Notes under the pieces: generated by a model
Told to the model about the DNA's origin: nothing
Databases searched by the model: none
Seen by the model: the letters and a program-made list of their open reading frames with translations, nothing else
In this document: in pieces, positions 1 through 36,042 of the stretch
Position numbering within the stretch: position 1 is the stretch's first letter
How the letters are laid out: each line of letters begins with the position of its first letter
Made by a program: the position numbers and the translations under genes
NCBI RefSeq assembly: GCF_000312005.1
Contig: NZ_HE978588.1
Coordinates: 2,459,259 to 2,495,300 of the forward strand
Reading direction: 5' to 3'
Source of the DNA: Cellulomonas massiliensis JC225
Lineage (GTDB): Bacteria > Actinomycetota > Actinomycetes > Actinomycetales > Cellulomonadaceae
Length of the DNA stretch: 36,042 bases

Positions 1-3000
1 CACGAGCACCGGGTCGCCGTACGGCAGGTGCCGCAGCACGTTGCGCTCCGCCGCGAGCCCGGACACGTCCCGGGGCGCGAGGTCGGCCGACCAGGCCAGG
101 GCGTCGCTGCGCGCGCCACGCTCGACCGCGGTCGCCTCGTCCGCCGGCAGGGCGGCCCGGGCCGCCTCGACCAGCGCGCGCACGCGCGGGTCGCGCACGT
201 CCTCGCCGGCCGTCGCGGGGGCGGCGGACCAGCCGCCCAGGCCGTACAGGTAGCTCGGGCCGCCCGCCTTGGTGCCCGGGCCCACGGCCGAGCGCTTCCA
301 GCCGCCGAACGGCTGCCGGCGGACGATGGCGCCGGTGGTGCCTCGGTTGACGTAGAGGTTGCCGGCCTCGACGCGGCGCAGCCACGTGTCGATCTCGACC
401 GGGTCGAGCGCGTGCAGCCCGGAGGTGAGCCCGTACGCCACGTCGTTGACGAGGTCGATCGCGTCGTCGAGGGTCTCGGCCGTCATCACCGAGAGGACGG
501 GCCCGAAGTACTCGGTCAGGTGCGAGGTGGCGCCGCGGCGGACGCCCACCCGGACGCCGGGCGTCCAGAGCCGACCCTCGTCGTCGAGCCGGCGGGGCTG
601 CAGCGCCCACCGCTCTCCCGGGTCGAGCTGCGTGAGCCCGGCGAGCAGCTTGCCCTGCGCGGGCTCGATGAGCGGGCCCATCTGGGCGCTCGGGTCGGCC
701 GGGAACGCCACGGTGAGGGACGACGCGGCGTCGAGGAGCTGGTCGCGGAACCGGCGCGACGTGCCCACCGAGCCGACGAGCACGACGAGCGACGCGGCGG
801 AGCACTTCTGGCCCGCGTGACCGAACGCCGAGGCGACGACGTCCTTCACCGCCAGGTCGAGGTCGGCGCTCGGCGTCACGACGATCGCGTTCTTGCCGCT
901 GGTCTCGGCGAGCAGCGGCAGGTCCGGCCGGAAGGAGCGGAACAGCTCCGCCGTCTCGTACGCACCGGTGAGGATCACCCGGTCCACGCCCGGGTGGGCG
1001 ACGAGGGCGCGGCCGCGCTCGTCCTCCTCCACGTGCACGAGGCGCAGGACGTCGCGCGGGACCCCGGCCTCCCACAGCGCCTCGGCGAGCACCGCCCCGC
1101 ACCGCTGCGCGAGGCCCGCGGGCTTGAGGACGACGGCCGAGCCCGCCGCCAGCGCCGCGAGCGTCGAGCCGGCGGGGATGGCGACGGGGAAGTTCCACGG
1201 CGGCGTGACGAGCGTGAGGCGCGCCGGCTCGAACCGCGCGCCGTCCACCGAGTCGAGGCCGCGGGCCAGCTCCGCGTAGTAGTGCGCGAAGTCGACGGCC
1301 TCGGAGACCTCGGGGTCGCCCTGGTCGAGCGTCTTGCCGGCCTCGGAGGCCATCACCTCGAGGAGCTCGCCGCGGCGGCTCTCGAGCACGTCGCCCGCGC
1401 GGTCCAGCACGGCGGCGCGCTCGTGCGCCGGCGGGGCGCCCCAGCGCTCGCCTGCGGCGCGGGTCAGCCGGACGGCGTCGTCGACGGCCGCGACGTCGGC
1501 GAGCGCCGCCGCGGCGATCGTCTCCTCGCCGAGCGTGCTCGCCGGGACGCGCGCGAGGATCTCGCGCGCCCAGGAGCGGTTGGCCGCCACCGCCGGGTCG
1601 GTGTCCGGGGTGTTCGTGAAGCGCCCGGGGCGGGCGGGCGGGACGGCGGCGTGCCGGTCCTGCGTGCGGTGCGGCGGCGGGACGTCGTCGTCCAGCGCGG
1701 TGAGGGACGCGAGGAACCGGTCGCGCTCGCGTGCGAACAGCCCCTCGTCGGAGTCGAGGTCGAAGACCGCGGACATGAAGTTCTCGGTCGAGGCGCCCTC
1801 CTCGAGCCGGCGGATGAGGTAGGCGATCGCCACGTCGAACTCGCGGGGCGCGACGACCGGCGTGTACAGCAGCAGCGAGCCGACCTCGCGCCGGACGGAC
1901 TCCGCCTGGCCGGGCGCCATGCCGAGCAGCATCTCGACGTCGATGCCGTCGCGCACGCCGCGGCGGCCGGCGAGCAGCCACGCATACGCGACGTCGAAGA
2001 GGTTGTGGCCGGCGACGCCGAGCCGGACGTTCGCGATCCGGTCGGGGTGCAGCGCGTACCGCAGCACGCGCTTGTAGTGCGTGTCGGACTCCTGCTTGCT
2101 GCCCCACGTGGCGAGCGGCCAGCCGTGCACCTCGGCCTCGACGCGCTCCATCGGCAGGTTCGCGCCCTTGACGAGCCGCACCTTCACGCCCGCGCCGCCC
2201 CGGGCGCGCCGGCCCGCGGCCCACTCCTGCAGGCGGACCATCGCGGCGAGCGCGTCCGGCAGGTAGGCCTGCAGCACGATGCCCGCCTCGAGCTCGAGCA
2301 GGTGCGGCTGGTCGAGCAGGCGCATGAAGACCTCGAGCGTGACGTCGAGGTCCTTGTACTCCTCCATGTCGAGGTTGATGAACTTCGGCGTGGGGGAGGC
2401 CGCGGCGAGCGCGAACAGCGGCTCCAGCTGCTCCACCGTGCGGACGACGGTCTCCTCGAAGGCCCACGGGCTGTGCGGGGCGACGGTCGAGGACACCTTG
2501 ATCGAGACGTAGTCGACGTCCGGGCGCGCGAGCAGGCGGCGGGTGCCCTCGAGGCGGCGGGCCGCCTCGTGCGTCCCGAGGACCGCCTCGCCGAGCAGGT
2601 TCACGTTGAGGCGCACGCCCTCGCGGCGGACGCGTGCGATCGCCGGACCCAGGCGGCGGTCGCTCGCGTCGATGACGAGGTGCCCGACGAGGTGCCGCAG
2701 GACGCGCCGCGCGACCGGGACGACGACGCCGGGGAGCGCGGGCGCGAGCAGCCCGCCGACGCGGACCGCCGCGCGCTGCCACGCGGGCAGGAAGGCGGGG
2801 ACCTCGCCGGCGAGCTCGTGCAGGCGGCGCGCGGCGACGCGCAGGTCCTCGGGGCGGACCACCCCGTCGACGAAGCCCACGACGAACGGCAGGCCCGCGG
2901 GGTCCTTGAGCACGCCCGCGAGCTGGGCGGCCGACGCGTCCGCGGGCAGCTGGGCGGCCTCGTGCAGCCAGCGCCGGACGAGGGCCACCGCCTCGTCGGC

Positions 3001-3063
3001 GAGGTCGCGGTCGTCGTCGGGGCGGGCGCCGGGCGTGCGTGCGGAGGCGGGTGAGAGCGTCAT
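1..3063 (-). CDS. putA: Bifunctional proline dehydrogenase / L-glutamate gamma-semialdehyde dehydrogenase (PutA), C-terminus cut by window edge
   Basis: PutA oxidises proline to pyrroline-5-carboxylate on FAD, then oxidises glutamate semialdehyde to glutamate with NAD+. The frame is open from the ATG at 3063 to base 1, giving 1021 codons without a stop; family members of about 1150 residues suggest the last 100-150 are outside the window. The proline dehydrogenase barrel occupies roughly residues 90-400 and includes PKFINLDMEEYKDLD near 226. The aldehyde dehydrogenase half includes LAETSGKN near 718 (general-base Glu) and FGHAGQKCSAASL with the catalytic Cys at 754. No N-terminal ribbon-helix-helix domain is seen, so it is probably not a self-repressing PutA. 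The start is supported by GGAGAAGGA 7 bases upstream. It is divergent from the LysR gene at 3264, which may control it. Identification is firm. Confidence 0.96.
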   Translation of the reverse strand, partial: MTLSPASARTPGARPDDDRDLADEAVALVRRWLHEAAQLPADASAAQLAGVLKDPAGLPFVVGFVDGVVRPEDLRVAARRLHELAGEVPAFLPAWQRAAVRVGGLLAPALPGVVVPVARRVLRHLVGHLVIDASDRRLGPAIARVRREGVRLNVNLLGEAVLGTHEAARRLEGTRRLLARPDVDYVSIKVSSTVAPHSPWAFEETVVRTVEQLEPLFALAAASPTPKFINLDMEEYKDLDVTLEVFMRLLDQPHLLELEAGIVLQAYLPDALAAMVRLQEWAAGRRARGGAGVKVRLVKGANLPMERVEAEVHGWPLATWGSKQESDTHYKRVLRYALHPDRIANVRLGVAGHNLFDVAYAWLLAGRRGVRDGIDVEMLLGMAPGQAESVRREVGSLLLYTPVVAPREFDVAIAYLIRRLEEGASTENFMSAVFDLDSDEGLFARERDRFLASLTALDDDVPPPHRTQDRHAAVPPARPGRFTNTPDTDPAVAANRSWAREILARVPASTLGEETIAAAALADVAAVDDAVRLTRAAGERWGAPPAHERAAVLDRAGDVLESRRGELLEVMASEAGKTLDQGDPEVSEAVDFAHYYAELARGLDSVDGARFEPARLTLVTPPWNFPVAIPAGSTLAALAAGSAVVLKPAGLAQRCGAVLAEALWEAGVPRDVLRLVHVEEDERGRALVAHPGVDRVILTGAYETAELFRSFRPDLPLLAETSGKNAIVVTPSADLDLAVKDVVASAFGHAGQKCSAASLVVLVGSVGTSRRFRDQLLDAASSLTVAFPADPSAQMGPLIEPAQGKLLAGLTQLDPGERWALQPRRLDDEGRLWTPGVRVGVRRGATSHLTEYFGPVLSVMTAETLDDAIDLVNDVAYGLTSGLHALDPVEIDTWLRRVEAGNLYVNRGTTGAIVRRQPFGGWKRSAVGPGTKAGGPSYLYGLGGWSAAPATAGEDVRDPRVRALVEAARAALPADEATAVERGARSDALAWSADLAPRDVSGLAAERNVLRHLPYGDPVLV

Positions 3064-3182
3064 CGAGGGTTCCTTCTCCGGACGTGGGGGTGCCGGCGCG
3101 ACGCGGCTGGAGGGCGTCGGCGCCTCTGCGGCCATTCTCGGACCGGCAAGTCGTCAGGTACAGCGACGGATGCGGCAGGATG

Positions 3183-3200
3183 TTCGTCAGCTGCGCTGAA
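3183..3200. promoter_or_regulatory. Possible LysR-type binding site between putA and the LysR gene
   Basis: The 200-base divergent spacer 3064-3263 must hold the promoters of both genes. Within it, TTCGTCAGCTGCGCTGAA has TTC and GAA ends around an inner inverted repeat CAGC-TGC-GCTG, in the spirit of the dyad plus T-N11-A sites of LysR regulators. The arms are not fully symmetrical and no convincing -10 or -35 box stands out nearby. This is a weak call, made mainly because of its position. Confidence 0.2.
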
Positions 3201-3263
3201 CGATCGGTGCGCCGTGCCACCGCCCGACGTCCGCTCCCGCCCATCGCCACCCGGAGGTCCGCC

Positions 3264-4184
3264 GTGCTCGACCTGCGCCGTCTCGTGCTCCTGCGGGAGC
3301 TGTCCGTGCGGGGCACCCTCGCCGCCGTCGCCGAGGCGATGAGCTACAGCCCGTCGGCGGTCTCCCAGCAGCTCAGCCTGCTGGAGAAGGAGACCGGCAT
3401 GGAGCTGCTGCGCCGCTCCGGCCGGGGCGTGCGGCTCACGCCCCAGGCCGAGGTGCTCGTCGAGGCGGCGGGTGTGCTGCTGGACACCATCGAGCGCGCG
3501 GAGGGGGAGCTGGCGGCATCGCTCACCGAGGTCCGCGGACGGGTGCGGCTCGCGGTCTTCCAGTCCGCGGCGCTGGCCCTGCTGCCGGCGACGCTGCGGA
3601 CGATGGCCGACCGGTACCCCCAGGTGCGCGTCGAGATGGTCCAGCGCGAGCCGGAGACGGCGCTGCACGAGACGTGGGCCCGCGAGTTCGACATGGTGGT
3701 CGCGGAGCAGTACCCGGCGCACGCCGCCGCGTGGCTGCCCGGGCTCGACCGCCGGGAGCTCACCACCGACGCGATCCGCCTCGCGCTCCCGCCGGCCGAC
3801 GCCCTGACGGCGTCGCGTCGTCCGGTCGCCGACCTGGAGGGCGCGGCCACGATGCCCTGGGTCATGGAGCCGCACGGGACGGCGTCGCGGCACTTCGCCG
3901 AGCAGACGTGCCGGGCCGCCGGGTTCGAGCCGGACGTGCGCTACGAGACGGCCGACCTGCAGGCGCAGATCCGCCTCGTCGAGACCGGGAACGCCGTCGC
4001 CCTGGTCCCCGACCTGGTGTGGGCGGGCCGCACGACGACGTGCCGCCTCGTCGACCTGCCGTCGTCGCCCCGTCGCACCGTGTTCACCGCGCAGCGCACG
4101 TCCGGGCTGGGCTCGCCCGCCGTGCGCGCACTGCGCGAGGTGCTCGAGGAGGTCGCCGCCGCGCACGCCGCCGGCGCCGCCTGA
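3264..4184 (+). CDS. LysR-family transcriptional regulator
   Basis: This 306-residue protein has the LysR-type layout. A winged helix-turn-helix spans residues 1-60 (DLRRLVLLRELSVRGTLAA, then SYSPSAVSQQLSLLEKETGM), followed by a linker helix and a type 2 periplasmic-binding-like effector domain from about residue 85 to the end. The GTG at 3264 is chosen because GGAGG lies 6 bases upstream and the helix-turn-helix begins immediately. The frame is open further upstream to 3039, but that part would overlap putA and has no family similarity. Divergent orientation beside putA makes control of proline catabolism a reasonable inference; the effector cannot be read from sequence. Confidence 0.92.
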   Translation: MLDLRRLVLLRELSVRGTLAAVAEAMSYSPSAVSQQLSLLEKETGMELLRRSGRGVRLTPQAEVLVEAAGVLLDTIERAEGELAASLTEVRGRVRLAVFQSAALALLPATLRTMADRYPQVRVEMVQREPETALHETWAREFDMVVAEQYPAHAAAWLPGLDRRELTTDAIRLALPPADALTASRRPVADLEGAATMPWVMEPHGTASRHFAEQTCRAAGFEPDVRYETADLQAQIRLVETGNAVALVPDLVWAGRTTTCRLVDLPSSPRRTVFTAQRTSGLGSPAVRALREVLEEVAAAHAAGAA

Positions 4185-4208
4185 CCCGCCGGACGCCCGC
4201 GCCGCCCG

Positions 4209-5048
4209 TCACCCCCAGTCGCGGCGGTAGCGGGCCTCGACGTGGCGCTCGAGCTCCTGCTCCTGCGCCTCGAGGCTCGTGCCGCGGTGCGCCGCGATGG
4301 CCTCGAGCAGGTACAGGCACAGCACCTGCTGCATCTCGATCGCCGAGGCCGAGCGGCGGCCGTGCGCGTCGTGCCAGCGGATCTGCGCCGCGTGCCGGGC
4401 GTACTCGTCCACCGCCGCGTCGACCGTGCGCAGCACCTGGCCGTCCGGGGTGACCAGCGGCTGACCCTCGACGTTCGTGAACGCGAGCGGGGGAGCGGCG
4501 GCCGACGCGGCAGGAGCCACGCCCGTGACCTGCCGCTGCTCGCTCTCCGCCGGGGTGAGCAGACGCGTCGCGCGCGCCCGCAGGTGGTACGGCAGGTCGG
4601 GGAAGCAGGCCGCGCAGGCGCGCCCGGCGGCCGCCTCGGCGATCTCGTCCACCGGGCGCCCCGACCACTGCGGCAGGCGCACGCGCTCGAGCCCGGTCGC
4701 CGCCGGGCAGTCGAGGGTGCGGTGGGCCAGGGTCACGTCGCCGTCGACGGTGAGGACGACCCGCGCCCAGCCGCCGCGCCGGTCGTGCTCACCGTCGAGC
4801 TGGCGCACGCACGCGCGCAGCTCGTCGATCTTGCGGGCCTGGTCGCGCGGGCTGCCCTGCAGCAGCTGCATCTGGAACTCCGACGCGGCGAACGCGGCGG
4901 CCACGCCCGTGGTCTGCCCGAACAGCTGCTCGGTGCGTCCGTGCTCGGAGCTGAGCTCGGCGATCTCCGCCTCGAGCCGGGCAGCGGTCTCGTCGATCTC
5001 CTGCGGGGTCATGCGCGCGATCTGTCGCGCGCCGGGCAGGCGGGCCAT
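4209..5048 (-). CDS. Uncharacterised protein with coiled-coil N-terminus and H-C-CxxC motif
   Basis: I do not recognise this 279-residue protein. The N-terminal 85 residues are charged and heptad-like (ETAARLEAEIAELSSEHG), suggesting a coiled coil. The middle has H109, C114, C145 and C148 (AHRTLDC, then RACAACFPDLP), which could be a treble-clef-like Zn site. A similar spacing of His/Cys and CxxCFP occurs, as I recall, in hypothetical proteins of actinobacteria and their phages. An Ala-rich linker near 175-190 is followed by a helical C-terminal region. No signal peptide or membrane segment is visible. GGAGG sits 3 bases before the ATG at 5048; the ATG at 5012 is an alternative start. It is convergent with the LysR gene (24-base gap) and probably separate from the tre operon. 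Confidence 0.8.
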   Translation of the reverse strand: MARLPGARQIARMTPQEIDETAARLEAEIAELSSEHGRTEQLFGQTTGVAAAFAASEFQMQLLQGSPRDQARKIDELRACVRQLDGEHDRRGGWARVVLTVDGDVTLAHRTLDCPAATGLERVRLPQWSGRPVDEIAEAAAGRACAACFPDLPYHLRARATRLLTPAESEQRQVTGVAPAASAAAPPLAFTNVEGQPLVTPDGQVLRTVDAAVDEYARHAAQIRWHDAHGRRSASAIEMQQVLCLYLLEAIAAHRGTSLEAQEQELERHVEARYRRDWG

Positions 5049-5085
5049 GGGTCCTCCACGTCGTCGTCGGCGGTGGCGTCGACGT

Positions 5086-5123
5086 CATGATCGGCCGTCG
5101 GGCGTCCGGACATGATCGGACGT
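5086..5123 (-). promoter_or_regulatory. Two CATGATCGGNCGT direct repeats upstream of the 4209-5048 gene
   Basis: CATGATCGGCCGT (5086-5098) and CATGATCGGACGT (5111-5123) differ at one base and start 25 bases apart, 38 to 75 bases upstream of the ATG at 5048. On the coding strand each contains CCGATCATG, and GATCAT could serve as a -10 box. A related CATGATCG occurs at 35141-35148, upstream of the SsgA-like gene. The regulator is unknown. Confidence 0.35.
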
Positions 5124-5156
5124 TCGGATGAATCCGGATGCGCCCGTTCGTGTCCG

Positions 5157-5191
5157 GTCGGCGTGGGTGCCTGCCGGGTCGGCGCGGGTGC
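5157..5191. repeat. 14-base direct repeat just downstream of treZ
   Basis: GTCGGCGTGGGTGC (5157-5170) and GTCGGCGCGGGTGC (5178-5191) match at 13 of 14 positions with a 21-base period, immediately past the treZ stop. No hairpin with a T-run is evident, so I do not call a terminator. It may be chance in GC-rich spacer DNA. Confidence 0.4.
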
Positions 5192-5193
5192 GC

Positions 5194-6969
5194 TCAGGCG
5201 GACGGGACCAGCACGAGCGCTGCCGTGCCCGCGAGCGTGACCGTGCCCTCGGCGACGTCCACCGTGGCGGGCGCCCACGACGCGCCGACCGCCAGCGCCG
5301 CGAGGCCGTCCACGGGCACCGACCGCTCCTGGGTGTCGAGGTTGAGCACCACGCGCGCGGCGCCGCGCCGCAGCACCAGCACGCCGCGCCACGGTCCGTC
5401 GGCGTCGTCCGGGCCGTCCCAGTCGAGCCCGGTCGCGGACAGGTCGCCGGTGGCGAGGTCGGGGACGGACCGGCGCAGCGCGACCAGCTCGCGGTACCAG
5501 TCGCGCAGGCGGGCGTGCGCGGGGTCGTCGAGCTCCTGGCGCCGCAGCCGCGCCGCGCGCGCCGTCGCCTCGTCCTGCGGGTCGGGCACGTCCGGGTCGC
5601 CGCCGTAGAGGTCGGCCCAGCCGTGGCCCCCGAACTCGGCGCGCCGCCCCTCGCGGACGGCCTGGGCCAGGTCGGGGTCCGTGAACGACGTGAAGAACGG
5701 GAACCGCCCCCGCGTGCCCCACTCCTCGCCCATGAAGAGCATCGGGGTGAACGGGGACAGGAGCAGGAGCGCCGCCTCGCACGCCAGCGTGCCCTCCGGC
5801 AGCCGCTCCGAGGGCCGGTCGCCGAGCGCCCGGTTGCCGACCTGGTCGTGGTTCTGGACGCTCACGACGAACCGGTGCCCGTCGGTCCCCTCCGGCACGG
5901 GCCGGCCCCAGTCGGCGTCGCGGAAGGTCGAGAACCCGCCGTCGTGGACGAACACGCGGGTGAGCGCGTGGCGCAGCACGGCCGGGGTCCCGAAGTCGAC
6001 GTAGTACCCGTGCCGCTCGCCCGTGACCAGCGCGTGCACCGCGTGGTGGACGTCGTCGGCCCACTGGGCCGTCATGCCCCACCCGCCCTGGTCGGTGGGC
6101 GTGACCGAGACGACGTCGTTGAGGTCCGTCTCCGCGACGAGCCCCAGCGGGCGCCCGAGCTCGGCCGCAAGGGCCGCGACCTCGTCCGAGAGCTGCGCGA
6201 GGACGTGCCGGTCCGACTCGTCGACGAGCGCGTGCACCGCGTCCAGGCGCAGCGCGTCGAGGTGGAAGTCGCGCAGCCAGCGCAGCGCGGAGTCGACGAT
6301 CCACCGGCGCACCTCGTGCGCGCCCGGCTGGTCGAGGTTGATCGCGGCGCCCCACGGCGTGTGGTGCGCGTCGGTCCAGTAGGGCCCGAACTCGCCGACG
6401 TAGGCGCCGGCGGGGCCGAGGTGGTTGTGCACGACGTCGAGGCAGACGCCGAGCCCGAGGGCGTGCGCGGCGTCGACGAAGGCCTGCAGCCCCGCCGGCC
6501 CGCCGTACGCCTCGTGGACGGCGTACAGCCCGACGCCGTCGTAGCCCCAGCCGCGGTCGCCGTCGAACGGCGCCACCGGCATGAGCTCGACCACGTCGAC
6601 GCCGAGCTCCACGAGCTCCTCGAGGTGGTCGGCCGCAGCGGCGAACGTGCCCTCGTCGGTGAACGTGCCGACGTGCAGCTCGTAGAGGACCCGCCCCCGG
6701 ACGTCGAGGCCGGCCCAGCCCGCGTCCGACCAGTCGAACCGCGCGGCGTCGAACACCCGGCTGGGGCCGTGCACGCCCGCGGGCTGCCACGCGCTGCGCG
6801 GGTCGGGCCGGCCGGGGCCGCCGTCGAGGCCGAAGGCGTAGTCCGTGCCGTGCGGCAGGTCCCGGTCGCCGGTCCACCAGCCACCGGGCTCGCGGCGCAT
6901 CGCGTGCGCCTCGCCGTCGAGCACGAGGTCGACCCGGCCCGCCTCGGGCGCCCAGACGCGGGGGATCAC
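5194..6969 (-). CDS. treZ: Malto-oligosyltrehalose trehalohydrolase (TreZ)
   Basis: TreZ hydrolyses the alpha-1,4 bond next to the terminal trehalosyl unit made by TreY, releasing trehalose. The 591-residue protein has an N-terminal carbohydrate-binding domain (about 1-90), then a GH13 barrel starting at RGRVLYELHVGTF. The expected catalytic residues are present: D243 (ALRLDAVHAL), E280 (LVAETDLND) and D375 (QNHDQVGN). The start is GTG at 6969, overlapping the treY stop as GTGA, which is why the longer open frame continuing upstream inside treY is rejected. Last gene of the treX-treY-treZ operon. Family assignment is firm. Confidence 0.96.
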   Translation of the reverse strand: MIPRVWAPEAGRVDLVLDGEAHAMRREPGGWWTGDRDLPHGTDYAFGLDGGPGRPDPRSAWQPAGVHGPSRVFDAARFDWSDAGWAGLDVRGRVLYELHVGTFTDEGTFAAAADHLEELVELGVDVVELMPVAPFDGDRGWGYDGVGLYAVHEAYGGPAGLQAFVDAAHALGLGVCLDVVHNHLGPAGAYVGEFGPYWTDAHHTPWGAAINLDQPGAHEVRRWIVDSALRWLRDFHLDALRLDAVHALVDESDRHVLAQLSDEVAALAAELGRPLGLVAETDLNDVVSVTPTDQGGWGMTAQWADDVHHAVHALVTGERHGYYVDFGTPAVLRHALTRVFVHDGGFSTFRDADWGRPVPEGTDGHRFVVSVQNHDQVGNRALGDRPSERLPEGTLACEAALLLLSPFTPMLFMGEEWGTRGRFPFFTSFTDPDLAQAVREGRRAEFGGHGWADLYGGDPDVPDPQDEATARAARLRRQELDDPAHARLRDWYRELVALRRSVPDLATGDLSATGLDWDGPDDADGPWRGVLVLRRGAARVVLNLDTQERSVPVDGLAALAVGASWAPATVDVAEGTVTLAGTAALVLVPSA

Positions 6970-9476
6970 GGCTCGTCCCGCACGAGCAGGGCGACGGGGA
7001 GGCGGTCCAGCAGCCCCGCGACGCCGACGACGCCGCCGTCGACCTCGTGCCCGGTGAGCGCGTCGCGCCAGCGGCCGGCCGGCAGCGCGACCGTGTGGTC
7101 CGCCCAGCCGCCGAGGCGCTCCACCGAGGCGGCGAGGCGCGTCGCGACGACCGCGACGCTCGGCTCGCCGGCGACCGTGCGCGCGTAGGTGATCGTCTGC
7201 CCGGACGAGTGCGCGAGCGGCACGTACCCGGCCTCCGGGCCGACGAACGCCTCCGGGCGCTCGCGCCGCAGCCGCAGCGCCCGGGACGTCACGAGCAGCT
7301 TCTCGTCCGCCAGGTCCCGCGGGCCGGCCCCGTCGTCCAGCCGCGCGAGGCGGGCGGCGAGCGGCTCGACGTCCACGGGCCGGCGGTTGTCGGGGTCGAC
7401 CAGCGTCGGCACGGGCACCTCGGTGCCCTGGTACACGTCGGGCACCCCCGGCAGCGTCAGCTGCACGAGCTTGGTGCCGAGCGTCGCGGCGCGCACCGCC
7501 GTGCGCGTGCGGGCCTCCCAGTCGGCGAACAGGGCCGTGACCGCGGGATCGGTGCGCGCCTGCCGGGCGAAGTCGAGCACCGCGCGCTCGTACGCCTCGT
7601 CGGGGGCCGTCCAGCTCGTGCGCGACTTCGCCTCGCGGATCGACTTCGTCAGGTAGTCGACCAGGCGGTCCTCGTCGAGCGGGCCGTCCTCCGTCCACGT
7701 GCCGGCGAGCGTCTGCCACAGCCACGACTCCGTGCGGCCGTCGAGCCGGGCGCTGCGGGACGACGCTGTCGCGGCGCGCGCGGCGTCGACCAGCGCGGCC
7801 CACTCGACGGGCAGCTCCGACAGCACGCCGAGCCGGTTGCGGGTGTCCTCGTTGCGCTTGGTGTCGTGGGTCGAGAGCGTCGTCATCGCGAGCGGCGCCA
7901 TCACCTGCTGCGCGGCCGCCCACGCCGCCAGGTCCGTCGGCGTGAGCGCGAACCGCTGCGGCGCGCCGCCGACCTCGCAGAGCCCGACCAGGTGTGTCCA
8001 GCGGTAGTACGTGGTGTCCTCGACGCCCTTGGCGGTGACGGCGCCGCAGGTCTGCTGGAACCGGACCACGAGCTCGTCGCGCCGCGCACCGCGCGTCCGC
8101 CCGGCGCTGCCGACCTCACGGCCGAGCAGGAGGTCCACGAGCACGTCCATCGTCGCCGACCGCTCGGGGGACATCCGCGAGCGCGCGACGTCGGCGGCCT
8201 CCTCCAGCGCCTGCACCGACTCGGGGTGCACGGGCTCGCCGGGGACGACGTACGCGCGGTACCGGTCGAACGCCACCAGCAGCTCGACGAAGCACTCGAA
8301 CAGCGCGCGCCAGGTGTGGTCGCGCAGCCGCAGGTCGTCCGCGCAGATGCTGGCGGCGAGCTGCGTGAGGCGGAACACCTCGGCGTACAGCGGGCCGTCG
8401 ACGACCTCGCGCTTGGCCTGCTCGACGAGGGCCTCGAACCCGTCCGAGGGGTCGCCGGTGAGCCGGTGCATCGTCGCGCCGAGCCGCGCGGCGCCGCCGG
8501 GGTCGACGAACGTCTGCTGGATGCGCCACAACGCGTCGTAGCCCGTCGTGCCGGCCGTCCACCAGTCCGCGGGCAGCGACTCGTCGCCCTCGAGGATCTT
8601 CTCGACGACGACCCAGGCGCCGCCGCTCGCCGCGTGCAGGCGCTCGAGGTAGCCCGTCGGGTCCGCGAGGCCGTCCGGGTGGTCGATGCGCAGCCCGTCG
8701 AGCGTCCCGTCGGCCAGCAGGTCGAGCACGAGCCGGTGCGTGGCGTCGAACACGTCCGGGTCCTCGACGCGGATCGCGACGAGGGTGCCGACGTCGAAGA
8801 AGCGGCGGTAGTTGAGCTCCTCGTCCGCGACGCGCCAGTAGGCGAGCCGGTAGTGCTGCCGCTCGACGAGCTCGACCAGCGGCAGCGCCTCGGTGCCCTC
8901 GCGGACGGGGAACACGTGGTCGAAGTACCGCAGGACGGTGGTGGGCCCGACCCCGGGCACGTCCACCTGGTCGAGCGTCAGCTCGTCGCGGGCGATGACC
9001 GCGCCGATCCGGTCGCCGAGCACGGGCATGAGCACCGCGCCGTCCTCGGCGCTCCAGTCGACGTCGAACCAGTGCGCGTACGGCGACTGCGACCCCTCGG
9101 CGAGCACCGACCACAGCTGACGGTTGTGCCAGACCGGCGTGGGCACGGCCATGTGGTTGGGGACGATGTCGAGGACGAGGCCGAGGTCCGCCCCGTGCGC
9201 GGCCTGCGCCAGGCGGCGCAGGGCGGGCAGGCCGCCGAGCTCGGGCGCGACCTCGTCGTGGTCGACGACGTCGTAGCCGTGCGTCGACCCCGGCGCCGCC
9301 CGCAGCACCGGCGAGAGGTAGACGTGCGTGACGCCGAGCGCCGCGTAGTAGGACACGCGCGCGGCCACGTCGTCGAGCGTCAGGTCGGGGCCGAGCTGCA
9401 CGCGGTACGTCGACGAGGGCACCGGACGGCCGGCGGCCGTCAGCCGCCTCGTCGGGGTCTGGCGGGCGTCGCTCAC
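6966..9476 (-). CDS. treY: Maltooligosyl trehalose synthase (TreY)
   Basis: TreY rearranges the reducing-end alpha-1,4 linkage of maltodextrins to alpha,alpha-1,1, forming maltooligosyl trehalose in the cytoplasm. The 836-residue length suits the family. Recognisable GH13 motifs are STYRVQLGPDLTLDD (22-36), VLDIVPNHM (101-109), GLRIDHPDGL with nucleophile D265, VVVEKIL with acid/base E292, and TTLSTHDTKRNEDTR toward the C-terminal half. The start GTG at 9476 overlaps the treX stop, and its own TGA overlaps the treZ start, so all three are probably translated in a coupled way from one mRNA. Confidence 0.96.
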   Translation of the reverse strand: MSDARQTPTRRLTAAGRPVPSSTYRVQLGPDLTLDDVAARVSYYAALGVTHVYLSPVLRAAPGSTHGYDVVDHDEVAPELGGLPALRRLAQAAHGADLGLVLDIVPNHMAVPTPVWHNRQLWSVLAEGSQSPYAHWFDVDWSAEDGAVLMPVLGDRIGAVIARDELTLDQVDVPGVGPTTVLRYFDHVFPVREGTEALPLVELVERQHYRLAYWRVADEELNYRRFFDVGTLVAIRVEDPDVFDATHRLVLDLLADGTLDGLRIDHPDGLADPTGYLERLHAASGGAWVVVEKILEGDESLPADWWTAGTTGYDALWRIQQTFVDPGGAARLGATMHRLTGDPSDGFEALVEQAKREVVDGPLYAEVFRLTQLAASICADDLRLRDHTWRALFECFVELLVAFDRYRAYVVPGEPVHPESVQALEEAADVARSRMSPERSATMDVLVDLLLGREVGSAGRTRGARRDELVVRFQQTCGAVTAKGVEDTTYYRWTHLVGLCEVGGAPQRFALTPTDLAAWAAAQQVMAPLAMTTLSTHDTKRNEDTRNRLGVLSELPVEWAALVDAARAATASSRSARLDGRTESWLWQTLAGTWTEDGPLDEDRLVDYLTKSIREAKSRTSWTAPDEAYERAVLDFARQARTDPAVTALFADWEARTRTAVRAATLGTKLVQLTLPGVPDVYQGTEVPVPTLVDPDNRRPVDVEPLAARLARLDDGAGPRDLADEKLLVTSRALRLRRERPEAFVGPEAGYVPLAHSSGQTITYARTVAGEPSVAVVATRLAASVERLGGWADHTVALPAGRWRDALTGHEVDGGVVGVAGLLDRLPVALLVRDEP

Positions 9477-11779
9477 GCGTCGTCCGCCGTCCCGTCGGGT
9501 GCGTCCGTCGTCTTTCCCGTCGGGGTCGCCGGGCCGCCCGCGGGCTCGCCGGCGGCGTCCTTGCGGCGCGATCGCCGCTCGGGGGCCCGCCGGGGGCCGG
9601 TGGACGTCCGGGCCGCCTCACGCGCGGCCTCCGCGATGGCCCCCGTGCCGGAGGCGGTGGGCACCGGCTCCATCGGCGGCCGCGTCAGGACGACGAGGGA
9701 GTGGCGCGCGAGCACGACCTCCTCGCCGGGGCCGGCGGTGTCGCCCGCGTCGAACTGGCTGTCCGTGTCGAGGACGACCGTCCACTCCCGGCCGTACTCG
9801 GCCTCGGGCAGCGTGAACGACGTCGGCTCGGGCTGCCCGTTGAACAGCACGAGGAAGCTGTCGTCGACGATCTGCTCCCCGCGCAGGTTCGGCTCGATGA
9901 TCGCGTCACCGTTGAGGAACACCATGACGGCGCGCGCGAGCGACTCGTTCCACTCGGTGTCCTCCATGTGGGAGCCGTCGGGCGACAGCCACGCGATGTC
10001 GCCGAGCTCCGACTCGCCGCCGTGCTCGGCGGAGCCCGCGAAGAACCGGCGGCGGCGGAACACCGGGTGCTCGCGACGCAGGCGCACGACCCGCCGCGTG
10101 AACTCCAGCAGCGCCGTCTGGGTCTCGTCGAGGTCCCAGTCCACCCACGACAGCTCGTCGTCCTGGCAGTACACGTTGTTGTTGCCCTGCTGCGTGCGCC
10201 CGAGCTCGTCGCCGTGCGCGAGCATGGGGATGCCCTGCGACAGCATGAGCGTCGCGATGAAGTTGCGCTGCTGGCGCGCCCGCAGGGCGATGATCGCGGC
10301 GTCGTCGGTGGGGCCCTCGACGCCGCAGTTCCACGACCGGTTGAAGCTCTCGCCGTCGCGGTTGTCCTCGCCGTTCGCCTCGTTGTGCTTCTCGTTGTAG
10401 GACACGAGGTCGCGCAGCGTGAACCCGTCGTGCGCCGTCACGAAGTTGACGCTCGCGATCGGCCGCCGCCCCGTGTGCTCGTACAGGTCGGAGGAGCCCG
10501 ACAGGCGGCTCGCGAACTCGCCGAGCCGCGAGGGCTCCGAGCGCCAGAAGTCGCGCACCGTGTCCCGGTACTTGCCGTTCCACTCCGACCACAGCGGGGG
10601 GAATCCCCCGACGAGGTAGCCGCCCTCGCCGATGTCCCACGGCTCGGCGATGAGCTTGACCTGCGAGACGACCGGGTCCTGGTGGACCAGGTCGAAGAAC
10701 GCCGAGAGGCGGTCGACCTCGTGGAACTGCCGCGCGAGCGTCGCCGCGAGGTCGAACCGGAACCCGTCGACGTGCATCTCGGTGACCCAGTAGCGCAGCG
10801 AGTCCATGATGAGCTGCAGGACGTGCGGCGAGCGCATGAGCAGGCTGTTGCCGGTGCCCGTCGTGTCGAAGTAGTGGGCCTTGTCGTCGTCGACGAGGCG
10901 GTAGTAGTTCGCGTTGTCGATGCCGCGGAACCCGAGCGTGGGGCCGAGGTGGTTCCCCTCCGCCGTGTGGTTGTAGACGACGTCGAGGATGACCTCGATG
11001 TCCGCCGCGTGCAGCTCGCGGACCATCGCCTTGAACTCCTGGACCTGCTGGCCGGGGCCGCCGAACGCGGCGTAGGCGTTGTGCGGCGCGAAGAACCCGA
11101 TGGTGTTGTAGCCCCAGTAGTTGGACAGGCCCTTCTCCTGCAGCGACGGGTCGTTGACGAACTGGTGCACCGGCATGAGCTCGATCGCCGTGACGCCGAG
11201 CTCCTTGAGGTGCTCGATGACGGCCGGGTGGGCCAGCCCCGCGTACGTGCCGCGCAGCTCCTCGGGCACCGCCGGGTGCAGCTTCGTCAGGCCCTTGACG
11301 TGCGCCTCGTAGATGACCGTCTCGTGGTACGGGTGCTCCGGCGGCCGGTCGTGGCCCCAGTCGAAGAACGGGTTGACGACGACCGACTGCATCGTGTGCG
11401 GGGCGGAGTCGTCCTCGTTGCGCTGCGTCGGGTCGTCGAACTGGTACGAGTACAGGGACGGGTGGCCGTCGACCTGCCCGTGGATGGCCTTGGCGTACGG
11501 GTCGAGCAGCAGCTTGCTCGGGTCGCACCGGTGCCCGTTGCTCGGGTCGTACGGCCCGTGCACGCGGTAGCCGTAGCGCTGGCCCGGCTGCACCGCCGGC
11601 AGGTACCCGTGCCACACGAACGCGTCGACCTCCGGGAGGTCGACCCGGGTCTCGGTGCCGTCGGGCTCGATGAGGCAGAGCTCGACGCGCTCGGCGACCT
11701 CGGAGAAGATCGCGAAGTTGGTCCCGGCGCCGTTGTACGTCGCGCCGAGCGGGTAGGGCTGACCGGGCCAGATCTGCAT
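9473..11779 (-). CDS. treX: Glycogen debranching enzyme, isoamylase type (TreX/GlgX)
   Basis: This GH13 enzyme hydrolyses alpha-1,6 branch points of glycogen or maltodextrin and supplies linear chains to TreY and TreZ. The protein has 768 residues: an N-terminal CBM48-like domain (about 1-130), then the catalytic barrel with D343 (DGFRFDLA), E379 (LIAEPWDIG) and D451 (TAHDGFTLRD), then a C-terminal beta domain. From about residue 705 there is an extra low-complexity tail rich in Ala, Arg, Pro and Gly, unlike the core. The ATG at 11779 begins the typical MQIWPGQPYPLGATY. There is no classical ribosome binding site; a -10-like CAGGGT lies exactly 6 bases upstream, so it may be leaderless. First gene of the operon. 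Confidence 0.95.
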   Translation of the reverse strand: MQIWPGQPYPLGATYNGAGTNFAIFSEVAERVELCLIEPDGTETRVDLPEVDAFVWHGYLPAVQPGQRYGYRVHGPYDPSNGHRCDPSKLLLDPYAKAIHGQVDGHPSLYSYQFDDPTQRNEDDSAPHTMQSVVVNPFFDWGHDRPPEHPYHETVIYEAHVKGLTKLHPAVPEELRGTYAGLAHPAVIEHLKELGVTAIELMPVHQFVNDPSLQEKGLSNYWGYNTIGFFAPHNAYAAFGGPGQQVQEFKAMVRELHAADIEVILDVVYNHTAEGNHLGPTLGFRGIDNANYYRLVDDDKAHYFDTTGTGNSLLMRSPHVLQLIMDSLRYWVTEMHVDGFRFDLAATLARQFHEVDRLSAFFDLVHQDPVVSQVKLIAEPWDIGEGGYLVGGFPPLWSEWNGKYRDTVRDFWRSEPSRLGEFASRLSGSSDLYEHTGRRPIASVNFVTAHDGFTLRDLVSYNEKHNEANGEDNRDGESFNRSWNCGVEGPTDDAAIIALRARQQRNFIATLMLSQGIPMLAHGDELGRTQQGNNNVYCQDDELSWVDWDLDETQTALLEFTRRVVRLRREHPVFRRRRFFAGSAEHGGESELGDIAWLSPDGSHMEDTEWNESLARAVMVFLNGDAIIEPNLRGEQIVDDSFLVLFNGQPEPTSFTLPEAEYGREWTVVLDTDSQFDAGDTAGPGEEVVLARHSLVVLTRPPMEPVPTASGTGAIAEAAREAARTSTGPRRAPERRSRRKDAAGEPAGGPATPTGKTTDAPDGTADDA

Positions 11780-11785
11780 GCGCCC

Positions 11786-11791
11786 ACCCTG
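11786..11791 (-). promoter_or_regulatory. Putative -10 box of treX (leaderless)
   Basis: On the minus strand CAGGGT is followed by GGGCGC and then the treX ATG. The NANNNT hexamer, 6 bases, start codon layout recurs at other genes in this window and would place the transcription start at or next to the ATG. No good -35 element is visible. The alternative is that AGGGTGGG acts as a weak ribosome binding site. Confidence 0.45.
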
Positions 11792-11875
11792 CCAGCAGGA
11801 CGCGTGCTCGGCATGGCGCCCGGGGCGAATGGTGCACGAACCGGTCCGGGCGTTCGTCACAGCGTCCTGCGGTTG

Positions 11876-11887
11876 CGGCACGTGCCG
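11876..11887. promoter_or_regulatory. 12-base perfect palindrome in the treX / oxidoreductase spacer
   Basis: CGGCACGTGCCG is a perfect palindrome roughly midway in the 220-base divergent spacer 11780-11999, about 95 bases from the treX start and 112 from the flavoprotein start. It could be an operator for either gene. No regulator gene adjoins, and GC-rich palindromes of this size occur by chance, so confidence is low. Confidence 0.25.
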
Positions 11888-11999
11888 TCGTACCCCTGGG
11901 CGCGTGGCGTGGCGCGTGAGCAGCCTCTTGCGCGCCGGCGGTCCCCCTGGTGCGCTGTCGGTTCCGGGCGCGCGCGTGCGGCCCACGAGGGGAGCACCG

Positions 12000-13232
12000 A
12001 TGACGGTCGTGGTGGTCGGCGGCGGGCTGGCCGGGGCACGCACGGTGGAGCACCTGCGGGGCGGCGGGTACGAGGGGCGGCTGGTGCTGCTGGCGCAGGA
12101 GCCCGAGCTGCCGTACGAGCGGCCGCCGCTGTCGAAGGGGTACCTGCAAGGCCAGGAGCCGCGGGAGCACTCCCGCGTCCACGACGAGAGCTGGTACGCC
12201 GCCCACGACGTCGAGCTGAGGCTCGGCGTCACGGCGGCCGAGCTCGACCTCGGCGCCCGGGACGTCGTGGACGCGACCGGTGCCCGGCACGGCTTCGAGC
12301 ACCTCGTCCTGGCGACGGGGTCGCAGCCGCGCCCGCTCGACGTGCCCGGCGCCGCGCTCGACGGCGTCGTGACGCTCCGCACGCTCGACGACAGCGACCG
12401 GCTGCGCGCCGCGATCGACCGCGCCCGGCGCGTCGTCGTCGTCGGGGGCGGGTGGATCGGCCTCGAGGTCGCCGCCGCGGCGCGCACCGCGGGCCGCGAG
12501 GTCGCCGTCGTGGTGCGCGGTGCGCTCCCGCTCGACCGCGTGCTCGGCCCCGAGACCGCGCCGCTGTTCGCGGACATGCACCGCGAGCACGGCGTCGACC
12601 TGCGCCTGCGGGCGGACGTCGCGGAGGTCGTGCCGGACGGCAGCGGGTCGCGCGCCGGCGGGGTGGTGCTGGCGGACGGAACCCTGCTCGAGGCCGACCT
12701 CGTCGTGGCGGCCGTCGGCGCGGCACCCCGCACCGCGCTCGCCGAGCGGGCCGGGCTGGCCGTGCAGGACGGCGTCGTCGTCGACCAGCACCTGCGCTCG
12801 AGCGTGCCGCACGTGCTCGCCGTCGGCGACGTCGCCCGCGCGCACCACCCCTTCTACGGCACCCACCTGCGCGTCGAGCACTGGGACAACGCCCAGCACC
12901 AGCCCGCCACGGCTGCCGCCACGATCCTGGGCCGGGACGAGCCGTACACCCGGCTGCCGTACTTCTACACGGACCAGCACGACCTCGGCATGGAGTACGT
13001 CGGCTGGACCGGGCACGACGGCCGCGGGTACGACGACGTCGTCGTGCGCGGGGACGTGGGCGCGCGGGAGGTCGTCGTCCTCTGGCTGCGGGCGGGCCGG
13101 GTGGTGGCCGGCATGAACGTCAACGTCTGGGACGTGAACGACGACATCCGCGCCCTCGTCGAGCGCCGCGTCACCGTCGACCGGGCGGCGCTCGCGGACG
13201 CGTCGGTCCCGCTCGGGGAGCTCGGTCGCTAG
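12000..13232 (+). CDS. FAD-dependent pyridine nucleotide-disulfide oxidoreductase, ferredoxin-reductase type
   Basis: This 410-residue flavoprotein probably passes electrons between NAD(P)H and a ferredoxin. It has an FAD-binding motif at the very N-terminus (VVVVGGGLAG, 3-12), the PYERPPLSKGYL segment (38-49) typical of rubredoxin and ferredoxin reductases, a second dinucleotide motif VVVVGGGWIGLE (145-156), the FAD-contacting VLAVGDVAR (272-280), and the HWDNAQHQP segment. A C-terminal reductase domain follows. The start at 12000 is preceded by GAGGGGAGC and begins directly with the FAD motif, so the longer upstream frame is rejected. No ferredoxin or oxygenase gene lies nearby, so the physiological partner is unknown. 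Confidence 0.9.
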   Translation: MTVVVVGGGLAGARTVEHLRGGGYEGRLVLLAQEPELPYERPPLSKGYLQGQEPREHSRVHDESWYAAHDVELRLGVTAAELDLGARDVVDATGARHGFEHLVLATGSQPRPLDVPGAALDGVVTLRTLDDSDRLRAAIDRARRVVVVGGGWIGLEVAAAARTAGREVAVVVRGALPLDRVLGPETAPLFADMHREHGVDLRLRADVAEVVPDGSGSRAGGVVLADGTLLEADLVVAAVGAAPRTALAERAGLAVQDGVVVDQHLRSSVPHVLAVGDVARAHHPFYGTHLRVEHWDNAQHQPATAAATILGRDEPYTRLPYFYTDQHDLGMEYVGWTGHDGRGYDDVVVRGDVGAREVVVLWLRAGRVVAGMNVNVWDVNDDIRALVERRVTVDRAALADASVPLGELGR

Positions 13233-13245
13233 GCCGGCGCCCGGG

Positions 13246-14355
13246 TCAGCGGACCGTCACGGCGGTGGCGCGCCGCACCACCTCGTCGTCGGTCGCGCCC
13301 TGGGCGCGCCAGGACTGCTGCTGGACGGCGCCCGTGCCGCGCAGGAGGACGTCGCCCACGAGCCGGTCGACGAGCTCGTCGTCCCCGAGCCGCTCGAGCG
13401 TGGGGCGCGCGTGCTCGACGAGCGCGCCCACGACCTCCGCCGCAGGCGCGGGCTTGCCGGTGAGCGGGTGGACGAGCGTGCCGGTGACGCCGTCCTTGCC
13501 GGCGCGCCACGACGCGGCCCGCAGCAGCTCGGTGCGCGGCTGGTCGACGGCGGGGGAGTCCGCCAGGCCCCGCACGAGCGCCGCCTGCAGCACCGCGTCG
13601 GCGGCGTCGAGGCACACGTCCGCGACCCGCACCTCCACGGTCGGGTAGCGGGCGGAGAGCCGGGCGTCGAAGTAGATCATCCCGTCGTCGAGGATCGTGC
13701 CCGTCGCGAGCAGCTCCTCCACCACGCGGTGGTACTCCTCGGGCGTCCCGAACGGCGCCGTCGGGCCCGCGGTGGGCCAGCGGCCCCACACCTGCGAGCG
13801 GTAGGACGCGTAGCTCGTCGACCGTCCCTGCCACGACGGGCTGTTCGCCGACAGCGCCATGAGCACCGGCGCCCACGGCCGCAGCGTGTCGACGATCCGG
13901 ACGCCGTCGCGCTCGTCGGTGATGCTGACGTGCACGTGGCAGCCGCACGTGAGCTGCTCGCCGGCGGTGTAGCCGAAGTGCGCGCGGATCTCGTGCGCGC
14001 GCCGGTCGGGCAGCGTGGTCGGCCGCACCTTGTGCGGGCTGGTGCCGAGGGCGGCGATCCGGGCCCCGGCCCGCTGCGCGGCCTCGTCGGCCTGGCGACG
14101 GCGTCCCCGCAGGTCCTCCAGGAGGTCGGCGAGGCTCTCGTGGGGGTGCGTCGAGATCTCGATCTGCTCCTGCTTGAACTCCTTCTCGACGTCACCCCCC
14201 GGGCGGTCGTCCTCGGCCGTGGCGCCGCGTGCGGCGCGGCTCAGGTGGGCGTGGCGCAGCACGGCCGGCGACACCGAGGCGGTCCCGCCCTCCGGCGTGA
14301 CCAGCAGGTACTCCTCCTCGACGCCGACGGTCCGGACGCTCTGGGTGGTCTGCAC
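13246..14355 (-). CDS. Carboxylate-amine ligase, YbdK / glutamate-cysteine ligase 2 family
   Basis: The 369-residue protein belongs to the GCS2 family of ATP-dependent ligases that can join glutamate to cysteine. Characteristic segments are VGVEEEYLLVT (10-20), EFKQEQIEISTHPH (59-72) and GCHVHVSI (138-145), with a C-terminal stretch around WRAGKDGVTGTLVHP. Actinobacteria use mycothiol rather than glutathione, so the true substrate pair is uncertain; the YbdK branch is known for weak glutamate-cysteine ligase activity. The start is GTG at 14355 without a ribosome binding site; a -10-like CAGACT lies 6 bases before it. It is convergent with the flavoprotein (13-base gap) and downstream of the ABC exporter genes on the same strand. 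Confidence 0.9.
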   Translation of the reverse strand: MQTTQSVRTVGVEEEYLLVTPEGGTASVSPAVLRHAHLSRAARGATAEDDRPGGDVEKEFKQEQIEISTHPHESLADLLEDLRGRRRQADEAAQRAGARIAALGTSPHKVRPTTLPDRRAHEIRAHFGYTAGEQLTCGCHVHVSITDERDGVRIVDTLRPWAPVLMALSANSPSWQGRSTSYASYRSQVWGRWPTAGPTAPFGTPEEYHRVVEELLATGTILDDGMIYFDARLSARYPTVEVRVADVCLDAADAVLQAALVRGLADSPAVDQPRTELLRAASWRAGKDGVTGTLVHPLTGKPAPAAEVVGALVEHARPTLERLGDDELVDRLVGDVLLRGTGAVQQQSWRAQGATDDEVVRRATAVTVR

Positions 14356-14361
14356 GGGCTC

Positions 14362-14367
14362 AGTCTG
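14362..14367 (-). promoter_or_regulatory. Putative -10 box of the YbdK-type ligase gene (leaderless)
   Basis: On the minus strand CAGACT, then GAGCCC, then GTG. This is the same -10, 6 bases, start layout seen at treX, mobA, pabB, pabC and the last gene. It implies an independent promoter in the 69-base gap after the exporter ATPase gene. Confidence 0.5.
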
Positions 14368-14424
14368 GGGGAGCGGCGCCCGGTGCGCGCGCGCTCCTGG
14401 GGGACCTGCGTCACACCGCGCTCG

Positions 14425-15285
14425 TCAGCCGGCGGCGCGGTCGAGCGCCGTCATCGTCTCCTCGAGGGTCGCGCGCACGTGCTGGGCGCGCGCGGCCACG
14501 CCCGCCGCGGCGAGCACGCGCTCGACCCGGCCGAGGTCCGCGTCCACGGCCCGCACGTCGCGGCCGGCGAGCGTCACCACGACCCCGGCCGCGTCCAGGG
14601 CCGTGAACGCGTCCTGCCAGCGCTCCGCGCGCACGGCGACGGCCGTCGTGGCACCGACGATGTCGTCCTCGCTGCCGGCCGCGACCGCACGCCCGCGCGA
14701 CATCAGCACGAGCCGGTCGCACTGCTCGGCCTCCTGCAGGTAGTGCGTCGTGACGAGCACGCCGACGCCGGCCTCGGCCCGGTCGCGCACCGTGTCCCAC
14801 AGCCGTGCGCGCGCGAGCGGGTCGACGCCCGACGTCGGCTCGTCCAGCACCAGCAGCGCCGGCTCGTGGGCGAGGGCGGCGGCGAACGAGAGCCGGCGCT
14901 GGCGGCCCAGCCCGATGGAGCCGACCAGGGCGTCGGCGACCTCCGCGAGGTCGTCCGGCACGGCGGCCGGGGTGCCGAACGCGTCGGCGACGAAGGCGAG
15001 GTTCTCGCGGACCGTGAGGTCGTCGTACAGGCCCAGCCCCTGCGGGACGTACCCCAGGCGGCGCCGGCTCGCGCGCGAGGGCGGCGCACCGAACAGGTGC
15101 AGCGTGCCCGACGAGGGCGGCAGCAGGCCGAGCAGCATCCGGATCAGCGTGGTCTTGCCCGCGCCGTTCGCACCCAGCAGGCCGACGACCTCGCCCGGCG
15201 CCACGGTCAGCGAGACGTCGTGCACCGCCGTGAACGACCCGAACCGGCGGGACACCTCGCGCACGTCGACGAGCGGCTCAGCCAC
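14425..15285 (-). CDS. ABC-2 exporter ATPase with intact Q- and H-loops but no LSGGQ signature
   Basis: This 286-residue protein is the second ATPase of the exporter. It has Walker A (GANGAGKTT, 38-46), Q-loop (YVPQG, Q82), Walker B (LLVLDEP, 144-150) and H-loop (TTHYLQEAE, H181). The ABC signature is missing: where LSGGQ should precede RRLSFAAALAHEP the protein reads IGLGRQ (124-129), and the distance from LTVRENL to this point is about 10 residues shorter than in the neighbouring ATPase. The reading was checked on the DNA at 14881-14960 and shows no frameshift. A C-terminal regulatory extension follows (about 200-286). The start is GTG at 15285, overlapping the upstream ATPase gene by 8 bases. 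It probably pairs with that ATPase as a heterodimer. Confidence 0.93.
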   Translation of the reverse strand: MAEPLVDVREVSRRFGSFTAVHDVSLTVAPGEVVGLLGANGAGKTTLIRMLLGLLPPSSGTLHLFGAPPSRASRRRLGYVPQGLGLYDDLTVRENLAFVADAFGTPAAVPDDLAEVADALVGSIGLGRQRRLSFAAALAHEPALLVLDEPTSGVDPLARARLWDTVRDRAEAGVGVLVTTHYLQEAEQCDRLVLMSRGRAVAAGSEDDIVGATTAVAVRAERWQDAFTALDAAGVVVTLAGRDVRAVDADLGRVERVLAAAGVAARAQHVRATLEETMTALDRAAG

Positions 15286-16093
15286 GGAGCGCCTCCTGAG
15301 CGAGCGCCGCCGCGATGACGGCGTCCTCCAGGTCCGGCGGGTCCAGCGGCTCGCCGCGCGCCGGCGTGCGCGGCGACCACTCGTGCAGCTCCCGCCCTCG
15401 CCGCCAGGCCCGCGCGCGGTCGGTGGCCTCGGCCGTCCGCACCACGACGCCGGGCGCGTCCCGGACGACCGCGTCGGGCGGCCCGGACAGCAGGGCCCGC
15501 CCGCCGTCGAGCACGAGCACGTGCGCGCACCGCTCCGCCTCGTCGAGGTACGTCGTCGCCATCGCGACCGCGGCGCCGCGGGCCGCCGCCCCCGAGACGA
15601 GCCGCCACAGGTCGACCCGGCTCACGGGGTCGACGCCCGTGCTCGGCTCGTCGAGCACCAGCAGCGGCGGCTCGTGCAGCATCGCGAGGCAGAACGCGAG
15701 CTTCTGACGCATGCCGCCGGACAGCGCGGACGCGAGCCGCCCGCGCACGTCCTGCAGGCCCGCCGCGCCCAGGAGGTCCCGCCGCCGGCGCGCCAGGGCC
15801 TCTCCGCGGACGCCGTAGGCCGCGGCGACGAAGTCGACGTTCTCGTCGACCGTGAGCTCCCGCCACACGCCCGACGCCGTCGGCATGAAGCCGCTCCGGT
15901 CCGGGGGCGGCGCGTCGACGTGCCCGTCCGCAGGAGCCACCGCGCCCGCGAGCGCACGCAGCAGCGTCGTCTTGCCCGCGCCGTCACCCCCGACGACGGC
16001 GACGACCTGGCCGGCCGGCACCGCGAGCGTCACCCCGTCGAGCGCGACCCGCTCGCCGTGCCGGACGGTGAGGTCCCGCACTCCCCACGTCAT
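15278..16093 (-). CDS. ABC-2 exporter ATPase with LSGG signature but altered Q- and H-loops
   Basis: This 271-residue ATPase carries Walker A (GGDGAGKTT, 35-43), the signature ALSGGMRQ (123-130) and Walker B (LLVLDEP, 144-150). The Q-loop Gln is replaced (FMPTASG, T72) and the H-loop His is replaced (ATTYLDEAE, T181); both were confirmed on the DNA. It therefore lacks exactly the elements its partner keeps, and keeps the one its partner lacks. In E. coli YbhF and RbbA two such ATPase domains are fused in one chain; here they are separate genes overlapping by 8 bases. The start ATG at 16093 overlaps the permease stop as ATGA. Confidence 0.93.
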   Translation of the reverse strand: MTWGVRDLTVRHGERVALDGVTLAVPAGQVVAVVGGDGAGKTTLLRALAGAVAPADGHVDAPPPDRSGFMPTASGVWRELTVDENVDFVAAAYGVRGEALARRRRDLLGAAGLQDVRGRLASALSGGMRQKLAFCLAMLHEPPLLVLDEPSTGVDPVSRVDLWRLVSGAAARGAAVAMATTYLDEAERCAHVLVLDGGRALLSGPPDAVVRDAPGVVVRTAEATDRARAWRRGRELHEWSPRTPARGEPLDPPDLEDAVIAAALAQEALRG

Positions 16094-17148
16094 GCCCGCA
16101 CCTGCGCGTGGGCCGGCGCGTGCGGCGCCCGGGCGGCCCGGCGCCCGGGCGCGAGGTCCCGGCGGAACCGCAGCACCGCCGCGGTGAACACGACGGTCGC
16201 GAGCACCGCCAGCACGACGTACGCCGGCCACAGCGAGTCCAGGCCGGCGCCCCGCAGCATCACGCCCTGCGAGAGCTGCACGAACCAGGTGAGGGGCAGG
16301 CAGTAGCCGATCGCGGCGATCCAGGCGGGCATCGCCTGCAGCGGGAAGATGAAGCCGGACAGCAGGATCTGGGGCAGCAGCGTCATGAGCGCCACCTGGA
16401 TCGCCTGGCCCTGCGTCTGCGACGCGGTCGAGATGAGCACGCCGATCCCGAGCACGACGAAGAGGAAGACGGCCCCGCCCAGGACGAGCAGCAGCGGGTT
16501 CCCCTCGAACGGCACGTGGAAGATCCAGACGCCGAGCAGCGTCACCAGCGCCATGTCGACCGAGGCGAGGATGAAGTAGGGCGCGATCTTCCCCACGATC
16601 ACGTCGGCGGGCCGCAGCGGCATGACGGCGAGCTGCTCGAGCGTGCCGGTCTGCCGCTCCCGGACGAGCCCGATGCTGGTGATGATCGTCCCGACGAACG
16701 TGAGGATGAGCCCGATCAGCGCGGGCACCATGACCCACGACGTCTCCAGGTCGGGGTTGAACAGGATCTCGACGTGCACGGCGTCGCCCGCGCGGCCGAA
16801 CGCGGCGCTGGCGGTCTGCGCGACGAACAGGCTGGAGCCGTCGACGTAGGCGGTCGGCGGCGTCGTCGCGGTGTCGACCACGACGTCGGCCTCGTTGTCG
16901 CGCACCATCGCGCGGGCATCGGCGGCCGTCGCGGACGGGTCGGTCGCGACGACGTCGAAGAGGTCCGGCGCCAACGCGGCCACCTGGTCCGCGCCGGGGC
17001 CGACGGCCTTCGTCGTGATGCTGTCGATCGTGAAGTTCGCGGCGTAGCCGAAGACCACGAGCAGGACGACCGGGAGGGCGACGAGCATCGCCACCGTCCG
17101 GCGGTCACGGCGCAGCTCGCGGAACTCCTTGAGGATCATCGCGCGCAT
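16090..17148 (-). CDS. ABC-2 type exporter permease
   Basis: A 352-residue membrane protein of the ABC2_membrane_3 type (YhhJ/YbhR/YbhS-like). It has a short cytoplasmic start (ILKEFRELRRDRRT), membrane segment 1 (about 20-40), a large extracytoplasmic domain (about 45-165), then five hydrophobic segments between about 170 and 330, with ERQTGTLEQLAVMPLRPADVI in the first cytoplasmic loop as in this family. It ends with a basic Ala- and His-rich tail. AGAAGG lies 8 bases before the ATG at 17148; an in-frame ATG 3 codons later is possible. The same operon encodes both ATPases; the divergent TetR gene suggests induction by the exported compound. Confidence 0.93.
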   Translation of the reverse strand: MRAMILKEFRELRRDRRTVAMLVALPVVLLVVFGYAANFTIDSITTKAVGPGADQVAALAPDLFDVVATDPSATAADARAMVRDNEADVVVDTATTPPTAYVDGSSLFVAQTASAAFGRAGDAVHVEILFNPDLETSWVMVPALIGLILTFVGTIITSIGLVRERQTGTLEQLAVMPLRPADVIVGKIAPYFILASVDMALVTLLGVWIFHVPFEGNPLLLVLGGAVFLFVVLGIGVLISTASQTQGQAIQVALMTLLPQILLSGFIFPLQAMPAWIAAIGYCLPLTWFVQLSQGVMLRGAGLDSLWPAYVVLAVLATVVFTAAVLRFRRDLAPGRRAARAPHAPAHAQVRA

Positions 17149-17182
17149 CGCGGAGCCTTCTCCCTAGGATGGACGAGAAAAG

Positions 17183-17198
17183 TTCGTCACGTGAGGAA
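17183..17198. promoter_or_regulatory. Probable TetR operator between the exporter operon and tetR
   Basis: TTCGTCACGTGAGGAA is a 16-base palindrome with one mismatched pair around a TCACGTGA core, in the 70-base gap between the permease start (17148) and the regulator start (17219). Extended to 24 bases, 9 of 12 pairs match. An outer perfect inverted repeat, TCCCTAG (17161-17167) and CTAGGGA (17201-17207), flanks it, and each arm is part of the ribosome binding region of one gene. Binding here would cover the promoters of both divergent units, as is usual for TetR autoregulation. Confidence 0.6.
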
Positions 17199-17218
17199 AT
17201 CTAGGGAGGTGCGGCACG

Positions 17219-17833
17219 GTGGTCAACCCCGCGGCCAACCCCGCGCGCGGCCGGCGGCCCGGCCCCAGCACGACGCGCGAGCAGATCCTCGCCGCGGCCC
17301 GCACCCAGTTCGCCGAGCACGGCTTCGAGCGCACGTCGATGCGCGCGGTCGCCCGCGCGGCCGGCGTCGACGCCAAGCTCGTCTCGCACTGGTTCGGCAC
17401 CAAGGACGAGCTGTTCGCCGCGGCGGTCGAGATCCCGTTCGACCCGGCGGACGTCGTCGCGCTGCTGGACGCCGTGCCGCGCGAGCGGATCGGCGAGCGG
17501 CTCGCCGGGTTCTTCGTCGGCGTCCTCACCGACCCGCTCGCGGGCGGCCGGGCGGCGGCGATCGTCCGCTCGGCGGCGACGTCCCCGGGCGCCGCCACCG
17601 TGCTGCGCGAGACGATGGTGCAGCGCCTGCTGGTGCCCGTCGCCCAGCACATCGGGGCGGACGAGCCCGAGCTGCGCGCCGAGCTCGTCGCGAGCCAGGT
17701 CGTCGGCCTCGTCGTCCTGCGCCGCGTCGTCGGCGTCGAGCCGTTGACGTCCCTGCCCGCCGCCCGGCTCGCGGCCGTCCTCGCGCCCACCGTCCAGCGC
17801 TACCTCACCGGCCCGCTGCCCCCGGCGCCCTGA
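17219..17833 (+). CDS. TetR-family transcriptional regulator
   Basis: A 204-residue regulator. The TetR_N helix-turn-helix spans about residues 19-65 (TREQILAAARTQFAEHGFERT, then SMRAVARAAGVDAKLVSHWFGTKDELFAAAV), followed by an all-helical ligand-binding and dimerisation domain with a C-terminal helix pattern common in actinobacterial TetRs. The start is GTG at 17219 with AGGGAGGT 8 bases upstream. It is divergent from the ABC-2 exporter operon, with a palindrome in the gap, so it most likely represses that operon and itself. The ligand is unknown. Confidence 0.93.
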   Translation: MVNPAANPARGRRPGPSTTREQILAAARTQFAEHGFERTSMRAVARAAGVDAKLVSHWFGTKDELFAAAVEIPFDPADVVALLDAVPRERIGERLAGFFVGVLTDPLAGGRAAAIVRSAATSPGAATVLRETMVQRLLVPVAQHIGADEPELRAELVASQVVGLVVLRRVVGVEPLTSLPAARLAAVLAPTVQRYLTGPLPPAP

Positions 17834-17928
17834 CCGCCGGCGCGTCGGGCCCGGTCGAACGCCCGCCCCGCCGCGCGTCACCCCGACGAGCGCCGGCACC
17901 GTGCCGGCCACGACCTGGAGGACGAACC

Positions 17929-18270
17929 ATGAGCCTGTACCTGCTGGGAGTGATCGAGCCCGTCGGGCCGGCCCCCGACCCCGAGCTGCTGGAGCCGGTC
18001 ATGGCGGCCGTCGCCGCGATCGACCGGGAGCTGCGCGACGCCGGTGCGCACGTCTTCGCGGGCGGCCTCGCCCAGCCGGCCGAGTCGCTGGTCGTGCGGG
18101 CGCACGACGGCGACGTCGTCCACGCCGACGGGCCCTACGTCGAGTCGACCGAACACCTCGGCGGCTTCACGATCGTCGACGTCGCCTCCCGCGAGGAGGC
18201 GGTGGCGTGGGCCGACCGGTTCGCCCGCGCGATCGGGCTGCCGATCGAGGTGCGCCCCTTCCGGCGCTGA
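17929..18270 (+). CDS. YCII-related (DGPF) domain protein
   Basis: This 113-residue protein has the YCII fold, a small alpha-beta dimer. The conserved segment VHADGPYVESTEHLGGFTIVDV (about 64-85, split here as VHADGPY and GGFTIVDV) contains the DGP signature, followed by SREEAVAWADRFA and the terminal EVRPFRR. Such proteins often neighbour ECF sigma factor genes, but none is seen here and the function is unproven. GGAGGA lies 6 bases before the ATG at 17929. It follows the TetR gene by 95 bases on the same strand and is convergent with kdpE. Confidence 0.88.
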   Translation: MSLYLLGVIEPVGPAPDPELLEPVMAAVAAIDRELRDAGAHVFAGGLAQPAESLVVRAHDGDVVHADGPYVESTEHLGGFTIVDVASREEAVAWADRFARAIGLPIEVRPFRR

Positions 18271-18313
18271 CCGTCACGCGGCCGGCTCGTCGCACGCCAC
18301 GCCCGACGGCGCC

Positions 18314-18997
18314 CTACACCTCGAAGACGTAGCCGAGCCCCGGCTGCGTCACGAGGTGGCGCGGGTGGGACGGGTCGTCCTCGAGCTTGCGGCGCAGCTG
18401 CGCGGAGTACACGCGCAGGTAGTTCGTCTCGTCGGAGTAGGCCTGGCCCCAGACCTCCTGCAGGAGCTGGCGCCGGGGGACGAGCCGGCCGCGGTGGCGC
18501 ACGAGCACCTCGAGCATCGACCACTCCGTCGGCGTGAGCCGCACCTCCACCCCGTCGCGCAGCACGCGCGCCCGGGCGAGGTCGATCACCAGCGAGCCGG
18601 CGGTCACGACCGACTCCTCGCCGTCGGCGGGGGCGGCGGCCCGGCGCACGGCGGCGCGCAGGCGCGCGAGCAGCTCGTTCATGGCGAAGGGCTTGGTGAC
18701 GTAGTCGTCCGCGCCCGCGTCGAGCGCCTCGACCTTGTCCTCGCCGTGCTGGCGCGCGGACAGCACGACGACGGGGACGCGCGTCCACGCGCGCAGCGCG
18801 GCGATGACGTCCAGCCCGCTCATGTCGGGCAGGCCGAGGTCGAGCAGCACCACGTCGGGCACCCGCTCCGCGGCGGCGGCGATCGCGCTCGCGCCGTCCG
18901 CCGCCGTGGTCACGTCCCACCCCGACGCCCGCAGGGTGATCGCAAGGGCGTGCGCCAGTCCGGGCTCGTCGTCCACGACGAGGACGCGGTTGCTCAT
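18314..18997 (-). CDS. kdpE: Response regulator KdpE (OmpR/PhoB family)
   Basis: KdpE is phosphorylated by KdpD and activates the kdp promoter. The 227-residue protein has a receiver domain (1-120) with acidic pocket D10/E11, phospho-acceptor D53 (LLDLGLPD) and the conserved Lys in YVTKPF, then an OmpR-type winged helix (about 128-227) with LTPTEWSMLEVLVRHRGR and ending VTQPGLGYVFEV. Its ATG at 18997 overlaps the kdpD stop as ATGA. The tandem repeat boxes at 26237-26286 have the geometry expected of sites for this family. Confidence 0.95.
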   Translation of the reverse strand: MSNRVLVVDDEPGLAHALAITLRASGWDVTTAADGASAIAAAAERVPDVVLLDLGLPDMSGLDVIAALRAWTRVPVVVLSARQHGEDKVEALDAGADDYVTKPFAMNELLARLRAAVRRAAAPADGEESVVTAGSLVIDLARARVLRDGVEVRLTPTEWSMLEVLVRHRGRLVPRRQLLQEVWGQAYSDETNYLRVYSAQLRRKLEDDPSHPRHLVTQPGLGYVFEV

Positions 18998-21534
18998 GGG
19001 GCGGTCTCCCGGGTCGCGGGGGCGTCGGCCAGCGGCACGACGACCACCATGGTGAGGCCTCCACCGGGCGTGTCCTCGGGGCGGACCTCGGCGCCCACGG
19101 CGTCGGCGAGGCCCTGCGCCACCGCCAGCCCGAGCCCCAGCCCGCTGCCGGCCGCGTCGCCGAGCCGCTGGAACGGCTCGAACAGGCGCGGCTTGAGGTC
19201 GTCCGGCACGCCGGGACCGCGGTCCACCACCTGCAGCACCATCGACGGGCCCGCGGACGCCGCCCCTGCCGGCGCCGTCTGCGCGCCCACCGTGACGGCG
19301 GTCCCGGCAGGGGCGTGCCGGACCGCGTTGTCGACGAGGTTCGCGACCACCCGCTCCAGCAGGCCGGGGTCCGTCAGCACCAGCGGGAGCGTCTCGGGCA
19401 GCTCCAGCCGGACCTGCGGGTGCCCCTCGGCGGCGACCGGCACCACCTCCTCGAGGCTCACGGGGCGCAGCCGCGGCCGCAGGCTGCCGGTCTGCAGGCG
19501 TGAGAGGTCGAGCAGGTCGTCGATGAGGTGCTCGAGGCGTCCGGTGGCTGCGGCGAGCGTCGCGACGAGGGCGTCGCGGTCCGCCTCGCTCAGCCGGAGC
19601 TCGTCGTGGGTGAGGGCGTCGACCGCCGCCCGGATGGTCGCGAGCGGCGTCCGCAGGTCGTGCGAGACGGCCGCCAGCAGCGCGGTGCGCGTGCCCTCGG
19701 TCTGCTCGAGGACGCGTGCGTGGTCGGCGCGCTCGCGCAGGCGCTCCTGCTCCAGCAGGACGCCGACCTGCGAGCCGAACGCCTCGAGCACCCGGCGGTC
19801 GGAGGCGGGCAGGGCGCGGCCGCTCAGCGCGAGCAGGCGGGTCTCGTCGACCTCGACGACGGTCGACGCGGCCGCCGGGTCGTCGGCGGCCGCGCCGTCG
19901 CGGGCGAGCGTCACCCACCTGCCGCCGTCCCGCGCGAGCAGCGCGACGCCGTCCAGGGTGAACGTCTCGCGCAGCCGCGCGACGAGCGCCTCCGCGGTCC
20001 CCTCGCCGGACAGCACCGAGCGGGACACCGCCGCCAGCGCGCTCGCCTCCGCGCGGGCCCGGAACGCGTCGGAGGTCCGCCGCGCCGCCAGGTCGACCAC
20101 CGAGGCGACCCCCGCGGCGACCAGCACGAACACGGCCAGCGCGAGCGCGTTCTCCGGCTCGGCGACCGAGAGCATGCCCGTCGGCTCGGTGAAGAACCAG
20201 TTGAGGAGCAGGAACCCGAGGACGGCGCTGACGAGGGCCGGCCACAGCCCGCCGACGAGCGCGACGAGGACCGTGAACGCGAGGAACAGCAGCAGGTCGC
20301 TCGGCAGCTCGAGCACGTCCTCGAGCGCCAGGAGCAGGAGGGTGAGCAGGGGCGTGCCGAGGAGGGCGGTGAGCCAGCCCGCGACGCGGCGGCCACGGGA
20401 CAGGGGGGACGTGCGGGCCGCCCGTCGCCCGGTGCGGGCCTGCTCGTGCGTGACGAGGTGCACGTCGATCGCGCCGGCCAGCCGGGCGATCTCGGTGCCG
20501 TGCCCCTCGGTGAGCGCCTCGCGCAGCCGGCTCCGGCGGGAGACCCCGACGACGATCATCGTCGCGTTGACGCCGCGCGCGAAGTCCACCACGGCGCTCG
20601 GGACGTCCTCGCCGACGACGGTGTGCAGGGTGCCCCCGAGCTGCTCGACGAGGCGGCGCTGGGCGGCGAGCGTCGCCGGGGGCACGCGGGGCAGGCCGTC
20701 GGTGGCGAGCACGTGCACCGCGAGCAGGTCCGAGCCGGCGGCGCGCTGCGCGATCCGGGCCCCGCGCCGCAGCAGCGTGTCGGTCTCGGGGCCGCCGGTC
20801 ACCGCGACGACGACCCGCTCGCGCGCCGGCCAGGGCGTCTCGATCGCGTGCTGGCGGCGGTAGTCGGTGAGGTCGTCGTCGACGAGGTCGGCGAGCCACA
20901 GCAGCGCCAGCTCCCGCAGGGCGGTGAGGTTGCCGAGCCGGAAGTACGACGAGAGCGCCGCGTCCACCTGCTCCGCGCGGTAGACGTTCCCGTGCGCGAG
21001 GCGCCGACGCAGCGCCTGCGGCGGGAGGTCGACGAGCTGGATCTGGTCGGCCGCCCGCACGACGTGGTCGGGGACGGTCTCGCGCTGGCGCACCCCCGTG
21101 ATCCGCTCGACGTCGTCGTTGAGCGACTCCAGGTGCTGGACGTTGACGGTGGTCAGCACGTCGACGCCCGCCTCCAGGAGCTCCTGCACGTCCTGCCACC
21201 GTCGGGCGTGGCGCGAGCCGGGCGCGTTGGTGTGCGCCAGCTCGTCGACGAGCACGACCTGCGGGGCGCGGACGAGGACCGCCGCGACGTCCAGCTCGCC
21301 GAGCGCGAGGCCGCGGTGCGTGAGCTCCAGCCGGTCGAGCACCTCGAGCCCGTCGAGCTGTGCGGCGGTCGCCGTCCGGCCGTGGGTCTCGACCAGACCG
21401 ACGACGACGTCCGTGCCGCGGGCTCGCCGGCGGTGCAGCTCGTCGAGCGCGGCGTAGGTCTTGCCCACCCCGGGCGCCGCGCCCAGGTAGACCGTCAGCC
21501 GGCCGCGGCGCACGCCGCTCGGCTCGCTCGTCAC
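18994..21534 (-). CDS. kdpD: Sensor histidine kinase KdpD
   Basis: KdpD senses K+ limitation and phosphorylates KdpE. The 846 residues run: cytoplasmic KdpD domain (about 10-220) with Walker A GAAPGVGKT (18-26) and Walker B VVLVDELAHTNAPGSRHA (93-110); a universal-stress-like domain (about 238-365, VVVAVTGGPETD); four closely spaced membrane segments (about 385-485); a GAF-like linker (about 490-600); HisKA with phospho-acceptor H625 (AAVSHDLRTPLA); and an ATPase domain with NLVDNAVRHAP and SGLGLGLAVAQG. The start is GTG at 21534, overlapping the kdpC stop as GTGA. Slightly shorter than E. coli KdpD (894) but complete in domains. Confidence 0.96.
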   Translation of the reverse strand: MTSEPSGVRRGRLTVYLGAAPGVGKTYAALDELHRRRARGTDVVVGLVETHGRTATAAQLDGLEVLDRLELTHRGLALGELDVAAVLVRAPQVVLVDELAHTNAPGSRHARRWQDVQELLEAGVDVLTTVNVQHLESLNDDVERITGVRQRETVPDHVVRAADQIQLVDLPPQALRRRLAHGNVYRAEQVDAALSSYFRLGNLTALRELALLWLADLVDDDLTDYRRQHAIETPWPARERVVVAVTGGPETDTLLRRGARIAQRAAGSDLLAVHVLATDGLPRVPPATLAAQRRLVEQLGGTLHTVVGEDVPSAVVDFARGVNATMIVVGVSRRSRLREALTEGHGTEIARLAGAIDVHLVTHEQARTGRRAARTSPLSRGRRVAGWLTALLGTPLLTLLLLALEDVLELPSDLLLFLAFTVLVALVGGLWPALVSAVLGFLLLNWFFTEPTGMLSVAEPENALALAVFVLVAAGVASVVDLAARRTSDAFRARAEASALAAVSRSVLSGEGTAEALVARLRETFTLDGVALLARDGGRWVTLARDGAAADDPAAASTVVEVDETRLLALSGRALPASDRRVLEAFGSQVGVLLEQERLRERADHARVLEQTEGTRTALLAAVSHDLRTPLATIRAAVDALTHDELRLSEADRDALVATLAAATGRLEHLIDDLLDLSRLQTGSLRPRLRPVSLEEVVPVAAEGHPQVRLELPETLPLVLTDPGLLERVVANLVDNAVRHAPAGTAVTVGAQTAPAGAASAGPSMVLQVVDRGPGVPDDLKPRLFEPFQRLGDAAGSGLGLGLAVAQGLADAVGAEVRPEDTPGGGLTMVVVVPLADAPATRETAP

Positions 21535-22166
21535 GAGGCCATTGTCCGCAGGGCGAGGTTCAGGCGCAGCACGTTCACCCGCGGCTCGCCGAGCACGCCG
21601 AGGTCGCGCCCGAGCGTCGACCGCCGCACGAGCGCTCGGACCTCCCGCTCCGGCAGCCCGCGCTCGCGCGCGACCCGGGGCACCTGCTGCAGCGCCCACG
21701 CGGGGGAGATGTCGGGGTCCAGGCCGGAGCCGGACGCCGTGACGGCGTCGGGGGGCACGAGACCGGGGTCGACACCGTCCTGCTCCGCGGCCTGCGCCCG
21801 GCGCTCCTGCACCTGCCGCACGAGGTCGGGGTTCTGCGGCCCGAGGTTGGAGCCTCCCGACGCGCGGGTGTCGTACCCCTCGCCCGCCGCCGACGGCCGG
21901 GGGTGGAACCACTGCGGGCCCGTGAACGCCTGGCCCACGGGGGCCGAGCCCACCGCGAGCGCGCGGTCCGTCGTGCGTGCGCCGTCCGCGATGAGGAGGG
22001 AGCCGTGCGCCTGCCACGGCAGCAGCACCTGGGCGGCGGCGGTGACCGCGAGCGGGTACGCCAGGCCGAGGACGAGGGTGAGCACGGCGAGGACGCGCAG
22101 GCCGGCCCACGTCTGGCGCAGGAACGGGACGGCGGTGGCGGGGCGCAGGGGGGCGGGTGCGGTCAC
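21531..22166 (-). CDS. kdpC: K+-transporting ATPase subunit KdpC
   Basis: KdpC is the single-span subunit that assists ATP binding by KdpB. The 211-residue protein has one N-terminal membrane segment (about 20-45, [21 protein letters not shown]), then the conserved [31 protein letters not shown], the [18 protein letters not shown] motif and the final [11 protein letters not shown]. The start is GTG at 22166, overlapping the kdpB stop as GTGA. Confidence 0.96.
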
Positions 22167-24295
22167 GAGAGGACTCCCAGGGCGGTGACGAGCAGGTCGA
22201 CGAGCTTGATGCCGACGAACGGCGCGACGAGGCCGCCGACGCCGTACAGCAGGAGGTTGCGGCGCAGGAGGGCCGAGGCGGAGGCCGGGCGGTAGCGCAC
22301 GCCCCGCAGGGCGAGCGGCAGGAGCGCGACGATGACGAGCGCGTTGAAGACGACGGCCGAGAGCACCGCCGACTCGGGGCTGCCGAGGTGCATCACGTCG
22401 AGGACGCGCAGCGGCGGGAACGCCACCGCGAACATGGCGGGGAGGATCGCGAAGTACTTGGCCACGTCGTTCGCGATGGAGAACGTCGTCAGGGCACCGC
22501 GCGTGATGAGCAGCTGCTTGCCGATCTCGACGACCTCGATGAGCTTGGTCGGGTCGGAGTCGAGGTCGACCATGTTCCCGGCCTCCTTCGCGGCGCTCGT
22601 GCCCGAGCTCATCGCGACGCCGACGTCGGCCTGGGCGAGCGCGGGCGCGTCGTTGGTGCCGTCGCCGCACATCGCGACGAGGCGACCGCCGGCCTGCTCG
22701 CGGCGGATGAGGGCGAGCTTGTCCTCCGGGGTCGCCTCCGCGAGCACCTCGTCGACACCGGCCTCGCGGCCGATGGCCTCCGCGGTGACCCGGTTGTCGC
22801 CCGTCACCATCACGGTGCGGATGCCCATGGCCCGCAGCGCGTCGAAGCGGTCGCGCAGGCCGTCCTTGACGACGTCCTTGAGGTGCACGACGCCGAGGAC
22901 CCGGGCGGGCCGGTCGCCGACCTGCTCCGCGACCACCAGCGGGGTGCCGCCGGTCGCCGCGATCGCGTCGACGGTCGCCGCGACGTCGTCGCCCGCGTGC
23001 CCGCCGGTGGACCGGACCCAGTGCGTCACGGCGGCCGCCGCGCCCTTGCGGACGCGCCGCGGGTCGACACCGTCGAGGTCGACGCCGCTCATCCGGGTGC
23101 GGGCCGAGAACGGCACCAGGGTCGACCCGACGAGCTCGCCCTCCGGACGCTCGCGCAGGCCGAACCGCTCCTTGACCAGCACGAGGACCGACCGGCCCTC
23201 CGGCGTCTCGTCGGCCATCGAGGACAGCTGCGCGGCGTCCGCGAGCCGCTCCACCGGGACCCCGGCGGCGGCGACGAGCTCGGAGGCCCGCCGGTTGCCG
23301 AAGGTGATGGTGCCGGTCTTGTCGAGCAGCAGGACGTCGACGTCTCCGGCCGCCTCGACCGCCCGGCCGCTCGTCGCGAGCACGTTGCGCCGCACCAGCC
23401 GGTCCATGCCGGCGATGCCGATGGCCGACAACAGCGCGCCGATCGTCGTGGGGATGAGGCACACGAGCAGGGCGACGAGGACGACGAGCCGCTGCGGCGC
23501 GCCCGAGTAGACCGCGAACGGCTGCAGCGTCACCACCGCCAGCAGGAAGACGATCGTCAGCGACGTGAGCAGCACGTCGAGCGCGACCTCGTTGGGGGTG
23601 CGCTGCCGCTGCGAGCCCTCGACCAGGGCGATCATCCGGTCGACGAAGGTGCGTCCCGGCTCGGCGGTGATCCGGACGACGACCTCGTCGGACAGCACGA
23701 CCGTGCCGCCCGTGACGGCGCAGCGGTCGCCGCCCGACTCGCGGATGACAGGGGCGGACTCGCCGGTGATCGCCGACTCGTCCACGCTGGCGACCCCTTC
23801 GACGACGTCGCCGTCGCCGGGGATCGTCCGGCCGGCCCGGACGACGACGACGTCACCCGGCCGCAACGTCGAGCTGGGCACCTCCTGCGTCGGGAGCGCC
23901 GCGAGGCCCGTGGTGTGCTCGAGCGTGTCCGGCGGCGCGACGACGCGCAGGGCGGTCGTCTCGCGCTGCGTCGCGCGCAGGCTCGCGGCCTGCGCCTTGC
24001 CGCGGCCCTCCGCGACCGCCTCCGCGAGCGTCGCGCACAGCACCGTCAGCCAGAGCCACGCCGTGATCGACCAGGCGAACGCGTCGGGCTCGATCGCGGC
24101 GAGCACGGTCGTGAAGGCCGCGCCGACCTCGACGACGAGCAGCACCGGGGTGCGCCGCAGGCGCCGGGGGTCGAGGCCTCGCAGCGCGTCGGGCAGGGCG
24201 GCCGCCAGCTGGCGGACGGACAGCACCGTGGGCGCGCCGGCCACCGGGCGGGCGGTCACGGGCGACGACGGGCGGACGGGGGTGCTCGTGCTCAT
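22163..24295 (-). CDS. kdpB: K+-transporting P-type ATPase, catalytic subunit KdpB
   Basis: KdpB hydrolyses ATP to drive high-affinity K+ uptake through KdpA. The 710-residue protein contains the actuator motif TGES (177-180), whose Ser corresponds to the inhibitory phospho-site known in E. coli KdpB; membrane motif [10 protein letters not shown]; phosphorylation site DKTGTIT with D325; nucleotide domain KGAAAAV; and the hinge [18 protein letters not shown]. All catalytic residues look intact. The N-terminal 40 residues are somewhat longer than usual. Its ATG at 24295 overlaps the kdpA stop as ATGA. Confidence 0.97.
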
Positions 24296-25977
24296 GAGAG
24301 GGACTCCACGACGGGGCCGAGGGAGAGGGCGGGGACGAAGGTCAGGCCGACGACGACGAGCGTGACGGCGACGAGCAGCCCGACGAACAGGGGGGAGTGG
24401 GTCGGCAGCGTCCCGGCGCCGGCCGGCACGCGGCGGGCGCTCGCGAGCCGGCCGGCGAGCGCGAGGACGAGGGCGATCGGCACGAACCGACCGACGAGCA
24501 TCGCGAGGCCGAGCAGGGTGTCGTAGTACGGCGTGCCGCTCGACAGCCCCGCGAAGGCCGAGCCGTTGTTGTTGCCCGCCGACGCGAACGCGTAGAGCAC
24601 CTCGGACAGCCCGTGGGGCCCGTGCTCCTGCAGGCCGGCGAGACCCGGGCCGCTGACGACGGACAGCGCCGTGCCCACGAGCACCACGGCCGGCATCGTC
24701 AGGACGACGAGCGCGACGAGCGTGATCTCCTCACGCCCCAGCTTCTTGCCCAGGTACTCGGGCGTGCGGCCCACCATGAGCCCGGCGAGGAACACCGCCA
24801 CGACGGCGAGGACGACCAGGCCGTAGACGCCGGACCCGACGCCGCCGGGGGCGACCTCGCCCAGCAGCATCCCGACCATGGCGACGCCGCCGCCCGGCGC
24901 CGTCAGCGAGTCGTGCATCGCGTTCACCGCACCGGTGGACGTCATGGTCGTCGACGCCGCGAACAGGGCCGACGCCGCCTCGCCGAACCGCACCTCCTTG
25001 CCCTCCATCGCCGCGCCGGCGGCGCGCCCGACCGCGCCGGCGCCCGAGAGCTCGGCCCAGGTGAGCAGCGCGACGGACGCGAGCCACAGCGTCGACATCG
25101 TCGCGAGGATCGCCCAGCCCTGGCGGCGGTCGCCCACCATGACGGCGAACGTGCGCGGCAGGGCGAACGGCAGCAGGAGCATCGCGACGACCTGCAGCGC
25201 GTTCGTCCAGGGCGTCGGGTTCTCCAGCGGGTGGGCGGAGTTGGCGTTGAAGAAGCCGCCGCCGTTCGTGCCGAGCTGCTTGATCGCCTCCTGCGACGCG
25301 ACCGGCCCGCCCAGCACCTCCTGCGTGCCCCCCGCCAGGGTCGTCACCGCCTCGTGCGGCAGCAGGTTCTGGACCACGCCACCCGCGACGAGGACGAGCG
25401 CGAGGACGGCGGCCAGCGGCAGCAGCACCCGCACGGTCGTGCGCACGAGGTCGGCCCAGAAGTTGCCGACGCGGGCGTCCGTCCCGCTGCGCGCGAAACC
25501 GCGGGCGAGCGCCGCCATGACGGCGACCCCCACCGCTGCGGAGACGAAGTTCTGCACCGTCAGCCCGGCCATCTGGAGCAGGTGCCCGGCCGCCTGCTCG
25601 CCGGAGTACCACTGCCAGTTGGTGTTCGTCGCGAACGAGACGGCCGTGTTCCAGGCCCCCGCGGGGTCGAACGGCGCCGTGCCGAGGCTGAGGGGGAGCG
25701 CGGACTGCAGGCGGGCGAGCGCGTACAGCACCACGACCGACGCCAGCGAGAAGCCCAGCAGCGAGAGCAGGTAGGTGCTCCAGCGCTGCTCGGCGTCCGG
25801 GTCGACGCGCATGAGGCGGTAGCCGGCGCGCTCGACGGCGAGGTGGCGCGGTGACGTGAGGGTGCGTGCGACGTGGTCGCCGAGCGGACGGTGCGCCGCG
25901 GCCAGGACGAGGACCACGAGCAGGACCTGCCCGGCGGCGGTGAGGACGACGACGGCGGAGGGGGCGGACGCGGTCAC
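24292..25977 (-). CDS. kdpA: K+-transporting ATPase subunit KdpA
   Basis: KdpA is the K+-selective channel-like subunit. The 561-residue membrane protein has about ten hydrophobic segments and the four selectivity-filter regions expected of the superfamily: [38 protein letters not shown] and [13 protein letters not shown]. The start is GTG at 25977, 3 bases after the kdpF stop, and the product begins with a hydrophobic helix as usual. Confidence 0.97.
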
Positions 25978-25980
25978 GGC

Positions 25981-26073
25981 TCAGCGCTCCCCGTCCGGGC
26001 GCAGCAGGTGCGCCACGAGCAGCACGAGGAGGCCCGCCGCGAGCACGAGGGCGACGACGTCGGCCGCGCTCAC
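25981..26073 (-). CDS. kdpF: K+-transporting ATPase subunit KdpF
   Basis: A 30-residue single-helix peptide, SAADVVALVLAAGLLVLLVA followed by HLLRPDGER, matches KdpF in size, hydrophobicity, its acidic start and the Pro/Glu/Arg tail. KdpF stabilises the KdpABC complex. Its GTG at 26073 overlaps the stop of the small upstream ORF as GTGA, and kdpA begins 3 bases after its stop. Confidence 0.9.
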   Translation of the reverse strand: MSAADVVALVLAAGLLVLLVAHLLRPDGER

Positions 26074-26153
26074 CGGCGGTCGGCCCGTCGGGCGAGGGCG
26101 GCGACGGCCGCGAAGAACACGACCGTGAGGGCGAGGTAGGCGAGGTCGGCCAT
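26070..26153 (-). CDS. 27-residue membrane peptide heading the kdp operon
   Basis: MADLAYLALTVVFFAAVAAL followed by ARRADRR is a single predicted membrane helix with a cationic C-terminus. It is not KdpF, which is the next gene. Its TGA overlaps the kdpF GTG as GTGA, the same coupling used along the rest of the operon, which argues that it is translated. I recall small ORFs of this look in front of kdpF in other actinobacteria but cannot confirm conservation. The ribosome binding region is weak (GGAACGGACC). It could be an extra small subunit of the pump, or a leader peptide whose translation sets kdpF translation. Confidence 0.7.
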   Translation of the reverse strand: MADLAYLALTVVFFAAVAALARRADRR

Positions 26154-26236
26154 GGCCGGTCCGTTCCACGAGAGGGCGAGGCACCGTGCGGGTGCAGACC
26201 CCGGTCTACGCGCGCCACGGGTGAGCGGCGGCGACC

Positions 26237-26286
26237 TTGACGGATCCCTGACGGGCGGGCCGGCGGTCTTGCCGGATCCCTGCCGG
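26237..26286 (-). promoter_or_regulatory. Two tandem OmpR/PhoB-type boxes, probable KdpE sites
   Basis: On the operon strand, 26254-26237 reads CCGTCAGGGATCCGTCAA and 26286-26269 reads CCGGCAGGGATCCGGCAA. Each is a direct repeat of a hexamer (CCGTCA or CCGGCA) with an 11-base period, the geometry of PhoB/OmpR-family sites. The two boxes start 32 bases apart, about three helical turns, so both face the same side of the DNA. They lie 84 to 133 bases upstream of the first ATG (26153). KdpE, encoded at the end of the operon, is the natural candidate. A -10 box is not obvious. Confidence 0.65.
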
Positions 26287-26337
26287 TGGCGCGCGCAAGC
26301 GGCGCTCGTCCGGCGCGCGGGGCGGACGCCGGCGCCG

Positions 26338-26343
26338 TAGCGT
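26338..26343 (+). promoter_or_regulatory. Possible -10 box for the DinB-like gene
   Basis: TAGCGT fits the TANNNT pattern of actinobacterial -10 boxes, 57 bases before the ATG at 26400, leaving room for the GAGGGAGAGGG ribosome binding site. No clear -35 is seen. The spacer 26154-26400 is shared with the divergent kdp operon. Confidence 0.3.
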
Positions 26344-26399
26344 CGCTGCTGGCGCGGAGCGCACGGAAGCGCCGCCGGGACCGAGGGAGAGGGACGCCG

Positions 26400-26909
26400 A
26401 TGGACGCCGCCGACCTGCTGCGGGACACCTTCGGGCGGGTGCCGAAGCTCGCCCACGGGGCCGTCGACGGCCTCACCGAGGGCGAGCTCTCGGCCCGGGT
26501 CGACTCCGAGGCCAACACCGTGGCGTGGCTGCTGTGGCACACCGGGCGCGGTCAGGACGCGCAGCTCGCGGAGGCGTTCGGCACCGAGCAGGTGTGGGAG
26601 ACCGGCGGCTGGCGCGAGCGGTTCGGGCTGCCGCTGCCCGCCGGGTCCACCGGCTACGGGCACTCCAGCCGGGAGGTTGCGGCGGTCCGCGCGCCCGCCG
26701 CGCTGCTCACCGGCTACGTCGAGGCCGTCGCGGCCGCCGCCGACGAGGCGCTCGGCGGCGTCGGCCCGGACGACCTCGACCGGGTGGTCGACACCCGCTG
26801 GGACCCGCCCGTGACGCTCGGCGTGCGCCTCGTCAGCGTCGTCGGCGACGCGCTGGCGCACCTGGGCCAGGCCGCGTACGTGCGCGGGCTGCTGCTGCGA
26901 GCGCGCTGA
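26400..26909 (+). CDS. DinB / mycothiol-S-transferase-like four-helix protein
   Basis: The 169-residue protein resembles the DinB_2 superfamily (DUF664 and mycothiol-dependent enzymes): four-helix bundles with a three-His metal site. Visible candidates are H47 in VAWLLWHTGRGQD, and H154 in DALAHLGQAAYVRG, the typical C-terminal helix. The Trp-rich first helix and the HLGQ..Y.RG ending are the best family signs. The ATG at 26400 is preceded by GAGGGAGAGGG; the frame upstream to 26286 is non-conserved. Substrate unknown. Confidence 0.85.
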   Translation: MDAADLLRDTFGRVPKLAHGAVDGLTEGELSARVDSEANTVAWLLWHTGRGQDAQLAEAFGTEQVWETGGWRERFGLPLPAGSTGYGHSSREVAAVRAPAALLTGYVEAVAAAADEALGGVGPDDLDRVVDTRWDPPVTLGVRLVSVVGDALAHLGQAAYVRGLLLRAR

Positions 26910-27014
26910 CCCGAACGGGTGATCCGGCGCGTCCTTCGACGCGTTGACCTGCGGCGGGAGCGGCGGGGCCACCGCGCGCCGCGCGCCGTCGCGGCTGCCG
27001 GACGGCCACGGCGG

Positions 27015-27020
27015 CATCAT
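27015..27020 (+). promoter_or_regulatory. Possible -10 box of the AAA+ ATPase gene
   Basis: CATCAT is followed by 7 bases and the ATG at 27028. Neither this ATG nor the one at 27019 has a ribosome binding site, so leaderless expression from 27028 is plausible. The spacing is one base longer than at the other leaderless candidates in the window. Confidence 0.3.
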
Positions 27021-27027
27021 GACCGCC

Positions 27028-28521
27028 ATGCCCCGGACGGACTCGCGCCGTGACCTCGCCGCGCTCGTCGCCGGACGCACGCCGCTCGTCGTCGTGGAGA
27101 CCGCCGACGAGGACTACGCGGTCGAGCTCGTCCGCTCGACGGTGAGCGGCCCGGGCGCGCTGGTCCAGCGCCGCGTGTTCCGGTGGTCGGTGACCTCGGG
27201 CCTCGAGCGCGTCGACCAGGACCTCGGCGGCGCGCAGGCGCACAACGCCGACCCCTCCACGCTGCTGCGCTCGCTGTTCGACGCGGCGCCGCCCAGCGTG
27301 TACGTCCTGCTGGACTTCCACCCGTACCTCGACGACCCGGTGACGGTCCGCTTGCTCAAGGAGCTGTGCCAGCATTTCGAGCGCAGCGGGCGCACGCTGG
27401 TGCTCGTCAGCCACGCCCTGCGCCTGCCGCCGGAGCTGGCGCACCTGGCGGCGTCGTTCGTCGTCGACTTCCCCGACGCGGAGGAGCGCCGCGCGATCGT
27501 GAGCCGGGTCGGCGAGGAGTGGACGCAGACGACGGGCCGCCTGCCGATGCTCGACCAGGAGGTCACGCAGCGGGTGGTCGCGAACCTCTCGGGGCTGTCC
27601 CGCGGGGACGTCGAGCGCCTGGCCCGCACCGCGGTCTTCGACGACGGCGCGCTGGACGCGTCCGACCTGCCGGAGGTCATGCGCGCGAAGCACGCGCTGC
27701 TGGCGCGCGACGGCATCCTCGAGTTCGAGCTCGACACCGTGCCGATGTCCCAGGTCGCCGGCATGACGCACCTCAAGCGGTGGCTCGCGCTGCGACGGCC
27801 CGCGTTCGACCGCTCGGCGCCCCACCTGCGCCCGCCGAAGGGCGTGCTGCTGCTCGGCGTGCAGGGGTGCGGCAAGTCAATGGCCGCGAAGGCCGCCGCC
27901 GGTCTGCTGGGCGTCCCGCTGCTGCGCCTGGACATGGCCGCCGTGCACGACAAGTACGTGGGGGAGTCGGAGCGTCGTCTGCGCGACGCCGTCGCCACGG
28001 CCGAGGTGATGGCGCCGTGCGTCGTCTGGATCGACGAGCTGGAGAAGGCGCTCGACGCCTCCGACGGCGACGCGGGCGCCTCCCGGCGCGTGCTGGGCAC
28101 GCTGCTGACCTGGCTGCAGGAGCGCGACGCGCCCGTCTTCGTCGTCGCCACCGCGAACGACGTCACGCGGCTGCCCCCGGAGCTCGTCCGCAAGGGCCGC
28201 TTCGACGAGATCTTCTTCGTCGACCTCCCGGACGACGCGACCAGGGCTCAGGTCGCGGCGGTCCACTGCGCCGCGCACGGCCTGACCCTCGACGCGGACG
28301 AGGCCGGCCGGCTCGTCGCCGCGAGCCAGGGCTGCTCGGGCGCCGAGATCGAGCAGGCGGTGGTGTCCGCGACGTTCGCCGCGTACGCCCAGGGCGCGGC
28401 GCTGACGGCTGCGCACGTCGAGGCGGAGCTGCGGGCCACGACGCCGCTGTCCGTCGTCATGGCGGAGAAGGTCGCCCAGCTGCGGGCCTGGGCCGCGCCC
28501 CGCACCGTCCCCGCCGGCTGA
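27028..28521 (+). CDS. Ycf46-like AAA+ ATPase
   Basis: A 497-residue protein with a degenerate N-terminal AAA-like half (about 1-215; no Walker A, but a conserved-looking [16 protein letters not shown] strand and [11 protein letters not shown]) and an active C-terminal AAA+ domain. The latter has Walker A GVQGCGKS (277-284), the pore-loop-like [13 protein letters not shown], Walker [13 protein letters not shown] (331-342), sensor-1 ATAN (374-377) and arginine-finger segment RKGRFDE (388-394). This two-part plan is that of the Ycf46 family of cyanobacteria, plastids and various bacteria, whose role in non-photosynthetic bacteria is unclear. The start is ambiguous between 27028 and 27019. The gene stands alone, convergent with the nucleotidase. 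Confidence 0.88.
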
Positions 28522-28555
28522 CGCGGCCCCCCGGTGCGGCGTCGGTGCAGACGGC

Positions 28556-28589
28556 GACGCGCCCGCCGGCCGGGGCCGACGGGCGCGTC
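28556..28589. terminator. Hairpin between convergent AAA+ and nucleotidase genes
   Basis: GACGCGCCCG (28556-28565) and CGGGCGCGTC (28580-28589) form a perfect 10-base-pair stem with a 14-base loop in the 79-base gap between the two convergent stop codons. There is no T-run, as is common for GC-rich actinobacterial terminators, so it could act in both directions. Confidence 0.55.
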
Positions 28590-28600
28590 CACCGCCGCGC

Positions 28601-30457
28601 TCAGGGGGTGATCGTGAGCGGCTGCGTGCCGGCGGTCAGCCGCCAGTCCGGGTTCGTCGACGAGAACAGCGCCGGGTCGACGACCTGGTGCTGGGTCACC
28701 CAGTCGATGAGCAGCTGCCGGATCTCCACCTGGCGGTTGTAGACGACCGGGGCGCCGACGACGCCCGGGAACGACCCGCCGCCGGACTGCCGGTAGTTGT
28801 TGATCGCGACCACGAACTCCTGCCCGTCGGCGACCGGCGTGCCGCCGTAGGCGAGGTGCGTGATGCGCGAGCCGACCGGCGCCGACAGGTCGATGTCGTA
28901 CGTCAGCGGCGCGTCGAGCCCGCCCATCACGTCGTAGTTGTAGTCCGGCGTCCCGTTCGGCGCCGTGCCCGTCGGGGCGTTGGTGACGGCGTCGGCGGCG
29001 TACGTGCCGGGGCCGGGGACGCCCCGGAAGTACTCCGTGGACTTCTCGAGGTACGCCTTGACCTGCGCGCCGGTGAGCTTGATGCCCAGCAGCGTGTTGT
29101 CGTAGATGTACAGCCCGGCAACGTCGCGCACCGAGACCTCGCCCGCGGGGATGGCCGCCTCGCGGTTGAACGGCGCCGCGATCGACAGCACCGGCAGCTG
29201 CGCGTCCGCGCCCGTGAGCTCGGCCTTCACGGCCTCCGCCTGGACGTGGTTGATGAAGTCGAGAGCCGCGGTGTCCTCGTAGCGGGCGGTCGCGGCCGAC
29301 ATCGCCTCCGTGGACGTGCCGATCACGCTGTTCACGTAGTCGACGACGGTCGCGTGCTCGTCCTGCAGCAGGCGGACGATCCTCGGGTCCTCCGGCACGG
29401 TGTTGGTGTTCCGGACGGACGCGCTGACGTCCTGCACACGCCAGCGGCCGTGCACCTGGCGCAGCTCCACGTCGAACAGGGACAGCCGCTCGCCCCAGCG
29501 CAGCGGCTCGGACAGCACGACCTCCTTGCCGGTCTGCTGGTTCGTCACGACGCGCTCCGCGATCTCCTGGTGCGCGTGCCCGACGAGGATCGCGTCGATG
29601 CCCGGCACCTGCTGCGCGACGAGGGTGGCCGCGTTCTCCGGGAACGGCAGCGCGTCACCGTAGGACGACGAGGTGTCGGCGCCCGAGTGCGCGGAGACGA
29701 GCACGACGTCGGCGCCCTTGCGGCGCAGCTCGGGCACCCATCGCCGGGCCTGCTCGACGAGGCCGTCGAAGTGCAGCTTGCCCTCGACGTTCGCCTTGTC
29801 CCAGATCGCGATGCCGGGGTTCGTCAGGCCGAGGATGCCGACCTTGACCGGCTTGCCGTGCGCGGGCCGGACGGTCGTGATGACGTACGGGTCGAACGCC
29901 GGCCGGTTCGTCCGGTCGGAGAGGGCGTTCGCGCCGAGGAGCGGGAAGTCGAGCTGCCGCTCGAACGCGCGCAGGTAGGGGATGCCGTAGTTGAACTCGT
30001 GGTTGCCGAGCGCGGCGGCGTCGTAGCCGATCGCGTTCATGGCGGCGGCCATCGGGTGCGTGCCGCCGTCGGTGATCGGGTCGACCTTGGCGTAGTAGTA
30101 GGCCAGCGACGTGCCCTGGATCGTGTCGCCCGCGTCGACGAGCAGCGTGTTGCGCGCGCCCTTCTCGCGGCGCACCTGGTTCACGAGCGTCGACACCTTC
30201 GCCAGGCCCACGTCGTTGTGCGCGCTGTCGTCGTACTCCGCGTCCTTGAAGTAGTCCCAGTTGAAGACGTTCCCGTGCAGGTCCGTCGTCCCCATGATCG
30301 TGAGGTGGTAGTCGCGGCCGGACCCGTGGCCGCCGTGCCCGCCGTGGCCCCCGGAGCCGCCGGCGGCGGCCGGGGTGGCGAGCGCGGCGACCAGTGCGGC
30401 CCCGGCCAGGACGGCTCCGGCCGCCGCGACGCTGCGGCGGTGCGGGTGTCTCGTCAT
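28601..30457 (-). CDS. Secreted bifunctional 5'-nucleotidase / 2',3'-cyclic-nucleotide phosphodiesterase
   Basis: The 618-residue exported protein removes phosphate from nucleotides or cyclic nucleotides outside the membrane. It starts with a signal peptide (about 1-32) containing RR before a long hydrophobic Ala stretch, possibly a Tat signal, then a Gly/His linker GGSGGHGGHGGHGSG (33-47). The metallophosphatase domain has DLHGN (D59, H61), DAGDTIQG, LGNHEFNYG, SAHSGAD and VGHAHQE. The 5'-nucleotidase C-terminal domain follows with AAPFNREA, YIYDNTLLGIKLTGAQVKAYLE, YDVMGGLDAPLTYDID and NNYRQSGGG. No sortase motif or lipobox is seen. GGAGAG precedes the ATG at 30457. The last 20 residues end in RLTAGTQPLTITP. 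Confidence 0.95.
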   Translation of the reverse strand: MTRHPHRRSVAAAGAVLAGAALVAALATPAAAGGSGGHGGHGGHGSGRDYHLTIMGTTDLHGNVFNWDYFKDAEYDDSAHNDVGLAKVSTLVNQVRREKGARNTLLVDAGDTIQGTSLAYYYAKVDPITDGGTHPMAAAMNAIGYDAAALGNHEFNYGIPYLRAFERQLDFPLLGANALSDRTNRPAFDPYVITTVRPAHGKPVKVGILGLTNPGIAIWDKANVEGKLHFDGLVEQARRWVPELRRKGADVVLVSAHSGADTSSSYGDALPFPENAATLVAQQVPGIDAILVGHAHQEIAERVVTNQQTGKEVVLSEPLRWGERLSLFDVELRQVHGRWRVQDVSASVRNTNTVPEDPRIVRLLQDEHATVVDYVNSVIGTSTEAMSAATARYEDTAALDFINHVQAEAVKAELTGADAQLPVLSIAAPFNREAAIPAGEVSVRDVAGLYIYDNTLLGIKLTGAQVKAYLEKSTEYFRGVPGPGTYAADAVTNAPTGTAPNGTPDYNYDVMGGLDAPLTYDIDLSAPVGSRITHLAYGGTPVADGQEFVVAINNYRQSGGGSFPGVVGAPVVYNRQVEIRQLLIDWVTQHQVVDPALFSSTNPDWRLTAGTQPLTITP

Positions 30458-30509
30458 GTCTGGTCTCTCCCTGCATGTCGGTGATGCACCGGATCACGGC
30501 GCGCCGGGC

Positions 30510-30515
30510 ACGCTA
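30510..30515 (-). promoter_or_regulatory. Putative -10 box of the nucleotidase gene
   Basis: On the minus strand TAGCGT lies 53 bases upstream of the ATG at 30457, just after the dyad CCCGTTCGGG. No strong -35 element is visible. It lies in the 213-base divergent spacer shared with the cupin gene. Confidence 0.4.
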
Positions 30516-30583
30516 CCCCGAACGGGTGACGCGAGCGCGACCGTGGACGAACGCGCAGATGAGCGCCGCACGACGGCCGCCGG

Positions 30584-30589
30584 TACGGT
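30584..30589 (+). promoter_or_regulatory. Putative -10 box of the cupin gene
   Basis: TACGGT fits TANNNT and lies 81 bases before the cupin ATG at 30671, implying a leader of about 75 bases that contains a 14-base tandem duplication. Confidence 0.35.
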
Positions 30590-30628
30590 CGAGGGACGCC
30601 CGGCGGGCCCGGCCGGCAGCCGGGCAGC

Positions 30629-30656
30629 GCCACGGCCACGACGCCACGGCCACGAC
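30629..30656 (+). repeat. Perfect tandem duplication of 14 bases in the cupin leader
   Basis: GCCACGGCCACGAC occurs twice in direct succession (30629-30642 and 30643-30656), ending 4 bases before the GGAGGAG ribosome binding site of the cupin gene. It looks like a slippage duplication; an effect on translation is speculative. Confidence 0.8.
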
Positions 30657-30670
30657 GACAGGAGGAGCGG

Positions 30671-31012
30671 ATGACGGACCACCGCAGCGTCGCGCAGGTC
30701 GCCGAGGAGCACCTCGCCCTCGCGCGCCAGGACCCCCACGGGCGGTCGGCCGAGCTCCTGGTGCACGACGGCGTGCTGCGGCAGACGGTCATCGCGCTGA
30801 CGGCCGGCACCGAGCTCGCGGAGCACAACTCGCCGCACGCGGCGTCCGTGCAGGTCCTCGTCGGCAGCCTGGTGGTGACCGGGATGGACGAGGGGCCGCT
30901 GACCGAGGGACGCCTCGCCGCGCTCACGCACGAGCGCCACGCGGTGAGCGCGCTGGAGGACACCGCGTTCCTGCTGACGACCGTGACGAGCCAGCCCGGC
31001 AGCCTCGACTGA
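30671..31012 (+). CDS. Small cupin-domain protein
   Basis: This 113-residue protein has a single compact cupin-like barrel. Motif 1 resembles TELAEHNSPHAASVQVLVG (His ligands spaced H-x4-H, then the conserved Gly), and motif 2 is ALTHERHAVSALEDTAFLL, whose two His residues can complete a metal site. No signal peptide is present. GGAGGAG lies 3 bases before the ATG. Small cupins of this type often bind Mn, Fe or a small ligand; no function can be assigned from context (divergent from the nucleotidase, convergent with the DUF6457 gene). Confidence 0.8.
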   Translation: MTDHRSVAQVAEEHLALARQDPHGRSAELLVHDGVLRQTVIALTAGTELAEHNSPHAASVQVLVGSLVVTGMDEGPLTEGRLAALTHERHAVSALEDTAFLLTTVTSQPGSLD

Positions 31013-31030
31013 CCCGTCCGCCGGGGTGGC

Positions 31031-31321
31031 TCAGCCGTCCGAGGCGGGCGCGTCGGGGGCCAGGAGGGCCCGGAGCTCGCCGGCGAGCCGGGCGGTCGCG
31101 GCGGCGACCGGCTCCCCGGCGGCCGACGCGCGGCCGGCCGCCAGCCCGAGCAGGTAGGCGGTGAGCGGTGCGGCGGGCCGCGCCACGCCCCGGGCGACGT
31201 CGCGGGCGACGTCGAGCACGACGGCGGTCTCGTCCGTCGTCACGCCGGCGAGGCCGAACAGGCCGCTCACGCCGGCGAGCCAGTCGTCCAGCGCCTCGGG
31301 CGGCAGGTGGTCGGCGCTCAT
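31031..31321 (-). CDS. DUF6457 family protein, partner of MobA
   Basis: A 96-residue helical protein (LPPEALDDWLAGVSGLFGL, then ETAVVLDVARDVARGVARPAAPLTAYLLGLAAGR) of the actinobacterial DUF6457 family, which frequently lies next to or is fused with mobA-type nucleotidyltransferases. Its ATG at 31321 overlaps the mobA stop as ATGA. The association suggests a role in molybdenum cofactor handling, but this is inferred from context. Confidence 0.85.
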   Translation of the reverse strand: MSADHLPPEALDDWLAGVSGLFGLAGVTTDETAVVLDVARDVARGVARPAAPLTAYLLGLAAGRASAAGEPVAAATARLAGELRALLAPDAPASDG

Positions 31322-31971
31322 CGTGGTCCTCCTCCGGTCGGCCGGGCGGACGCCGCCGCGCGTGCGCGCGCGAGGTCCTCGGGCGTGTCGACGTCGTCGC
31401 TCGCGTGGTCGGGGTCCGGCAGGCGGACCAGCGCGAGCCTGCCGAGGGCGGCACGCAGCGGCGCGCCCGTGAGCCGCCCGCCGCGCTGTTCGGCGACCTG
31501 CCACACCACCGCGCGCAGGGGAGCCGCGGCGTACCGGCCCGCGAGCCACTGCTCGCGGCCCCCGGCGTCCACGAGCACGGCGCCGTCGGCCCCGGCGGGC
31601 TCCGGAGCCTGGAGCAGGGCCGGGACGAGCTCGTCGGCCCGCGGCAGGTCGCAGGCGAGGACCAGCACGTCGGCCACCGCGGCGGGGACGGCCTCGAGCC
31701 CGGCGGCGAGCGCAGCCAGTGGCCCGCCGTACGCCGGCTCCTCCCGGGTCACCTCGACGCCCTCGCGCGCCGTGCTCGGCGGGTCGCCGACGACGACGAC
31801 CCGTCGGACCTGCGCGCGCAGGACCGCGTCGAGCACGAGGTCGAGCATCGCGCGGCCCCCGACCTCGACCCGCGCCTTCGACAGCCCGCCGAGCCGGCGC
31901 GCGCGGCCGCCCGACAGCAGCACGGCGACCGTGCCGCCGTCGTCCCGCAGCTCGGGCGCGCGTCCTCGCAC
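31318..31971 (-). CDS. mobA: Molybdenum cofactor guanylyltransferase (MobA-like NTP transferase)
   Basis: MobA adds GMP to molybdopterin to form the bis-MGD or MGD cofactor. The 217-residue protein begins with the nucleotide-binding loop VAVLLSGGRARRLGGLSKARVEV (about 15-37, a relaxed version of LAGGxSxRMGxDKA), and has GGPLAALAAGLE, LVLACDLPRADELVP and the C-terminal DVDTPEDLARA. The usual Asp-Lys after the loop is Ser-Lys here. The GTG at 31971 is chosen because TACCCT, a -10 box, lies 6 bases before it, implying a leaderless start; the frame continues upstream to 32043 without similarity. Other sugar or coenzyme nucleotidyltransferases of this superfamily remain possible. Confidence 0.82.
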   Translation of the reverse strand: MRGRAPELRDDGGTVAVLLSGGRARRLGGLSKARVEVGGRAMLDLVLDAVLRAQVRRVVVVGDPPSTAREGVEVTREEPAYGGPLAALAAGLEAVPAAVADVLVLACDLPRADELVPALLQAPEPAGADGAVLVDAGGREQWLAGRYAAAPLRAVVWQVAEQRGGRLTGAPLRAALGRLALVRLPDPDHASDDVDTPEDLARARAAASARPTGGGPR

Positions 31972-31977
31972 CCGCCC

Positions 31978-31983
31978 AGGGTA
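31978..31983 (-). promoter_or_regulatory. Putative -10 box of mobA (leaderless)
   Basis: On the minus strand TACCCT, then GGGCGG, then GTG. It fits TANNNT and the 6-base spacing shared by several genes here. No -35 consensus is seen. Confidence 0.55.
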
Positions 31984-32031
31984 CGGACCTCGGCCCGCGG
32001 CGCGGCCTGCGCCGCAGTTGGCGACGGGGCG

Positions 32032-32064
32032 CGTCGTGGGCACGTCGTGGGCACGTCGTGGGCA
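32032..32064. repeat. Three perfect copies of an 11-base tandem repeat
   Basis: CGTCGTGGGCA is repeated at 32032-32042, 32043-32053 and 32054-32064, in the spacer between mobA and the tRNA terminator. One copy per helical turn could array a protein on one face of the DNA upstream of mobA, but slippage expansion is the simpler reading. Confidence 0.9.
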
Positions 32065-32086
32065 CCGAACGAGCCCGGAAAAGACG

Positions 32087-32111
32087 AAAACCCCTGGTGA
32101 CCAGGGGTTTT
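32087..32111 (-). terminator. Rho-independent terminator of the tRNA operon
   Basis: AAAACCCCTGGT and ACCAGGGGTTTT form a perfect 12-base inverted repeat around one central base, directly after tRNA-Val. On the minus strand the GC stem is followed by TTTTCGTCTTTT. The A-tract on the other side makes it potentially bidirectional. Confidence 0.9.
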
Positions 32112-32116
32112 CCGAG

Positions 32117-32188
32117 TGGGCGATACTGGGATCGAACCAGTGACCTCTTCCGTGTCAGGGAAGCGCGCTACCGCTGCGCCAATCGCCC
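32117..32188 (-). tRNA. tRNA-Val (anticodon GAC)
   Basis: 72 bases. The acceptor stem GGGCGAT pairs with ATCGCCC, followed by discriminator A. The anticodon arm is CTTCC-CTGACAC-GGAAG, giving GAC, and the T arm is CACTGGTTCGATCCCAGT-like. No CCA is encoded. Last gene of the Gly-Cys-Val operon. Confidence 0.96.
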
Positions 32189-32206
32189 GGGGGTGGTGCT
32201 GATGCG

Positions 32207-32277
32207 AGGTGGAGATGGGATTCGAACCCACGTATACGGCTTTGCAGGCCGCTGCCTCGCCTCTCGGCCACTCCACC
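32207..32277 (-). tRNA. tRNA-Cys (anticodon GCA)
   Basis: 71 bases. The acceptor stem GGTGGAG pairs with CTCCACC, followed by discriminator U, the identity base of tRNA-Cys. The anticodon loop reads CTGCAAA with GCA; the T arm is GTGGGTTCGAATCCCAT. No CCA is encoded. Middle gene of the operon. Confidence 0.96.
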
Positions 32278-32322
32278 CTGAGACCGCAGTCCTCAGCGGC
32301 CAACGCCGAAAGGATGTCTCCG

Positions 32323-32394
32323 AGCGGACGACGGGATTCGAACCCGCGACCCTCACCTTGGCAAGGTGATGCTCTACCACTGAGCCACGTCCGC
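32323..32394 (-). tRNA. tRNA-Gly (anticodon GCC)
   Basis: 72 bases. The acceptor stem GCGGACG pairs with CGTCCGC, discriminator U. The anticodon arm is CACCT-TGCCAAG-GTG-like with GCC; the T arm is GCGGGTTCGAATCCCGT. No CCA is encoded. First gene of the Gly-Cys-Val operon, an order common in actinobacteria. Confidence 0.96.
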
Positions 32395-32435
32395 GCGTCA
32401 CGGTCCGGCTCTCACCGGCTCCGTGTGCGTCCCAG

Positions 32436-32466
32436 ACTTTAACCGAGTTCTCTCGCCCGAGTCCAA
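32436..32466 (-). promoter_or_regulatory. Promoter of the tRNA operon
   Basis: On the minus strand TTGGAC (32466-32461) and TAAAGT (32441-32436) are separated by 19 bases. The AT-rich -10 stands out in this GC-rich DNA and lies about 42 bases before tRNA-Gly. A strong housekeeping-type promoter is expected for tRNA genes. Confidence 0.75.
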
Positions 32467-32541
32467 CTGGCCCGCTGTGGCCTGCGCAACCCTCGGCGTC
32501 GGTGCGCCGGGAGCCCGATGATCCCGCGGGATCGGCGCCGG

Positions 32542-32547
32542 TAGCCT
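32542..32547 (+). promoter_or_regulatory. Putative -10 box of pabB (leaderless)
   Basis: TAGCCT, then CGGCGG, then the pabB GTG. There is no ribosome binding site between the hexamer and the start, so transcription probably begins at the start codon. Confidence 0.6.
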
Positions 32548-32553
32548 CGGCGG

Positions 32554-33648
32554 GTGCCCCCCGGACCCGTCGTGTCGCGCCCCGCGCAGGACGGTCTCGC
32601 GTGGTTCGGCGACACCCTGGCGCGCCGCCCCGTCGAGGTCGTCGACGTGCTCGCGGAGCCGGAGGCGCTGGCCCGGCCGGGGTGGTGGGCGCTCGTCGGC
32701 GAGTTCCAGGGTGGCGTGCGCGCGTGGCGGTTCGACGAGGTGGTCCGGGCGCCGCGGTCCCCGTCCGCCGGAGGGGCGCCGCGCTGGTCGGGCCCGGCCC
32801 CAGGGGCGTGGTCGTCGTCCCTCGACCGGGACGGGTACACGGCCGCCGTCGCGGCGGTGCGCGAGCGCATCCGCGCCGGGGACGTGTACCAGGCGAACCT
32901 CTGCCGGGTGCTCGCGGCGCCGCTGGCCGATGAGCCCGACGCGCAGGCGCTCGCCGCGGTGCTCGACGCGGGCAACCCCGCGCCGTACGCGGGCGGCGTG
33001 CACGTCCCGGGCGGCGGAGCCGACGGCGTGTGGGTCGTGACGGCGTCGCCCGAGCTGTTCCTGCGCCTCGAGGACGGCGTCGTGACGTCGGGGCCGATCA
33101 AGGGCACCGCGGCGACGGTGGCGGGCCTGGGGAACAAGGACCGCGCCGAGAACGTCATGATCACCGACCTGGTCCGCAACGACCTGCAGCACGTGTGCGA
33201 GCCGGGCACCGTCGAGGTCACCCGGCTGCTCGGCGTCGAGCGGCACCCCGGGCTCGTCCACCTCGTCTCCACCGTGCAGGGCCGGCTGGCGGCCGGCGTC
33301 CGCGGGGAGCGCCTGTGGGGACCGCTGCTCGACGCGACGTACCCGCCGGGCTCGGTCTCGGGCGCGCCGAAGTCGTCGGCTCTGCGGATCATCGCCGCGC
33401 TCGAGCCCGTCGCCCGCGGCCCGTACTGCGGCGCCGTCGGCTGGGTGCACGTGGCGCCGGACGGCCGCACCCGCGCCGAGCTCGCCGTCGGCATCCGCAC
33501 GTTCTGGTGGACGCAGGGCGTGCTGCGGTTCGGCACGGGCGCCGGGATCACGTGGGGGAGCGACCCGGCGGCCGAGTGGGCGGAGACGGAGCTCAAGGCG
33601 GCGCGGCTCGTGGCGCTCGCGTCCGGTCAGGGCACACTGGCCCGATGA
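32554..33648 (+). CDS. pabB: Aminodeoxychorismate synthase component I (PabB)
   Basis: PabB converts chorismate and ammonia to 4-amino-4-deoxychorismate for p-aminobenzoate and folate. The 364-residue protein has the chorismate-binding domain with RIRAGDVYQANLCR (105-118), SPELFLRL, PIKGT (181-185), DLVRNDL (205-211), GSVSGAPK (266-273) and GTGAGITWGSDPAAEWAETELKA (split: GTGAGITWGSDP and EWAETELKA). The Lys in PIKGT is the nucleophile that distinguishes PabB from anthranilate synthase TrpE, which has Ala there. The N-terminal 95 residues are shorter than in classical PabB. The glutaminase PabA is not in the window. Its TGA overlaps the pabC ATG. Confidence 0.93.
   Translation: MPPGPVVSRPAQDGLAWFGDTLARRPVEVVDVLAEPEALARPGWWALVGEFQGGVRAWRFDEVVRAPRSPSAGGAPRWSGPAPGAWSSSLDRDGYTAAVAAVRERIRAGDVYQANLCRVLAAPLADEPDAQALAAVLDAGNPAPYAGGVHVPGGGADGVWVVTASPELFLRLEDGVVTSGPIKGTAATVAGLGNKDRAENVMITDLVRNDLQHVCEPGTVEVTRLLGVERHPGLVHLVSTVQGRLAAGVRGERLWGPLLDATYPPGSVSGAPKSSALRIIAALEPVARGPYCGAVGWVHVAPDGRTRAELAVGIRTFWWTQGVLRFGTGAGITWGSDPAAEWAETELKAARLVALASGQGTLAR
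33633..33638 (+). promoter_or_regulatory. Possible internal -10 box of pabC
   Basis: CACACT inside the last codons of pabB is followed by GGCCCG and the pabC ATG, again with a 6-base spacing. It would give pabC its own leaderless transcript in addition to co-transcription with pabB. Confidence 0.35.
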
Positions 33649-34505
33649 GTGTCGCGATCTGGTCCGACGGTCGGCTGGTCGACCCCTCCGAGCCGCTGGT
33701 CGTCGGCGTCGACCACGGCCTCACGGTGGGCGACGGCGTCTTCGAGACGTGCGCCGTGGAGCAGGGCACGGCGTTCGCCCTCACGCGCCACCTGCGGCGC
33801 CTCGAGCGCTCGGCGCGCGGCATCGGCCTCGCGGCGCCGGACGAGCAGGCCCTGCGCGAGGGCGTGGCGGCGGTGCTCGCCGCGGCGCCCGACGCCGGAC
33901 GGGTGCGGATCACCGTGACCGGCGGTCCCGGACCGCTCGGCTCCGACCGGTTCGACCCCGCGCAGCAGCGGCACACGCTCGTCGTCCTGGCCGGACCGGC
34001 GACCCGCTCGCCGACGAGCCGCGTGGTCCGGGTGCCGTGGGTGCGCAACGAGCGCTCGTCCGTCGCCGGGCTCAAGACGACGTCGTACGCGGAGAACGTG
34101 GTCGCGCTGGCCGAGGCGCGCCGGCGCGGCGCCGACGAGGCCGTGCTCGCCAACACGGTCGGCCACCTCTGCGAGGGGACCGCGTCGAACGCGTTCGTGG
34201 AGCGCGGCGGCGAGCTGCTCACGCCGCCGCTCTCGAGCGGGTGCCTCGCCGGCATCACGCGCGAGCTCGCGCTCGAGTGGGGCGCGGCCGCGGGCCTGCC
34301 GGTCCGCGAGGCCGCGGAGGGCGAGCTGCGCTACGAGGTGCTGGACGACGTGCTGGCCGGCAGCGCGCACCTCACGATGACCGGGTCGATCCGCAACGTC
34401 TCGCCCGTCGTGCGGCTGGACGAGCAGGACGTGGCCCCCGGGGAGCTGTCGGTGCAGCTGCGCGAGCTGTTCCAGGCCCGGCTCGCCGACGACATCGACC
34501 CCTGA
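33645..34505 (+). CDS. pabC: Aminodeoxychorismate lyase, class IV PLP aminotransferase (PabC)
   Basis: PabC cleaves aminodeoxychorismate to p-aminobenzoate and pyruvate using PLP. The 286-residue protein shows the class IV fold: DHGLTVGDGVFETCAV (23-38), RHLRRLERSARGIGL, the PLP Lys K144 in GLKTTSYAENV, LCEGTASNAFVERGGEL and LSSGCLAGITRELALEW. The ATG at 33645 overlaps the pabB stop as ATGA, which supports the lyase over branched-chain or D-amino acid aminotransferases of the same fold. Confidence 0.92.
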   Translation: MSVAIWSDGRLVDPSEPLVVGVDHGLTVGDGVFETCAVEQGTAFALTRHLRRLERSARGIGLAAPDEQALREGVAAVLAAAPDAGRVRITVTGGPGPLGSDRFDPAQQRHTLVVLAGPATRSPTSRVVRVPWVRNERSSVAGLKTTSYAENVVALAEARRRGADEAVLANTVGHLCEGTASNAFVERGGELLTPPLSSGCLAGITRELALEWGAAAGLPVREAAEGELRYEVLDDVLAGSAHLTMTGSIRNVSPVVRLDEQDVAPGELSVQLRELFQARLADDIDP

Positions 34506-34545
34506 GCCGGGCGGGACCGCCGGCTCGCACCCGGACACACGACGA

Positions 34546-34571
34546 CCGGTCCCGCGTCGTCGCGGAACCGG
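34546..34571. terminator. Hairpin between convergent pabC and the SsgA-like gene
   Basis: CCGGTCCCGCG (34546-34556) pairs with CGCGGAACCGG (34561-34571) with one C-A mismatch and a TCGT loop. An outer TCGCAC (34525-34530) / GTGCGA (34582-34587) pairing could extend it. No T-run. Likely serves both genes. Confidence 0.55.
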
Positions 34572-34591
34572 CCGGGAGGGTGTGCGACGGC

Positions 34592-35017
34592 TCAGGCCGT
34601 CAGCAGGGCGGCGATGAGCGCCGTGATCTCGTTCTCCATGCGGGCGCTCTCGGTGCCGAGCGGCACGAGCGCCTCGGTCGCTGCCAGGAAGCGCACCAGC
34701 GGCTCGGCGGGGGCGGCGAGCAGCGCGCTGCCCTCCACGCCGCTGAGCGACACCAGCACGTAGTCAGGGTCCTCGTCACGCCACACCTGCACGTCGCCGG
34801 TCCCGGCAGGTGCGTCGGCGCTCGCGTGCATCCCGAGGGACAGCAGCTCACGCCCGACCAGCCACGTCGACATCGTGTGCGGCCCGGTGAAGACGGCGCG
34901 CACGGTGTAGGGATCGGTCGCCCTGAAGGAGAGCTCGGCGCTCACCGGGATGACGCTCGCGTCGGACCCGATGAGCTGCATGGCGACGACCTCGACGACG
35001 TCATACGACTGCGTCAT
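34592..35017 (-). CDS. SsgA-family sporulation / cell-division regulator (SsgB-like)
   Basis: The 141-residue protein has the SsgA-like fold along its whole length: VIPVSAELSFRATDPYTVRAVF, WLVGRELLSLGMHASA, GDVQVWRDEDPDYVLVSLSGVEGSALLAAP (split: GDVQVWR and LSGVEGSALLAAP), then ALVPLGTES and a final ITALIAALL helix. SsgB recruits FtsZ to septum sites in Streptomyces; in non-sporulating relatives the role is probably ordinary septation. The ATG at 35017 is chosen because GGAGG lies 5 bases upstream and the fold begins there. The frame is open to 35143 but the extra 42 residues have no family likeness. Confidence 0.93.
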   Translation of the reverse strand: MTQSYDVVEVVAMQLIGSDASVIPVSAELSFRATDPYTVRAVFTGPHTMSTWLVGRELLSLGMHASADAPAGTGDVQVWRDEDPDYVLVSLSGVEGSALLAAPAEPLVRFLAATEALVPLGTESARMENEITALIAALLTA

Positions 35018-35368
35018 CGGGTCCTCCACGGGGTTCTGGGGCTCGGGCCCTCTCATCATGGCAGCGAGATGCCCGATTGGACCGTTGTCCGGCACATGTT
35101 CACCCGGAGGGAGGTCATCCGACCAGGTGCCCGAATCGTGCATGATCGTTCATCGGGACGCGGAGCGCCGGACTTGAGCGATCGCGCTGCATGACCTTCA
35201 CCACGCGCGTGCGTCCCGCGCGTGGCCGCGCGCCCGCGTGAGGACGGGCTGGTCGCGTGGCGGCCCGTGGCGTCGTCGGGCGGCCGTCGTGCCCGCCGCC
35301 GGACCCCGGTTCGGAATCTGGCCGTGGGTTGGGTAGCATCCTCTCGGACGTCACCCCGAGTGGCTCCC
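35018..35368. other. Intergenic region between the SsgA-like gene and tRNA-Val
   Basis: 351 bases without a convincing gene. It holds the SsgA-like promoter region on the left, including CATGATCG at 35141-35148 within the near-palindrome ATCGTGCATGAT (35135-35146), and the tRNA-Val promoter on the right. The middle part is GC-rich and featureless; small open frames there show no ribosome binding site or recognisable protein. Confidence 0.6.
35310..35339 (+). promoter_or_regulatory. Promoter of tRNA-Val (CAC)
   Basis: TTCGGA (35310-35315) and TAGCAT (35334-35339) with an 18-base spacer, 30 bases before the mature tRNA end. The -10 fits TANNNT well and the -35 is weak. Confidence 0.6.
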
Positions 35369-35440
35369 GGGCGATTGGCTCAGTGGTAGAGCGCCTCGTT
35401 CACACCGAGGAGGTCACTGGTTCGAACCCAGTATCGCCCA
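35369..35440 (+). tRNA. tRNA-Val (anticodon CAC)
   Basis: 72 bases. The acceptor stem GGGCGAT pairs with ATCGCCC, discriminator A. The anticodon arm is CCTCG-TTCACAC-CGAGG, giving CAC, and the T arm has CACTGGTTCGAACCCAGT-like pairing. Outside the anticodon arm it is nearly identical to the tRNA-Val (GAC) at 32117-32188, suggesting they are duplicates. No CCA is encoded. Confidence 0.96.
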
Positions 35441-35455
35441 CCGTCAGTGCAGGTC

Positions 35456-35479
35456 AGCCCCGGTTCCGGCCGGGGCTTT
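35456..35479 (+). terminator. Terminator of tRNA-Val (CAC)
   Basis: AGCCCCGG (35456-35463) and CCGGGGCT (35470-35477) form an 8-base-pair stem with a 6-base loop, ending in TTT, 15 bases after the tRNA. Confidence 0.75.
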
Positions 35480-35617
35480 CGTGTGTCCGGCGACGCCCGA
35501 GGACGGCCCGCGCGCCGCCGTGCCGGCGAGGCCGGTCGCTCCGCCGTCGCCGCGCGTCGCAGCACCGGCGCCGCGCCGGGCGACACCCCGGTGGCGGGTG
35601 TCCCGGGCAACCGTCGG

Positions 35618-35623
35618 CACACT
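35618..35623 (+). promoter_or_regulatory. Putative -10 box of the last gene (leaderless)
   Basis: CACACT, then GTGCCC, then GTG at 35630. This is the same hexamer and spacing as before pabC. It favours 35630 over the in-frame GTG at 35624. Confidence 0.4.
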
Positions 35624-35629
35624 GTGCCC

Positions 35630-36042
35630 GTGCCCCTCGTCCTGCGCCGGCTCGCGACGCGCCTGCCCGTGCTGGGCGCCGTGGCGCTCGTCGCCGGCAC
35701 GTTCGTCGTCGCGTCGGCGCCGCTCGGGCTCCCCGGCGCGACGGACCAGGGCCTGAGGTCCCTTCTCACGGCGCCGGGGGCCACGGCGTCGCTCCGGGTG
35801 GAGACCCACCTCGCCCCCGACGCGGCGGCCCAGGACGCCGCCGCCCGGGCGGTGCTGCTGCGTCGGGTCGGTCCGGACGCGCAGGTGACGCGCTCGACGC
35901 GCGTCACTCTCGACGCCCCGCAGGGCCCCGTCGAGCTGGTGTCCGACGCGGAGCTGCCGCAGGCCGCCACGCTCACCGCCGGGCGGTGGGCGTCGGCCTC
36001 CGGCGCGCGGGTCGAGGCGGCGGTGCAGGAGGACGCGGCGCG
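35630..36042 (+). CDS. Probable FtsX/MacB-like ABC permease, N-terminal part only
   Basis: The frame is open from the GTG at 35630 to the window edge (137 codons). It starts with a basic segment (LVLRRLATRLP), one membrane helix (about 13-36, VLGAVALVAGTFVVASAP) and then a large extracytoplasmic region with SLRVETHLAPDAAAQD and LTAGRWASASGARVEAAVQE. This pattern, including a GRW segment followed by a residue run leading into VQEDAAR, resembles the extracytoplasmic core of large actinobacterial FtsX-like permeases. The membrane-rich C-terminal half is outside the window, so the call is tentative; an unrelated membrane-anchored protein is possible. Confidence 0.55.
   Translation, partial: MPLVLRRLATRLPVLGAVALVAGTFVVASAPLGLPGATDQGLRSLLTAPGATASLRVETHLAPDAAAQDAAARAVLLRRVGPDAQVTRSTRVTLDAPQGPVELVSDAELPQAATLTAGRWASASGARVEAAVQEDAA

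Follow-up and report, generated by a model that had tools for sequence, protein, structure and literature searches.

Among exporters, eukaryotic and type IV members provide the best-known degenerate ATP sites, and ABCG proteins belong to the ABC-2 (type V) class. In an ABC dimer, each ATP site consists of the Walker A and B motifs, Q-loop and H-loop of one subunit and the signature of its partner, and the available part of the source likewise gives eukaryotic and type IV exporters as the best-known cases of degeneracy (PMC7756269). Loss of the Glu is the usual hallmark of a degenerate site in the accessible text of another paper (PMC7544095). ABCG5/G8, a two-gene heterodimer, and Pdr5, a fused protein, each have one canonical and one degenerate site according to the available portions of two papers (PMC7756269, PMC8421411), and ABCG proteins are assigned to the ABC-2/type V class in those of a third (PMC11466899).

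In E. coli, YbhF is a single fused protein with two ATPase halves, which works with two permeases, YbhS and YbhR, and an HlyD-type partner, YbhG. RbbA carries both ATPases and a membrane part in one 911-residue protein, and has a second permease (YhhJ) and a membrane-fusion partner (YhiI). The cecR gene adjoins ybhG, and we take CecR to be a TetR family protein. YbhFSR was reported to export tetracyclines and ethidium in the available part of one paper (PMC7190983). The motifs of YbhF are described as conserved in the accessible parts of that and another paper (PMC7190983, PMC9951867), so that work on YbhF has been framed without asymmetry. The part available of a review on tripartite pumps mentions YbhFSR and names no degenerate site there. 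No degenerate site was named for YbhF or RbbA in the literature searched, which covered few subscription papers. Among the matches listed, solved structures included no YbhF or RbbA member, and the best sequence matches were ABCA transporters.

We analysed a stretch of 36,042 nucleotides from Cellulomonas massiliensis JC225 (the window), which contains the following features.

14425..15285, minus strand: NBD2, an ABC ATPase with a GTG start and intact Walker A and B
15278..15285, minus strand: 8-base overlap of the NBD1 end and the NBD2 GTG start, read from the sequence
15278..16093, minus strand: NBD1, an ABC ATPase with intact Walker A, Walker B and LSGG
16090..16093, minus strand: 4-base ATGA overlap of the permease stop and the NBD1 start, read from the sequence
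16090..17148, minus strand: half-size ABC-2 permease of 352 aa with about six hydrophobic segments (ABC2_membrane_3, 112 bits)
17149..17218, no strand: 70-base intergenic gap between the divergent permease and TetR genes, from the gene coordinates
17219..17833, plus strand: divergent TetR-family regulator (TetR_N 56 bits, TetR_C_16 105 bits)

The permease, NBD1 and NBD2 genes form one operon in that order on the minus strand, with the divergent TetR gene adjoining it, and the permease is the only one in the operon. Thus, the two adjacent ATPases of the original prediction are there, and their order is reversed; the ATPase that it put second (NBD1) is made first. The overlaps of 4 and 8 bases suggest that translation of the three genes is coupled. 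The TetR protein is probably the repressor of the operon, and both promoters, with the TetR operator, presumably lie in the gap. dN/dS ranged from 0.27 to 0.51 in 12 comparisons (three genes against four relatives), which indicates that the genes are not decaying; all three are under purifying selection. Directly downstream of NBD2 lies a gene of the glutamate-cysteine ligase family 2 (13246-14352, minus strand). The window also holds a potassium pump cluster on the minus strand, with the KdpD sensor kinase at 18997-21600, KdpA at 24295-25977 and, in what would be the place of KdpB, a P-type ATPase at 22166-24295.

Both ATPases match ABC_tran of Pfam (NBD2 96 bits, NBD1 83 bits). Their scores against the DrrA subfamily model TIGR01188 were 181 and 131 bits, below its cut-off of 312.45 bits. 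In the NCBIfam RbbA model NF033858, the first NBD is matched by NBD1 (174 bits), the second by NBD2 (209 bits) and the membrane part by the permease (145 bits). The locus thus resembles RbbA in all three parts; however, each score is far below the cut-off of 1050 bits for this equivalog, and three genes with the permease first stand where RbbA has NBD, NBD and membrane part in one chain.

Translation and residue look-up bore out the motifs assigned by the original prediction. NBD1 has Walker A GGDGAGKT, Thr72 in the Q-loop, LSGG at 124-127, LDEP and Thr181 in the H-loop, and NBD2 has Walker A GANGAGKT, Gln82 in the Q-loop, IGLG at 124-127, LDEP and His181 in the H-loop. A shortening of about 10 residues before the NBD2 signature, also predicted, is real; the distance from Q-loop to signature is 42 residues in NBD2, and NBD1 and each half of E. 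coli YbhF all have 52. Both ATPases retain the catalytic Glu and the Lys of Walker A. To call one of the two ATP sites fully degenerate, as had been done, is therefore too strong, because the Walker A Lys is still present in NBD1, as is Asp-Glu in Walker B.

We compared these states with 40 other ATPases of the same genome, taken from the best 43 matches beyond the pair among the 99 NBD2 matches listed (pair included); one match covering residues 1-183 only and two with an internal stop were left out. The H-loop His is kept in 34 of the 40 (Gln in 5, Ala in 1), the Q-loop Gln in 30 (Glu in 6, Asp in 3, Gly in 1), and the second signature residue is Ser in 38, leaving 2 without it. A single loss of His or Gln is not rare among the ATPases of this genome. 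Leu at the third signature position (SLG) is ordinary there (6/40), so it was not counted as a loss. The changes that stand out more are Ser to Gly in NBD2, and Gln and His to Thr and Thr in NBD1. Four ATPases of this genome that we labelled DrrA-like (L145, L148, L153 and L157) have Gln at the H-loop and YSGG signatures.

The sequences of the two E. coli proteins (K-12 record) showed this asymmetry too, with the two kinds of half in the order NBD1, NBD2. In YbhF and RbbA, the N half has LSGG and Ser or Ala at the H-loop, and the C half has LPLG with Gln and His. Thus, the suggestion that such motif losses were new for this kind of transporter fails in kind. Besides this asymmetry and the order of NBD1 and NBD2, the window shares with YbhF-YbhS-YbhR an ABC-2 permease and an adjoining regulator gene (TetR in the window, the only locus considered for this trait; cecR in E. 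coli). The window differs from YbhF in having two ATPase genes and one permease, and also in two motif states, as YbhF keeps the Q-loop Gln of NBD1 and its NBD2 is not shortened. Transporters of the same membrane class with one working site, namely ABCG5/G8 and Pdr5, also speak against novelty and resemble the window in having one canonical and one degenerate composite site, as far as the available parts of the papers go (PMC7756269, PMC8421411). The elements lost are different. According to the same portions, the degenerate site of Pdr5 loses the Walker B Glu and the signature, and that of ABCG5/G8 loses the signature and has Arg for the Walker A Lys (PMC7756269, PMC8421411), whereas the window keeps Lys and Glu and loses the H-loop His, the Q-loop Gln and the signature Ser. 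Asymmetric double ATPases with one degenerate site are also described for the RbsA/RbsC and NupO type in the accessible part of PMC11466899; these are importers with fused NBDs and a second Walker A without Lys, unlike the window. In that part, RbsC stands twice per complex (RbsAC2B) among predicted complexes (PMC11466899).

Does the asymmetry extend beyond these proteins? We collected 109 pairs from many phyla, consisting of the window, the two E. coli proteins, close loci, phylum loci and relatives from a scan of genome contigs. The phylum search with an NBD1 profile found 47 places in 40 of 396 genomes at 1e-62, and 23 of the 47 were analysed, 21 of them on 20 stretches of sequence; these were all 18 above a gap in score (287.6 versus 251.6 bits) and 5 below it. 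The contig scan, one of whose two patterns was LSGGM[RK][QR]KL, contributed the best 80 of at least 586 relatives. L038 and L062, which are copies of one locus, and L048, L049, L060, L064, L074, L112 and L125, which are without both domains, were dropped. To assign a domain to NBD1 or NBD2, we used the Asp or Asn of Walker A, independently of the motifs counted. We define YbhF-type NBD1/NBD2 ABC-2 exporters here as a grouping of our own, and the window fits it: its NBD1 has GxDGxGK, LSGGM and no H-loop His, and its NBD2, nearby on the same strand, has GxNGxGK, Gln and His.

In the 109 pairs, NBD1 has LSGG in 109, Asp-Glu in 109, the Q-loop Gln in 69 and the H-loop His in none (Ala 36, Pro 32, Thr 26, Ser 15). 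The LSGG count is partly selected, as the scan pattern and the NBD1 profiles contain LSGG, and relatives with an NBD1 His could be missed, as the searches rank by likeness to NBD1s without His. NBD2 has Gln, His and Asp-Glu in all 109 and LSGG in 15; the other signatures are LPLG (21), LPGG (18), IGLG (11), LAGG (9), LSLG (7) and 19 rarer types (28 rows). All pairs have a complete site formed by NBD2 and the NBD1 LSGG, and the site made of NBD1 and the NBD2 signature has always lost His, often the signature Ser and sometimes Gln. Replacement of the catalytic Glu, the usual hallmark, was absent from the degenerate site in all 109 pairs. The losses had been predicted to fall on one composite site and spare the other, and this pattern recurs in 109/109 pairs, as would be expected of a head-to-tail heterodimer with one working site; in the window itself they likewise appear confined to one site, with the other complete. 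Separate frames (77/109) are commoner in this sample than a single NBD1-NBD2 polypeptide (32/109), so the two-gene form, which had also been thought new, is not.

A plasmid set was found with the whole of YbhF, and LSGG in its NBD1 was therefore not selected by a pattern. The set comprised 10 loci chosen for variety from 60 listed among 229 records, from Pseudomonadota, Bacteroidota, Bacillota, Cyanobacteriota and Gemmatimonadota. NBD1 has LSGG in 10, Gln in 9 and His in 0, and NBD2 has Gln in 10, His in 10 (in Octadecabacter, whose frame is broken, on a separate fragment) and LSGG in 1 (Peptoclostridium). Taken over these samples, the motif asymmetry is a feature of a wider family and not peculiar to this strain.

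Several layouts in the collection deserve mention. About 1.3-1.7 kb, space for one more gene, separates the NBD1 and NBD2 matches in 13 loci (L070, L072, L075, L086, L090, L091, L094, L095, L096, L113, L124, L130 and L133), and both permeases lie between the two ATPase genes in L059, L093 and L105. One ATPase domain is split over two frames in each of L185 and L187 (plasmids of Peptoclostridium and Octadecabacter) and L116. L116 was counted within the 77 separate-frame rows though its break falls inside NBD1; its NBD1 H-loop reads Ser, maybe a frame artefact, and Ala in the second piece, neither being His.

The order of the losses was also considered. With LSGG as the yardstick, all 40 pairs that lack the NBD1 Gln are non-LSGG in NBD2, and Gln is retained wherever NBD2 has LSGG (15 pairs; Fisher p 0.0009, with phylogeny ignored). 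With Ser as the yardstick, 8 of the 40 Gln-less pairs keep the NBD2 signature Ser. The Gln state changes only 4 times on the tree described below, giving 1 independent pair on starred branches and 4 in all (sign test p 1). Because of these two points, loss of the NBD1 Gln only after loss of the NBD2 signature is no more than suggestive. For fusion against signature state, there were only 4 starred pairs and 6 in all.

On a tree of the 109 pairs, built by a quick method from an alignment stripped of the trait columns, the window sits in a clade of 32 rows with an SH-aLRT support of 100. The NBD1 Q-loop Gln is lost in all 32 (Ala 21, Thr 7, Glu 2, Val 1, Ser 1). The distance from Q-loop to signature in NBD2 is 40-47 residues in 30 of the 32 versus 50-53 in the other 77 pairs; the exceptions are L046 (57 residues) and L065 of Bifidobacterium aquikefiri (58 residues), the latter a natural NBD1-NBD2 fusion. 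Separate frames are found in 21 rows of the clade and fusions in 11, and the NBD2 signature Ser is kept in 7 (LSLG).

The clade is also distinct in its permease. One permease lies directly upstream in 30 of the 32 rows, window included, and the contigs of the remaining 2 end 18 and 58 bases upstream; the two permease genes of the YbhS/YbhR type were thus found neither in the window nor in the other rows of these 30, with flanks searched mostly over 3-5 kb on each side (0.7 kb on the downstream side for L055). Outside the clade, at least two permeases were found in 61 of 77 pairs, 7 of the 77 end within 1.1 kb downstream, and 9 have fewer than two (L057, L058, L080, L098, L100, L106, L120, L127 and L134). 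We made an unrooted FastTree of 150 permease rows, from 58 two-permease loci, 30 clade singles and 4 other singles. The 30 clade singles form one group (support 100), and all 34 singles lie in one set (support 95). Another group (support 96) contains 57 of the 58 first-position permeases, and the second-position permeases and one first-position row are on the remaining side; being unrooted, this tree gives no ranking of which two of the three lineages are closer. This grouping argues that the single permease is a lineage of its own and not the orphan half of a YbhS/YbhR pair. L127 and L134, from Chloroflexi MAGs, have one upstream permease, and no other was found there; their NBD1 keeps Gln and their NBD2 spacing is normal. 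Their permeases group with the single-permease lineage and their ATPases do not.

Because one composite site is always spared, a random scatter of losses is unlikely, and this points to a likely heterodimer of NBD1 and NBD2. We are fairly confident of the reading as a whole, namely an ABC-2 exporter driven by a YbhF-type split motor with one hydrolysing site. It would be a type V (ABC-2) exporter of actinobacteria, with E. coli YbhFSR and RbbA/YhhJ as relatives. Its motor would be an NBD1/NBD2 heterodimer, in which separate genes encode what are the two halves of a double ATPase in YbhF. ATP would be hydrolysed at a single site, with Walker A/B, Gln and His from NBD2 and LSGG from NBD1. The other site would place Walker A/B of NBD1 opposite the IGLG of NBD2, without Ser, Gln and His. 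This site keeps Lys and Glu, so we expect that ATP binds there and that the site has not gone dead; it probably stays closed with a structural or regulatory role, as is thought for Pdr5. The motor would power a permease dimer, in the simplest reading a homodimer, that exports a lipophilic or drug-like compound, and export would be switched on upon release of the TetR repressor. This substrate class and the TetR control are a natural guess by analogy, drawn from the drug export by YbhFSR and the adjoining TetR gene. Several points count against the reading as a whole: the Glu at the NBD1 Q-loop of two clade rows (2/32), a state that matches 6 of the 40 control ATPases; the lack of the H-loop His in 6 of those 40; the pairs that keep the NBD2 Ser (30/109 in all, 7/32 in the clade); and the leaning of the searches towards NBD1s with LSGG and without His.

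An alternative is a heterodimer in which both sites hydrolyse ATP, that of NBD1 slowly. The Walker A Lys and catalytic Glu, intact on both sides, with Asp-Glu kept in every NBD1, are in keeping with this, as are the control ATPases whose Q-loop has Glu or Asp or whose H-loop has Gln, and the NBD2s that have retained LSGG or Ser. However, the window changes three elements of one site together (Thr, Thr and Gly), and Gln, His and Glu of NBD2 are invariant in the sample. We therefore regard activity at both sites as unlikely. Two separate homodimeric ATPases that serve different permeases and are neighbours by chance would be a further alternative. Each homodimer would contain two defective sites, and a single chain carries both NBD1 and NBD2 in 32 of the 109 rows, and in 11 of the 32 in the clade. 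The presence of two ATPase genes with only one permease might suggest such an arrangement, but no second close permease was found in the genome, where the next match is 31 bits, and the NBD1 and NBD2 genes overlap by 8 bases. Separate homodimers are thus very improbable.

According to the original prediction, a strain-specific defect would be suggested by close relatives whose first protein has LSGGQ and whose second has Gln/His. A search of 58 genomes with NBD2 found a match at 1e-50 in 15, window's own included, of which 11 are among the 35 other genomes of the genus, while 3 come from the rest of the order. We compared 15 loci besides that of the window (one genome has two), 14 of them distinct. 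One permease, NBD1 and NBD2 follow in that order in 15/15, and NBD1 and NBD2 are fused in 8 of the 14 distinct loci. In these 14, NBD1 has LSGG in all, Gln in none and His in none, and NBD2 has Gln and His in all and LSGG in none, one keeping Ser (LSLG); the state named by the prediction occurs in 0/14. These loci were found via NBD2 alone, so the LSGG of their NBD1 was not forced by the search, and the pattern appears to exceed chance. L037 and L038 (G023:C4:49500-58500 and 125600-134600) are the operon present twice, in opposite orientation, on one contig of a genome of the genus; with 8930 identical bases within 9 kb, this is a recent inverted duplication or an assembly artefact. Strain-specific decay, in which two ordinary ATPases have been mutated in the present genome, has the motif changes themselves and nothing else in its favour, and we rejected it as scarcely credible because the same asymmetry is found in 14/14 distinct close loci and 109/109 pairs, dN/dS is well below 1 and the frames are open. 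A ribosome-associated ATPase, as claimed for RbbA, instead of a transporter is suggested by the name of the best family model, but it has almost no probability in view of its 145-209 bits against a cut-off of 1050, the ABC-2 permease in the operon, the adjoining TetR gene and the retraction, in the available part of the record, of a paper that dealt with a ribosome-dependent ATPase together with an E. coli membrane protein (PMC12169533).

What is new here, in our view, is the clade that combines one permease, a Gln-less NBD1 and a shortened NBD2. Its traits predict an asymmetric motor on a homodimeric permease. We propose, only tentatively, that the exporter of this clade has a two-gene motor whose asymmetry is permanent, with one working ATP site, on a symmetric homodimeric permease, and that its degenerate site, through loss of Gln along with the shortening of NBD2, has decayed further than in the other sampled branches. 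Because the single permeases are separate from both two-permease lineages, asymmetry of the motor may predate, and have arisen independently of, asymmetry of the membrane domains. If the permease is homodimeric, this system would separate the two kinds of asymmetry. The family gives many bacterial examples of degenerate sites, both split and fused, whose subunits can be mixed for assay, and a series of NBD2 signatures from LSGG through LPGG/LAGG to LPLG and IGLG. As the same imbalance is present in related bacterial pumps, the asymmetry seems to be an ancient part of the design, as opposed to damage at this one locus.
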